This document shows positions 1 to 64,000 of a DNA stretch of 64,000 nt, piece by piece; the stretch's first letter is position 1; each line of letters opens with the position of its first letter. The DNA is from Mycosarcoma maydis (taxonomy: Eukaryota > Basidiomycota > Ustilaginomycetes > Ustilaginales). Both the position numbers and the translations under genes were made by a program. The notes below the pieces were generated by a model. The model ran no database searches. It was not told the DNA's origin and was given only the letters and a program-made list of their open reading frames with translations. The stretch lies in NCBI RefSeq assembly GCF_000328475.2, contig NC_026500.1, forward strand, positions 186,001 to 250,000, in the 5' to 3' direction.

Positions 1-1710
1 AGATGTGCTCGTTGAGTGTTGGAGACAAAGCCGGCCTCGATGCTCTGACTGAGGTGCTCGCGATAATCATCGCTGCAATAAGCGAGATGTGTGCTCCATT
101 GATCTGGATGTCTGGGGTGCCGATAGGGAGAGAAGCCGTAACCAGCTTTCTGCAGCGTCTCATGTGCGGTGAGGATGGCGACTCTCTGTTGCGGATCCAT
201 TTTGGCGCAGTCTTCACAGGACATGATCGGTCCAATGATGCTCTTGTCAAACAAGCTCGCGCTCGCAACGAAATTTCCTGTTTTGACTCGCATTACGTTG
301 CGTTCCCTATAAGATGCAGAGTGGTAGTCTTGATAGCGATAAAGGCGTTTGGGGATCTGCGATGATGCAGTAGTAGTCGCAGCACATACGGATGAGATAA
401 ATCGGGTCAGTCTTGTCGCTGTTCGCGCAAGGCGAGGTGGAAAGCGGGCGCGCTAACTCTCAACATACCTCTTCACATGTATCCTTGCCTTCTTTAAGCA
501 GCTGCCAGAGCTCATCTGCATCTTCGGCACCTGGTAGCCTGCAAGACATGCCGATGATGGCTATCTGCTGACAAGGAGTGCCTTGCACCTTGGAAGACGT
601 GGCTGGCTCATCTCCGCATCGGTGAGAGTCTTTCGGACAGAGAAGACTGAGAAGCCTAACCGGAGTGAACGGAAACTTAGAAGAGAAGAAAGCGTCTACT
701 GCAGCTTGCGCGCATCCGTCTCTCATCGTCCCGCCCAGTAGTAGAAGTTCAATGCAGGGAAGATGAATGCGCGACGCAGAAAGTTGCTCTTGCACCAGTC
801 GGACAGCTTCCGCAAACTGATAACGTGATCGACCAGAGTTCAGGTGCGAGAAGAGGCGGAAAAGGTCGAGCACCATCATATTCTTGGTGCAACTTGGCTG
901 CTCAGAGATCGCATCGTAGCCGATAGCGATCCTAATGTTCCGCTTTGCGATGTCTGACTGCAATTTTGCCCGAAGACGTGTCCACTCGTCGGAGTCCAAG
1001 ACAGGGACAAGAGAGCTTTCAGCAGCAGAAGTTGGATGACTCTCGCTAATGCTGCGAAGTAGCTTCTGAAGCTGCTTGGTGCTAGCGACTTGTACGGCAA
1101 CTCCTCCCACTGCCTCTTGGAAAGAAACTCCTTCTGCTCGAAAATTTTCTGATACAGCCGCGATCGTTTCTTCACTTCCAAAGATTGCGGCACTCTGCTG
1201 ATCACCAACTGAGTGAGGCGATCTCATTCGCAAGTGATGCTCGAGCCAGCACGCGACTCTGATTGCCTCGATGGCTGTGGGCATCACTTCGAGACTGCTA
1301 GACACGTCGACCGATCGTAGAACTGCAATGGTCAAGGAGGATTCTTGGTCCCAGATCGCGCCAAAGTCGCCTTGCATCGCCTGCTTGAAGTCATTTTTGG
1401 ATGCCAGCACCACTCCGATTTGAGCTAGAGTTGTCAGAGAAAGTGGGTAAGAACGCAGCTCCTGAACCAAGGCAGTCTGGGCTAGCTGTTCGAAGGAAGC
1501 AGGGAGCTTGCAAGGCCTGGGGGATCGATCCGGCGCTGACCGTGAAGCTGCATCGGCCTCGTGTCGCAATGCACGGTAGGCCGAGTCAAGGTATGCTTTG
1601 AGGATGACATCGTAGCATGAGACGGTGTGAAGAAGTTGAAAGGTCGCAGGAAGAAGGATCTGTCGGTGGGAAGCATGGACAAAGACGACCTTATGGCCGT
1701 GGGCCTTCAT
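1..1710 (-). CDS. Polyketide synthase, N-terminal part (SAT domain and start of ketosynthase)
   Basis: Partial gene; the 3' part lies beyond the left edge. The ATG is at 1710. Residues 1 to about 375 resemble a starter-unit ACP transacylase (SAT) domain, and a linker leads into a beta-ketoacyl synthase that begins IAIIGMSCRLPGAEDADELW. A 112-nt intron (357-468; donor GTATGT, acceptor GCAG) interrupts it in phase 0; after it the frame stays open to base 1 and reads through the conserved MDPQQR segment. The ketosynthase Cys and all later domains are outside the window. SAT plus ketosynthase is the entry half of non-reducing (aromatic) fungal polyketide synthases, which build pigments or other polyketides from malonyl-CoA in the cytosol. 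The usual SAT nucleophile motif GxCxG is not visible: the aligned place reads IWDQESSL. A divergent FSH-type hydrolase at 3063 may act with it. Product unknown. Confidence 0.9.
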
Positions 1711-1820
1711 GGCTTGGGTTTGTCGATTTGATGTCGTTTGGTAAGGAGATGTTTTGTGGTAAGGGGGTGGTCGAAGCTGATCACGTCCTCTGAACGGGGC
1801 TGGAGTACTTGGCTGAATCC

Positions 1821-1830
1821 CTTTATATGC
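1821..1830 (-). promoter_or_regulatory. TATA-like box upstream of the polyketide synthase
   Basis: The minus strand reads GCATATAAAG, about 110 bp before the polyketide synthase ATG at 1710. Position and sequence fit a TATA element; it is not otherwise supported. Confidence 0.35.
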
Positions 1831-3062
1831 GAAGAGTCTTCGAGAAAGTAGGCAAGCGAGTGAGCCTGAGTGGGTCGTGCGAATTCTGTTTCAGAGAATT
1901 GGCGACGCTGAGACTACGAGTAATCCGAAGAGAGCCAAAGAAGGTGCGAGATCCGATCTTACTTCGGATAACATCCGATGGCGAGCCATGGTTGATTCGT
2001 CCTCATCCGATCCTCGCAGTTAAGGTAAGTGAGTCACCGCGGGCGACGCAGTCTACCTGAACGTGAAGGCTCCGACTGTTTTTCAGCCCTCGATCTGCGT
2101 CTCGCTGAAAGGGTGAACACAATTTCAAGCCGACGGAGGAGCGGGTCGGTTCATCCGAACATGATGTGACAATAGCACTTACGCCGACCTTTTCTAGAGT
2201 TCGACACAGCTGCGGCTAAGTGCACCAAAGAGGTCAGCTGAGCAACGATGTCTTGTTCTCATGGTTGCTGGTGAAGTACAGATGAGTGGCGGGCCTCAGA
2301 CTACGCCATCTGTAGGTGTGAAACAGAACAAAGTGCTGTGGCAGTTTCCATGATAATATGAGACGGTTCTTCCATCAGACGTAATTACAAACGCTGTCGT
2401 AGGCTGTGCCTGCGGACTGTATCAAGGCCCCCTAGTCAGGTCTAAGATCACCGGTCAAATGCGGTTTTGGTGTCGATGACGATCGAGCCGGGATGAAAAT
2501 GTAAGGACTGTAGTAACTAGGCTTTCATCAGCTAAGCCGGAGCCAAGAGCTGATAGAAGTCCGAGAGCAGACTTGATAAGCAAGTTGGAAACAGTCAAAG
2601 AGGCAAGAGCGTTCGCAACAACTCATAATTGAACTGAAAACCGATCGGTGTTTCCGATAGAGACAGCACCTCAGAATCACGAAGCCCTGTAACAATTGCA
2701 ATCGGTCCTTCACCAGAGGAAATCTGAGACTTTTCGGATGCTGCCGACTGCGTGATCACCGTCGTGCCAAACTTTGGGTTTTCCCATAGGCACGTCCATT
2801 GCTGTCTGACTCACTTTTGCTCATACATCTGGGTTCAGGGTAGTGGTTAGCGGCTGCTCCGTAGTACTCCTCTGCGCAACTGGCTGAGAAGTATCAATTA
2901 TGATCCCACGCCACTCAAAAAAGTGGTTTGGGGTCTGTTGATTTAAGAGTGTAAACATCTACAAGGTGAAACGCTTTCAAGCGTCCCTTTGACCCTCAAA
3001 CTACTCAGAGAAAACTTCTTTTCAACGACAAGATCGTCTCATAATCCGGCTTGGAAGGAAGA
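1831..3062. other. Divergent intergenic region between polyketide synthase and hydrolase
   Basis: No convincing gene; the few short reading frames have no recognisable domain. This 1.2-kb spacer would hold the promoters of both divergent genes. The ANT-CGTG-ANT motif so common in later spacers was not seen here. Confidence 0.5.
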
Positions 3063-4098
3063 ATGCATTCTCGTAAGGTACGACTACTAGCTCTGCACGG
3101 CAAAGGCACCTCTGCCAGAATCATGAAGTCGCAGATCAAGCCCATCATCGATCTGCTCGGCGATGTCGTCGAGGTGCATTACATGGATGGTGGAGAGATC
3201 TCTGCTCCGTATCAAGGTAAGTCCTTACAAAGCTTCTTGCTCGCTTGCTACTCTTTTATCGCTCAGAGGCTGAAACCAAACTTGCTCGCATGCAGGCATC
3301 GAAAGCATCTTTCCGAAAGAGTCGTATTATGCATGGTATCAACATCCAAGTCGAAATAAACTGCGAGCTGCTCACGCCAGAATTGCTGAACAAGTATCAC
3401 CGGAAGTCATCGCGAGTCTCAGGTCGCAGCAAAAAGAATCGGTTGCTATCTCTATGAACTACGAACGACAAGACTTTGGCATCTTGACCCCTCCAGAGAC
3501 TCCAACCTTTTCTTCTTCATCTGCTCCATTCTTTCGCATGTTTCCGTGCAGAGCAGAGTCACATGCAGGCAATGGCAGCAGTAGCCTCGACGCTGTATTT
3601 CAGAAGGCCCCCATCGAAGTTGGACGAGGATCTCACGGCCTTGGTCCGGGAGTCGATACGCCAGCCTCACTTCCAAGCTCTGCCGGGACAAGGACGCCCT
3701 TGCACGTGGAGCCGTTCATGTACGACGGGTTAATCTGCTTCTCGCAGGGATGTGCCGTATGTACAGGCTTACTTTTGGAGATGCAAAACAATCTGGGATG
3801 CGCTGGACGTTTGCCGGTACGTCTGGCAATCCTCATGTGCGGAGGCAGACCTTTTGATGCGAATGGAACGATGGAGCGAGTGGACGCGACCAAGGTGGCG
3901 CCCATTTCGATTCGCAGCATTCACATTCATGGGCGTCAGGATGCGGGTCTGGAAGAGTCGAGGAAGCTGGCGTCTCTGTATGTGGATGCCGACAAAGAGG
4001 TGTTGGAGCTGGACATTGGTCATTGTCCGCCAAGACGTAGTTCGGACGTCGAAGTTGTCGTGGCGGCAATCCGACGAGCCATCTCGGAGCTGAGGTGA
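3063..4098 (+). CDS. FSH1/LovG-type serine hydrolase
   Basis: Two exons, 3063-3216 and 3296-4098, joined across a 79-nt intron (GTAAGT...GCAG, phase 1), give about 318 aa. The opening VRLLALHGKGTSARIMKSQ is the classic start of the FSH family (PF03959, alpha/beta hydrolase), and after the intron IESIFPKESYYAWYQ continues the family pattern. The likely triad is Ser201 in CFSQGCA, Asp267 in HGRQDAG and His294 in GHCPPR. The nucleophile elbow normally reads GxSxG; here the first Gly is Cys. Residues about 105-185 are a longer, Ser/Pro-rich insert than usual. LovG-like members release polyketides from their synthase as thioesterases; the divergent neighbour is a polyketide synthase, so an accessory role in that pathway is inferred. 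An in-frame TTG lies 12 nt upstream, but the ATG is preferred because the family starts here. Confidence 0.85.
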
Positions 4099-6228
4099 AA
4101 GGGGGGGGGGGGGTAGTAGGCTCAAACCAGGCGACAAGTGTCGGCATTTGCGATGGAAAGAGACGGACTAATGGCGAAGCATGAAATGAGAATTAATCAT
4201 AGCGACGACCGCGCGAGCATGGGCGCGGTGATGTCTGATAGACTGTCAAGAACGCTCAGAGTCGGACTTGCAAAACATCTTGAAAGTCAAGGAGCTGCCA
4301 CGTGGATACCTGAGCCGGCGGCATGGCTCACTTTGTGTTTTTGTTTCTTTTGGTTTGGAACAAGACCTTGGCGATTCGTAATTGACACAAAGATTACAAT
4401 CACGAATGGAGGTGTAATGGTGAATGGATCCTTTGCAATGGTCGTCGAGCCCAGCAGCGAGGATCGACTCAACAATCAAGAAATTCCTTGAAGATGGCTT
4501 GAATCACATTCACGATTCACGCCACGAGGATGGTACATGGGACGTTGTGCGTGGTCTGTGGAGAAGCATGCTTAGAGAGCCAAGAAGAGCAAGGGGCCAA
4601 GCACCAAGGGGAACTGAAAATATTGAACGTGCTTTCTGCCTTCAATCAAAAACGGTGAATGGCGGCGAGACTTGTGACTGGGCAAGCGAGAAGCCAAATG
4701 GGGCATTTCTCACGATCACGGTGCTATGCGTGAGACATGAATCGCGATTCAGATTGGCCTGCGAGCGAATCTACGGTAAGGAGACAAACCTTAGTTGGTG
4801 GAGCGAGTACCAAAATCACGAATAGGGGCGAGGAGATTGGACCCTGGATTTACGACTCACACTTGCTCGCACTCAGGCTGCTTGAACGATTAATTTAGGC
4901 TCGTCTTGCGGCGGCGGAATCCGCGTTGGTGAGACTTACTGGCTGAGAAAGCGATGCGGGTCAACGTGGCGGGGAGAGGGGCGATAGAAAGGGGCACAGT
5001 GAAAGTCGCGAGTTTGTCGGGGCGTCACCGAACAAGGGGCGACGTCGGGCCACGCCACGCCATGCCACGCCACGCCGCGCCGGCCAAGTCGGTTTCCATT
5101 ATATATTTACGATTCCCACTCGTCTGGTTCCACCGATTGGGTTTCTTTGTCTCTCACTTGCCTGCTACACTTTAGCGACCGCATTTCGATCTGGACACCA
5201 ATCGTGAATGCTGCATAAAAAATGCAATGCGACGGAAAAGATTTACAAGAACGGATAGCTGATTGGCTATCACAGCGCAATCTGTTAATCACGGCTATGT
5301 GGCAATCACGAATCTGGCAGCACGTTGTTCCAAAAAAAGAAACTGAGAAGCAACGAGGAAGAACCATCGTGTAACTCATCACATTTCACATTTCACGGTT
5401 ATAATTAACTTCTGGATAATCGTGAATGAGAATCAAGAGGTCACGATGTCGCTGGCCGACAGGAGAATAGTTGTCTCGAAACGAATCACGAATGTTCAAC
5501 TGGGATTCCCGAATTTTTGAGCATCACCCCATCGTCAATTCACGAATTCGTGATTGTGATTGTGGATCGAAATCACAAAGCGTGAAGGTGAGCGGAAGAA
5601 GAGGCACGAATCGTGTGTATTCGTGATTTGTGAGCGTGCGGTGTGATTTCCGAAAGGGCCGTCTGTGGTTAGCTGGTTGAGTTGGTCCAAGCTGAAGCAA
5701 CAGAGCAGCTAAGTTATATACATAGCGCCCAGTCAAGTCACCGATTCGACATCTACGCGCTGTGATGCACGATGCTCATCGTCTGCCTCCTCATCCTCAG
5801 CCTTCATCATCGGCCTACGTTACTCAGATCAGCGTACATCAATCACATCATCGTTGGCAACCCGTTTCATTTCCTCTACTTGATCGTTGGCGTCGGTGAC
5901 TGACTAGCGCAGCTCGAATCGGCAGCTTTTTGTCAAGCCTCGTTTCCCACACCACTTCATCTCTCACGGTCTACTTTACTTTGCTTTCTGCCCACGCAGA
6001 GCTGATCATTCTACGCAAAATCACTTTGGCTTTCGATTCTTTCTGTGGCATCTGCGCCAACGCTGGGTCGTTAACGTGGACGCTCCCTCGAGCCCTCTCA
6101 ATCTCACACCTCTCCACTGCGGCAAGATCTCTTTCATCACATGCGCCGCGATTCTCTGACACGTTTGTAGAGCTCTCGCATCTTTGGCGCCCATCTCTTG
6201 ATTCCTCTCTGGCTTTCTATCGTCAAAC
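4099..6228. other. Intergenic region with G-tract and many AATCACGAAT-type motifs
   Basis: No gene recognised. A run of about a dozen G follows the hydrolase stop codon directly. From about 4.4 kb onward the spacer carries repeated copies of the ANT-CGTG/CACG-ANT motif, for example at 4398-4407 and 5200-5209, and further copies near 5.29, 5.42, 5.48, 5.54 and 5.62 kb. A short GC-rich stretch near 5.05 kb repeats CACGCCACGCC. The small reading frames here have no family resemblance. Confidence 0.5.
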
Positions 6229-6300
6229 CGGCACTTCTTTCTCCCTCCCTCCCTTTCTCTCTCTCTCTCACACACACACATTCTCTCTCTCCCTTACGGT
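6229..6300 (+). repeat. CT/CA-rich microsatellite leader before TVP38 gene
   Basis: A pyrimidine-rich block of CCCTCCCT, CTCTCTCT and CACACACA units ends about 45 bp before the ATG at 6342. Such CT blocks are common just upstream of start codons in fungal promoters; here it is probably in the 5' leader. Confidence 0.6.
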
Positions 6301-6341
6301 GTTGCTGTCGAGGTCGACCCTTGCGTCCATCCACCGTCACC

Positions 6342-9071
6342 ATGACGGGTGCCGAGCGCCGCAATCATCCTGGCTCTCTTGGTGCTTTGCCAGCACGCTC
6401 GCCCCTTTCTCGCTCGCCCTCGCCCCACAAAAAAGCGCACGCCTCTGCATCCAACGTCATCACTCAAGCTAATGTTTGCTCTATTCTCGCACAGAGGACC
6501 AACCAGCATCCTCACTTCGACACCCCCATCTCCAAGCAGCCCGACTTTGTCCAAGCTTTCGGAGCCACACCTAACTATGAGCTTCCGCCAGATGGCCTAT
6601 TTGAAGCGTCACAACCCGACCCTGCTTCCTCCACTGCTGCGACTGCTGCGACTGCTGCTGCCTCCTCTTCTTCCTATTGGCTCTCTGCCAACAACCGCCC
6701 TCGATCCGTACCTCCCAGAATAGCGCTCGAGTCCAGCAACACGCGCTCCACCAATCCGAGACGCGCAGTGCCTCTCATCGATACCAGCGGACGACCTCAT
6801 TCACGAAGGGAAAGTCTCATGGAGCAAGCTGAGAAGCGCCCCACCAGTCCTCACATCACTTCGGCTACTCCCACCAGCGCACGTCATCATCTCCCCTTTT
6901 CCTTGCAGCAATCGCAGAAGCAGTCCACCTCCCGCTCTGCGTCCTTCCACGAACATGATGTGCACCCCTCGCATCAAGCACATGGCCAATCAGCGCATCG
7001 AGTCGCCTCTCCCTCCTTGCTCAATTCAGGCATCGGTCGTGCTGCCGTCTCGGCTGCACAGTCCATCATGGACGCCATGGCAGGCCGCTCTTCTCCTGTT
7101 ACTCTTCGATCAGCGCATCCCTCCCAGGATGGCAGAGACAGCCTCAGCGACGACGAAGCAGGCAAGGGTCATGGACGCAAAGCTGCCGCTTCGGTTGCTG
7201 CTCGTTTCACTCCTTCCATCTATCATCCGCGCCATCCGGCACCGCATCACCATGCCGCCTCCTTGCACGACAAACAGCGACCCACTTCACCCCATGCTAT
7301 CGGCGCCGACATCGCTTGGCGTGCTAGTATCTCCGAGTCGCGAAGAGCTACCCCTGCTGCCTATCGACCGCAATCCGCTTCGGCCAACAGGCGACGCAAT
7401 AGCGCTCTCATCGATCAGCAGCCCGCCGCCATCGGCGATGACAGCACCGACATGCACCTCCCCAACAGCTACAAATCCACCCACTCCTCCATCACGATAG
7501 GCTCGCCTATTGTCATTCCACAGGCACGTAGAGGCGCTGTCCGATTACGTCCTAGCCGCAAACGTCGCATCACACGTCAGGTCAAGCCGACGCGAACATT
7601 TCGACAGACCATCCTTATATCCATCGCCACATTGGCGCACTTTTTTCGTCTTCTTGCTTCACCCACAGAGGCCTTTCGTCGCTTCACAGAGTATTGCATC
7701 GATACACGCATTGCCATCGACGATGCTTTCAGGGATCCTCAGACCGGCCTGCGCAGCTACTATCCTCCCTGGTTGCAAGCGTACGTGCCGCTGCTCATTT
7801 GGCTCGGCATCAGTCTAAGCAGTACGGCGCTCGTCATCACCTTCCACACCCAAGTCTTTGTCGGCCTCGATCACATGTCGACCTACTTGCAGGGCTTGGG
7901 GCTCTGGGGCAAAGTCATGCTCGGCTCGCTCATCTTTCTCACCACTTTTCCTCCATTGCCGCTCTACTCGACGCTCATCATGCTTTGCGGTTTCACATTC
8001 GGACTTTGGCAGGGCTTTATCATCAGCTACATTGCTGCATTGTCGGGCGCCATTGTCGTGTTCACGCTCAGTCGATCGCTTTTACGGGAGTGGATGGTAG
8101 GGCTGCTCAACAAGAGTGGAGGCCTCAAGAAGGTGGTTCGTGCCATCGAGAAGCAGCCTAAGCTACTCTTTCTGGTGCGACTTGCGCCGTACCCGTACAA
8201 CTTGATGAACACGCTGCTCGCCAGTTCGCCCACGTTGACGTTGCGCACTTATGTGACTTGCACTGCACTCGCGCTGCCCAAACTGCTCATCCACACTGGG
8301 CTCGGCACTTCGATCAAAAACTTTGCAGCGTACAATGGCGCAGGAGAAGCGCAGAGCAAGGAAGATGCCCAGGCGTCGCAGACAGCGGAGCACGTCAAGA
8401 AATGGGCGGGCTTGATTGGCGCTGGACTCTGCTTTGGTATCATGATCTATCTTTTGTCTGTAGCCAGACGTGCGGTCGACGAGTTGGACGACGAAGGCGC
8501 GGACGGCTACTACGACGACGATGTGCTGTACGACGATCAAGATGAAGAGCTGCTCTCCACCGATGACGACGATGAGCGTCATGACGGCGACGATTCGCTC
8601 GACCACGGACAAGGCGTCGACATGCGCGAACGAGTCGGTCCGTCAACGCTGGGCTTCCGAAACGGATATGCACCCATCACATCGTCACCAGAGGAACGCT
8701 TCCGTCAGAGCATGCGTCATCCGCAAGCTGTGCCAGGTCCACTAGTGCTGCCTGGGTCGAGCTATGATCCGGCCGCCTCGGGGTCCGGCTCGTTCGATGG
8801 CAGCGCCTCGGTGGGCAATCGTTCGGTCGACCTCGTCGACAAGATCGCCGAGATGGAAGCACATGCCGAGAACATGCAGTTTGAATCACCATTGCATCAG
8901 GGTTCAGAGCAGGAGCACGTGGCTGGGACAATGATGGCGAGTGCAAAGTGGTCGCACATGGTTGCAGATCTGGAAGAGAGTGTTATTACCAATGACACTG
9001 TCACCAACAAGGGCAGAATCGTGTTCTTGGACCAGGACGGCACGGACGAAGCGGATGAATACCTTGAGTAG
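6342..9071 (+). CDS. TVP38: TVP38/TMEM64 (DedA/VTT) family Golgi membrane protein
   Basis: A single exon of 909 aa starting at CACCATGACG; an open frame extends further 5' but only through a TTG. Residues 1 to about 440 are a Ser/Pro/His-rich, probably disordered N-terminal region. Membrane segments begin near residue 478, and the VTT/DedA domain spans about 525-680, with the hallmarks TTFPPLPLYSTLIMLCGFTF, then SGAIVVFTLSR and the loop RLAPYPYNLMN. A further segment (GLIGAGLCFGIMIYLLSVA) near 690-710 is followed by an Asp-rich acidic tail. Yeast Tvp38 is a late-Golgi vesicle protein, and the wider family contains lipid scramblases (TMEM41B/VMP1). The protein is far longer than yeast Tvp38 because of the extra N- and C-terminal regions. 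Family assignment is firm; the exact transport role is inferred. Confidence 0.88.
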   Translation: MTGAERRNHPGSLGALPARSPLSRSPSPHKKAHASASNVITQANVCSILAQRTNQHPHFDTPISKQPDFVQAFGATPNYELPPDGLFEASQPDPASSTAATAATAAASSSSYWLSANNRPRSVPPRIALESSNTRSTNPRRAVPLIDTSGRPHSRRESLMEQAEKRPTSPHITSATPTSARHHLPFSLQQSQKQSTSRSASFHEHDVHPSHQAHGQSAHRVASPSLLNSGIGRAAVSAAQSIMDAMAGRSSPVTLRSAHPSQDGRDSLSDDEAGKGHGRKAAASVAARFTPSIYHPRHPAPHHHAASLHDKQRPTSPHAIGADIAWRASISESRRATPAAYRPQSASANRRRNSALIDQQPAAIGDDSTDMHLPNSYKSTHSSITIGSPIVIPQARRGAVRLRPSRKRRITRQVKPTRTFRQTILISIATLAHFFRLLASPTEAFRRFTEYCIDTRIAIDDAFRDPQTGLRSYYPPWLQAYVPLLIWLGISLSSTALVITFHTQVFVGLDHMSTYLQGLGLWGKVMLGSLIFLTTFPPLPLYSTLIMLCGFTFGLWQGFIISYIAALSGAIVVFTLSRSLLREWMVGLLNKSGGLKKVVRAIEKQPKLLFLVRLAPYPYNLMNTLLASSPTLTLRTYVTCTALALPKLLIHTGLGTSIKNFAAYNGAGEAQSKEDAQASQTAEHVKKWAGLIGAGLCFGIMIYLLSVARRAVDELDDEGADGYYDDDVLYDDQDEELLSTDDDDERHDGDDSLDHGQGVDMRERVGPSTLGFRNGYAPITSSPEERFRQSMRHPQAVPGPLVLPGSSYDPAASGSGSFDGSASVGNRSVDLVDKIAEMEAHAENMQFESPLHQGSEQEHVAGTMMASAKWSHMVADLEESVITNDTVTNKGRIVFLDQDGTDEADEYLE

Positions 9072-9702
9072 CAGCAGTTACACTCGCTCCCACCACGTTT
9101 CGAATCACCATTCATAGCGGTTGCCTTTTCAACCTCGCCTTGATCGCTCTACTAGAATCACAGTAACCATTGCATTACAACCATAGCTTTGCGTTTGTAT
9201 GTACATTGAATCTTTGGCGATTTTGAGAGTGTGAAAGATACTGTAAATGACGCCGACATGCTTTTGACGAGCACGGAGTGGGTGCGCATTCTGTCACCAG
9301 AGAAAGCCGAGCTATTCGTGATTCACGATTGAAATAAGCTTTTGCGCGACCAGACACTCACGACTCACGACTCGTGACAAGGAACGAGGAGGGAAATCGT
9401 GAATGCAGGATTTTTCACTACTAATTCCTGGCACTGCGGCTTGGGTTGGTTGATGATTGTCAACCACTACCAACACTCACGACTGTCCAGATCGACGTCA
9501 ACGTCACATTCCACCTTCTGATACCTGAACAAGGCGTATGATATATACATCACGATCGGCTGTTCGACACTTGTTGCTTTCACCGTCGATTCTCAGAAAC
9601 ACGCCAAGCCGATACCGGGTTCAGCCGCCACGTTTGTACTTCCATTCGACGCGTTGCGAACTACGTTTCTACTTTGACCAGCACAAGAGTAGCTTGTTCA
9701 CG
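9072..9702. other. Intergenic region with chained ANT-CACG motifs
   Basis: No gene. It holds ATT-CGTG-ATT-CACG-ATT at 9314-9330 and ACT-CACG-ACT-CACG-ACT-CGTG at 9356-9376, with further AATCGTGAAT and ACTCACGACT copies near 9.40 and 9.48 kb. These are compact examples of the window-wide motif. Confidence 0.6.
9539..9548 (+). promoter_or_regulatory. TATA-like box upstream of MYG1-UreG gene
   Basis: TGATATATAC lies about 155 bp before the ATG at 9703. This fits a start in the small first exon better than a start at the downstream ATG 10052, which would be 500 bp away. Confidence 0.35.
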
Positions 9703-11827
9703 ATGAGCACGCAAGAATCTGCAGCCAAGCGAACCAAGGTCGATGGTCAAGGTGAGTTTGCTCGAATTGCAGCGTTCAAGGCCTAGGGTGGCTAGCATGG
9801 CGGAGGTTTCTCAGCTCAGCAAGATAGGCTTTGAGAGAGTGGAGATCAAGTTTTGGATGGCTCGTGCGATTTTAACGCTCTGCGCTTCAGTCTCGAGTGG
9901 AGCAAAAGAGAAAATTGAAAAAAAAAAAACCCCCCGAAAAAGGGACCAAAGAAGAGTTTAAGGATGGGACGATGATTCACGAATGTTTTCTCGCCGTTCA
10001 CGCATCCTCCTTCTGACATTGCATAGCTGTTTTGTTGATTACCTTGACACCATGCCAGAACACATTATCACGCACAGCGGCACGTTCCATGCCGACGAAG
10101 CGCTTGCCGTCAACCTTCTCCGCAAGCTGCCTCGCTTCGCCTCTGCGCGTCTCACTCGCACGCGCGATGCGGCCACGATCGAGAGCGGCTCGATCGTCGT
10201 CGACGTAGGTGCCACCTATGACGCTGCCAACCACCGCTACGATCACCATCAACGTGGATTCGAAGAGGTGTTCGATGCCGATCACTCGACCAAGCTCTCG
10301 TCTGCCGGTCTCGTGTGGAAGCACTTTGGTCAAGAGATCATTGCTACCCACCTACAACTCGATGCTGCAGCTCAAAAGGAGGTGGTCGACTTGCTCTGGC
10401 TGAAGCTGTACGATGATTTTGTCGAGGCAATTGACGGTATCGACAATGGCATTTCGCAGTACCCTTCGGACTTGAAGCCAAAATACAAGAGCAGGACGGA
10501 CCTGAGCGCTCGGGTAGGATATCTGAACCCGAGCTGGAACGACAAGTCGGACAACGCCGAACTCGACGCTCGATTCGAAAAGGCTAGCGCCATGGCTGGC
10601 AACGAGTTCTTCGAGCGTCTCGACTATACTTTTAACGCGTGGCTGCCCGCACGACAGGTGGTGGTGGATGCGCTCAACAAGCGAAGCCACCCGCAGCTAC
10701 TGGTGTTTGACCAGTATGCCAGTTGGAAAGATCACCTGTTTGAGCTCGAGAAGAACCTCAACATTGCGCCCACGGAACGCCCCATCTACGTTGTCTATCC
10801 GGATGAGAGTGGCAAGTGGCGGGTACAAGCGGTGCCGGTCTCGGCGGAATCGTTCGTCTCGCGCAAGGCTCTGCCCGAACCGTGGAGAGGAATTCGCGAT
10901 CAGCAGCTGAGCGAGCTGACCGGGATCCCCGGATGCATCTTTGTACACCAGTCCGGATTCATCGGTGGTAACGCGACGCAGGAGGGTGCGTTGCGAATGG
11001 CCAAGGACGCATTGGCGCATACCGGCGTTGCGTTTATTCACAGTGCTCCTGTGGGTGGTGAAACGGACGGTCACAGCCACAGCCACAGTCACAACCACGA
11101 TCACGGACACACGCACGACATTATGGACCATCCGGGAAAATTCAACGATCGTGAACTGCCCAATTACGAGAACCGCAACTGGGACGAGCGAGCGTTTACG
11201 GTGGGTATTGGTGGACCGGTTGGATCTGGCAAGACGGCGCTGCTACTTTCGCTGTGTCGCAAGCTTCGTGATCGATACAACCTGGCAGTTGTGACCAACG
11301 ATATCTTTACGCGCGAAGACCAGGAGTTTCTGCGCAAGCACTCGGCGCTCTCGCCTGAATCCAAGATCCGAGCGATCGAGACCGGAGGTTGCCCGCACGC
11401 TGCGATCCGCGAAGACATTTCTGCGAACCTGGAAGCGCTTGAGCAGCTGCAGGCTGAATTCGAGACGCAACTGCTGTTCGTCGAATCCGGCGGTGACAAT
11501 CTAGCTGCGGCGTATTCGGTTGAACTTGCCGACTTTCACGTGTACGTGATTGATGTGGCTGGAGGAGACAAGGTTCCGCGCAAGGGCGGTCCGAGTATCA
11601 CGCAGAGCGACGTGCTTGTGATCAACAAGATCGATCTGGCCGAACAGGTGGGTGCCGATCTCGCTGTCATGAAGCGCGATGCCGATAGGGTCCGCGATGG
11701 CGGCCCTACGGCGTTTACTAGTGTCAAGCTGGACCAGGGCGTCGATGCGGTGGTCGACCTGATCTTGAGTGCAAGGCGCATTGCCGGTGCTGACAAGGCT
11801 GGTAAGCCTGTCACTGCACAGCAATGA
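9703..11827 (+). CDS. MYG1-UreG fusion: DHH-type metal hydrolase joined to urease nickel-insertion GTPase
   Basis: Proposed exons are 9703-9751 and 10059-11827 (intron 307 nt, GTGAGT...CCAG, phase 1), about 605 aa. Exon 1 encodes [16 protein letters not shown], a typical MYG1 opening; starting at the in-frame ATG 10052 instead is possible. Residues 17-345 are MYG1 (UPF0160): [15 protein letters not shown], the DHHQRGF metal site near residue 78, and the family C-terminus [20 protein letters not shown] His-rich linker ([16 protein letters not shown], about 355-371) leads to a complete UreG, with P-loop GGPVGSGKT (401-409), [20 protein letters not shown], and [10 protein letters not shown] as the G4 motif. 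MYG1 is a nuclear/mitochondrial 3'-5' RNA exonuclease; UreG is the GTPase that helps load nickel into urease. No stop or splice signal separates the halves, so one polypeptide is predicted. A polyA/polyC run lies in the intron. Confidence 0.9.
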
Positions 11828-12136
11828 GCAGCCACCAACATGTCGAGCATGCTTTTTTTCCATCTCGATACAACATCAAAATGCAAATAGGCGCCTTTCC
11901 TTTCTCCGTCTCTGTCTTTGTGATAGTTCTGGTGGCATGTGAGTTCTACAGTACATGTGAGGTGCAAGGGCGGGATTGTCATTGTCAAGGCTACGCGCTA
12001 CGTTACGCTTACACAATGAGTTGAGAGCGTATCCATAGTTGAGCTCATCATAACATTGTGTAAGCGCCCGGGGCGTTGTTCGGAGGTAGACACACATGCA
12101 CCATATTGCATGGCAGCGAGAACGGGTGGATTGCGA
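11828..12136. other. 3' spacer between convergent genes
   Basis: This short stretch lies between the stop codons of the MYG1-UreG gene (plus strand) and the APH-fold kinase (minus strand). I see only 3' untranslated sequence and no repeat or RNA gene. Confidence 0.5.
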
Positions 12137-13339
12137 TTAGAGCTTGGAGTTTGTGTGGCTGTGCTGATCGGCTTGGATGACGAGAAAGCAGATCTGGGCG
12201 CAGAGGGGGAACTTGCTGCCGTAGACTTTGGCCTGGGCGCTGCTGGCTTGGCCCTGGGCGTTTCTGGCTGCGATACCCTGTGCGATGACGGCTAGTCTGA
12301 ACCAAGCCCACGCCTTGGCGGCTGTCCACTTTTGGATCGGATAGCGACGGCCAGTTGCGTGGCAGTAACGTTGGATCAGGTGAGATTCGAGCGGGACAGG
12401 TGATTGGTCGGCTGTGAGACCGCCGAGTGCAAGGAGGAGCGAGCCTTGTTGACGCTCAGACTCCCAGATGTGCACGTCGTTGATGGACTCGGGACTGGTG
12501 CAGGGGATCGAGTACGGCTGCAGCAGGTTGGCTAGGTCGCTCAGCGGATGGCCGAGCGTGGAAAGCTCCCAGTCCAAGATGCCAATCACGCGCGGTTCGG
12601 TGGGGTGAAAGATGAGGTTGTCGATCTTGTAGTCTCCGTGTACGATCCCGGTTTCGTCAGCAGGCATGTTGTGCTCGAACCAGCCAAGGAACTCTTGACC
12701 GCGAGGTAAACCACCCACCTTGACCCCGGCCTGGTCTTGAACCTCGGCCTGAATCGCACTCACCTTTGCGAGCGACTTCATCTGTCGAGTGTAGAAGCCG
12801 TTGGGCTTGCCGTAATCGGCGAGGCCCACATCTGCGGGCTTGACCCTGTGCAGAGCGGCGAGCGTGTCGATGGCACTCATCCAGCATTTGCGTCTCTCGT
12901 CCTTGTTGGCGAGTTGGAGAAAGCGGTAGTCTTCAAAGATGCGACCATCGATGAACTCCATGACGTAGAATGCGGTTCCGACGATCTCTTGGTCCTCGCA
13001 GAGGCAAAACACCCTGGGCACCGGAACGCGATCGGCGGAGTTTGCAGGCAGTGCAGCCGTGTACTCGTACAGAGCTTTCAGAATGCGATACTCGCGCTCG
13101 ACCGCATGTGCGGTCGATGAGAGCAGAGATCCCGGCGGTTTCTTGCGTAGAACATACTTTGTCTGCTTGGAATCGAACAGGATGTACGTCGGGTTGGATT
13201 GGCCAAAGCTGAACTGCTTGACCGTTACAGGCGTTGCAATCGCACCGACGTTGGCTTCCAGGTACGCATTCAGTGCAGACACGTTGATCGCATGTCGTAC
13301 GTCGCCGTACTGCTGACCCACCTTGCTGTCCGGCGTCAT
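12137..13339 (-). CDS. APH-fold kinase of the ACAD10/ACAD11 type, with C-terminal SKL
   Basis: A single exon of 400 aa from the ATG at 13339. It matches the aminoglycoside phosphotransferase/choline kinase-like fold (PF01636): an N-lobe with SFGQSNPTYIL and KYVLRKKPPG (Lys for ATP), the catalytic loop IVHGDYKIDNLIFHP (about 232-246), and the metal site VIGILDWELSTLGHPLSDLA (about 250-269). This version is closest in pattern to the kinase domain fused to acyl-CoA dehydrogenase in animal ACAD10/ACAD11, where it phosphorylates 4-hydroxy fatty acids for beta-oxidation. Here it stands alone. The protein ends in SKL, the canonical type 1 peroxisome signal, consistent with peroxisomal fatty-acid breakdown. 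Substrate is inferred, not shown. It is convergent with the MYG1-UreG gene. Confidence 0.85.
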   Translation of the reverse strand: MTPDSKVGQQYGDVRHAINVSALNAYLEANVGAIATPVTVKQFSFGQSNPTYILFDSKQTKYVLRKKPPGSLLSSTAHAVEREYRILKALYEYTAALPANSADRVPVPRVFCLCEDQEIVGTAFYVMEFIDGRIFEDYRFLQLANKDERRKCWMSAIDTLAALHRVKPADVGLADYGKPNGFYTRQMKSLAKVSAIQAEVQDQAGVKVGGLPRGQEFLGWFEHNMPADETGIVHGDYKIDNLIFHPTEPRVIGILDWELSTLGHPLSDLANLLQPYSIPCTSPESINDVHIWESERQQGSLLLALGGLTADQSPVPLESHLIQRYCHATGRRYPIQKWTAAKAWAWFRLAVIAQGIAARNAQGQASSAQAKVYGSKFPLCAQICFLVIQADQHSHTNSKL

Positions 13340-14780
13340 GGCTCAACTCACGTGGATTCTCGAGAGCCGTCGAGATTGTTCACCTCGAGATTCTCTCGAT
13401 GATCTTGTCCAGTGCACTGTCGTTGCAGACGTCTACGTTACAAACGTGCATCAGTCTCGTTTATAAGCGTGTGCGGATCCAATGTGCGCGGCAGCCACGT
13501 TGCGCACACCAAGCGTCAAGTTCGCTACTCGCTTGCCCAGCTTCGCACAGGCACATGGTCTGTGCTACCATTACTCGCGACTCGTCAACAGGCTATTCCT
13601 GACCCGGCGCAACCGGATTCGGCAACACTCACGACTCATGCCTCACAGCTCCACGCCTTGTGCCGGTGGCTCTTCTCACCGCTCGTGGCTGTGACTCACG
13701 ACTCTAACTCGTGCCTCGCGCCTCGTCTTGTTAAATCCCACCTGCGCGCATATTTTCCATACCGGCCGGTCGGGTTCATGTTGATACCGGACCGACTGGT
13801 TTCGACTCGCTCAGCTTGCCTAACACACGCAAACACGCTGACGCCACCACACTCGGCGCGACGCATCAGCAAGGCGACCCGCACCAAGAGACCACTCGAA
13901 CATATTCCTACATTCATGATTCGCAAAGCGACCAACAGGCGAGAGAAGAAAGAGTACCAAATTGTGAATCCAGATTCGAGATGTCGTATAGTAGATCAGG
14001 CTGAACCTGGAAGACGCATGGCATCATTCGTGATCGTTTGCGCCACGCATCAGCCCTAGCTCAACCTGCATGTCCACGCGTGACTTGCGCCTATCTGCCG
14101 ATCCACCAACAGCATGTTCAGATCCATCCGATCAACCCCCTTGATCGCGCACCCACCAGCAGCGAGAACAGCACCACCAGCAGCGCCAAGCGCTTGGCTA
14201 CAACGCCGACATTAGCTCCCTCTTGGTACCAATGGTTTCCCCCCGAAAGTGTGCGAGATCGCGCAACCGGCGCGCGTCCGTGTGAAAAGTCATGAGTTGG
14301 TTTGGGTTTTTTTTTTCGGTTATTTTTGGTTCCCACCATGCGGAGAGTAAAACGAGTGCAGAGAAAAATGTAGCAACGCACACGCCGCCAGCAAAAGCGA
14401 GCGCACGACGATGCAGATGATGTGAGCAGAGCAAACAGAGGGTCGAAGCGTCAGTCAGATCATCCCACCGGGTCACGTGATTGAAAGGGCGTATCCGTGT
14501 TGCAGTGAGTGTACAATTACCGTGCAAAGTGACAAGACCCAAAAAGACCGCAAAAGCAAGACGGCGTCGCCAAAATAGGGGGAAGAAGAGAAGAGAGGTT
14601 GCATGCTCGCTGCTCAGTGTGCTGTTCCAAAACCAAAGCCGTTTGAACCTAGGAGGGAGGAGGGAGGAGGGAGGAGTGCAAAGCGCAAGTGTACAGATGA
14701 CCACAGGAGTCGATCCACAGCGCCGGCCCGCAGCTCCAAGAATCATGGCAAAGCGGCACAGCGTCGCGTTGATGCCTCTC
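13340..14780. other. Intergenic region rich in ACT-CACG-ACT motifs
   Basis: No gene supported. Between 13.56 and 13.72 kb there are several ACTCACGACT/ACTCGCGACT and CCTCGCGCCT variants. The region from 14.3 to 14.75 kb is purine-rich, with short GGGAGGA repeats near 14.65 kb. The open frames here, including a 182-codon one on the minus strand, have no recognisable domain and look like chance. Confidence 0.5.
13449..13460 (-). promoter_or_regulatory. TATA-like box upstream of APH-fold kinase gene
   Basis: The minus strand reads CGCTTATAAACG, about 110 bp before the kinase ATG at 13339. Confidence 0.35.
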
Positions 14781-16400
14781 TCACTGGGTGGGGAGCATGT
14801 TGTAATGTACCATGGGGAATAGGGACTGGGACATGGAAAGGAAAGGGCTCGGACGGGAATGAGAGAGACAAAGACTTACGGATGAAGAGGCGATGCTTTT
14901 GTGCGGGTTCGACGGACGCTTGAACGAGACCGAGTAGGCAGCGAGCGCCCTCAGCTTCTTGAGGTTGGCCTCAGTGTAAGGAGGGTAGCGCGAAGACATG
15001 ATGAGCTCGACCAGCTTGCCGAGCAGACCAGTCGAGGGAGCATCCAAACTGGCACGCTGGTGGCTGAACTGGTCGAACGAAGCCTTGCCGTGGTAGTTGC
15101 CGTAACCCGAGGGACCGGTGCCACCAAAGGGAAGGACGTCGACAGCAAAGTGGAGAAGCGTGTCACCCTGGACGCAAGCACCGGAGCGCGTGTTGTCAAA
15201 GAAGAAATTTTTGACCCTGTTGTCGCCGGCAAAGAGATACAGAGCTAGAGGCTGGTCGCGCGAGTTGATCAAGTCGACAGCAGCCTCGACGTCGCGGACA
15301 GGAACGATGGGAAGCAGAGGACCAAAGATCTCACCGGACATGATGGCATCGTCTGGCTTGACGTCGGCAATCACGGTGGGAGGGAGGAACTTGGTGGCTT
15401 CCTCGCCTTCACCGCCGAGCACCACCTTGCCCTTGGTACCGGAAAGCATGGCGTTGAGGCGCTTCCAGTGACCGGGGTTGATGATGCGGGCGTAGCTCTC
15501 CGAGTTGTTGACACCCCCCTGGAGCTCAGGGTAGAAGCGCTGGTAGGCCTTCTTGAGCTCCTGTACAAACTTGTCCTGCAGGTCGGGCTGGATGAGCACG
15601 TAGTCGGGGGCGATGCAGGTCTGACCGCAGTTGAACGACTTGCCCCAGAGGATTCTGTGAGCGGCGATCGAGAGGTCGGCGCTCTTGTCGACGTAGACGG
15701 GCGACTTGCCGCCGAGCTCGAGCGTGGTGGGACAGAGCCATTTTGCAGCCTTTTCGGCAATGATGCGACCGACGGTGCCGTTACCGGTGTAAAAAATGTG
15801 CTCGAAGCGCTGGTCGAGGAGAGCGGTAGTCTCTGGGATACCGCCGTTGACGACGCGGAAGCACTCAGGGTCGAGGTACTTGTTCCAGAGCTCGGCGATG
15901 AGCTTGGCAGTGTGGCTGGCGACCTCGGAAGGCTTGAGGATGACGGTGTTACCGGCAGCGATGGCACCGATCACGGGACCAATCTGTACGGTGATCGGAT
16001 AGTTCCATGCGCCGAGGACGAGGACGGTACCTTTGGGCTCGGAACGGATGGTGGCGCCGTGCATAGCCCAAGCAGCACCGGCCCAGGGCTTGGCAGGCTT
16101 TGCCCACTTGTCGATCTTTGTGACGGCCTCTACGATTTCGTTTGTGGTACCCATGAGTTCTGCAAAGATGCTCTCGAATCGGGAACGCCCGAGATCTTTT
16201 CGAAGCGACTCGACAAAGGCCTCTTGGTTGTCCTTGATCATGTAGGCGAGCTGCTTGAGCTGGTTCTTTCGGTATTCGACCGAACGCGTCTTTCCGGTGA
16301 GGAAGGCAGCACGCAGATCCGAGACAATGCTGGGGATGTCATCGATGGGGGTGTATTGCAGGCCGGCCTCGGTGGCGGCGGTAGCAGCAGCAGCGGCCAT
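14781..16400 (-). CDS. Aldehyde dehydrogenase, ALDH3 (fatty aldehyde) type
   Basis: The ATG is at 16400 (MAAAAAATAATEAG); the open frame further 5' is treated as leader. NAD(P)+-dependent oxidation of aldehydes to acids is expected. Motifs: GTVLVLGAWNYPI, GAIAAGNTVILKPSE (cofactor site), FYTGNGTVGRIIAEKAAKW, LELGGKSPVYVD with the general-base Glu, NCGQTCIAPDY with the catalytic Cys at about residue 262, and EIFGPLLPIVPV. The overall form and the short N-terminus match class 3, which acts on medium/long-chain and aromatic aldehydes. A strong donor (GTAAGT at 14879-14874) follows residue 507. A possible 96-nt intron (14784-14879) would end just before the TGA, giving a 507-aa product; without splicing the frame runs to 539 aa ending in PTQ. 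The C-terminus is therefore uncertain. Confidence 0.88.
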   Translation of the reverse strand: MAAAAATAATEAGLQYTPIDDIPSIVSDLRAAFLTGKTRSVEYRKNQLKQLAYMIKDNQEAFVESLRKDLGRSRFESIFAELMGTTNEIVEAVTKIDKWAKPAKPWAGAAWAMHGATIRSEPKGTVLVLGAWNYPITVQIGPVIGAIAAGNTVILKPSEVASHTAKLIAELWNKYLDPECFRVVNGGIPETTALLDQRFEHIFYTGNGTVGRIIAEKAAKWLCPTTLELGGKSPVYVDKSADLSIAAHRILWGKSFNCGQTCIAPDYVLIQPDLQDKFVQELKKAYQRFYPELQGGVNNSESYARIINPGHWKRLNAMLSGTKGKVVLGGEGEEATKFLPPTVIADVKPDDAIMSGEIFGPLLPIVPVRDVEAAVDLINSRDQPLALYLFAGDNRVKNFFFDNTRSGACVQGDTLLHFAVDVLPFGGTGPSGYGNYHGKASFDQFSHQRASLDAPSTGLLGKLVELIMSSRYPPYTEANLKKLRALAAYSVSFKRPSNPHKSIASSSVSLCLSHSRPSPFLSMSQSLFPMVHYNMLPTQ

Positions 16401-16717
16401 GATGGGTGATTGACGTTTCAAAGACGAGGAGACGGAGTGATGGGAATTCGTAACCAAACAGACGACGAGTCGAAGCGTTGTCGGTGAGGGCGATATGGAT
16501 GATGGTAGCAAGGCGAGGTGTGCGAACGACGTCAAAGCGAGACGAGGCTGGTGCAAGCGTGCAAGCGTGGAGGAAGGAGGTGACAGCCGATAGTGCACAG
16601 GTAGCGGATCTAGAACTGTGAATCGCAAACTGTGGTCGGGGCGAGATTGGATGCGTATAAAAATTGCCGCAAAGCGCAGGTTACCGCCGAGCCACTCACG
16701 CATGACTGCACAGTGAC

Positions 16718-16757
16718 AATCACGAATTTGACAATCACGAATTTGACAATCACGAAT
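16718..16757 (+). repeat. Three 15-bp repeats carrying AATCACGAAT
   Basis: AATCACGAAT recurs three times at an exact 15-bp spacing (16718, 16733, 16748), separated by TTGAC. The repeats lie about 320-360 bp before the ALDH start codon. Confidence 0.8.
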
Positions 16758-16856
16758 TGTTCATTCACGATACAGTCGCGACTGTGATTGATGATTGTGT
16801 GAATTTTGACACGGAAGCGGTGCTCCGCATTCACAAGTCATAGTGGCGCAGTGGAT

Positions 16857-16890
16857 GAATCACGAATCACGAATCACGAATCACGAATCA
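16857..16890 (+). repeat. Tandem AATCACG heptamer array
   Basis: Four to five head-to-tail 7-bp units of AATCACG. Same heptamer as the dispersed motif. Confidence 0.8.
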
Positions 16891-17156
16891 CCAATCTGAA
16901 TGGCGCGCCGCCTAATCACGAATTATTAGATATAAAATAGATTACGAATGTGTCATCGTAGCGCTTGAAACCGAACCGAACCAAACCAGGAATCACGAAT
17001 CTACCCAGCAAGACTCGTGACTTGAGAGAATCGCGATCGTCGATACGTTAACTTTTGTGCTTATTTAGTAATATTAATAAATGGAGAATCGTGAATATTA
17101 TGCGTCGATGCTGCAAATCAAATTCCAAAGCGAACACCATCAACCCACCGATGGCC

Positions 17157-17200
17157 GCAACTGCTACTGCAACTGCTACTGCAACTGCTACTGCAACTGT
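17157..17200 (+). repeat. 12-bp tandem repeat GCAACTGCTACT
   Basis: Three full copies and a partial copy of GCAACTGCTACT. Short open frames on both strands cross it only because 12 is a multiple of 3. Confidence 0.8.
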
Positions 17201-17580
17201 GTCTGTGCCATCCAAGGCTTGTCCAGCGGTGTGCTTGGTTTGAAGCATGTGGACAACAAGCAGATTGGTGTAAATGGTTTTTTGGATTCGAGGGTCAAGT
17301 CACGGGTTGGCCCAGTCGTGAGTCACTCTCGCTTGGACGATACTGTGACTACCCCGTTGACTCAGACTCTCGCTTCGACGTGCGGGGGAATCGTAAATAT
17401 TGACTGATTCTGATTGCAAAGGGTGCCACTTGTGAACCGCGGATCCTGCAGTAATCACCGATGCCGAATGCAGAGCACACAAATTCAAATTGCGAATACG
17501 TCCGACTCACACTTGCAGCACCATGCACGAAGGACAATTCTGTTAGAGTTGCATGTTTTGCATCGGCGATCCACTTTTGT

Positions 17581-17687
17581 GATTTACGATTTACGATTTA
17601 CGATTTACGATTTACGATTTACGATTTACGATTTACGATTTACGATTTACGATTTACGATTTACGATTTACGATTCACGATTCACTC
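17581..17687 (+). repeat. 7-bp tandem array GATTTAC/GATTCAC, about 15 copies
   Basis: About 13 head-to-tail copies of GATTTAC, followed by two GATTCAC copies, cover roughly 107 bp. The unit is a T variant of the dispersed motif (ATT-TACG-ATT). The period is constant and nothing suggests coding, CRISPR or telomere function. Confidence 0.9.
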
Positions 17688-18519
17688 GTCGGCGTTTGCT
17701 TTGCACGGTGCAATGAGGATGAGTGCTACACTGATGGCTGGTTTGGTTCAATTCGAGTTGGATTCGTGATTGATGGCACAGAGCGAAGCTTGACACGAGT
17801 CGATCGATTCACCCTTCACGATCGACGACCGACGATCCACGATTCGAGCGAGTGTGGGGCTGTTGCTGTCATTGCACCAAGCTGATAGTTGTGAGGTAAC
17901 TTGGGTGATTTGTGGTCGCGCGTTGTGCATGCCAGGCTCTCAGCTGCAGCTCTCTCAGAACATAGACGACGGTACATGGTTCACGATCAAGTGCTACCGT
18001 GGATGGGCTAACTGACTCACGACTTGTTTGACATGACGTTATACAGACACTCGTCAAGGCATGCACAGCGTGCAGCCGCCAAAAAATAATAGCAAAGTCG
18101 TCGTACAAGCCTGGACCCTGTTACGCTGGTTTCACTTTTGTTATCGTCGCCCAAGGCGCCTCTGTGCGTACATATAGATTGACTGAGCACAACCTCGGAT
18201 GGTGTGGGTCCTTTGCACCTCCAATCTCGAAATCCAATCACGAATTGTGCATCCCACGATTGCATCGCCTCCTCAGTCAGTACACCCCAACGCGCTAAAG
18301 TGGGCGCATGAGCTTTCCAACCGAGCTCGACTGGATGTATAGATGCAGAGTCCACCAGAGTCGTAGCCAAGTCCAGTTGGCGCCTTGTCTCTTCTCCACA
18401 TCCCCCTTTGCCCCCAGCTTCCTGCTAATCCACTCGCCTTTGGACCAGAACAAGCCACTTGTGCTGTCATATCTTCGCTTCCCTTTTCTCCCTTACACCT
18501 CACGAGCAACGCCGGCGAC

Positions 18520-21500
18520 ATGGCTTGCCACTCGCCCAACGCAGCAGCTACCAACACCAGAGCCGGTACGATCCCTGCAGAGCTAGAACACATCTCACCC
18601 TCCGTATCCGAATCTGCATCCGCATCCGCATCCACATCCACATCCACATCCACATCCACATCCACATCCACATCCACATCCGCAGTGGCCCCTTGCACTG
18701 CCGCACAAACCTCTGCATCCCAACTTGCCTCCTGCGTCTCGCTATCTACAAGCTCGACAGCTACAAACACCACCGACGACCTGCACAACCACACTTCTGA
18801 TGCTGCTGCACCCCCGTCTACCCTCGACGCTCCTGCTACGTCTGACGTAGACCCGGAGCTTCGAGCCCCAACTTTGTCAGCTCACAACGCTGACCCATCC
18901 GATTCCACCGACCAGGCTGCCCACAACCCGGCTCCCAGCTCAACTGCTTCGTTGCTGCCTCGTGCCTCCACCACATCCACCATCTCCTCAGCCAGCTCCG
19001 GATCCGCAACCCCCACAAACAGATCTATTTCTACGCGCCCTTCGCAACCCCATGTCGCGCACGCAAGATCCCATCTTTTGGCGGCTTCCGCAAACGCTGC
19101 AACCTTGGGCCCTGCTCGTCGATCCATCAGTCGTCTCGGCGTTCAGCCCTCAAACAACCGCGAGCGCATCGCACGCAACAATGTCGCCGCTTCCGCCTTG
19201 TCATCTTCCTACACTTCAAACGCTGTACCCTCCCTGTTTGGCTTCTACTCACACGATGCCAATCCCACCGCCTATGCCAACTCGGCCGCCTCCTCCACCA
19301 ACTCCACCACCTCGAACGTAGCCCCTCACGTCTGGCAGCCCCCTCCTCGAGACGCCGTCTACCACAACCGTACTGCTTCCAATTCTTCCGCTCCCACTCG
19401 CTCCAGTCACCCCGCATTCGCTTCGCCCATAGCGACGCCCCGAGTCGGGCCTTTGAGCTTCTATCCCTCCACCACTCCGCGTCAACATGCGCGCGTCTCG
19501 TCCAACCTTGGCAACGCATATCGCTCCACAGAAACGCAGCGTACCGGCGCTTTCCATTCCGCTTCGACCACCAACAGCATCGACTCCACCCTCTCGGCTT
19601 CCTCTCTTCCAGCTGAGCAACCCACCTTCGAAGAAACCACGACAATCTCCTTCACTTGGACCATTCGCGATCTGCATCTCCTACGCGAAGAAGTAGAGCA
19701 CTCGCCCCCTCCGTCCGAGGGCGGCAGATCCGTCAGCGCCGGCGCTGGCAAAAGCGACATTTGGACCAATCAGCCCATCTTTGGCGATAACAAGTGGAAG
19801 CTGGAACTCGTTCGCACCACTCGTCCTCTCCCACATCACGCGCAACCCCCCGCGTTCAGTCCACATGGTGCAGTCGACAATGCTGACGACCCGTCCGTGT
19901 CCCCGACTGCCTCGGCTCTCGATCGCGTCCCAGTTGAAACCGATGACTCGAATCCAACGCGCACCACCATCACCATCCTCTCGGTATACTTGACCGCCCT
20001 TGTCTTGGACTACACCCATGCCAATGTTGAAATCCCCGCTTCCATCATGGTAGCTCTGCGACCCATTCGTGCTGCTGTCGTGAGACGAGGCTCCCAGACC
20101 GGTGGCTATCTGTGGCAACGCTTCTACGACTACACTTTCCAAAAAGAGGCTGACCTCTTCACCTGCCATGACCTGCCTAGTGTATCCGACATGCTTCAGG
20201 ACACCAACGTCGCGCGTGATGACGCCATTGCTCTCACCATTCAGCTCGGTCTGGGTCCAGGTCACACACGCGCCCTCTTCAGTCAGCCCGACCATCCCGC
20301 TGCCCTCCATGCCCCTGTCGAGGTCGCAGGTCACCACATTGTTCCTAGAGCCATCCTCAACTCGCTTCATGGTCTGCTCGATGACGCCAATACTGGCGAC
20401 GTCCGTATCTTGGTACGCGAAAGAGGCATCCTGCTCCCGGATTTGTCCGATGACGCCTCGATATCCGACCACGGTCACCATGACGGTACAGTTGCCGATA
20501 GCCTTGGTCGCATCGTGCCATTTCCGATCGGATCCACTTGTCCCGCTGCTCCTGCTTCCACCGAAAGCTCCGAAGCGGCCACCATGACTGGCATCGACGA
20601 CGATCAAGACCGCATCTTTGTGCGTGACCGTGTGCTGTGGGCACACGCCAGCGTGCTCAAGAATCGCAGTGACTATTTCGATATCATGCTCCACTCTGAT
20701 TTCAGCGAGGGCATCAGCCGCAATTACGGTTCAGTCGACACGAGCTTCGGCCCCGCTCGCAATGTTCGCACACTCCAGATCTCGGACGCCGACTTTGTCA
20801 CGGCATACTGGTTCCTGCGCTACCTTTACACTGATGACATACACTTTGCCGACAAGCAAGATGTGCGTAGCGCTGTGCTCGACGAAGAATGGACCAAGGG
20901 TGCTGACCTCGGCTACCTGACAACTGGCTCCACCAGCGGCGATGCTGCTCCCGCTGTAGATTTGCGCAAGAGCATGCTTGTTGACTGGACACCCATCTCG
21001 CAGCTCAAGCACTACGACGATTTCAATGTGGACGGAATGGGCTACGCCATGGCTGCTGGCACAGCAACAGGCGCTCGGAGCGAGCTCTCGGGCTCGTTTG
21101 TTCTGCAAGGACCGCCCACCTCAAAGACTGCTGCAACGTCGGGGTCGCTACGACAGAGGACAAGCGCAGCCGGTCTCGGTGATGGCTCGAGCGCTAGCGC
21201 CAGCGTCTTGGCAGGAGGTGGCAACGGTGTTGGAGCTCGGACGCTATCAGCACCAAACTCGCCTTCTGGCACGACGGTAAGCGGCGCTGGACAGCATCGT
21301 TCTGCGGATGAAGCCAGTCGCGTGGCGGGTCGCGCCGTGTGCAACGTCTCAGCTCCACTTGACCAGCACGACCATCCGTGCGCGGAGCCAGGACCGGCTT
21401 CGGCGCTTTCGATCTTCAAGCTCGCGCATCGGTACAACATGTACGAGCTTATGAGACTCGCTTCGCTGCACATGGTGGCTACACTCACCCCGCAGTCGGC

Positions 21501-21714
21501 GTTCCCGATGCTGCTCGCCACTTGCATGTACACGGAATTGCACGCTCGCATCAAGACGTACGTCTACCAGCATTGGCACCTCGTCTCGCACACGCACGAG
21601 TTCGAACAGTGCTGTGACGAGGTGTGCATGGGCATGTGGGGGGCTGATGCGGGCAAGACGATGCGTGCGTTTGTCACAAGCTTGGTTTCGCCGCTGCGCG
21701 CGGCTGCGAGCTGA
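18520..21714 (+). CDS. Large MATH-like/BTB (POZ) domain protein
   Basis: A single exon of 1064 aa from ATG 18520; the frame continues further 5' only through TTG. Residues 1 to about 370 are Ser/Thr/Ala-rich and low-complexity, including a (Ser-Ala/Thr) run coded by a hexamer repeat. About 375-560 resembles a diverged MATH domain (ISFTWTIRDLHLL, FGDNKWKLELV, then LDYTHANVEIPASI). The BTB fold starts near 696 (DRIFVRDRVLWAHASVLKNR, YFDIMLHSDFSEG) and is broken by an acidic and Gly/Ser-rich insert before a conserved C-terminal part (ALSIFKLAHRYNMYELMRLA) near 965. MATH-BTB proteins act as substrate adaptors for cullin-3 ubiquitin ligases; that role is inferred. No start-adjacent signal peptide or membrane segment is seen. 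Confidence 0.8.
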   Translation: MACHSPNAAATNTRAGTIPAELEHISPSVSESASASASTSTSTSTSTSTSTSTSAVAPCTAAQTSASQLASCVSLSTSSTATNTTDDLHNHTSDAAAPPSTLDAPATSDVDPELRAPTLSAHNADPSDSTDQAAHNPAPSSTASLLPRASTTSTISSASSGSATPTNRSISTRPSQPHVAHARSHLLAASANAATLGPARRSISRLGVQPSNNRERIARNNVAASALSSSYTSNAVPSLFGFYSHDANPTAYANSAASSTNSTTSNVAPHVWQPPPRDAVYHNRTASNSSAPTRSSHPAFASPIATPRVGPLSFYPSTTPRQHARVSSNLGNAYRSTETQRTGAFHSASTTNSIDSTLSASSLPAEQPTFEETTTISFTWTIRDLHLLREEVEHSPPPSEGGRSVSAGAGKSDIWTNQPIFGDNKWKLELVRTTRPLPHHAQPPAFSPHGAVDNADDPSVSPTASALDRVPVETDDSNPTRTTITILSVYLTALVLDYTHANVEIPASIMVALRPIRAAVVRRGSQTGGYLWQRFYDYTFQKEADLFTCHDLPSVSDMLQDTNVARDDAIALTIQLGLGPGHTRALFSQPDHPAALHAPVEVAGHHIVPRAILNSLHGLLDDANTGDVRILVRERGILLPDLSDDASISDHGHHDGTVADSLGRIVPFPIGSTCPAAPASTESSEAATMTGIDDDQDRIFVRDRVLWAHASVLKNRSDYFDIMLHSDFSEGISRNYGSVDTSFGPARNVRTLQISDADFVTAYWFLRYLYTDDIHFADKQDVRSAVLDEEWTKGADLGYLTTGSTSGDAAPAVDLRKSMLVDWTPISQLKHYDDFNVDGMGYAMAAGTATGARSELSGSFVLQGPPTSKTAATSGSLRQRTSAAGLGDGSSASASVLAGGGNGVGARTLSAPNSPSGTTVSGAGQHRSADEASRVAGRAVCNVSAPLDQHDHPCAEPGPASALSIFKLAHRYNMYELMRLASLHMVATLTPQSAFPMLLATCMYTELHARIKTYVYQHWHLVSHTHEFEQCCDEVCMGMWGADAGKTMRAFVTSLVSPLRAAAS
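18612..18681 (+). repeat. In-frame hexamer microsatellite (ATCCAC/ATCCGC)
   Basis: About 11 copies of a 6-bp unit within the BTB gene encode a Ser-Ala then Ser-Thr run. Copy-number change would lengthen or shorten the protein without a frameshift. Confidence 0.85.
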
Positions 21715-21888
21715 GGTTGGACATAAGTGTTAGCTTGACTCGAATACAAACAGGGTCGGATTCTCTTTGGTGCTCGACCGTGATGCTGTGCGAGGGGTCT
21801 AGTTACAAAGTGTTTTCGGGATCCGCCTTTTCTGAAACACTCTCTCTGTGTGATGGCGCTTAGAGGTGCGCTGTAGGATGTGATGAGA

Positions 21889-22920
21889 TCAGTTGGATTT
21901 TTTCTGAGCTTCGGAGACGAGATGATAATCCTCTGGGTTCTCGCCCGTGGTGCCGTTCTGTCTCAAGCGCTTCTCCTGCTTGTCTACGTTGCTGTTGACG
22001 CTCTGCCAGCTGTTTGCGGTGCCGACGAATTTGCTGAAGAAACCAGCTACGCCAGCCATGCTCGCCTCGTCGTTGTTGACGCTGGCGGCGGTGTCGGTTC
22101 TCTGACGTTCGGCGTCCATGTTTCTCAACTCATCGAGCATCAACTGCCTAACTTTTTCAGTGAGCTCGTTTGCGTCAGCAGCGGTGAGGTGTTTTGTTGG
22201 AATCGGCGCAAGCACTTTGATCCTGATCGTGCCGGATTCGAATCTGGACCGCGAGTCGAAGAGCCGGTTATAGTTTTCGCATACCACGGGCACGACGGGG
22301 ACGCCTGCTTGAATGGCAAGGTGGAAAGCTCCCTTCTTGAACGGCAACAGATCCGGTGTTGCTAGACCCGACCTGGTTCCTTCGGGAAAAATCCAGAGGG
22401 AAAGCTTCTTGTTGTTCATCGTCTCGCCCACTTGCTGGAAAGCCTTGATGCTATCCTTCAAGTTTTTACGATTGATAAACACTGCTCCGGACAGAGACAT
22501 GAACTGACCCAACAACGGCGCAAATTGCAGCTCTTTTTTAGCCATAATCGATGCATTTCCCGGGAAGATGCGGCCGAGATAGAGGATGTCCATCGCGGTT
22601 TGGTGGTTGCCGACCACAACAGCGGGACGAGCGGCTTGGAAGTGTTCTTCGCCCTCGACGATGAAGCGGATGCCAACGAGCGGGGAAGTGAGACGCCAGA
22701 AGGAGCGTGCGACGACTTTGTTGATATTTAGACGTTGGCCTGGGACGAGAGAGAGCAAGATCGAGACAAAGATGCCCCAGACCGAGCAGATGCCGAGGCC
22801 AGCAATGTAGATGATTGAGTTCAGGTAGAAGCGCAGCTTCTGCGAACGAGGCGAGATGAGCGCCAGCAGAAGCAGCGCTCCTGCTGTGAGCGTCGAGAAC
22901 GATTTCGAAAGCACCGCCAT
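21889..22920 (-). CDS. SLC1: 1-acyl-sn-glycerol-3-phosphate acyltransferase (SLC1/PlsC family)
   Basis: ATG 22920 (MAVLSKSF) gives 343 aa; the open frame upstream of it has no family match. The enzyme acylates lysophosphatidic acid to phosphatidic acid in glycerolipid synthesis, normally at the ER or lipid droplets. Two hydrophobic segments occupy about residues 10-55. The acyltransferase motifs are NHQTAMD (HX4D, His106/Asp111), FINRKNLKDS, the acyl-acceptor motif FPEGTRS (about 178-184), and PVVPVVCENY. The length and layout match yeast Slc1. The C-terminal 70 residues are hydrophilic and variable. The gene is convergent with the BTB gene, with 174 bp between stop codons. Confidence 0.92.
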   Translation of the reverse strand: MAVLSKSFSTLTAGALLLLALISPRSQKLRFYLNSIIYIAGLGICSVWGIFVSILLSLVPGQRLNINKVVARSFWRLTSPLVGIRFIVEGEEHFQAARPAVVVGNHQTAMDILYLGRIFPGNASIMAKKELQFAPLLGQFMSLSGAVFINRKNLKDSIKAFQQVGETMNNKKLSLWIFPEGTRSGLATPDLLPFKKGAFHLAIQAGVPVVPVVCENYNRLFDSRSRFESGTIRIKVLAPIPTKHLTAADANELTEKVRQLMLDELRNMDAERQRTDTAASVNNDEASMAGVAGFFSKFVGTANSWQSVNSNVDKQEKRLRQNGTTGENPEDYHLVSEAQKKSN

Positions 22921-24034
22921 GGTGAGTGTCAATGGAAGTGTGACGATCTGAACAAGCAACGAGCACGGATGCAAGGTCGTATGAGACGCACGTCGGGACA
23001 TCAAGACCGGACAACGGCGTTTGTCAATGTGGCTATACACTGCAGAGCTGACTCTCCAGCGAATGATTCCGACGCAATCTGATGCAATGCGTAGTGGCGC
23101 TTGCAATGGGTTGGATGGTGACGGTGCAGATAGCGAGTAAAGCACAAAATGCGCTTGCGATCGATGCCGGTTGTTGCCTCGGGCGCTGACGCTCGCACAC
23201 CCACGCTCCGTGGCTCACGACTGTGTTTCGCGGCGTGTGAAATGCTCAAACATCCCAAAAAATTTCCATCAATCGTCAATCGAGAATCGTGTAGGTTATC
23301 GTGAATCGTGAATCCATCCGTCGATACTCGTGACTCTCACCAACGCACAGACGCTTCTGGTTGCACAAGTGCCCGCTTCTCGCACCAACCCAAGAACCGC
23401 ATCGTTACGCGCGCGCTCGCGTATCGCTCGACTCGTAACTCACAGACAACTCGCTCGTCGTGATTTTCGCTCGCTAAGTCGTGAATGAAGTGAGTCACGA
23501 GTGCTAATATCCCAACTTTCCACGCACAACGACAGAATCATGCACGGTGCACGATGCGCATCACGTTTCACCATTCGTCCGTTCTTGCACCATCCTGAGC
23601 ACATCTTGTATCCGTGCAAAGATGCGTTGCAAATCGGATCCATGTGTGGGTGACGTAAGGCTCTCGCACGCACCAAACTGATGCTGACGGTCATCGTTGT
23701 TAGGTCATGTCGTTCAGGGTGATGTTCGCCACCCCACGCATCACGGGACTTGGCAGGGATTGATTCACGATCGTGATTTGAATTGTGAATAAGAATTCAC
23801 GATTGTGATAAAATATTGTGAATTGAATCGAATTGGATCGGATCGCAAACACGCTGTAACAGCTCGAAAAGCGCAACATGGAGTTCTACAAGATAAAGTA
23901 AGTTATTCGTGATTCGTGATTCGTGGTTCGTGATTGCCTGCCATGCTGTGTGACAAAAGCTTACAACACCGCAGCCTGCGGTGCCGATGGCTTTACCTTG
24001 TCATGCATCTCGATGGCGAGCGTTTCTGCCGTGT
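22921..24034. other. Intergenic region with AATCGTGAAT and AGTCACGAGT motifs
   Basis: No gene supported. Motif copies sit near 23.29-23.33 kb (AATCGTGAAT, ACTCGTGACT), at about 23.49 kb (AGTCACGAGT) and at 23.76-23.93 kb as chained ATTCGTG units. The rest is unremarkable. Confidence 0.5.
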
Positions 24035-25507
24035 CTATGCACTCGTCGGGGCAGCAGCGATGCTGGGTAGCCTGAGCAGTCGCTGTACGTCCTTGTCCTC
24101 GCGCGTCTCGTGCTCCTCGGCCGTGGCTTTTTCCTTCTGCCTCTGCTTCCACTCTTGCTCCAACGCTTTTTGGCTCAGCGTTCGACTAGCGATGACGAGT
24201 TTCCACCATTTCAGGTACACCTCCTTGGCGGCGGTCTGTTGCTGATTCGTCCACCTCTCGGTGCGGATGATGGCTTGGATGCGCGAGTAGAATTCACCCT
24301 CGGGTAGTTTGGCAAAGCTGCTGCCGTCCATGCCAGCCAGCACTTGGACGGCGTCCTCGGAGGTGAGCAGAGGTGAAGCATATTTGGTGAGCCATTCAGC
24401 AAGACGTTGGTTGGACCAGAAAAACACATTTCTGCCCTGAGGATCCGGTTGGAGTTGGATGCGAGCATGCGGCGCGGCCACGAGCGCGGAAGCGTATCGG
24501 AGCGTGTTGAGCGTAGCGGCGACGTCTACGACGTCGGGCGATGCGGTGGCGATGAGCAGCGTGTGCGTCGGCTGTCTCGAGTAGAGATCAAACGCCTCCT
24601 TGAGCGCTAGAGTGAGCTTGCTGCTTCGGAACGGAATGTGCGGTACGGGCGCTGCGCCCGAACCGATGGCGGGAGGTGTCGGAGACGTTCGTGCGCGTAT
24701 ACAGCTCTTCAACGTCATCAAGCTCGTATTGATCGCCACAGTCTCGGCCATCCTCTGCGCGCTATCCACATCGCCGCCGCAAGCACGAGCACCAGAGGCA
24801 GAGTGATCCGCTGCCCTTTCGCTTCCCGCCAAATCCACCAGTTGCAGCACGCCCGGTGTAGCGTTTTTGTCCTTGTTCGGTTGACAGATGATCCGAATCA
24901 AGGCATGACTACGTGAACTCTGCGGATTCTTTTCCGTGCCTCGAGTCATCCGTTGCGACCATGCACTTTCCACCTCTTCCAACATGCTCTCGGCACTCCT
25001 GATCGGTTTCGTCGTAGCTTTGGCAAAAGTGCTCGATCCTGCAATGTTCTCGGCGATCAGAACACGCGTGTTGGTGCGATCGAACAGATCGTTGACCTTG
25101 CTCTTGCCGTAGATCTCGATCGCCTGCAACGTCACATGGCATTTCGCCTGATTCTGGCGAAAGAGAGACGCGATGGCCAGTCGTGAACATTCGGAAAGCG
25201 TGTGCGTCTTGCCCGAACCAGTCTGACCGTAAGCGAGAACGGTCGCGTAGCCTCCGCAGAGGACAAAGGGGATCAGAGAATCGACGTGCGACGAGTACAG
25301 GTCGGATGTGGAGGACGAAGCGAGAAAGCAGCCGTCCGAGCTGAACGTGTGCGCCGTATGGGTGGAGGATGTGTGGACATTGGTGCGTGGCTCCAGGACG
25401 GTGGTGAGCGTATGCGCGGAATCGGTGCTGATCAGAGGTGGCGTTGACGGTGAAGTTGGCAAGAATGAGGGTCGAATCCTGAAAAGCACGGTGAAATCTC
25501 GTTCCAT
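24035..25507 (-). CDS. Short kinesin-family motor protein
   Basis: A single exon of 490 aa from ATG 25507 (MERDFTVLFRIRPS). The motor core fills residues 1 to about 345: P-loop GQTGSGKTHT (94-103), switch I NPQSSRSHALIRI, switch II LVDLAGSE (near 223), and the microtubule-side signature HIPFRSSKLTLALKEAF. The first loops are shorter than in most kinesins. The tail (about 370-490) is small and Trp-rich, with a possible SAM-like helical bundle (NQRLAEWLTKYASPLLTSED) and a basic coiled segment near the end (EWKQRQKEKATAEEHE). No long coiled coil exists, so it may not be a classical dimeric transporter. The motor core shows it is an ATP-driven microtubule protein; subfamily not assigned (kinesin-13-like or a fungus-specific group). 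Confidence 0.85.
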   Translation of the reverse strand: MERDFTVLFRIRPSFLPTSPSTPPLISTDSAHTLTTVLEPRTNVHTSSTHTAHTFSSDGCFLASSSTSDLYSSHVDSLIPFVLCGGYATVLAYGQTGSGKTHTLSECSRLAIASLFRQNQAKCHVTLQAIEIYGKSKVNDLFDRTNTRVLIAENIAGSSTFAKATTKPIRSAESMLEEVESAWSQRMTRGTEKNPQSSRSHALIRIICQPNKDKNATPGVLQLVDLAGSERAADHSASGARACGGDVDSAQRMAETVAINTSLMTLKSCIRARTSPTPPAIGSGAAPVPHIPFRSSKLTLALKEAFDLYSRQPTHTLLIATASPDVVDVAATLNTLRYASALVAAPHARIQLQPDPQGRNVFFWSNQRLAEWLTKYASPLLTSEDAVQVLAGMDGSSFAKLPEGEFYSRIQAIIRTERWTNQQQTAAKEVYLKWWKLVIASRTLSQKALEQEWKQRQKEKATAEEHETREDKDVQRLLRLPSIAAAPTSA

Positions 25508-26609
25508 GGTATCGTCGATTGTACGGGTTGAGCATGTAGGTCTGCAAAGCGATCGAGCGGGTGTGGACAAGAGGATGTTGAAACAAACGCGTCAGGTCGA
25601 TCGTGTCGCACCAAGTCAAAAGTGTTGGTTGAAAGTCACACTCACGACTTTGGTGAGTCTGTGAGTGTTGGTCTCTGAGAGTCACGAGTGTGTTCAGGGT
25701 GCATAGCGCTCTGCACATGATTCACGATTCAAGGTTGTGCCGTATCGCTTGGCATGCGTGATTCTTGATTGCCTCTTCCGACCCGCCGTCACCCTCCCAC
25801 GCCGTTGAGTCCACTACAATCACGAATGATATTCACAATTAATCACGAATAGTATAACTCACGATTGCACGTTGGATGATTTTCCTCTCCCCCCACGCTG
25901 ATGCACGTTGAGGTGTGAATTTGTTTCCGTTGTTAAGTTGTATTTGCAATTCGTTATCGACCCTATTTTTGGCGGCAAACGGAGAAGACCGACGAATCAT
26001 GAATCAGCCACCAGACGAGAGACTGCAGGATTATGGTATACATTCACAGATTATCAAAGATATTCTCAGACGGCACAATCACAACCACAACCACAACCAC
26101 TACCACGAATGAATTGTGAATCGTGAAATACCTATTCTTAAAGTGATTCCGACGGTTGAGAGTGCGCCGTTTCAAATTTGGATGGAATTCGCGATTATCG
26201 CCTTTGGAAATATGAAGGCTGAACTGCTCTGGTCGTGTCGATAGCGTTGGCCGCCTGTCGAAAACGGCAAGCTCGCTTAGACCCTCCTCGGCTCGCATCG
26301 GCTGGAGCCTGTCCGAAGGCTCGCAACCAGATCTTGTGTCTTGTCCACCACATTGTCCGAGCAGCCGCAGCCAACGTGGCGCACACGAGCGATAATCGTC
26401 ATGAGGGCGGGATAAGCGGCGCGTGGATGCACATACACCCGATACAGCAGCGAGACAAGAACGAGAAGAAAGCATCTCTGCTGGCTTGAGATCCAGTGGA
26501 GCCGCCGACGACGTACAGTATATACATCGACGCAAGGTAGTCGCGTTTACGCTGGCAACCCACATCTGTCTCCCTTGAATAGCCAACCCTTTCACTGGCA
26601 TATGACACA
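25508..26609. other. Divergent intergenic region between kinesin and phosphatase genes
   Basis: No gene supported. It holds AGTCACGAGT at 25680-25689, ATTCACGATT near 25.72 kb, AATCACGAAT copies near 25.82-25.85 kb and a CAACCA microsatellite at about 26.08-26.10 kb. Confidence 0.5.
26516..26525 (+). promoter_or_regulatory. TATA-like box upstream of acid phosphatase gene
   Basis: CAGTATATAC lies about 85 bp before the ATG at 26610. Confidence 0.4.
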
Positions 26610-28001
26610 ATGTTGGGCGGTACCTTCAAGACGAGCTCAGCAGCACTGCTGCTCCTCTGCCAGCTGGTCACATTCTGCGCTGGCTCGGCCATCCCACAAA
26701 GAGCGGTTCGCAGCTCTGACAGCCACGAAAGCTTCGTGCTCGAAAAACACCTCGGCAACCTCTCACCCTACTTTGACGCACCTGTCCCGGACCACCTCTC
26801 GCTCGGCGTCCCCTCAGGTTGCCATGTCTCCCAGGTCTCGCTCATTCACCGACACGGATCGCGTGGACCCATCTCATCCGAAATCGGCACGATCCGAAAC
26901 CTCTCTTACTACCTCAACAACCACACCGCGCTGCTCACCTCTCCTCACTCGAAACCTCCAAGCCAGCTCGCCTTCCTTGCTGAGAACGGAGGGGGCTGGA
27001 GCGCTACCAACCTCAAACAGGATGATCTCAGCACGGTCGGTCGAAGAGAACTCTTTGACCATGGTGTACGCATGAGGCTCGACTACCCGCACCACAACAC
27101 CACGCTCTTCTTGGCAGGTCAGCAGGATCGTGTCGTCGAAAGCGCACAGTGGTTCGCTGCTGGATACCTCGGCAAAGATCACAATGCTACCGGAACGCTC
27201 GATGTGATCAGCGAGAGTTTGGGCGTCAAGAGCTACATCACACCCATGGAGACGTGCAAGAATTGGACGTATTCCTCCGGTGGCGCGCCTGTCAGCAAAT
27301 GGGGTTCGGTCTACCTGCCGCCCATCGCTAACCAGCTCAACGCTCAGGTCAAGTCGGTCTGGCCTGGCTTGAACTTTACCGCGGACAACGTGCATGGTAT
27401 GCTCTGGGCTTGCGCCTACGAGCTCGCCACTCTGGGCTCGGTCAGCAGGTCCAATTGGTGTGGCGTCTTCTCGCCGAATCAGATCAAGCAGTTCGAGTAC
27501 GAGCTGGATCTGTTGATGCGCGGAGCCTTCGGATACGGCCTCCCCAACAACTCAGGCCAAGTCATGGGTTCGTTGTTCATCTCAAACCTTACTGAGCGCC
27601 TCACCAAACCCGAACTGTTCAAAGAGCCCAACGGTCAGCAGAGGACTCTATTCTTCGACTTTGCTCACGACACCACCATCGATCTCATTTTGACCGCCCT
27701 CGGTCTCGCTCACGATAAGAACTACCCCGTAGATGGGCCCATCAACCCAAACAGGAAGTGGAGGACAAGCTACCAGGTCCCCTTCGCCGCTCAGATGGAG
27801 TGGAGGAAGATTTCCTGCGCCAACAACAAGCATATGATCCAGCTTCATCTCAATAAGGCTCCCTTCGATTTGGCCAAGGTCTGCAAGACGGACGAATTTG
27901 GCGGATGTCATCTGGACGATTTTCTCAACGCCGACCAGGTCAACAAGGCGAATGCGGTGCAGGTGGGTGATGACGTCTGGACCGCTGCTTGCGGGCAGTG
28001 A
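26610..28001 (+). CDS. Secreted histidine acid phosphatase (PHO5/phytase superfamily)
   Basis: A single exon of 463 aa. Residues 1-26 form a signal peptide (hydrophobic SAALLLLCQLVTFCAG, then SAIP), so the enzyme is secreted or cell-wall bound. The phosphohistidine motif RHGSRGP is at 81-87 (catalytic His82), and the proton-donor motif FAHDTTID is near 351-358. Several N-glycosylation sites (NLS, NHT, NNT, NAT, NWT) and multiple Cys fit an extracellular histidine phosphatase clade-2 enzyme that hydrolyses phosphate monoesters, possibly phytate. Length matches the family. Phosphate-regulated expression is typical of the family but no clear operator was identified. Confidence 0.9.
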   Translation: MLGGTFKTSSAALLLLCQLVTFCAGSAIPQRAVRSSDSHESFVLEKHLGNLSPYFDAPVPDHLSLGVPSGCHVSQVSLIHRHGSRGPISSEIGTIRNLSYYLNNHTALLTSPHSKPPSQLAFLAENGGGWSATNLKQDDLSTVGRRELFDHGVRMRLDYPHHNTTLFLAGQQDRVVESAQWFAAGYLGKDHNATGTLDVISESLGVKSYITPMETCKNWTYSSGGAPVSKWGSVYLPPIANQLNAQVKSVWPGLNFTADNVHGMLWACAYELATLGSVSRSNWCGVFSPNQIKQFEYELDLLMRGAFGYGLPNNSGQVMGSLFISNLTERLTKPELFKEPNGQQRTLFFDFAHDTTIDLILTALGLAHDKNYPVDGPINPNRKWRTSYQVPFAAQMEWRKISCANNKHMIQLHLNKAPFDLAKVCKTDEFGGCHLDDFLNADQVNKANAVQVGDDVWTAACGQ

Positions 28002-28189
28002 AGCTGAGACCTCAAATCGAATCGTCTGAACACGGAAAGCACGAACCTGTCATTAGAAATCTTGAATCAATTGACCCACGTGAATCTCCTCAGAGTGTCC
28101 CTACGGGGAGAGCACGCGTAAGTCGCAAGAGCAAGGCATGTGCGTGAAGCACGAAGCACGAGGCGTGAAGTCACAGTCGCGAGTACCAT

Positions 28190-28535
28190 ACTTTATAATA
28201 TAATACATATTTTATTTTAAATATTCTTATTCAACTGATACACATAAATTTTATATTAGTACTAATACTAAGCTTTTTACCTCCTCTATCTATATTAATA
28301 TATATTGTGAGTGATAGGACTTGAACCTACACAGTCTAAGACTACCGACTCCTAAGGTCGACTTGGCTACCAATTTCAACACACTCACATTTTATTTATG
28401 CATATACCTATACAACTAATATATACTGTATAAATTAGGGTCTTATTTAAAGATTATTTACAGATGTCTTATAAAAAAAGGGCATACTTAGCTAAATTGG
28501 TAAACCGCCTAAGGCCAAATGTGCAGTCTAACATT
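28190..28535. other. Nuclear insertion of mitochondrial DNA (NUMT)
   Basis: About 345 bp of very AT-rich sequence, unlike anything around it, contain a complete organelle-type tRNA-Leu and a second tRNA-like piece. Both edges are abrupt: on the left the text changes after AGTCGCGAGTACC, and on the right it changes back at GGGGTCCGACTCACG. Base composition and tRNAs show mitochondrial origin; the exact ends are estimates. Confidence 0.85.
28307..28388 (-). tRNA. Mitochondrial-type tRNA-Leu(UAG) within the NUMT
   Basis: The minus strand folds into a full 82-nt cloverleaf. The acceptor stem is GTGAGTG/CACTCAC, the D-arm TTG/CAA holds AAATTGGTAG, the anticodon stem TCGAC/GTCGG has loop CTTAGGA (anticodon UAG), the long variable arm AGTC/GACT is typical of Leu, and the T-arm GTAGG/CCTAT has loop TTCAAGT. 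All seven acceptor pairs are intact. In the nucleus it is probably not a functional tRNA gene, but it has not decayed. Confidence 0.85.
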
Positions 28536-28540
28536 TCAAA
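28480..28540 (+). pseudogene. Partial organelle tRNA-like sequence
   Basis: GGGCATACTTAGCTAAATTG followed by GTAAACCGCC looks like the 5' half of an organelle tRNA (acceptor strand and D-arm). I cannot close an acceptor stem or a T-arm downstream, so it is probably cut by the insertion edge. Confidence 0.4.
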
Positions 28541-28871
28541 AAACTGGCTGTGGGGTCCGACTCACGATTCACGATTGTGGGAATCACGAATCGTGAATGG
28601 TGAATGTGGAGTTAGTTAAGTACGCATCAGCTGCCGTGTTCAGCAGAGCCACGAGTCTGACACGGACTTGGTCCGAGCATGGAGCACGGAGCACGGAGCA
28701 CGGAACGGAGCACGAGCTGCATTTCGAGGCGAGTGAGTCATGAGTAAGCTTGCTGATCTTGCAATCTTGCAGAACACGTTTGGTTCGTGAGCATTCAAGA
28801 TTGTCCATACCGTGTCTCAACCAACTCGCTGGCTCATCTCTAGGCCATTTGCTTCACGCTGGCCGCCATCC

Positions 28872-29957
28872 ATGTTGGTTAGTTCAGCACGCCGCTCCCT
28901 GCTGTTATCAACACGTCTGAGCGCGATCACTCGAAGCATCAAGCCCGTTTTCATCCTGCCCACCACGGCGTTAGCATCGCTCAAACGCAACGTCACCATG
29001 TCTTGTTCCTCTGACGCACCCGCCTCTGCAGCGCCCACACCCGAACCTGTTATGCCAACGTTTGCCAAGACTCCGCTACCCGATTTTACCAAGTCCAACC
29101 CGCTTGGTGACGCCAACAGGTACATCTCGACCGCTGCATGCCTGATCATCGGCGACGAGGTGCTCAACGGCAAGACCAAGGACTCGAATAGCAACTACTT
29201 TGCCAAATTCTGCTTCGACCTCGGCATCGATCTGAAACGAATCGAGGTGATTCCGGACGACGAAGATGTAATCGTTGAAGCGGCGAAGCGTCTCACTTGT
29301 CAGTTTGACTTTGTGGTTTCCTCGGGTGGCATCGGGCCTACGCCGGATGACATTACGTATTCGTCGATGGCCAAAGCGTTTTCACCAGATGCGAAATTGG
29401 TGTATGACGAAGAAGTGATTCGACGCATGGCGGAGAACCTGAAAGCACGCCAGGTAAGTACGCAGGGTATTACGCAAGACATGATCACTGCGCGCAAACG
29501 CATGGCGCTGTTGCCTGCGCAAAACGCACAAGTGATCTTCCCCACCGAACAGCTCTGGGTCCCCGTGGTGAGAATGGTTGGAAAACTCTGCATTCTCCCC
29601 GGAGTCCCGCGCCTATTCGAAGCGCTCCTCGACGGTCTAGAACCCTACCTCCCTCTCGACCCGAACCGTCCACGTCCCTACCGTGTCCTCATCCACACCA
29701 GATTGCCCGAAAGCAACATCTCCCCCTTCCTCGTCCACTTGACCGAAAAGTGCAAACCGCTCGCCATCAAAGTCGGCAGCTACCCAAAATGGAACAACGG
29801 CGTAGATGTCAGTCTAATCGGAAACGATTGGCCCGCCTTGCAACAGCTCATTCCTGACGTCGAGAACGCCGTCCAGGGAAAACTCATCGAGAGCGGCCAG
29901 CTCGGCAAGACACGTTCCGCCACCGAACACCAAAATCAGCAGCAGCACAAGATTTGA
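28872..29957 (+). CDS. MoCF/CinA-type molybdopterin-binding domain protein
   Basis: ATG 28872 gives 361 aa. The first 42 residues (MLVSSARRSLLLSTRLSAIT and on) are Arg/Ser-rich with no acidic residue and look like a mitochondrial presequence. A second in-frame ATG at 28998 has a better context (CACCATGTCT) and would give a 319-aa cytosolic form. The MoCF_biosynth (MoaB/CinA N-terminal) domain runs from CLIIGDEVLNGKTKDSNS through FVVSSGGIGPTPDDITYSS to KLCILPGVPRLFE. In eukaryotes such domains occur in the molybdopterin-binding half of FAD synthase (FLAD1), which acts as an FAD hydrolase, and in stand-alone proteins of unclear substrate. The PAPS-reductase-like FAD synthase half is absent here. 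Function beyond nucleotide/cofactor hydrolysis is not assigned. Confidence 0.82.
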   Translation: MLVSSARRSLLLSTRLSAITRSIKPVFILPTTALASLKRNVTMSCSSDAPASAAPTPEPVMPTFAKTPLPDFTKSNPLGDANRYISTAACLIIGDEVLNGKTKDSNSNYFAKFCFDLGIDLKRIEVIPDDEDVIVEAAKRLTCQFDFVVSSGGIGPTPDDITYSSMAKAFSPDAKLVYDEEVIRRMAENLKARQVSTQGITQDMITARKRMALLPAQNAQVIFPTEQLWVPVVRMVGKLCILPGVPRLFEALLDGLEPYLPLDPNRPRPYRVLIHTRLPESNISPFLVHLTEKCKPLAIKVGSYPKWNNGVDVSLIGNDWPALQQLIPDVENAVQGKLIESGQLGKTRSATEHQNQQQHKI

Positions 29958-30256
29958 TTTAACCCACCTACTCACTGCCAGCAGCATTCACACTTGTTCA
30001 TTCCCTCGCAATGTCACGCGACCATGCCAGATATATGTAGCAACCAACGACGTCAGAGGGAACAAGACAATTCATTTCACCTGACTGCATGTTCATAAAC
30101 TTTATTACAAGGATGCGAGATGCGAATGCGACGAGCTGCAAGGCACGAATCAAGAAATGCTGAGCGGTGATAAGAGAGAGAAACAGAGAGTGTGTGTGGT
30201 GGGAGGAGATGAGAACGAGTAAGTTTTCACCCCGAGATTCGGACAGCGTGCACGTT

Positions 30257-33013
30257 TCAGTCGAGCGGATCTTCTTCGATCTTGGCATGCCCATAGTCAT
30301 CGAGGTCATCGTCGTCGTCCGACATGGGCTCGTCCTCGACACCATTCGCATTGCCCTCGTGGTTAGGCAGCACGACCAACCCGTTCCTGTGCGGATCGAA
30401 CTGAACGCGGATCTCGGCATCGTCTTTAATGTTGATCCTGCCGGACAGGATCAGGATCGACAGAGGCGAGAGCAGCTCCTGCTGAATCGCACGGTTGAGC
30501 GGACGAGCGCCCATGGTAGGCGAAAAGCCGATCGAGACCAAAAAGTCCTTGGCCGCATCGTCGAGCACCAACTTGGACTTGCCTCCGTTCGCCTGGATGC
30601 GCTGCTCGATCTCGCGCAGTCGAACATCGACGATCGACTTAACGTTGCGACGCGAAAGCTTGCTGAACACCACGATGCTGTCGATTCGGTTGACAAACTC
30701 GGTCGGCATCGCAGCTTTGATGCTGTTCATCACCAGTTGGCGCGTAGCATCTGTCATCTCTTCGACCTCCGACTCGTTGATGTACGCCGAGCCAAGGTTG
30801 GACGTCATGATGATAATCGTGTTGCGGAACGACACCTGCCGGCCCTGGCTGTCCTGCAAACGACCCTCGTCGAGCACACCGAGGAAGAGCTGAATGAACT
30901 CGCGCGCTGCCTTTTCGATCTCATCCAGTAGCACAATGCTGAACGGCTTGCGACGTACCGCTTCCGTCAGCACGCCACCTTCTTCGTGTCCCACGTAGCC
31001 AGGCGGCGCACCGATCAGACGTGAGATCGAGTGCTTCTCGGAAAACTCGCTGCAGTCGATCCTCACCATGGCGTCGGCCGAGTCGAACATGCACTTGGCA
31101 AGCGTACGGCTCAGCAGCGTCTTGCCGGAACCGGAAGATCCAGCAAAGAGGAACGAGGCGATAGGACGATTGGCGTCAGCAAGACCGGAGCGCGACAGTC
31201 GGATGGCCTGCGCAACGCTCTTGACTGCCTCGTCCTGACCAATGACCTCCTTGGCGAGCGTGCGTTCGAGACGCAGCAACTTGTTCTTTTCGGACTCGAG
31301 CATGCGCGACACGGGGATGCCTGTCCAGCGCGAGACAATCGCGGCGATCGAGTCGGCGGTGACAGCGTTATTGTCCGAGTTGAGACCTTCCTCCTCGCGC
31401 TTACGTTCGGCAGCCTGCAGCTGATTCAGCTTGGCCTCGAGATCGGGCAGCGCGTAAAACTTGAGATCAGAGGCGGTGGCGAGATCGTAGCGACGCTCAG
31501 CTTCGGCAATCTTGGCACGCACCTCCTCCATCTTGCGTCGAACCGTGTTGATCTCTTCACCCTTGGCCTTCTGCGCTTCGAAAGCCGCCTTGATGGGAGC
31601 GAGCTCGTCGTCGATGGCCTGGATCTGCTTCTTGGTCTCCTCGAGCGACTGCTTGGATTGCGCGTCCTTCTCTCGCGAAAGTGCGTGTACGGCGATCTCG
31701 AGCTGGAGACGCTTTCGCTCGAGCTTATCGACCTCTTCAGGGACTGTTTCTCTCGAAACCCTGACATCGGCACACGCCTCGTCGACCAAGTCGATGGCCG
31801 AGTCAGGCAGGCGTCGATCGGTGAGGTAGCGCTTGGCAAGCTGTGCGGCAGAGACGATGGCGGAATCAAGGATGCGGACGCCGTGGTGCACCTCATACTT
31901 GTCGCGGATACCACGGAGAATGGCGATGCAGTCCTCGACGGTAGGTTCGTTGACGAGGATCGATTGGAATCGTCGCTCTAGGGCTGCATCCTTCTCGATG
32001 TACTGCCTGTACTCGTTGGCGGTGGTGCAGCCAATGACGCGGAGCTTACCACGAGCAAGCATGGGCTTGAGTAGATTGGCAGCGTCCATGCCTCCACCCG
32101 AGCTACCCTGGCCAGCCATGAGAAGATGCATCTCGTCGATAAAGAGAATGCAGGGGGTTCCGTCGGCGGTCATCTTTTCGATGTCGGCGAGCACCGACTT
32201 GACACGCTCCTCGTACTCGCCGCGGTACTTGGCCCCGGCCATGAGGCCGCCGACATCGAGACTGAGGATTTTACCCAGAAGGTTGGGTGGAACATCACGG
32301 TCGACGACACGCTGAGCAAGACCTTCGACAATGGCGGTCTTACCAACACCAGGACTGCCGATGAGCACGGCATTGTTCTTCGTCCTCCTGGAGAGCACTC
32401 GGACGGCTCGTCGAATCTCCTGATCACGACCGATGACGGGATCAAGAGAGCCCTCTGCTGCGAGCTGCGTGAGGTCGGTGCAGTACTTCGCAAGAGCGTC
32501 ATATCCTGCTTCCGCGTTCTTGCTATCAATGTGCCGACCGCCTCTTGCCTGAGTGATGGCGGTCTTGATAAGCTGTTCGTTGTCGAGACCTGCTTCCTTG
32601 AGCAGTTGCTTGATGGTGTTGTCTTGGATGAGCCCTAGAAGGATGTGATCTTGCGCGATGTACGCGTCTCGCTGCGTGCTCTTCTGGCTTTCGGCTTCTT
32701 TGAGGACCTTGAGCGCGGGATTGGAGAGGCTAATATCATCGGGAGGTGGGGATTGGGACGGAATCTTGCGAACTGCGGTGCGGAGCTTGTCTTCAAAGAT
32801 CTTGATGTCGACACCTGCCTTGGAGCAGATGCTCTTGAAGAGTGACTGGCTCGATTCGTTGGTCGATTGGACACCTTGCGAGTTAGAGGTGTCATCGGTC
32901 AAGAGTGCCAAGGCGATATGCACAGGGCTCACTTGTGGATGCGAGTGGTCCTTGGCGAGCTGAAGCGCTGCCGAGACCGACGACTGTGCGCGATCTGTGA
33001 ACTCGAACGACAT
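30257..33013 (-). CDS. HSP104: HSP104/ClpB disaggregase
   Basis: A single exon of 918 aa. This AAA+ hexamer dissolves protein aggregates with HSP70 in the cytosol and nucleus and gives heat tolerance in fungi. An N-terminal Clp repeat domain (1 to about 150) begins [23 protein letters not shown]1 has Walker [10 protein letters not shown] near 214 and Walker B ILFIDEMH. The coiled-coil middle domain spans about 410-540. NBD2 has Walker [10 protein letters not shown] near 624, where most relatives read GPTGVGKT, and Walker [10 protein letters not shown]. The acidic C-terminus ([19 protein letters not shown]) replaces the short DDLD tail of yeast Hsp104. The lack of introns fits heat-shock expression when splicing is blocked. 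The gene is convergent with the MoCF gene, about 300 bp apart. Confidence 0.97.
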
Positions 33014-34024
33014 TGTATGGTAGAGTGTGCGTGAACGGACGGGGTAAAGGTCAGCAGAAGGGTGCTGTTAGTGATGATGGTGAGCGTATTTTAGGATATT
33101 GAATCTGGTGGTAGCGAATGACCTTCGCAGATAAGGTGGTGACAGTATGAAGTCGTGTAGGTTGTTGGATCCTTCTGGGTTATGTACTTGCGTGAAAAGT
33201 CTGCAAGGGTAAGAAGTTCCGTTGGTGTGGCTCCTTATATATCCATTTCCTCTTCAGCATCGGACTGAGACTCTGCAGTTACACGCGGATAAGAGGCGAT
33301 AACAACTTGCTGAGGGATGCCTGGACATCCAACATCGGAATTAGTCACGCGAAAAATACAGTCAGGCTTCTCAAACAGTCTTCTCTCCTCCACATGGATC
33401 TGGCACATTCCAGCCCTTTCTCGAACATATTCACAGTTGTCAATCACGAATATTCAGGGCCACGCGCTCGAGCCCTTCTCTCATCGTGCATGTTCGTCAG
33501 GAACCACAAAGTAAAATAATCCAACTAGAGACAACAGATCTGTCACCCAATCTGCTCCCGATCCTCAGCAGCTCGATGTCGCATGTACAGCTGGGGCAAG
33601 AAAGCTTAACTCAACCATGAAATCTTGTGGGCAATCTCTTCGACTGCTCCTCGCGTAGAAGCTTCCGTGACTGCGACAGCTATAGGTACTTCTTCACCGT
33701 TCGAAAGCATACCGCCACTCTCGGAATACTTCTGCGTCTTCCGCACAGAGTCGTCTTATCGAATGCTGTACCCAAGGCAAGAGCCCTCGACTCGCATCGC
33801 AAGTCAGGCTAGATTGCGGCAGGGACAGCCTTCACCTCAGCTGCCGCCTTGCACAGTGTGAATCGGCATAATGTGAATCACGACACAAAAACACAACATG
33901 TGGCAACCGTGGACGATCATGTGCGCCTTTGATTGCGGGCCGTAGAAGTTGAACCCAGATATAGGAAAAGCACTGCATTACTGGCGGTTATAAGAACGAA
34001 ACACGGACCAAGGTCGTCTGCCGC
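33014..34024. other. Promoter region of HSP104 and 3' flank of the DOMON gene
   Basis: No gene supported. The HSP104 TATA-like box is at about 33232-33243. GAA/TTC blocks near 33.17-33.22 kb (AGAAGTTCC, CAGAAGG) are loosely like heat-shock elements, but no perfect triple repeat is present. Confidence 0.4.
33232..33243 (-). promoter_or_regulatory. TATA-like box of HSP104
   Basis: The minus strand reads GGATATATAAGG, about 220 bp before the HSP104 ATG; this implies a leader of roughly 190 nt. Confidence 0.45.
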
Positions 34025-35636
34025 TCAAATACGGCTATCTGACACATGCTGCCGAGCATAGCCTTGGTATGCTCGCGAGGGTGCCTGTTTCAGCGGCGGA
34101 GCGCCCCAGCCTGGGTGCAACGTCGGCTGCTCGTTCAGCGATTGCTGCTGCGTCGAGACACCTGGCGAAGAATTGTTCTGGAGACCAAGGTACTCTTGCT
34201 TCTCACCGCGCGAGTTCCCAGACTTCTCTCGCCATTGTTGCAGATCGCGAGGAAGCAGCGCCAGGCCCGCCAAGTAGGCTACAGCAAGCAAGGCGAACCA
34301 AATCCACAAGATCCAGTTCGCCCATCGAGGTGCACCCCAGCTCCAGAGCTTGAGTCCGCTGGTTGCGTTCCAAATGCCAACAATGGTGATGCCGAGTCCA
34401 ATGACGACATGAACGATCCTTGAAGGGTTGAAGCGCTTGGTTTTGTGACCGACAGCGCCGAGCACCATCTGCAAGCACATGATGATGAAGACAGCGAGAC
34501 CGGCCTTGGCGTGCGTGCTGTCAAAATGGGTGCCGGATCCGACTTTAACGATGATGAGAATCATGGCGATGAGCACGACCAAGAACGCGGCGATCTGGAT
34601 GTTGCGATGCAAAGGAAACCATTTGAAGAAGGTACGGCCGAAACGACCAAAGAGAATGGCTGTAGGCACAAGGATGAACCAAGCTACGATCATTAGGACC
34701 ATATGTGCGATGATGAGACTGTTGTCCCTGTTCAAGACACGGTTCGATTGACTCTGGTTGCTCGCATTACCCCTACCCGTTGCTGGAGTCACAGGGGTGT
34801 TGCTTCCTGTGTTGCTGCTGGAGGCAGACGACGACGACGCTGAGTAGGGCTTGGTGAGATCCAGAGTGATCGAACCGAAGGCTGTGTGGCGTTTGATAGA
34901 TGCGGTTGTGCTTGAACTGGGGTTGTCAGCCTTGTTTGAGGCCCAAATGAACGGCGTCGATGCCGAAGGCGTGGCGTCGGAGCCAGACATGGGGAATGAC
35001 CAAGTCCAGACGGTTCCAGAGCTGTTAGAAAACGAATGCTTTGGCTCCATCGTGGCAGTCAATGCCGTGATGCTAGTGGTGGGGCTGGTATGTCCGGAAG
35101 CAGTGCGTTGAGACATGACAACCTTGCCTGCAGTGTCCACCCATCCGATCTGTGAAGTGTGGCACGAAGGTGTTGAGACAGGTGCGATCGGTCAGATCAC
35201 TGTCACGATGCATATGCGACGGGCAACAAGGTCTTGAGGTGGCTCAGCGCCTTGTCGTCGCGTTCAAACTGGAAACGTCTAGAAATTTTGTGACTTACCA
35301 TCATATTGGATCCGTCCATCTGCTTGCCCGTACCAACGGCATACCACCCTATAGGCGCACCACCACCATTGGCAGACATGGTCATGTTCATCCTCTTTTC
35401 AGAGGGGCTGTAAACAACGCGAAGGCATAAGTCCTGCGAAGCAAGCGAAGGGCCGAGATAAATAGTCAGTCGAGGACGAGCGAAGTCGAAATCACAAGGG
35501 CTGACAGTGGCTTTCAGCTTACCGAGTTGCAAGAAGTATCAGCATAGAGAGAAGCTTGGTCTGACGATTCTGCATATGCCAACGCGAAGAACAGAAGCAA
35601 TAAACATGCCGTGATGACGGCGGATGGCCTCAACAT
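34025..35636 (-). CDS. DOMON-cytochrome b561 membrane protein
   Basis: Three exons on the minus strand: 35636-35523, 35433-35299 and 35149-34025. Both introns (89 and 149 nt) are phase 0 with GTAAGC/GTAAGT donors and CAG acceptors; the product is about 457 aa. Exon 1 encodes a signal peptide (MLRPSAVITACLLLLFFALA). A DOMON/CDH-cytochrome-like domain follows (NMTMSANGGGAPIGWYAVGT, GSNMM across intron 2, IGWVDTAGKVV). Residues about 215-390 form five or six helices of a b561/ferric-reductase-like core, with paired haem His in LIIAHMVLMIVAW, FPLHRNIQ, THAKAGLAVF and RIVHVVIGLG. The tail is Gln/Pro-rich and cytosolic. Such proteins pass electrons across the plasma membrane, for example in iron reduction; the substrate here is not known. 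Met and His available in the DOMON part could ligate haem b. Confidence 0.88.
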
Positions 35637-35746
35637 GACGCGGAAGATGTCGCTTGTTCAAGGAAGTGTGTGTTTGTTGGGTCTAGACGGATCGTGCGGG
35701 AAGCCAAGAGGGAGTCATGAGCAGAAAGAATGGTGGACCTATGCTG

Positions 35747-35756
35747 CCGATATATA
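35747..35756 (-). promoter_or_regulatory. TATA-like box of the DOMON-b561 gene
   Basis: The minus strand reads CTATATATCG about 110 bp before the ATG at 35636, supporting the start of exon 1 there. Confidence 0.4.
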
Positions 35757-37806
35757 GGACTTGGGGATTCAGTGCGTTTGCGAATAGATCGAGCTTATCG
35801 GCACCGATTGCACAGCTGAGGCTATGTTGTGAGGATGGAAAGTGCAGCTGGATTCGTAAACGAAGCAAGCCGGGCGGAAAGATCACGCGATTGAGGAGTG
35901 TGTCAGCGATGGGCTGAAGCAAGTATCAAAGGGTGGTTCGGCTGTTGATAAGAGCAGCGAAGGGTTGACAAAGCGAAGAAGAGCTGTTTCTTAATCGCCG
36001 AAGCCAATAACTGAAAGCAACAGAACAAACGAGGAACGGAAGCGCCGAAGCTCGATCGGAACTGCCGGTAAGAAGGTGATGAGGTAATCAAGATGGTGAT
36101 GTCGAAGCAACTCGAATGGGCCAACTGGCAGAGCTGGAGCGTAGCCAAGCAATCGTGGATAGACGGAGCGAGCAAACGCGACTGAAATCAAGTAATGAAA
36201 CGCTCCCACTTTCTCTGCCAGGCGATGAATTCTAGATCGATGGTGGTGAGACACCCCGGTGGTCTTGATCGAAGAGGACTAACGACGCCGCCGCGAGGGA
36301 AGCAACATGGCGAGTGGGGCTGTGAAAAGCACGAATGAATCAGACGGATTTGACCTCGGGGCCAACAGCAAGAGCAAGAATCCATGGCCAAGAACACTAT
36401 CACGACAAGCTTAAGCTCAGTGGCTTGGGAAACGAGCCAAAGCCCAGTGATTTGTGCGGCGTGTAGATTAGGGCAGTGCAGTCTGCAGAGCATCGCCTGT
36501 GAAAGCTTTGATGCGGGCTGTGGTCCAGCGGCGGAACGAGCGCGGATGCAGGTCATGGCGCAGCAGCTGGACAGCGAGTCCATCGTGTCTGTTTCATACG
36601 TGATTGTCGTGCTGTGCGAAGAGTCGAAGCGGATGTGACCCGACGAGCAGTGTGTAGGCGTAGCTGCATGTTTTCGAGATGAAACGACACAGCCCGTCAC
36701 ACTCCCTGACCAAGAGCCAAGAGCCAAGCAAAGCAAAGCAAACCATGAAAAGTTTGATGCGAGGCATCAGAAACTGATGACAGAAAATGGCAAACTGATA
36801 CTGACTACGTGCGGAGAAGTGGCGAGGATGGGGCCTAAAATAGAACGCTCTCGCATCTGCGGGCAAATGACCGAGCCTGATCCTTGCAAGATCAAAGGTC
36901 ATGGCGAAAAGAATTGCTGGCAGCAGATGATCACAGATTGGAGAGACCGGCTGACGGGCAGAGAAAACAGAGGAATTGGCCGAGACAGCAAGTCACGAGT
37001 GAGGCAAACAGTCACGACTAGGTTTGCGAACATCGCTGACAAACGCGCCTCGTGTTCATGGAACGAGGAAGATAGCCAGCAGAATTTGACGCTAAAAGTG
37101 CATCCAGACTAGCAAAAAAAAAAGTTATTTAAACCATTCGTGATTCTGCGCCGCACGCTACGTGCTCACGGCTCAAGCATGGAACTTGCCTTGCTCCCTT
37201 TTCAAATCCTATCATGGCAAGGCCAAGAAGCCACCAGAGTCTATAACAGAAGCCCTCGCAGTTTCAAGTGTGGGAACCACACAGGTCTCGGTAGATCCGA
37301 ATGAATCGAGTGACTGCATGTGACTGATTTCCGGTGCGTTGTCTACGGCTGTGCTTTGTTGCGGAATTCTGTCACTTTTTATCCTGCCCCGAACGGGGCT
37401 AAAATGACACATTCAGATCTCTTGAGCTCTGCGACGAGCCTGTGCACCCTTTCCCATCCCTTCGACTTGAGGAGCTTATGTCCGAGCTCAGAGAGCACCC
37501 TCAATTCTTTTTACGGGCGTGGGTATCTGGTGTGTGTTCCGCCGCAACACAGAGCACTGTAGGATCAACGTGTTGAGGATGACACTTCATCTGACCTGAT
37601 GTCACGCTGGAGTTCAAGCGAACAGGTGTACGGGGATACGTAACTAGTCGAAAATCCAAGTTGCGGACGACGAGCAGCAAGGCGACGCTTACACAAAAGG
37701 CAAGAGGAACGCTTTGGGCCGAACAATTCATTCGAGAGCGTGCACGCGGTTGCAAGTGAACAAGCGAGGAGAGGTTGGCAACAGTAACTCCAAACGGACT
37801 GCGACC

Positions 37807-38034
37807 CTAAAAAACGCCAAATGAGAAGTGGCCTAGCCCTTTGATTGCACCTTCAATCGTGTGCTTCGAAATACCGGAGCTCGCAGACGCCACGATCTTG
37901 GTTAAGGAAGAGCAAGCAAGCAAAACAAGAAAACTCGCCACGACAAGCAGGTGCCGTGGTATGCTTGGAGCGAACAGTGTGATCAAATTTCGGTACAGCA
38001 GCCTACGAAGAGACGCAAATCTCACTGCCATTTC
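37807..38034 (-). CDS. Hypothetical small protein with hydrophobic segment (doubtful)
   Basis: An ATG near 38034 opens about 75 codons starting MAVRFASLRRLLYRN. A hydrophobic stretch (LLVVASFLVLLACSSLTKIV) could be a signal anchor. No family is recognised, no promoter stands out, and it may be chance. Confidence 0.15.
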   Translation of the reverse strand, partial: EMAVRFASLRRLLYRNLITLFAPSIPRHLLVVASFLVLLACSSLTKIVASASSGISKHTIEGAIKGLGHFSFGVF

Positions 38035-40135
38035 GCTCGTACCTCGCCTCGATCTTGTCTGCTTTCGGTAGTATCCGCCCACAAACATTGTCGTGATCTG
38101 CTTGCAGAAACCACACGACCTTGACACCCGCCTTCTGTTTCGAGATGTTCGGCGGCGTCTCTCACGTAAACTCGAATATACGCACTACCGCGCCCTCATC
38201 GTTGAGCAAAGTTTGCTTGCTCATGCTGGCGAAGCCCAGAGCTGGAGCTGGATGTTTTGGCCAAAGTGATGGCAGTGCCCCCCACGACTTACCTGTCTTT
38301 CTTTGTCTCTTGATGGTGGTTTTCAGAGCCGAACTTTTGATCGAAATAGAGAGCGAGCGATGCGCTTGTGTAGCGCCCGTCTCCACGGCAGTTGGCGAAA
38401 GATGATCAAGAGTAAGAGCTCTGTTCGCATCTCTTGACTGCTCTGTAATTGGATGGGGCTCTGCTAACCTTTTCATGCCGCCGGTTGCTCTGCAGGTCAT
38501 GCAACACATGCCCTGTAGAGTGTCCTCGACGCGAATTCACGATCTTGGAATGCTTTTTTGAAATTGGGTGTCCTAACATCGTAAGAAGTCGTGAGTACGA
38601 CGTGGAACTCGTGACTCACACGACTCCTGACCGTAGGATGGGCGATAAAGCAATGCCCGATCAACTACATCGGGAGTTTTTATGATTTTGCAATTTTCAG
38701 ATCTTGTAACCCTCAACCCTCTCAAAAGAGGAGATTGTCCGGCGGGCTGAGTTGCGCTGTAGGTGGGCCGAGGGTATCGCATCCCAATTCGTGATTGCAG
38801 TCAGATGAACCGAGCCAATCGTGAATGCGCACACAACCCTAATCCCAAGTCACAGAGTGTCGCTCGCTCTTCGCTGGTCATCCAAGCCTGCAATGGAACA
38901 ACGCCATCAAACCCGACCAACTCTCCTCAGGCCTCGTATTCTAAAATCATGCTTGCTTCACCCCAGACATGTGAGCGAACATCATACAACGATCCATACG
39001 GCCTGACGAGCGGATCTACCGCATTGCCCAGTGTCTTGAAGTTTTGATCCCAGTTCTGTCTGTCAGCTGTCAAAATGTGCACCCGCCGCTTCAATCTGCC
39101 ATCGTTGCCATCGCATATCGTTTGAACCCTCAGCCCTCGCTCCTCACTCCAGCCCACCCTTATCCCCCCTCGTTTCTGCCCTCGACCCTCCAACTTGATT
39201 CTCTTGTACGTTATTTGTGCCCTTCGTATTACAACCCTACACCCTGCATCACATTCACGGTGCTTGTCTCGTTTTCTCTCCTTCCCGCTCTCACAACCTC
39301 CTTGCTCTTTGCGTTCTGTGGTTCACTGTGGCGATGGTTTCATCGCTTTGCCAACCCTTGAGCCAGGGAAGACAGGCCTTTCTTAGCCTAAGATTACATG
39401 TGCGCGTCATCTCTCTCTGACTTGGCCGTTGGCGCTATCGTTGCCGATGTCGCAGTGTGCACAAACGTTGTCAAGGCTGTACATCGATTCATATTCGACA
39501 CAGACCCTGACACTACTGTGGCCGCCCTGGTTCGACGTTCCTGATTCACGTTGCCGATCCGTATCCTTCCTGAGCGCCTGTCTCTCTTTTCTGTCTGCCC
39601 ATTTCCCTCGCACCTACTCTTGATAAGCTCTTTTCACGCTGTCGCGAAAGCCTCTTCTGTCATCAACAGAACCAGAAAAAAGCGCAAACTGCCCATGCTT
39701 TCGCTTTTCGTGTCTTCTAAGTCCACCCGTGCAACGTGGTTCTTGGTTGTTGGTAGCAAAATCCCCTCAACCCTCTTGACCCTTCTCAGACATGGCTTTC
39801 TTCCGCGCTAGCCCTCTCTCTTCCCATCTTGCCATGACTTGACTCTGCGACTCCACTATCGGCGGCTTTGGCAGCGCAGGCCTCGCGAGCTCTTGTATAT
39901 GTTCCACAAAGAACCATATCTGCCCTCAACTTCTCCCTTTCCTCGCCTCTTTCCCCTGGACCCTCCGACTTCTTCAATGAAAGCTATAAGATCTCACACT
40001 TTTACGCCCGTCGCCGCTGCTTAGCCCTCATTCTGTACTTCTACGATCTGGTCACCCTACGTGCCCATACTTCCCCTGAGCTTCAGTTTGGCATCGTCCT
40101 CTTGCTCGCTCAACCCCAGCCATTCGATCACCATC

Positions 40136-43100
40136 ATGTCTGACTCAAAGTCCGTATCCGACTGCGATGTCGAGAAGGACCAGATCCGCCAGACTCTGTC
40201 CGACCAGAGTCATGTTGACACCGTTGGCCCCTCGGCGGCGCCACGCGTCAGCATCAAGGTCCCCCGCACTCAGACCACCCGCTCCCACATTCCCATTGGC
40301 TTTCGCACATTAAGTATACAGGTCTACGACTCCCGAGGCGTTGAAGGTGCAAAGAGCAACGATCACCTCTCCGATTCCGACTTTTTCGGATCGCTCGACT
40401 TCCATACCGTCGATCCCGACGCGCTTGCTCAGAGGTTCAACGTGCTTCCCGAGTCCGGCCTCGACACCCCTGCCGCCACCCGCCGTCTCGAGCGCAACGG
40501 CAAGAACGTCCTCACTCAGAAGAAGAACAAGTATTGGCTCAAGCTCTTCCACTACACCTTCGGAGGCTTCTGCTCCATCCTCTGGATCGGTGTAATTATT
40601 TTCTTCATCTCCTGGAGGCCCCTCGGCAACCCTCCACAGGCTTACAACCTTGCTCTCGCCATCGTCGTCTTGATTGTTATCTTCTTCCAAGCCATCTTCA
40701 ATGCTTTTCAGGATTGGTCGACACAGAAGGTAATGAACTCGATCCTTCACCTCTTGCCCGAGAACGCCGTCGTCATCCGCGACGGAGAGCACAAGTCCAT
40801 CTCCGCTTCCGAACTTGTCGTCGGCGATGTATGCATCCTGTCCACAGGTAACAAGGTTCCTGCCGACATGCGAATCATCAAAGCCTCCGCCGACCTCAAG
40901 TTCGACCGATCCGTGCTCACTGGTGAGTCCGAAGAGATCCCTGGTACCGTCGAGCCCACCGAGACCAACTTCCTCGAAACCAAGAACATTGCTCTTCTCG
41001 GCACCCACATTTGCAACGGCAACGCCACTGGTATCGTTGTCCTCACCGGCCCGCGCACCGTCATGGGTCGCATCAACAAGCTTACCAATGACGACAAGGA
41101 GAAGCCAACCCAGCTGCAAAAAGAGATCTCGCGTTTCGTCTACATCATCATCGGCCTGACAGTCACGCTCGTCCTTATCATGCTTATCACCTGGCTCGCT
41201 TGGCTTCGAAAGGATCATCCAGGCTTCCTCAACACCGTCGGCATCTTGACAAACCTCATGAGTCTCGTCGTTGCCTTCATCCCCGAAGGTATGCCTGTCG
41301 CCGTCGCTCTGACCCTTTCGTTGATCGCACGTCGCATGCGTGATGTTCGGGTGCTGCCCAAGTCGCTCTCCACCGTTGAGACGCTCGGTTGTGTTAATGT
41401 CATCTGCTCGGACAAGACCGGAACTCTGACCGAGAACAAGATGTCGGTTAACTCGATCGGCTTTGTCGACAAAGAGTGCACCAGGATCGACATTTCTAGC
41501 ATCGATCAGCCAGCCGTCTTCGACGAACTGAATAAGGGGATGGCTCTTTGCAACGATGCTTTCTTTGACCCTTCAAGCGATGCCGTTCTGCCGTCGGAGC
41601 GTAGTGTTCAGGGCAATGCCACTGACGCCGCTGTTCTCCGCCTCTCAGCCTCGCTTCCTGGCTCTGAAGAGATCAAGGCTTCCTTCCGGCGTGTCTATGA
41701 TATTCCATTCAATTCGAAGAACAAGTTCATGCTCACCGTCATGCGAAGCAACAGCGACAAAGCCACCACCACTGCTGACGAAATGTTTGTCAAGGGTGCC
41801 CCTGATGTCCTCATGCCACGCATCTCGCACTTCTTTTCAGCTAGAGATGGTCAGACCAAGGTCTTTGATGACATGGCTCGTTCTCAGCTCGTAAGCAAGC
41901 AAGAGGCATGGTCTCGCCGCGGCGAGCGTGTCATCTTGCTCGCCAAGCGCCAATTCATCGCCTCTTCTAAGCCCGGGACAGGAGAGTACGAAGACGAGGT
42001 CGCTGCCGCCAGTCAAGAAGACCTTATTGTCATCGGTTTACTCGGTATCATGGATCCCCCTCGCTCTGATATCCGTCACACCGTCGCTGAATGCAGGAGG
42101 TCTGGATCTCGCTTCTTTATGGTCACTGGTGACTTCTCTCTTACTGCGGCTGCCATCGGCAAGATGGTCGGTATCTTCACTCACAATGGCGAGCCGGACT
42201 GCATTGCCAATTTTGATGTCAAGGGTCGATACGTCAGCGAACCACCCGCCCTCAACGAGAAGGCACTTAAGAAACAGAACGGGCCCAAGGACATCATCGA
42301 GGCCAGTTTGCTTGTCGAGGGCAAAGAGATTCCACAGATCACACAGCAGCAGTGGGACGTCGTCTGTCGCTACGAAGAGATTGTTTTCGCGCGTACCACA
42401 CCCGAGCAGAAGCTCAAGATCGTCAACGAGCTTCGAGACCGCGGCTGTGTTGTCGCCGTTACCGGTGACGGCGTCAACGATGCTCCCGCGCTCAAGGCGG
42501 CAGACGTCGGTATCGCCATGGTATCCGGCTCAGACGTTGCCATGGAGGCTGCTGACCTTGTTCTTATGGGCGACTTCAGCTCGATCATCCAAGCCATCAA
42601 GCTCGGTCGCCTTGTCTTCCAGAACTTGCAAAAGGTCATCTCGTACCTTCTGCCCGCGGGCAGTTGGTCCGAAGACTGGCCCGTCATCCTCAACGTCTTT
42701 TTCGGTGTTCCTCTTCCACTCAGCTCCTTCCTGATGATCATCATCTGCTGTTTTACAGACTTGGTCTGCTGCCTTACTCTCATCTTTGAAAAGGAGGAAT
42801 TCGACCTGCTCTCCCTGGCGCCAAGGAACCCCAGATCCGATCACCTGGTCAACAAGGCCATTTACGGACAGAGCTACCTGTTCATCGGTATGATGGAGAC
42901 GCTCACCGCGCACTCAATGTTCTTCCTCTACATTTGGAAGTACGCTAAGATCCCCGTCAAAGACATGTTCTTTGCCTTTGAAAAGTTCGGCGACGGCTTC
43001 CACGGCTACACGGCGGACGAGCTGAACCACTTCCTCGCTGTGGGACAGTGTGTATACTTTGTCACGCTCGTCATTCTCCAGTGGGGTAACTTGCTATCGG

Positions 43101-43375
43101 TCCGCAACAAGCGTCTCTCCATATTCCAGGCCGATCCCATCCGCAAGCAACGTCGCAACCCCTACCTCATCCTCGGCCCTCTTGCTGCGCTCGTCATCGC
43201 CATTTTCGTCACCGAGGTCAAAGGCATCCAGAACCTCTTTGGCACTGCTTCGATCCCCATCGAGTTCTGGCTCATCCCCGTTCCCCTCGCCATCGGCATC
43301 CTTGTCATGGATGAGCTCCGTAAGCTGCTTGTCCGCACTTTCCCTAACAGCATCATTGCTAAGATCGCCTGGTGA
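40136..43375 (+). CDS. ACU-type P-type ATPase (high-affinity K+/Na+ uptake, type IIC-like)
   Basis: A single exon of 1079 aa from ATG 40136 (MSDSKSVSD); the frame before it opens only at GTG. Order of motifs: cytosolic N-terminus, cation ATPase N domain (about 90-150), actuator TGES (262), membrane motif FIPEGMPVAVALTLSLIARR, phosphorylation site SDKTGT (Asp426), KGAPD nucleotide-binding loop, and hinge TGDGVNDAP (776). Six C-terminal helices follow (YLLPAGSWSEDWPVILNVFF and on). It resembles animal Na,K-ATPase alpha more than the fungal ENA sodium pumps, as do the ACU ATPases reported from Ustilago maydis, which take up K+ or Na+ at high affinity. No beta-subunit gene is nearby. Cation preference cannot be read from sequence. 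A pyrimidine-rich leader of about 1 kb precedes it. Confidence 0.88.
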   Translation: MSDSKSVSDCDVEKDQIRQTLSDQSHVDTVGPSAAPRVSIKVPRTQTTRSHIPIGFRTLSIQVYDSRGVEGAKSNDHLSDSDFFGSLDFHTVDPDALAQRFNVLPESGLDTPAATRRLERNGKNVLTQKKNKYWLKLFHYTFGGFCSILWIGVIIFFISWRPLGNPPQAYNLALAIVVLIVIFFQAIFNAFQDWSTQKVMNSILHLLPENAVVIRDGEHKSISASELVVGDVCILSTGNKVPADMRIIKASADLKFDRSVLTGESEEIPGTVEPTETNFLETKNIALLGTHICNGNATGIVVLTGPRTVMGRINKLTNDDKEKPTQLQKEISRFVYIIIGLTVTLVLIMLITWLAWLRKDHPGFLNTVGILTNLMSLVVAFIPEGMPVAVALTLSLIARRMRDVRVLPKSLSTVETLGCVNVICSDKTGTLTENKMSVNSIGFVDKECTRIDISSIDQPAVFDELNKGMALCNDAFFDPSSDAVLPSERSVQGNATDAAVLRLSASLPGSEEIKASFRRVYDIPFNSKNKFMLTVMRSNSDKATTTADEMFVKGAPDVLMPRISHFFSARDGQTKVFDDMARSQLVSKQEAWSRRGERVILLAKRQFIASSKPGTGEYEDEVAAASQEDLIVIGLLGIMDPPRSDIRHTVAECRRSGSRFFMVTGDFSLTAAAIGKMVGIFTHNGEPDCIANFDVKGRYVSEPPALNEKALKKQNGPKDIIEASLLVEGKEIPQITQQQWDVVCRYEEIVFARTTPEQKLKIVNELRDRGCVVAVTGDGVNDAPALKAADVGIAMVSGSDVAMEAADLVLMGDFSSIIQAIKLGRLVFQNLQKVISYLLPAGSWSEDWPVILNVFFGVPLPLSSFLMIIICCFTDLVCCLTLIFEKEEFDLLSLAPRNPRSDHLVNKAIYGQSYLFIGMMETLTAHSMFFLYIWKYAKIPVKDMFFAFEKFGDGFHGYTADELNHFLAVGQCVYFVTLVILQWGNLLSVRNKRLSIFQADPIRKQRRNPYLILGPLAALVIAIFVTEVKGIQNLFGTASIPIEFWLIPVPLAIGILVMDELRKLLVRTFPNSIIAKIAW

Positions 43376-44184
43376 GCTATTCGTCGGACGCTTCAAGTCG
43401 TGATCTATCAGACCGAATGATGCGACTGTAACTAACGTTAATTCACGAATAATACCCTCGCATTAAACATCATCGTATCTTTCTGTAACGAACTACGTGA
43501 GAGCTGTCGGGAGTAATCTGCGCAGAGACGGCCCGGTAGAGCTAGAAGTGGGTGGATTCCACTAGAAAACAGATCGTGCTGGGAAAAGCTGTCATGACCA
43601 AAATTTTCCGTTGCCGCCCACACGTTTCATTCCGAGTCGCTTCATGCCGTCGTAGAACGTGACCGTTACCAGCCATGTGTAAACCAAACAGCCAAGGCAC
43701 TAACGTTGACTTTCAAATGGTAACTAAGCGAAAAGAGAGCGATAGATGTTGTGAACGCATAATGACATTTGTAGCGAGGCGGGACTCTGGAAAAGGAGGG
43801 GAAACCGAGGGACAAGATATCGCTTTACAGGGAGGCTGGTCTATTCTACAAGAGGAACAAGACGTTAACAAAAAAATACGAAGAGGAAACGTGCTGACGA
43901 TGCGCGAGTAACAAAACATGCGGTTACATGACAAAGAGTGAAGATCATCACGACAATGGAGAGGGAAAGCCAGATGAGCGAGCAAGTGTAGAAACACCGC
44001 TACTTGGTCGGATTGACCAGTCTTCGAGATGGGGTGTTTGAACAACGTCAGAAAACGCTTGAAGCGTGGAAGGTTGCTGAGCAGTGCGTCCGAACGAGAT
44101 GTGAACAGAAAGAAAGTGTCCATAAGAGAAGAAAGCATGAGAGCATCTAAAGAAGAACGAGGCTAGCGTAGCAGAGCGAGCCGC
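43376..44184. other. Spacer between convergent ATPase and GH79 genes
   Basis: 3' regions of both genes. ATTCACGAATAAT occurs near 43.44 kb. No RNA gene or coding region is seen. Confidence 0.5.
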
Positions 44185-46482
44185 TTAGAACGCTCGAGCA
44201 TCGTTGTAGCTGTGACTGTACTGGCTCTGTTCATACTGACTTTGCGCATGGCTTTGCACATGGCTTTGATATGGGCTTTGCAAGTACACTGGGTTTTGCT
44301 GCTGATGGAAATAATACTGTTGCATCTGCGGGGTTGACCTCTGGCTCGCTGAAGGGCGAGGTTGATGACCTGCTGGTGCTGTCCAATCATACTCGGGCTG
44401 AACATTGGCGTAGCTTGTTGAAGGGTGTATTTGCTGACCATGGCTGACTGAAGTCATGGGACTGTCCCATTCTCGATGGCCTGGCGCCTTCTGGTAGGCA
44501 GGGAATGAGGCAAAGCTCTCTTCAGCAGAGTGACTTTCGAGCAAGGGGTGATCGTCGTGACGAGGGGGAGTCTTGAGAATAGCCGCAGCACGTGCCTTGC
44601 GTGCGTCCCTCTTCTTGCACGAGCGCACACAGCACCATACGAAGAGGCCGAGTAGGAGAATCAGCAAGGCACCGCAGCTGGCAGCAATGGCGATGATGGC
44701 AGTCATACTCAGAGGCATGTCGGACTTAAAGCCAGTGGTGGACTTGAAGGTAGGGGCGGGCTTGCCGCCGCTGCTGGTTCCAGTTCCAGTTCCGCTGCTG
44801 GTCGAGCCGAGACCTGGCGCAGCAATATTTTGGCAGTTCTGCGCTCCGACCGACTCTCGGCCAAGTCGAACCGTGCTGGCAACGACAATCTGACTATCGC
44901 GAACGGGAACTGTCAGGGTTCCGTCGGTGCCGACGGTCATAGTCCACTGGGTACCGTTGACGGTGCGGGGCTGCCCGGTGCCACTCTGCTCGTAGCTGAT
45001 ACCGTTCCACTGGACGTTGGAAGTCGAATCGACGCCATCAGCATAGAGAGTAGAAAGGTAGACGGTCTGGCCGGCGAGAGAGGGCAAGCTGAGGACAAAG
45101 TTCTGGTAACTTGGATAGCTGCTGGACGAGTAGTAGAGCTGGGTGTTGATCATGACGACCGAGGTCAAGGTGTTAGCTCGGTAGACACCGTAGGCGCCAA
45201 GGCGGTTGCTGTACGATGAGGGTTGATTGCTGAGCGGGATGGGTGCAACCTGGGAATTGCAGGTGGGACCAATGATCTGGGCCCAAGCAGCCCAGGCATA
45301 ATAGGTGGGTCGAACGTGAGGTCCCTTGCCACCCATGTAGTTGGTCTGCCATGGCGCAGCTTGGGAGTATTGAGTCATGTGCATCTGGACACTGTCGACC
45401 TTGATGCTAGCGGCATAAAAGAAGAAGTTGAGGGTCCAAAGAGCGTTTCCAAAGGTCTCGCTGATACCTGGAAGACCATTGGGACCAACGCTGCCCATCT
45501 CTCTGAGATAGTAGGGCTTTCCGGTGACGATGGCTTGACCGACCTGGTTTGCCCATTCGCGGAACTGGTTGGCGGTGTTGGAAAGATCGAGAAGGTAGGA
45601 TAGGGTAAGATTGAAAGGCGAGACGTTGATGTAGTAGAAGTAGTCATGCTGATTCCAACCAGCGACGTAGATGCCGTTGTCAGCAGCGACACCCTGAGAG
45701 TTGCCGACCAAGTTGGCGATGCGGAACGGTTGACCGTTCTTGGACGCGGTGGTGGCGGTAGCAGCGACTTCGAAAAAGTCGGAATTGACGTTCCTCTGCT
45801 TCAAGGTCTGTTGGTAGATGGCCTCGGCACGAGAGGCCCATTCGTTACCGAATTGAGTAGGGGTCCAATCGGGAGAGCGGTAGCCAAGGTCAATGTAAAG
45901 ATCGGGTTCGTTACCGATTTCGAGACTGAAGAGCTTGGCGCCGTTGTCGTCGGTGCCGATGTTGTCGAAAGCGGCACTTGCTTGCTCGACGATGCGCTGA
46001 AGCGCATCAGATCCCTGGTAAGCGAGATTGAGACCATAGGTAATGGGCGTGCCCTTGGGAAAGTAGTTCATGACTTTGAAGTAGTTGTCGCCGAAGAGAT
46101 AATAATCCGAGGGTCTTGCGTTGCCCTGACCAGAGGCGCTTGGGTTTGGCTGAAGGGCGTAGGCTGTCACTGACTGATCATAGAGCATAGTGTCGCCGGC
46201 ATTGCCGCCAATACGGATGTGTGGGGGGGCACCGGTGTAGTTTGCGAGGTTGGAGAGCAGGTTGAAAGTGAGTTGATTGGCAGAGGTAGTTCCAGTGTAT
46301 ACGAAGAGATCGGATGGCTCGATACCGAAGCCGGCATAGGATGGGCTGATGGCGTTGGATACGGTGGAGCCTGCACTTGCAATACTGCGTGCAGGAGTGA
46401 GGGTGACATCGGCCAAGGCTGCAGGGGCCAGTAAGAGCGCCGAGACGAGGGAGGCGACAAGCGCCGGTGTAAAGGATCGCAT
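44185..46482 (-). CDS. Membrane-anchored GH79-family glycosidase (beta-glucuronidase-like)
   Basis: ATG 46482 (MRSFTPALVAS) gives 765 aa; an upstream TTG extension is rejected. The signal peptide runs to about residue 25 (LLLAPAALA). A TIM-barrel catalytic domain carries the acid/base Glu192 in LEIGNEPD and the likely nucleophile Glu328 in LREMGSVG. A beta-sandwich of the Glyco_hydro_79C type follows (about 420-545), then a Ser/Gly/Thr linker, a single membrane helix near 593-620 (IIAIAASCGALLILLLGLFV) and a cytosolic tail of about 145 residues rich in Gln, Ser, Tyr and His. Fungal GH79 enzymes remove glucuronic acid from arabinogalactan side chains; here the enzyme would be tethered at the cell surface. 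Exact substrate unknown. Confidence 0.85.
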   Translation of the reverse strand: MRSFTPALVASLVSALLLAPAALADVTLTPARSIASAGSTVSNAISPSYAGFGIEPSDLFVYTGTTSANQLTFNLLSNLANYTGAPPHIRIGGNAGDTMLYDQSVTAYALQPNPSASGQGNARPSDYYLFGDNYFKVMNYFPKGTPITYGLNLAYQGSDALQRIVEQASAAFDNIGTDDNGAKLFSLEIGNEPDLYIDLGYRSPDWTPTQFGNEWASRAEAIYQQTLKQRNVNSDFFEVAATATTASKNGQPFRIANLVGNSQGVAADNGIYVAGWNQHDYFYYINVSPFNLTLSYLLDLSNTANQFREWANQVGQAIVTGKPYYLREMGSVGPNGLPGISETFGNALWTLNFFFYAASIKVDSVQMHMTQYSQAAPWQTNYMGGKGPHVRPTYYAWAAWAQIIGPTCNSQVAPIPLSNQPSSYSNRLGAYGVYRANTLTSVVMINTQLYYSSSSYPSYQNFVLSLPSLAGQTVYLSTLYADGVDSTSNVQWNGISYEQSGTGQPRTVNGTQWTMTVGTDGTLTVPVRDSQIVVASTVRLGRESVGAQNCQNIAAPGLGSTSSGTGTGTSSGGKPAPTFKSTTGFKSDMPLSMTAIIAIAASCGALLILLLGLFVWCCVRSCKKRDARKARAAAILKTPPRHDDHPLLESHSAEESFASFPAYQKAPGHREWDSPMTSVSHGQQIHPSTSYANVQPEYDWTAPAGHQPRPSASQRSTPQMQQYYFHQQQNPVYLQSPYQSHVQSHAQSQYEQSQYSHSYNDARAF

Positions 46483-49400
46483 GTCACGAATCGTGATGGG
46501 CAAGATGGAAAAGGAGCGTGGATGTCGTCGTCGAGCTCGAGCTTGGATGGAAGGGCTGGAACGAAGAGGAAGCTTGCCAGAGAGATACGAACAGAGAGGG
46601 CTAATCGAGAAGGCTTGCGGCAGCAGCCGATGTGTGAGCTTAAGGCGATCTGATATAGATGGTGGAGATGGTGAAGTGTCTATCGAAGGAGGTAAACTGG
46701 TTTTGATGTCAATCAGGAGTATGATGGTCGTAAAGCGGTAGAGCGGCGAAAGCAGATTGTCAATTGAGTGTCAACTGTCAACAACAATCCCTCGTTGAAT
46801 AGGAGCGGAAGAGCTTGTCCGAGATCTGCTGTGGAACCAAAAGCAAGGCTGGGGAGTGAGAGGGAGATATGTACTTGCAGTTACTGCAGTACGGTAGAGT
46901 ATATTCTGGCATTCTGAAGCTGCAGAGTAAAGCACAGCCAAACGGGCGCGAAGACGAGAAGGACAAGGACGCCGTCGCTTAAAGTCCGGGGAGGCGGAAC
47001 GACGAGAGCGTAAAATCCACAAGAGAGAACAAGTGGCCGAGAAGCTAGAGCCTTGCGTAACGTGCTGCATCGATTAGCATCTATGTCTCGAGCTGAGCTT
47101 CGCATGGCAGTAAACTCAGACTGTGAGAAGATCGCTTGCCTAGTGGTGAAGGCTATCTCTGTCAGACACCAGAATGAAGACCAAGTCAACGTAAATATTT
47201 TATTAATATAATCATAGCAAAAGATTTCGAAACTTTGATTCTACGAGACACGGTCTAGAGGTTTGGTGCATGCAGCTTGCCTTTTCAGTACTAACACTAG
47301 CCGTCAAATTTCGCACAGCCCTCGTGACTTTTTGGGGCTACATCGCTTCGCTGACCCATCCTTTTCACTCTTCATCGAGCAGAAGGAGGGGAAGTATAAA
47401 AGCAACAACATGCCAAGAGTCTTGTCTTGAATTTCTCCAACAACTGTGGTCACGATCATCGCAGAACTGTAGCCGGAAGGGGAAGGGAAATCGAAAAAGT
47501 GGAGGCTCCACGAGGCGCAGTAGGAATCCAAAAAAGGGGGTCCGTCCAGCAGCGGAGCAGCATCAAGACAGAAAACGGGGAGGAGCAAAAAAAGAGGGGG
47601 AAAGGGGGAAAAGACGAGGTAAGCAAACGTCGACTGTGTCGTCAGCGGCGGAAAACAAGGTTGGGTGCGAAATGCAACGGGTGCGTGCGCAGTCATCTCG
47701 CGATTCACGATTCACGATTCACGATTCACGATTCACAATTCGGGCTGCGATGATGACGGGAAAACTCGTGACTCGTGACTGTGACGGGTTGCGCCAAATT
47801 CAAAAGTAGAAGGTTTTCCAACACCAGCCACTCTAGAAGCTGAGAAGCGAAGACGACTGCAGGGCCCTGAGGCAGCACGCAGGGACGGCAGGGACGGCCG
47901 ACGCTGTCAATTTGCCGAGTTGCAGTCAACCAATATTTTTACGGGTGCCGCAGGCCGAACAAAAGCCACTCGTGACTAGCAAAAACTCTGTACCAGGAAC
48001 AGAGTGAGAGACAATTACCGCTTCTTGACGCAAAATAAAATTCCTCGGTTAATCAAATATTCACTATTCGTGAATGTTTCCGATTTCTTACGTATCAAAC
48101 CAAGAGTTCGAAAAAAAAAAAAACACTACAAATTTTGCCTTTGCTTTCCTTTTGCGGACCCGAGAAGGGCTCGCCGCTTTTCAACAACAATCACATCGTA
48201 TCGTCAATCGTCAATCGTCAATCTTCAATCACGAATCGTGAAGGTCGGTGACATGTCCAAAAACGATGGAACTCCGGCATCTTATTTTATTTCCAGCCTC
48301 ACGTGTCACCATTCACATTCGCGATTGTGTGCGCTCACGACTGGCTCGGAATGGAGAGTCTACCTAGCTTTGTTGCAATTTCTCGGGACGCTCAGCTGAC
48401 ACCGAGATATCTCAGCTAAGTTAGTCACAAACAAAGCGCGTGAAGCGGCAAGTGTCGTGAGTCTACTGTTCCGCTCGTTCGTGCGTGCATTCCATGATTG
48501 GTACCATGTCGTTTCGATGTTGATTCGAGAGAAACACGAGAACTGCCAAGACCTCTAGTCTGTTGCTATAGCTGACGTGCACTGGCAAAACGGGAGCTGG
48601 TGGTGTGGCTGAGAGAGCACTGAAAAAATGCCGCGGACTTGAGACTTGATCGACCGATCCTGTCGTAGGCGTTTTCCGTTGGTGTTACTGTAATTCTCAT
48701 AAGCCTTGTTGATCAACAATCGTGATACAAGAGTGAATCAAGAATGCGTCAAGTTAACACTGTCATGTAAACAATGAATCACGAATCAAGCACGAAGAAT
48801 GCACAGCGCCGCCTGCGTCGGATCTGCCCTGCCGCGCCGAGTCCAAAGTAACGTAACAGTCAGTGGCATGCGCTTCCGCTTTGGCTCGGCAATCACGAAT
48901 CACGAATGAAAAAACACGCAACTAGTTACTTAGTCGCGTCTTGTCCTTGTCCTTCCTGAAATGTTACTGTCAGCGCATCTCTGTCGCCGAGCGCGTCATC
49001 AATTGAGGCAATGCTTACTTGCTCTCGCGAGCCACAGAGCGTGTTGTGTTTTGGTGCTCCAAGGTAATGCAGACCGCTTCTTTAAGCTCGTCCCAAGTCT
49101 GCGGCTCAAGTCCGAGCCGCAGGCACGCACTATGGCCTGCTTCCAGAATGTATTTTCAGTTGCGCCCTTTGCAGAAGAGAATAATGTCGATTAAATCACG
49201 TGAACGGCACCTGTCCAGCACCGCAATATGACCGTAGGTGGGCTTGCACGTAACGTGTTCTTGCTCACAAACCTACGAAATAAAAACACACAACAGATCA
49301 ACTACACGACACCTCTCTTTGACCTGCTCACCTTCCGCCTGTAGCCTCTTTAGGCTTGGGTCGGTGTATGAAATTTATTAATCACACACACATTCGGGTG

Positions 49401-52400
49401 GCCTTACGTATCAAATACTGCTTTGGAGCCCACCTCACGTCAAATCTGCGTTTCGGTTAACTTACAGTAGGTACGATACTTTGCATTCATGCTTCTGTCA
49501 AAAAGAAAGCCTTCCATTGCAGAGTGGCCACCATCCGTGATTGGCTCGCCTCTGTGTATTTTGTAACATGGACGATTCGTCTTGCACGTATCGTCGCTTG
49601 GCACCAAACGCAGCCTTTCTTTTTGTCTTCTCTCGCCGTCAGTCGCACGATCGACTGCATTCGCGCATTTTGAGTTGGCTTGTCATCCTATTGTGAAACT
49701 CCAGCGCTGTAAACGGTGTAGCGCCCACTTAGATGCCAAGCGATTCGGACGCATGTTCGAGGAAGCTACTGTACTTTACGTTCCAGAAAAACGCGTCTCG
49801 GGCTACTGCGAGCCTTGGATTATCCTTGATCGTCCCAAGTATAAACTTTGCCTGCTCCACCATCGCATTCTGCCTATGTTTACAGCTGTATGTATAAACA
49901 TGCCCAACAAGTCCATCACCATCCTAGAGACGCTGCCTTGGAACTCCCCAAAAATCAATGCGTGTTGTCGCTGGTCTTGAACACAAGTTTCCATTCGACG
50001 CGCCATCATGGTCGACTCACGAGACTTGCTTCTCGTTCACCTCCTCCTCGAGAAGACATTGTGTAGATTGTACAGACTCCCACCAATTTTTCTGTCTCGG
50101 ACCATTGCCGTCACAACTTAACAGTTTTGCGCAACACCGGCGTCACGCAGCATCAACTCGTGACTTCCGTCCCGTCGTGCGTATCGTACATGTCGTGTGT
50201 GACCTTCTCGGATGTCAGATTGATCGACCCGAGCGCAGCACGCCACCAAGCCACCTTTTCCGCCCTGACCCCGGAATTCCGACTTGAAAATCTGACTGCT
50301 GTCTTAGTTGTCAATAAAATTTACGATTCTAACTTGACACTACTATACGCTACCTTATCGTGTAAGTTAGTAGTTATTCGTGATTTAAAAGCCCAAGATT
50401 TTGGCTTCGCTGCCGATCCCGATGTCTTGTCGCCGGTCATGGTTGTCCGACTTATCCGAAGCTTTTGCCGTCTCATTCATCCTCTTACTGTGCTTCGATG
50501 AAACCACCGTCTGTTTCCGAACGCTGACGTTCCAAAATTGGCATGCACAGCCCAGGCATCATCGCGAGATATCTAAGGCACGCCACGAGCCGTTGCAGGG
50601 GCACTCCATTCACGTGGCTTAGTTGTTCGTATCTTCTCCGTTCTCCAGGCGATCAGCACTCCAAGCGTCTGGCGTCGTGAAATTCTAAGCTGCGCTTGCT
50701 GTCGCAGGCTGGTCAGCCAACCCAACCCCGCCACGGCATTCTTCCCATCCATGTGAGCCTGCAGAGAAGACATCATCCACCTCTGTGTGCGGACTGATTC
50801 ACCTTGACACGTATCATTGAAAGAAGAACGGATCTTTCACAAACCCAGCCGCGCCCGCTTCGCTTGGGAGCCAGCTGCTTATTCGACCGGCCTAAGGCCA
50901 GACAGTCTTGCCAACAGAGCTCGCAAAAACGCAACGATCAACGTTATCATGAACCGTGATCAAATATCTTGTCACACAACTACCGTTTCATACAAGCATG
51001 TGTGAAATAGAGCGCAAGTCGAGGTGGAGCAAGAGTAAATTCGAGTTGCAAAGCACATGATGTCGGTCGATCTCGTAGCCATAACTCACAAAGCGACTCG
51101 ATTCATTCCGACCAATTAAGACATGCTGGAGCTCGACAACCTTGCTGTTGTCTTGTCGGCGTGGACGGCACGCCAGGAGTCGTAGTCGGCGCCAAAGCCA
51201 CTGAAAGCCCTGAGCGAATTCCTCAGTTTCGGAACAGTCAGAGCTACCAGGCTATACACCTATAAGCTTCTTTTAATATAGCCAGGTGGGAAAGTCTTGA
51301 GAGGCAAGACCAGCCGATGCGAAGTGAGAGAGAGGAGGGGTCGATTTTGTTCGAAGCCATAATGAAGCTGGTGATGGCTAGCTCATGTGAAAAGAAGCAC
51401 GACAATGAAGCCGTGGAGCTCTGCCGATACTTCGAAGCTAGGACTGTTGATGAAAAGAGGTAATCTGAACGAACATAGCGCAAGATTGAATGGCCATAGC
51501 CGTAAAGTACGACAAGAATGCTCACTTGCGCGACCTGATAACTTTTGGACCCTGAGCAGGCTGCACTGAGCCACCCAGGGCTACTCTTGCTGCTTACGTT
51601 GCACAGATACTGCCGCGAATACTGCCGCAGAGTCTGCAACCTTGCCACGATAGCGGCTGACTGGCCTGACTGTAATCTTACTATGTGAAAGCTGCTACGA
51701 AAGCTGAGGAGGGTCGAGCTTGTGCAGACCGGCGGTAGTTAATAGACATGAGCATCTATATAAGTGACCCTAACACTCTCCGTGTCTTGATGCTTTCTCT
51801 GTTTGACAGCTTCTACCCACTCTACCACCACCGACTCATGCTTGACGTCACCAACTTTCTATCAACTTCTGATCAACGTCGTTTCGGCACCAAGCTTGCA
51901 GATTCAGCACAGACTTGGAGAGCCCTGGGTCGCCCTGCTGGACACGCAGATGCGTATATGTTCATGATTGAGCGCATATTGCAAGGGTTTCTTGATAGAA
52001 GTGCTGGGCCGTCGCCGTTCAATTCGGGAGCTTATTCGCAGCATAGACAGCCGTCTAGTTGTTCGTGACTCGCAAACTGAGGGGACCATACATGATTCGT
52101 GGATGCGCCCTTCAAGCGTAACAGTTGACGCTTGCTTGTGCTCAAGCCGCTGTGACCATAGCCCGTTAAGAGCTAAACTTACATATGTATTCATAAGCGC
52201 ATACTTATTCTGTCAGCTCCTTGATCTACCGCATCTTTCACAACAGCTCTCTGACGCGGACTCGCGACTTGTTTCTTGTCACCTTGTTAGAATGTCTGCG
52301 ATTGGCGTTCAATCCCGTTGTTTGCAGTCACTTCATCCACCTCCGACCCCCCACCTCCGCTCGGAGAACACGAGTGACCGGACAGGAGCGAGTACCCAGT

Positions 52401-52667
52401 AAACGAACCTGTCAGCAACTCTGACTGGTCCAGCTGCGATAATAGTAAATGGCCCCGCTACACACGCGGAAATGTCCCATTGCCTTACCGACATGATGCT
52501 GATAGCAAGATTCCAAGATATTCTTAACGCGGGTCATTAGCATAACGGTTTTGATAGATCTCTATGGAGACTCTAAGGGGGGACTTCACAAGGTTCGCTG
52601 ACGAACGTGTGAAGATGCAGAATTGGCTGGATACTCGCGCAAAGCGGCATAATCCGGAAGAGAAGAA
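46483..52667. other. Gene-poor 6-kb region
   Basis: No gene is supported. Open frames are short, on all strands, and without recognisable motifs. It includes an A-rich tract near 48.11 kb and chained motif copies: ACT-CGTG-ACT-CGTG-ACT at 47764-47780 and AATCGTC units near 48.20 kb running into AATCACGAATCGTGAA. Confidence 0.45.
47703..47740 (+). repeat. Tandem ATTCACG heptamer array, five units
   Basis: Five head-to-tail copies of ATTCACG, the last ending in AATT, sit in the middle of non-coding DNA. Same unit as the window-wide motif. Confidence 0.85.
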
Positions 52668-52755
52668 ACTCATGCACCTCGCCAGTCTTGGCCACGGCTA
52701 ATCAGAGTTGTATGAGAAGCTGATGCACAGGGCGAAGCCCACGTAGGACCAAGGT
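52668..52755 (+). repeat. Fragment related to the copia LTR
   Basis: About 88 bp match, with substitutions, a stretch inside the LTR copies at 58.8 and 59.4 kb: ACTCATGCACCTCGCCAGT, TTGGCCACGGCTAATCAG and the GTATGAGAAGCTGATGC part appear in the same order. It stands directly before the reverse-transcriptase relic. Confidence 0.6.
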
Positions 52756-52774
52756 CTTTGAGCTATGCTGACAC

Positions 52775-54180
52775 CCTTGCGGATGGCAAGCTGATTGGAT
52801 TTCGATGGGTATACAAGTTGAAGCTCGATGCTCAGCGTCGTCTACAAGGTTCAAATCAAGGCTGGTCGCTCAGGGTTATGCTCTGCCACCTGGACTGGGC
52901 TATGACCAGATGTTCAGTCCTGACGTCCATGTCCAGACTGTACGCATGCTTCGCGCTCCTGAGAGTTGCTGCGGGACTCCTCTCCACTCAGCTAGATGCG
53001 AGCACCACGGTCTCGAACGAGAAAATAGACAACAATCACGAATGTCTATGTCCGTATCCCTCCAACGTTCGAGGCGCACGAGAAGAACGATAAGTGCTCT
53101 CGTTTCAAGAAATCACTCTGCGGGCTCAAGCAAGCAGAGCATTTATGGCACACTGCCTTTGATGAACAAATACAGGCGCTCGGGTTTAAGCGCTGCCGCA
53201 CTGAACCCTGCGTCTATGTACGTGGCATCAAAGACGCTGTGATGGTAATTGCTGTCTACGTCGATGACGAGTAAGTCATCGACACAACATCATCTCCGGC
53301 ACATTCCGTTAAAAAGCAGCCCTCCAGCCTCTTCAGCATCACTGCACAAGAGAACGTGCACCACAACATTGGCATGAAACTCAAGCATGATAGTGAGGCG
53401 CGCGCCCTTTCGATTGTTTAAGGCGGATACATGGAAGGCGTCCTTGGGAAATTTGGCATGAGCGATGCCTGGCCAGTATACTCGCCCGCCACGGAAGCAA
53501 TCAACACAATGGGTCCATATGACAGGGAGATACAGCTGGCGTGGAGGAAATCCGACACTATGTCTCAATCGTAGGAACGTTACTCTGGATTGCTCGGGGA
53601 ACGCGTCCCGGCATAGCTTGTGCAGTTAGTCGATGCGTTCGATCTGTTACCATCCGTCGAGCGAGCATTTAGCTGCAACTAATTGGATCCTCAGATACTT
53701 GAAGGGGATCGTTGACATCGGCTTGTCTGCAGGGGAAATGCCTGTTCCCAAATTGGGCCGACTCTGATTGCGCTCGGCTCACGTGATTCACGATTGTCAT
53801 CGCTCAACTTCAGCATATGTCTTCTCTGTCGACGGTCTTACATGCACTCATGACTTGGTCTTCGCGACTCCACCTCACCGTCACAAACAGCTCTGTTGAA
53901 GAATGATATGTCGCCCTAGCTGGTGCTGCACGAGTGATGCTCTGAGCGTCCATGTTCTTGCGTGAGCTAGACCAGTCACTACCGAAGACATCTGCCATCT
54001 AACCGCTGGGACATAGCGATAGGAATTTGGTCATGGACACAATTGTGATCCTGCATGATCCCTCCCGGGACGAGGTTCATGATTTCTCACGGTCACCTCA
54101 CAATTGCCCCAGTCGAGAGTAGCGACAAACTTGATCTTGACGAAACCTTTCACTACATCTACTTGTGCAATTTCTAGCGG
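52775..54180 (+). pseudogene. Degenerate Ty1/copia reverse transcriptase-RNase H relic
   Basis: Pieces of a copia polyprotein appear in shifting frames: IGFRWVYKLKLDAQRR, then LVAQGYALPPGLGYDQMFSP, then KKSLCGLKQAEHLW, then VYVRGIKDAVMVIAVYVDDE (the YVDD catalytic box), and a decayed RNase H part (YVALAGAARV) near 53.9 kb. Several stops and frameshifts make it non-functional. It differs clearly from the element at the right edge, so it is another copia lineage or an older copy. Confidence 0.75.
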
Positions 54181-54234
54181 GGCAAAAGCTTCGACAATTC
54201 GTTTCTCCCCTCATCAACGCAAAGGAAGGTCCCT

Positions 54235-54660
54235 GATACTCTTAACCCCACTGAACCCCAGCGAGGAGAACACCTCGATCCTCCTCGCCGCCCACACGCA
54301 TATCGACACCAAGTACGCGAATACCAACAAGTGTATGGCTCTGTTCATATACAAGCGTCATGCTGACGGTATCTATGTGCTCTAAATCGGCAAGACCTGG
54401 GAGAAGATCGTCCTCGCTGCCATTGTTCTTGCCGCCATTAAGGACCCTGCTGATATCTGTGTCGTCTTCGGCCATCAGTACGGTTTGGGTTCAAGATCGC
54501 TGCTCGGACCAGTGTCATCGCTATCGTTGGCCGATTCACCCTCGATTTTTTCACCAACTACATCAGCCGTTCGTTCAAGTAGCCCCGTGTCATGGTCGTC
54601 ACCAGCCCCCGTGTCAACCATCAGGCCATCCACGAGGCTTCGTCATCCTCGGAGCCACAC
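54235..54660 (+). pseudogene. Retropseudogene of ribosomal protein S0/SA (uS2)
   Basis: An intron-free, decayed copy of the 40S protein. Recognisable pieces: NPSEENTSILLAAHTHIDTK, FIYKRHADGIYVL, a stop codon, [20 protein letters not shown], and, after a frameshift near 54485, [20 protein letters not shown], another stop, then [20 protein letters not shown]. The order and spacing follow uS2 closely. The lack of introns suggests reverse transcription of mRNA; it starts about 50 bp after the copia relic in the same orientation. Confidence 0.8.
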
Positions 54661-54681
54661 TAAGAGCCACCTGCGAGGGGG

Positions 54682-54756
54682 GGTTGCTGCGAGAAGCCAT
54701 CTAGGAGCCACCTGGGGTGGTTCCTAGGACGACTTTTTCCTTTTTGTCACGACGTG
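54682..54756 (+). repeat. Direct repeat, copy 1 (left of pogo relic)
   Basis: Begins GGTTGCTGCGAGAAGCCATC and ends TTTTGTCACGACGTG; about 75 bp. It is near-identical to 57481-57566 apart from a small internal duplication in the other copy. A weaker AGAGCCAC match extends both copies some 20-30 bp to the left. Confidence 0.8.
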
Positions 54757-55370
54757 AATCATGAATCGGAACACACAAGTCATGAGTGACCAGACGGGAA
54801 CGAGTAAGTGCCGCTGCACGGGGGGTCTCATGCGGAGGTATCATGGTTCGCCCGCGGGTCTCGTAACTCGTCAGAGGTTCCCACTACACTCATGACTGGC
54901 GGGTGATCATAAAGCATGACTGATAATCACAGATTCACGATTGTGAATTCCCAAGAAATTGCAACCACGAATAAGTTATCACGACTCAGCTTTTACGCTC
55001 ACAGCCATAAATAGTGATTTCGTACAACTACGACATGACACTCACGACTTTTCTGATAGCTCTAGTAAGGTATAACGTATTTGGTCGATTACCGGCCCAG
55101 GCACCGTTAACGGCTCAATTTTCATATACGATTAGATACTCTTTCTACGTGTACAAAGGATCATCTCAAGAATTTTATACTACCTGAAGAGGTCAATCTC
55201 ATCACTAATGTACTCTGCAGCTTCCGGAGAGTGTTCTGCCCACACATTCGAGCCGCCAGGGTCTCGGATGACTTCCATTATGGGAGCTCCTCCTCCTTCG
55301 GTCCATTCATACTGTAGACTCTCTCCTGAGCTGGAATACAGACCCACCCTGATGTCCGAGCCTATGTCAA
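54757..55370. other. Spacer between direct repeat and pogo relic
   Basis: AT-rich DNA with a few decayed motif copies (ATTCACGATTGTG near 54.93 kb). No gene or terminal inverted repeat recognised. Confidence 0.4.
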
Positions 55371-55374
55371 CATC

Positions 55375-57035
55375 AAAAGGTGATGGCGATGGTGATGGAC
55401 AACGAGCCCCAGCTCGTTTCTTACCGTTTGCCTTACGTTACGTTTTGGGGGCATCTTGGCGGCTTTCTCGCGTGCAACCGCGTCCCTAATTTCTTGACTG
55501 TTGATGATGCGCGCCTAAGCAATGCGGGTTTGATCGCCTGGGGTTCTAACTTGTCTATACTTAATATAGACCTGTAGATCTTCAACCTTCTGACGCAAAA
55601 GAATAGCTTCATCATGAAATTGACCTGCTGCCTTCACCATTTTGGATCAAAGATGACGAGATTCGCGTGTAAGACGCTCTGCTGAGCGGGTCTGACTTGC
55701 CATCGCTACTACTTGCCTCGAATTCTTCGGAGTTTGTGGTGCTGACACCGTGATGTGATTCTCCGGAGTTATATCTCTCTGTGGGAGCCTGGCTAATACC
55801 GGAGCAGCGGTAACAATATCACAAATGCCGACTGATTTGAACGCGGCCTTTCCAGCTCTTGTTGTGATGGTCTCGTTTCGGATCTTAGCGTAAACTTGCA
55901 GGAACTGAGGTTTGGTAACCGAAAGGCTGCTGCTTGCTAGCGACAAGATCTCGTCGCTATACCTCTTCTTCAATGGACCAAAAATGGATACGTCCAATGG
56001 CTGAAGAAGATGTGTGGTGTGCGGGGGAAAGCAGAACAAAATCATGTTATTCTGTTCTGCAAACTCGGCAAACTCGATGCTGAGATGCGAGTTGTGGCCG
56101 TCCAGAAGCAAGAGGCGCTTTTGATTTGCGTCTTGAGGCCGTGTGTAAGGTTCAAAACAGCCTTGTAGCCACTTGAGTCCAATGTGTCTATCGGTCCACC
56201 CATTTTTTGACACAGCAAAATGCCAATTGTCGGGGAGATTCTGCTCTCGGAACCATCCGTACATATGTGCTTGACCTTTCACAACGATCATCGGAGGAGG
56301 TATGGTCTGGCAACCAATACACTCAATAACCGTAGCACTTTCTCGTTGGTCTGGTTGAGTCTTGAATGCCGTGCTTTTCTTGTCTGTCTTGTGAACAAGA
56401 CTTTTTGACTTTGTGCCTTGCCAAAAACGAAGCCAGTCACGTCCATGTTGTAGGTTTTGTGGAGAGAAATAGCATTGTCTTCGATCGTTCTTTTCAGGAG
56501 GTCATAATGAGCATCAATGACGGTCTTGTTCGAAACCTTTGCTCTTGCGTGGTCTATACTACGGCTGAAACAGGATTGAACCGCCGGATGGCGATAAAGG
56601 AACCCCCGATGCCATCTCCTGCTGACATCTAGATCGCTGTCATCAACGTTCTGATTCTGGTTTGCACGGTAGAACGCTGCGGCGCGGTCAGTCAAGTGCT
56701 TGTAAGTGATGGGGAACCCTTGAACTGACATAGACTTGATATAGTGCTCAAGCAAGCATTCCTGTGATGTGGTGAGAAGTTGTCGGTGCGTATGTGCTTC
56801 CTGACGTGGCAGCACACCTTTTATACGCATTTGGAGGGTTGTATAAGGAATACCATGTTGTTGAGAGGCTTTGCGGATGGAGGAGATGGTTTCAGAATGA
56901 AGATCCTGGATTGCCTCCTCAATCTTAGAATTCACGATTCTCCAGCCCGTTCGGCTCGGAAAGAGATTCTTGTAGCCTATTACAGTTGCTTTGGCATACT
57001 GAGGACGGGTCTACATGTTAAAGAAAAATTGGATG
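55375..57035 (-). pseudogene. Broken pogo/Fot1-type (Tc1/mariner) transposase
   Basis: Minus strand. The N-terminal HTH part (SIRKASQQHGIPYTTLQMRI) and the CENP-B-type HTH (GFPITYKHLTDRAAAFYRAN, RRWHRGFLYRHP) lead into the DDE_1 catalytic domain: NMDVTGFVFG, LLLLDGHNSH, FCFPPHTTHLLQPLDVSIFG. A one-base frameshift near 56335 separates the two halves. After LTRESRHL a TGA interrupts the C-terminal extension (AILLRQKVEDLQVYIKYRQV), and a TAG breaks it again near 55520. The start is unclear because the frame opens only with GTG at 56935 or runs back to a TAG near 57020. Not functional, but decay is modest. Confidence 0.85.
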
Positions 57036-57480
57036 GTATGGAGAGTGAGGGATGATGGTGATATGAAAGGAGGATGGGGGAATCATAGGGAATCAGAACA
57101 TTCTTGCTTCATACTGTGCTGACGCGTTGGAAACCGCGTCGCGACGGGTAACTGCTCAACTAGGCCACTGAGCCGTTAATGTGCCTGAGCCGTTAATAGA
57201 CCACAAACGTTACGCCTTCGCTCTTGACTTCTCGGCTTTTCCATCTTGACCAACGAGATGCATTCGAAATTCGTGATTGGTTGAGCCACTAGTGAGTTTC
57301 TCGCAATAATTACTCACCACTCACAGACTCATTCGTGATTACATGCATTCATTCGTGATTATTATTTTGCTCCAATACCACGTCTTGTTCCCTTGTGTGT
57401 GATCTCCTATGTGACTGGCCGACAAGCTAATGAGAGGATGGCCGTCCTCAGAGCCACCCTAGGAGATGGCTGCACGGGGT

Positions 57481-57566
57481 GGTTGCTGCGAGAAGCCATC
57501 TAGGAGCCACTCAGGGTGGTTCCCGGGGTGGTTCCTAGGTCGACTTTTTCCTTTTTCCACGACGTG
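57481..57566 (+). repeat. Direct repeat, copy 2 (right of pogo relic)
   Basis: Same sequence and orientation as 54682-54756, with an internal doubling of the GGGTGGTTCC block. The two copies bracket the pogo relic with 2.7 kb between. Confidence 0.8.
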
Positions 57567-58593
57567 GATGTGTGATGCTCTCATGACTTAGTAATTATTC
57601 ACGATCTTTGTCCTCGCATCCATGATTCATAAATCACGAATTGTGATTGTCTGAGTACACGCGCATGAGGCGTTGGCGTTACGCTCTTGTCGTAACGCGT
57701 TCGTCAGTACATCACAGTATTTAAGCCACCTGAGTAGGCTTTGAGAGAAAATTATTGGTTTTTGCGAACTCACGACTGTCTCAAAATCATGACTGTCTTT
57801 CTCTGATGCTTGATAATCAGGAAACCCGACCATCGCAACATTCATGACTGCCTTCACTCGCCGTGCTTTGAAGAATCCTGCTGCCCAAAAAAACGTTTTA
57901 AAATCGGTGTCTTGGAACTCGTGATTCACGATTACAACCATGAATCGTTAACAAACCCTGATGCCTCTTATTGATAACTTCACGTCAAAGAATAGATTCA
58001 TGATGTTTGCGATTCTTGATTTGTAAACCTAACTACATATACCATGTGGAATTATCTGCGATTCAGATTGGCGCTAGCCTGCATAGCTAACAATATGATT
58101 AACATGTGCCACCTAAACGGAACAAGTAAAGAATCACATGGGCACTTGGGACTCAAAGCCGATGAATATTCCTGATTCACGAATCACAAATCGTGATTCA
58201 CGACTTTTCTGTGGAGCAAAATTGTTCTTGGTCACATGCATTCGTAATTCTGGTGATTCGTGATTCAGGTTCAAAAATCATGAATCTTTACCAGCGCTAT
58301 TCAGCGAAATTTTCTTGTCAGGCGAGGCGGTTCAAAAGCGTGGACGAGTAATCGTGAATCGTGAAACACATGATCATGTAGAAAATAGGTCCGGGTACGT
58401 GATGGAGGGACGTTGTCAGGAGTAATGAGTACCAGTCAGAGTTTGCTTCTTTCTAAATGTACTTAAATTTGTGATTGACAACATGGTGATGATACAAGAA
58501 AGGTGAGATGCATCTAGGTACATGCTTGATTGAGGCAGAGTGCTGCTGTCGTAAGCGTTATTCAGGTATCAGGATTCGTGATTTGTGATTTGG
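57567..58593. other. AT-rich non-coding spacer with motif copies
   Basis: No gene. Motif copies include GATTCGTGATTC near 58.26 kb and AATCGTGAATCGTGAA near 58.35 kb, plus mismatched forms such as GATTCATGA. Confidence 0.5.
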
Positions 58594-59105
58594 TTATTCG
58601 GCGCTATACGCGCGCGACACGCGCTCAATGCACCCGCAGTACGACCGCGGTACGCCCGCAAGTATAGTAACTCGCCAGAGTTTCCCCAGTTCACAACATA
58701 GCGCTGGTAGCGAGTAGCCCAGAGTAGATTCACACAAGTCGCTGGACGACTGTGGGAATATGCCGTTGGCTACAGACTCACGACTCGCACCAAGTGATAG
58801 AACCTGAAAGAGAACAGACTCACGCATCTGGCCAGTTGTGGCCACAGCTAGTCAGTTGTATGAGCAGGCGACGTATAGGGAGAAGCTCATGTAGGATACT
58901 CCAGTCGACTCATGTACATAAATCACGAATACAGAGGGAACGCTCACACTTTGTAGTTAGTCCCTCGTCCAAAACAAACTATCCAAATACATTCCAAACC
59001 ATTCTCGACCACTACTCAGTCCCAACTCGCCTCTCTAAGGAAAGGGAGACTTCGATCATTTAGCGCTCGCTAAAGATTTACCAAAATATCAATAAATCTG
59101 AATAG
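58594..59105 (+). mobile_element. Truncated copia LTR, inverted relative to the element at the right
   Basis: About 500 bp match the LTR at 59190-59870 in reverse orientation: GCTATACGCGCGCGACACGC, CAACATAGCGCTGGTAGCGA, GGCCAGTTGTGGCCACAGCT, TCTCTAAGGAAAGGGAGACT all recur. Its first part, which holds TGTTAGAATATC, is missing. Many differences are C/T or G/A changes. It carries two extra 7-bp blocks absent from the other copy (58776-58785 and 58921-58930). Confidence 0.85.
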
Positions 59106-59189
59106 AAGCGTATTCATGATCCATGATTCTGCAGCAGTCATGAGTTCATATATAATTCTATAATTCGTGATTCTCGATCCTTCAAGTCA

Positions 59190-59870
59190 CTGCCCTATTC
59201 AATATTCGCGGTGAATCCTTAGCGGGCGCTGGATGATCGAAGTCTCCCTTTCCTTAGAGAGGCGAGTTGGGACTGAGTAGGGTCGAGAATGGTTTGGGAT
59301 GTATTTGGATAGTGTGAATTGGACAAGGGACTAACTACAAAGTGTGAGCGTTCCCTCTGTATTTATGTACATGAGTCGACTGGAGTATCCTACATGAGCT
59401 TCTCCCTATACGTCAGCTCCTCATACAACTGACTAGCTGTGGCCACAACTGGCCAGATGCATGAGTCTGTTCTCCCTCAGGTTCTTCCACTTGGTACGAG
59501 TCTGTAGCCAACGGCGTGTTCCCACAGTCGTCCAGCGACTTGTGTGAATCTACTCTGGGCTTCTCGCTACCAGCGCTATGTTGTGAAGCGGGGAAACTCT
59601 GGCGAGTTACTATACTTGCGCGCGTACCGCGGTCGTACTGCGGGTGCATTGAGCGCGTGTCGCGCGCGTATGGCGCGCGTACTGCGAGTGTATCGCACGC
59701 GTACCGCGGACGTACTGCGGGTGCATTGAGCGCGTGTCGCGCGCGTATAGCGCGCGTACTGAGACACCTACTCGTTCCCGTCCGGTCACTCGTGTATACC
59801 GGTTAGGTTACTGCAAGGGTTGCATGATTGTGGGCGATCAGACTAAACGCCAATCGTAGATATTCTAACA
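59190..59870 (-). mobile_element. 3' LTR of the copia element
   Basis: On the minus strand the LTR starts TGTTAGAATATC at 59870, right after a polypurine tract, and runs to about 59190-59211; the distal end is not certain (a TG...CA boundary at 59211 is possible). A TATA-like ACATAAATACAG sits within it. A GC-rich block of about 95 bp (CGCGTACCGCGG, GTACTGCGGGTGCATTGAGC) is tandemly doubled between 59618 and 59760. Confidence 0.8.
59618..59760 (-). repeat. GC-rich tandem duplication within the LTR
   Basis: GTACTGCGGGTGCATTGAGC and the following GTGTCGCGCGCGTAT occur twice, about 75-95 bp apart. The truncated LTR at 58594 retains one copy. CGCG-rich palindromic steps make it prone to slippage. 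Confidence 0.7.
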
Positions 59871-59881
59871 CTCCCACTCGA
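59871..59881 (-). other. Polypurine tract of copia element
   Basis: The minus strand reads TCGAGTGGGAG immediately before the LTR start TGTTAG, the usual second-strand primer site of copia elements. Confidence 0.7.
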
Positions 59882-60479
59882 ATGGTGTTTGAGTGCCCAA
59901 ATCATGAATCGCAGAGACACTGACGCTCCCACTCGGTGGGGATCGCGCCATGTTGCTCTCTGTCTTGATGTGTGCGGCGTAAAACTTTCCGTCCAAGTTT
60001 GGAAGGTGTGTGCGCCGTGTCCTCTTACGGATCGAAGTGTAAGTGTCTGGGGCATTTGAGGTGCGCTGCGGCTCTTTCCAGCGAATCTTTCCTCTAGGTG
60101 GGCCCTCGTTGAAGCTTCGTTCGGTGAGCTTTCGTTGACTACTTGACTGCTCCGTGGTCCTGGGAAACCTACGTGATGCTCGTGATTTGGGAACTTTCAC
60201 AAGCTCGTTTTTTGGCGACGCGTGAGGTTTTGTTCCCTGAATACAGGTCATGTATTCGTTCTCGTTATCCTCCAGTGGAGGGAGAATCAGGAAGTGTGCA
60301 TGGTGACTTTTGTGGATACCACTGTGTCAGTTGGGTTTCCAGTCCTTTTGCAAGTCCTTGAACCTTGATGGGACCTTCTTTGGATGATCCAAACCCATCA
60401 GGTCGAAAGCTGCGGCCAACAGGCTTTCTGTTGTATCGATCTGCCTAGTTTTCGCACGCGTTCAGCGAGGGCGAATTGA
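59882..60479 (-). other. Untranslated 3' part of copia element
   Basis: Between the RNase H end (stop near 60515) and the polypurine tract. No conserved domain; a 128-codon minus-strand frame here (60251-59865) has no match I recognise. Confidence 0.5.
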
Positions 60480-63400
60480 AGGTTGTGAAAGGCAGATGTT
60501 TCCGTCATGGAGTTTATTGAGAGGATTTCTCGTTGGACCTGTCTTTCAGGCCAATCTCCTTGCAGAACTTTTCGATCTGCTGACGGTTGAGCGTCTTTGT
60601 GAGCGCATCCGCTCGTTGCTCCCCTGACTCGGTATATTCGATGTTGATAACACCGACGGCGGCCAATTCGCGTATCTTGTGGTAGATTCGATGTCGATGT
60701 GCTTTGTAGCCTTGTGAAGTACCGGGTTCTTGCATAGCTGGATCGCTGCCTGGTTGTCAATGTAGTGAGGTATTGCTTCTTTTCCTCGAAGTTGAAGGGA
60801 ATGAAACAGGCTTCTGATCCACAACGCTTCTTTCGCGCCTTCCGCGGCCGCGATATATTCAGCCATTTGTGTTGAGGTTGCGATGATAGGTTGTTGTTTG
60901 GATAGCCAGCTGATTGGGGAACCGTTCATTAGGAAGATCATTCCTGTGACGCTTTTGCGAGGGGTGTTTGTTGTGTCGACCGGTATGACGGATCTTGTTT
61001 TTGGTGGTTAACTCTTGATTGGGAGAGTAAATCGCCTTCTGGTTTGCAAAATCAGCGTCCGTGAAGACCTCTAGGGTCAGATTCCTCCCACTCGCTTAGT
61101 TTGGGGAACCGGAGGCGATAGTCCTGCGTAGTCTTGAGGTAACGGAGAAGGTGTTTTCCAGCAGAGAGTGCGTGGATCGTCGGTTGAGCTAAATAGCGGC
61201 TGAGAGCTTGTACCGCGTATGCCACATCTGGTCGAGTGTAGCAAGCCAGGTAGTTGACAGAGCCTACGTAGCTGTTGGAAGAGTTCCTTGTCCGCGACGG
61301 AGCAGTGCTCGGGGTTTTCGGGATGAGCAATGCCAGTGGCGGGTAATGGTGTGAAGGCGGGTTTCGCTTCGAGCATCTGGAAACGATCGAGGATCTTTTG
61401 GATGTAACCCAGGTTGGCCTAGGGAAGTGGAATTGGTAGATTTCGACACGCTGACGTTGAGCACAGAAGATAAATCGCCCTGATCTGTGATTTTAAAATG
61501 AGTTTGGATTTCGGTGTGGAGCCAGGCGAGTTCCGATGCTTTTGGTGACGCAGCGACGAGGTCATCGACGTATAATGCAAGTAAGATCTGTCGTCCGGCC
61601 TTCTTGGAATGAAAGAGGCAGTGGTCTTCTTGCAGTTTCGTGAATCCGAGCTGTTCGAGTACCTTCGTAGCGAAGAGGTACCATTCGCGGCCGGCTTGCT
61701 TGAGACCGTAGATGGCTTTGTTCAGGAAGCAGACCTTCCCGGGTACTTCGTGACCGGGAGGCATCGTCATGTATACTTCTGCCGATAGGCGTCCGTTTAA
61801 GAAAGCCAGTGACTGCGTCCCAATGAACAATCTTCCAGTCGAATGCCGCGGCGAGGCCCGATGAGGATGCGTAACGTGGTGGCCTTTACTACTGGAGAGA
61901 AGGTTTCGTCGTAGTCGTATCCGTATCGCTGTGTGAAGCCTCGTGCGACGAGTCGTGCCTTGTATTTGTCGAGAGATCCATCGGCCTTTTTCTTGATGGC
62001 GAATACCCATTTGCAGCTGACCACATTGGTGGGCTTGCTTTGTGGGTGGTCTACGAGGGTCCAAGTCTTTGTTGGATTCATGACTTTTGAGTTCTGCCTG
62101 GATGGCACCTTCCCATAGGGGCCAGTCGGCGCGCATGCGAGCTTGTTTCAGGGTGGCCGGTGGCTTTGAAAGATTTGTTGTCACGTGCCGGGCGTAATCG
62201 CCAAGTCTGTGGGGCCTTGCCCTAAGGTTGTAACGTGACTCGTCACCCGTGCTCTCGTTTGCGTTGTTTTTGTCTCCCACTGTTCTTGTATCTCCCACTG
62301 TTGTTGTATCTCCTCCCACTGTTTGGTGAGGAGTCGGGAGAAGAGCGAGAGAGTCATCGGACTCGTCATCTATTTCTTGATGCCGCGATGGGGAGTCCCG
62401 GCCTCGGATGTCTTGAGGTCGCCTTCTTGAGGGAATAAGGTTGATCGGTTCATGGAATTCGTCATCTGTGGATTCTGCTGAAGGAACAAGTTGTTGAGTT
62501 GGACTCTCCAGTGAATCACCGCTCTCGGTAGTATTTGCTAATTGCGCTTCCTCTATTGAGGCGAGATGAGGGTAGTTGGTGGCTCCCACTGGTTGACTGG
62601 GTTCTTCGGACGATGGGGAAGTCCTTGGGATGTTCAGCGATGAGCGGACCGGGGCCGGTAATCCTGGCCTCGGGAGATTGTTTCCCGTGGTTCCAGTTTC
62701 ATCATCTGAAAGTTCCTCGAAGGGGGCTTCAGATTTTCGCCGAATCCGCTCGTTCTCCCGGAAGATGACGTGCCGACTTGTGAAGATCTGGCCGGTTTCT
62801 ACGTCCATGAGTCTGTATATGTAAGGGTGGTTATTGCTAACATGTCCCAGGTGTATGCATTCAACAGACTTGGGATCCAGGGATTTGCGGAGTTCGTCAG
62901 GTACGCGTGCCCATGCTTTACACCCAAAGACCCGGAGGCCTTGAAGATCCTGGCGTTTGCCATGCATTCCTTCATGAGGTGTCTTGGAAGAATCCGTGCT
63001 GGTGGCCGACATGTTTCGAAGCTTCAGCCCGTGACTGAAGGCGAATGGCCAGTACTGGGTAGTCAAGTTTGCTTCTTCTAGCATGCACCGAATATAATCC
63101 TTGACAATCTGGTTAGTGCGCTCCACGAGACCGTTGGATTGTGGTGTGAATCTTGGAGTGACCTCTCGTCCTATACCTCGGTGATTGAGGGTAGTTCGAG
63201 AACTCTCTGCTCAAGAATTCACCACCATTGTCCGTTCGGACTCGGCAGATACGCTTTCCCAGTTGCGTTTGGGTCCATCGATCGATGGTTCGGAATGCTT
63301 GGAAGGCTGATGACTTATAGATCAGTGCCGCCCCGAAGCAGTATCTCGTGCAATCGTCCACCATGAGTAGGTAATATTTCTCTTTGGATAAGCCTTCCGG

Positions 63401-64000
63401 CAGAGGCCCCGCAAGATCCATGTGAACTAGCTCGAGTGGTCGAGTTGTCTTGGGTCCACGGCTCTTGATCGGTGCGTGCCTATGCTTCGACTTGATGCAG
63501 GTTTCGCAGTTGTTCCCGACAGAGGGGCCCGACATAGCCTTTAGGTTCATGCCGTCGGTAAGCGATGCTGTCTTGAGCGTGGCCTGCATGTGGAGGTGGC
63601 CTAGCCGTTGGTGCCAGAGTTTGGCTTGGTCCAAGGCTTTCTCGCTAGTAACGAGTTTGGCTACTGCGGTGGTAGTTCCTTCCACTAGCAGGTAGTTCAC
63701 ATCTCCACGGCGTTTGCCCCTCAGGGCCAGTCGACCCTTTTTGTCGAAGATTTCGACCGTTTTCTTGGTGAAGTTGATGCTTCCACCGAGGCGTTGCACC
63801 TGTGGTGTAGAGAAGAGATTGTTCCCAAGTCCTGGAACGTGGAGGACATCTTGAAGTGTAATCGACTTCCGCGATCCCTTCGAGTTACTCATCACCAGTC
63901 TGACGTTGCCCATGCCAGCAACCGGAACTCCTCTGTTGTCAGCGACGAATACCTCCTGGACAGGAGATGGTCCGTACGTCGAGAAGAGGGTCTTGTCGCC
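60480..64000 (-). mobile_element. Copia retrotransposon polyprotein, frameshifted, running off the right edge
   Basis: In minus-strand order: a protease-like end (about 64000-63914), the pre-integrase zinc region (LWHQRLGHLHMQ ... CETCIKSKH), and the integrase core (LVHMDLAGPL, VRTDNGGEFLSREF), which breaks near 63150. A new frame resumes with RTNQIVKDYIRCMLEEANLT and runs through a long acidic linker to reverse transcriptase ([20 protein letters not shown] in another frame, then KAIYGLKQAGREWY, LALYVDDLVAAS). RNase H pieces follow (ISWLSKQQPIIATSTQMAEY, YIDNQAAIQL, QRADALTKTL). At least four frameshifts split it, so no intact polyprotein is made in this copy, though motifs are well preserved. 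Gag and the 5' LTR lie beyond the edge. Confidence 0.88.

Follow-up and report, generated by a model that had tools for sequence, protein, structure and literature searches.

We propose that the 7-bp blocks distinguishing two LTR copies in the window (the whole 64,000-base stretch of DNA analysed here) are probably footprints left by the excision of a cut-and-paste transposon that has CACG...CGTG ends and duplicates a 3-bp ANT target. An empty copy has a single ANT at such a site, and a filled copy has two, separated by CACG or CGTG.

Seven-base gains in LTR copies and other paralogs

The window holds two related LTR copies (Table 1), the right one adjoining an open reading frame (61264-63084, minus strand) that we take, from its motifs, to be copia-type. 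An earlier interpretation of the window from its letters (the sequence-only reading) had called the two copies homologous, which was borne out by an identity of 91% over 482 aligned columns (blastn), and had placed seven extra bases in the left copy at two sites. Both insertions were confirmed: the left copy has AAT-CACG-AAT and ACT-CACG-ACT, whereas in the right copy AAT (ACATAAATACAG at 59357-59368, minus strand) and ACT (ACAGACTCGTACC) are each present just once. Besides these two blocks, the sole length difference in the alignment is 1 bp. The AAT block is a clear gain, because the 7-bp insertion is absent from 48 of the 49 other LTR copies compared and the remaining one (L026:9384) carries AATCGTG. 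Within the young LTR we also noted GC-rich tandem repeats of 22/44 bp (59618-59761), where some copies lack 20 or 55 bases.

Table 1. Features of the window bearing on the 7-bp blocks and their proposed source
Feature	Position	Strand	Remarks
Left LTR copy, copia-type	58601..59082	+	older, truncated; blastn against right copy, 91%
Right LTR copy	59194..59800	-	young; limits approximate; beside minus-strand, presumably copia-type coding sequence
Footprint AAT-CACG-AAT	58921..58930	+	AATCACGAAT; left LTR copy, 7 bp gained
Footprint ACT-CACG-ACT	58776..58785	+	ACTCACGACT; left LTR copy
AAT target, empty	59361..59363	-	right LTR copy
ACT target, empty	59499..59501	-	right LTR copy
Family end (CACGTCGTGGAAAAAGGAAAAAGTCG...)	57333..57566	-	outer triplet ATC, not ANT
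Second family end	54646..54756	-	outer triplet ATT, preceded by ATT-CATG-ATT within an old LTR-related piece
Tandem heptamer array (GAATCAC)5.7	16857..16896		unit same as the footprint's
Tandem heptamer array (ATTCGTG)4.4	23905..23935		
Tandem array of GATTTAC, 14.6 copies	17581..17682		heptamer one base off the footprint unit

The genome comprises 19,664,356 bases in 27 contigs, from which we drew a 264-kb sample: the window plus 20 regions of 10 kb each, of which 19 were picked for holding LTR copies. For the LTR comparison, 63 LTR pieces from 20 of these 21 sequences were each compared with the right copy, and paralogs were used in place of alleles throughout. L numbers (for example L009:8713) denote genome loci and q numbers denote LTR positions. 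A gene in the window has its closest named relatives, at 79-80%, in the smuts Ustilago trichophora and Pseudozyma hubeiensis.

Precise 7-bp gains occurred at varied ANT sites in different LTR copies, including ATT at q250, AGT at q260, AAT at q282, ACT at q298, AGT at q309 and q366, AAT at q437 and others. The core was usually CACG or CGTG, and most altered cores were seen in copies of greater age. Different copies may carry different cores at one site: CACG, CGTG and CATG each occur once among three copies at q260, and at q437 L026 has CGTG where the copy in the window has CACG. These gains have the anatomy that defines a footprint, that is, a target duplication around a few bases at sites that are empty elsewhere.

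An all-against-all comparison of the 264 kb yielded 111 distinct indels of 7 bp, compared with 17 at 6 bp and 21 at 8 bp. A second peak lay at 14 bp (22, compared with 6 at 13 bp and 1 at 15 bp), with further peaks at 1-3, 11, 12 and 20 bp. Exact ANT-core-ANT with at most one core base changed, a class that by definition only 7-bp indels can satisfy, accounted for 54 of the 111, and 30 of these 54 lay outside the LTR. A looser 'near' class held 20 of the 111 but also 22 of 123 indels with lengths of 4-6 and 8-10 bp; weight therefore falls only on the exact class and the length peak. The sequence-only reading had suggested one mechanism, a 4-bp core with a 3-bp target duplication at differing triplets. 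The exact class supports a single mechanism of this form, with two amendments: most targets are ANT, and the excision leftover of a longer transposon is a better reading of the 4 bp than a 4-bp mobile element.

Genome-wide, ANTCACGANT has 27,565 matches compared with 127 + 135 for a reversed control, making it about 100 times commoner (with tandem copies counted more than once); the middle base was equal on both sides in 93 of the first 100 places listed. In the window, identical triplets flank 110 of 651 CACG/CGTG cores, compared with 1,722 of 63,990 across all cores. The repeated triplet was ANT in 570 of 645 cases in the 264-kb sample, where a triplet before CACG was repeated after it in 570 of 781 instances of ANT and in 75 of 1,194 instances of other triplets. 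None of the window's 84 exact footprints lies within an open reading frame of at least 300 amino acids (28,419 of 64,000 bases), and eight lie within those of at least 150 amino acids (32,969 bases), a distribution to be expected if selection acts on 7-bp frameshifts.

A candidate parent family

Among 209 distinct ANT-CACG sites at which the same triplet does not follow, one group continues CACGTCGT(G/A)AAAAAAGGAAAAAGTCG... A 24-base pattern for this family end, allowing up to three mismatches, has 31 genome matches and a control none, and a longer probe has at least 50. Thirty ends were retained from 44 rows after removing 14 that did not align from base 1, with L033 and L037 omitted as duplicates. 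Their first bases are CACG in 23, CACA in five, CACC in one and CATG in one, and ANT lies outside 25 of the 30, counts to be read with the bias that the family was first spotted through ANT preceding CACG. The five ends with another triplet outside include the window's 57566. Leaving aside L039-L041, which were fetched because they looked two-ended, ANT lies outside 19 of 24 ends and 18 of 24 start with CACG.

Inward-facing end pairs within 6 kb number nine, which overlap and so represent at most six real ones. Outer triplets match in two of the nine (L025:1684-4745, ATT/ATT; L040, AAT/AAT) and differ in seven, among them L039 (ATT/AAT, or AATT/AATT if the duplication is 4 bp) and pairs in L018, L019 and L025; nested insertions around the pairs make the true partners uncertain. 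At L009, where the interrupted LTR marks both sides, the triplets are AGT/AGT and the right end reads TGTG. Long inverted ends are present in L025, L039 and L040, and the two ends of L009 are alike in little beyond CAC(G). In L026 a family end interrupts a pogo-like relic at AAT, and this AAT is single in L013 and L036. Many of the known family ends lie near LTR-rich regions; footprints are found everywhere.

The sequence-only reading had proposed looking for empty and filled sites among copies of the LTR. Across LTR paralogs both states were found at many ANT sites, and at q298 and q309 the element was found as well. Most copies are empty at q309, reading ACCAAGTGG or close to it, but in L009 AGT-CACG-AGT is followed by the element and a further AGT, and L023 reads AGT-CACG-AGT-CGTG-AGT. 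At q298, the ACT site of the left copy, most copies have one ACT and eight have ACT-CACG-ACT; in L019 (L019:6466) ACT-CGTG-ACT is followed by a family end reading CACC, with a blurred right junction. Near the opposite end of the LTR unit, the window's family end at 54756 follows ATT-CATG-ATT, and L023 has ATT-CGTG-ATT-CGTG-ATT there. Element and footprint are present at the same site in different paralogs at both q298 and q309, and for paralogs a shared history is presumed.

Seven of 24 family ends, two of them near-duplicates, sit directly beside a same-triplet footprint (window 54756, L009:8713, L019:6466, L022:9713, L024:802 and 5867, and L025:2617). This adjacency looks as if it exceeds chance, and local re-insertion or target preference is a possible cause.

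In none of the family copies could a transposase of its own be recognised; the profile scan covered four reading frames of L039 and returned a reverse-transcriptase scrap but no DD34E/D transposase of the Tc1/mariner kind. About 1 kb inward from the family end in L038 there is a DDE_1 relic, which is read as a neighbour because its DDE_1 family has other ends. Of the pogo-like DDE_1 genes (13 matches, of which L033-L038 were read), L035, L036, L013 and L038 were rejected as parent, as by eye they have a TTCATGTAGTACCG-like end in common. The window has its own pogo-like (DDE_1) relic in two frames (55647-56935, minus strand), within a 2.1-kb stretch (about 55144-57212) that is 90% identical to L020:5754-7813.

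Among the DDE_3 genes (L029-L032) no parent was identified. The ends of L032 read TA-CAGCGCGCG, and CACG ends were not seen around L030 or L031, the element limits of both being unsettled. Same-triplet ANT-CAYG/CRTG-ANT pairs occur around L029, L031, L034 and L035, with just 5 to 12 of 24 end bases alike. The best of the genome's four DDE_3 matches is an intact 362-amino-acid Tc1-like gene with HTH and DDE_3 (L029:1336-2421, minus strand), whose element ends could not be defined. Among the 12 proteins listed as its relatives, one being itself, eight are named, seven from smuts (best 59%) and one from a mite. We regard this transposase as a candidate only for the enzyme of the scar system. DDE_Tnp_4 was also rejected, as the two examined of its three matches (L042 and L043) have no CACG ends at matching ANT. 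The PF02992 and PF18759 profiles have no match here, and none in any control genome either.

Mechanism and rival explanations

In the mechanism we propose, a transposase would insert the element at ANT with a 3-base stagger, duplicating the triplet. Excision would then cut about four bases inside the element ends, leaving behind the terminal bases of one end (CACG or, from the opposite end, CGTG), and end joining would produce ANT-CACG-ANT or ANT-CGTG-ANT. Each scar would offer two new ANT targets, allowing scars to stack, and slippage could later extend some of them into heptamer arrays. Scars outnumber recognisable ends by several hundred to one, which implies that the element mostly moved rather than multiplied, or that its copies were lost.

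We consider it unlikely that the scars derive instead from another transposon, since lost, that had CACG-like ends and an ANT target, the CACGTCGT family being its relative or a passenger. Such a source would fit the lack of a recognised transposase inside the family, the 31 family pattern matches set against 27,565 scar matches genome-wide, and the matching triplets in just two of nine possible end pairs; it sits poorly with terminal CACG in 23 of 30 family ends, an ANT flank in 25 of 30, and the element and footprint found at the same LTR sites. Still less probable is a break-repair micro-insertion involving no transposon, in which 4 bp (CACG or CGTG) would be added at ANT and 3 bp filled in. 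That both the 4-base sequence and the palindromic target are fixed demands a sequence-specific enzyme, and the family ends mostly carry CACG at ANT, although scars far more numerous than elements are what such repair would leave.

That the heptamers spread by polymerase slippage or template switching is very improbable. Matches are balanced between orientations genome-wide (13,811 and 13,754), as are single scars (202 plus, 202 minus), and among 70 doubles 40 have the same and 30 a mixed orientation, duplicates being included in both scar counts. With orientations equal and doubles often mixed, slippage alone fails; in its favour is the slight same-orientation excess in doubles. A single insertion with no prior heptamer cannot slip, and single events are seen at many separate ANT sites. 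Long arrays, such as that of 14.6 copies (Table 1), do speak for slippage, which is thus disfavoured as the origin of scars and likely for the growth of arrays; the GATTTAC array is later growth of this kind.

Equally improbable is an ancestral LTR that carried both blocks and lost them in the right copy, the outcome that the sequence-only reading had set against its own account. For the AAT block, present in one of 50 copies and replaced by CGTG in another, the gain stands. The ACT block gives a less clean answer: eight copies have it (the left copy, L014 and six older ones), which could be taken to favour an ancestral state, but the most diverged of the copies covering the site lack it, and its spread on a poorly supported LTR tree is patchy. 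It would appear to be an older event whose history is less clean than the AAT block's; the patchiness may reflect LTR recombination or secondary loss.

Excision footprints of a cut-and-paste transposon remain our preferred reading. Extra CATG and CGCG, predicted from mixed overhang repair, did not hold up: genome-wide there are 1,768 CATG, 3,023 CACA/TGTG and 1,170 CGCG. After duplicate removal the LTR-rich 264-kb sample has 95 CATG and 39 CACA, so that CATG exceeds CACA there and falls below CACA/TGTG genome-wide. This contrast in decay products hints at a different mutation process in LTR-rich regions.

The ongoing activity envisaged by the sequence-only reading found no support, as the 31 young LTR copies hold no private footprint, which is weak evidence given that just 16 private substitutions were counted among them. 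The 19 old copies hold 12 to 14 private footprints and 65 private substitutions. Judged from these LTR sequences, the contrast between young and old is only suggestive of an extinction of scar activity. More tentatively, and with some doubt, we picture a hit-and-run transposon with an ANT target and a 4-base overhang that may have made tens of thousands of jumps and kept few copies, its scars coming to fill about 1% of the genome (27,565 exact matches x 7 bp, or about 193 kb) and to dominate intergenic short-indel evolution.

Comparison with known systems

Repeats of 10 bp scattered over the Ustilago maydis genome and between its genes have been suggested to be transposon footprints, as given in the available text of Ali et al. 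2014 (PMC4081816), which cites Laurie et al. 2012 and Schirawski et al. 2010 on them. ANT-CACG-ANT has the same length (3+4+3 = 10 bp) and, because of this, is probably the published repeat, a match of length rather than of compared letters. The available text of Ali et al. 2014 presents neither a rule for the target or the core nor any empty sites or parent element, all of which are treated here. The footprint idea is already published for this fungus, and the scar anatomy and candidate parent are new here. In the literature searched, with subscription papers largely outside it, we found no description of an ANT plus 4-base rule in smuts, and among the papers listed for the heptamer letters as a query there was nothing on Ustilago.

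The present work offers a rule (ANT, with a 4-base core supplied by one end or the other) and names a candidate source of the short repeats filling the intergenic DNA of a model plant pathogen, and makes the published footprint suggestion testable. The scars would document former insertion sites and end-joining repair, in a host fungus that repairs mainly through homologous recombination, and would account for a major indel class in strain comparisons, for which genomes of 22 further isolates are reported (PMC8120014).

Cyanobacterial small dispersed repeats are also very short inserts found genome-wide, tens of bases long, but unlike the scars here they have no 4-bp core and no ANT rule. CACTA (CMC) elements encode Transposase_21 and end in CACTA/CACTG; the candidate family ends in CACG. 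The pogo-like DDE_1 elements of this genome, judged by eye from L035, L036, L013 and L038, have termini that differ from those of the candidate parent. Tc1/mariner footprints (for example, those of Sleeping Beauty) consist of the target duplication, a few terminal bases from either end and the target duplication again. They have a TA target and 3 bases where the scars have ANT and 4 bases, and the scars and family ends described here lie mostly at ANT rather than at a TA duplication. To our knowledge, ANT target duplication is known solely from ciliate TBEs.

The TBE elements of Oxytricha are of the Tc1/mariner type and have a 3-bp ANT target duplication, according to the available text of PMC4724952. 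The TBE ends described there are telomere-repeat-like (CAAAACCCC...) and differ from the candidate family termini, which read CACGTCGT... TBEs also carry a 42-kDa transposase gene, and with the transposase profiles applied here no gene of TBE type was recognised. The ANT target duplication itself is shared with TBEs by the scars and, in part, by the elements of the candidate family.
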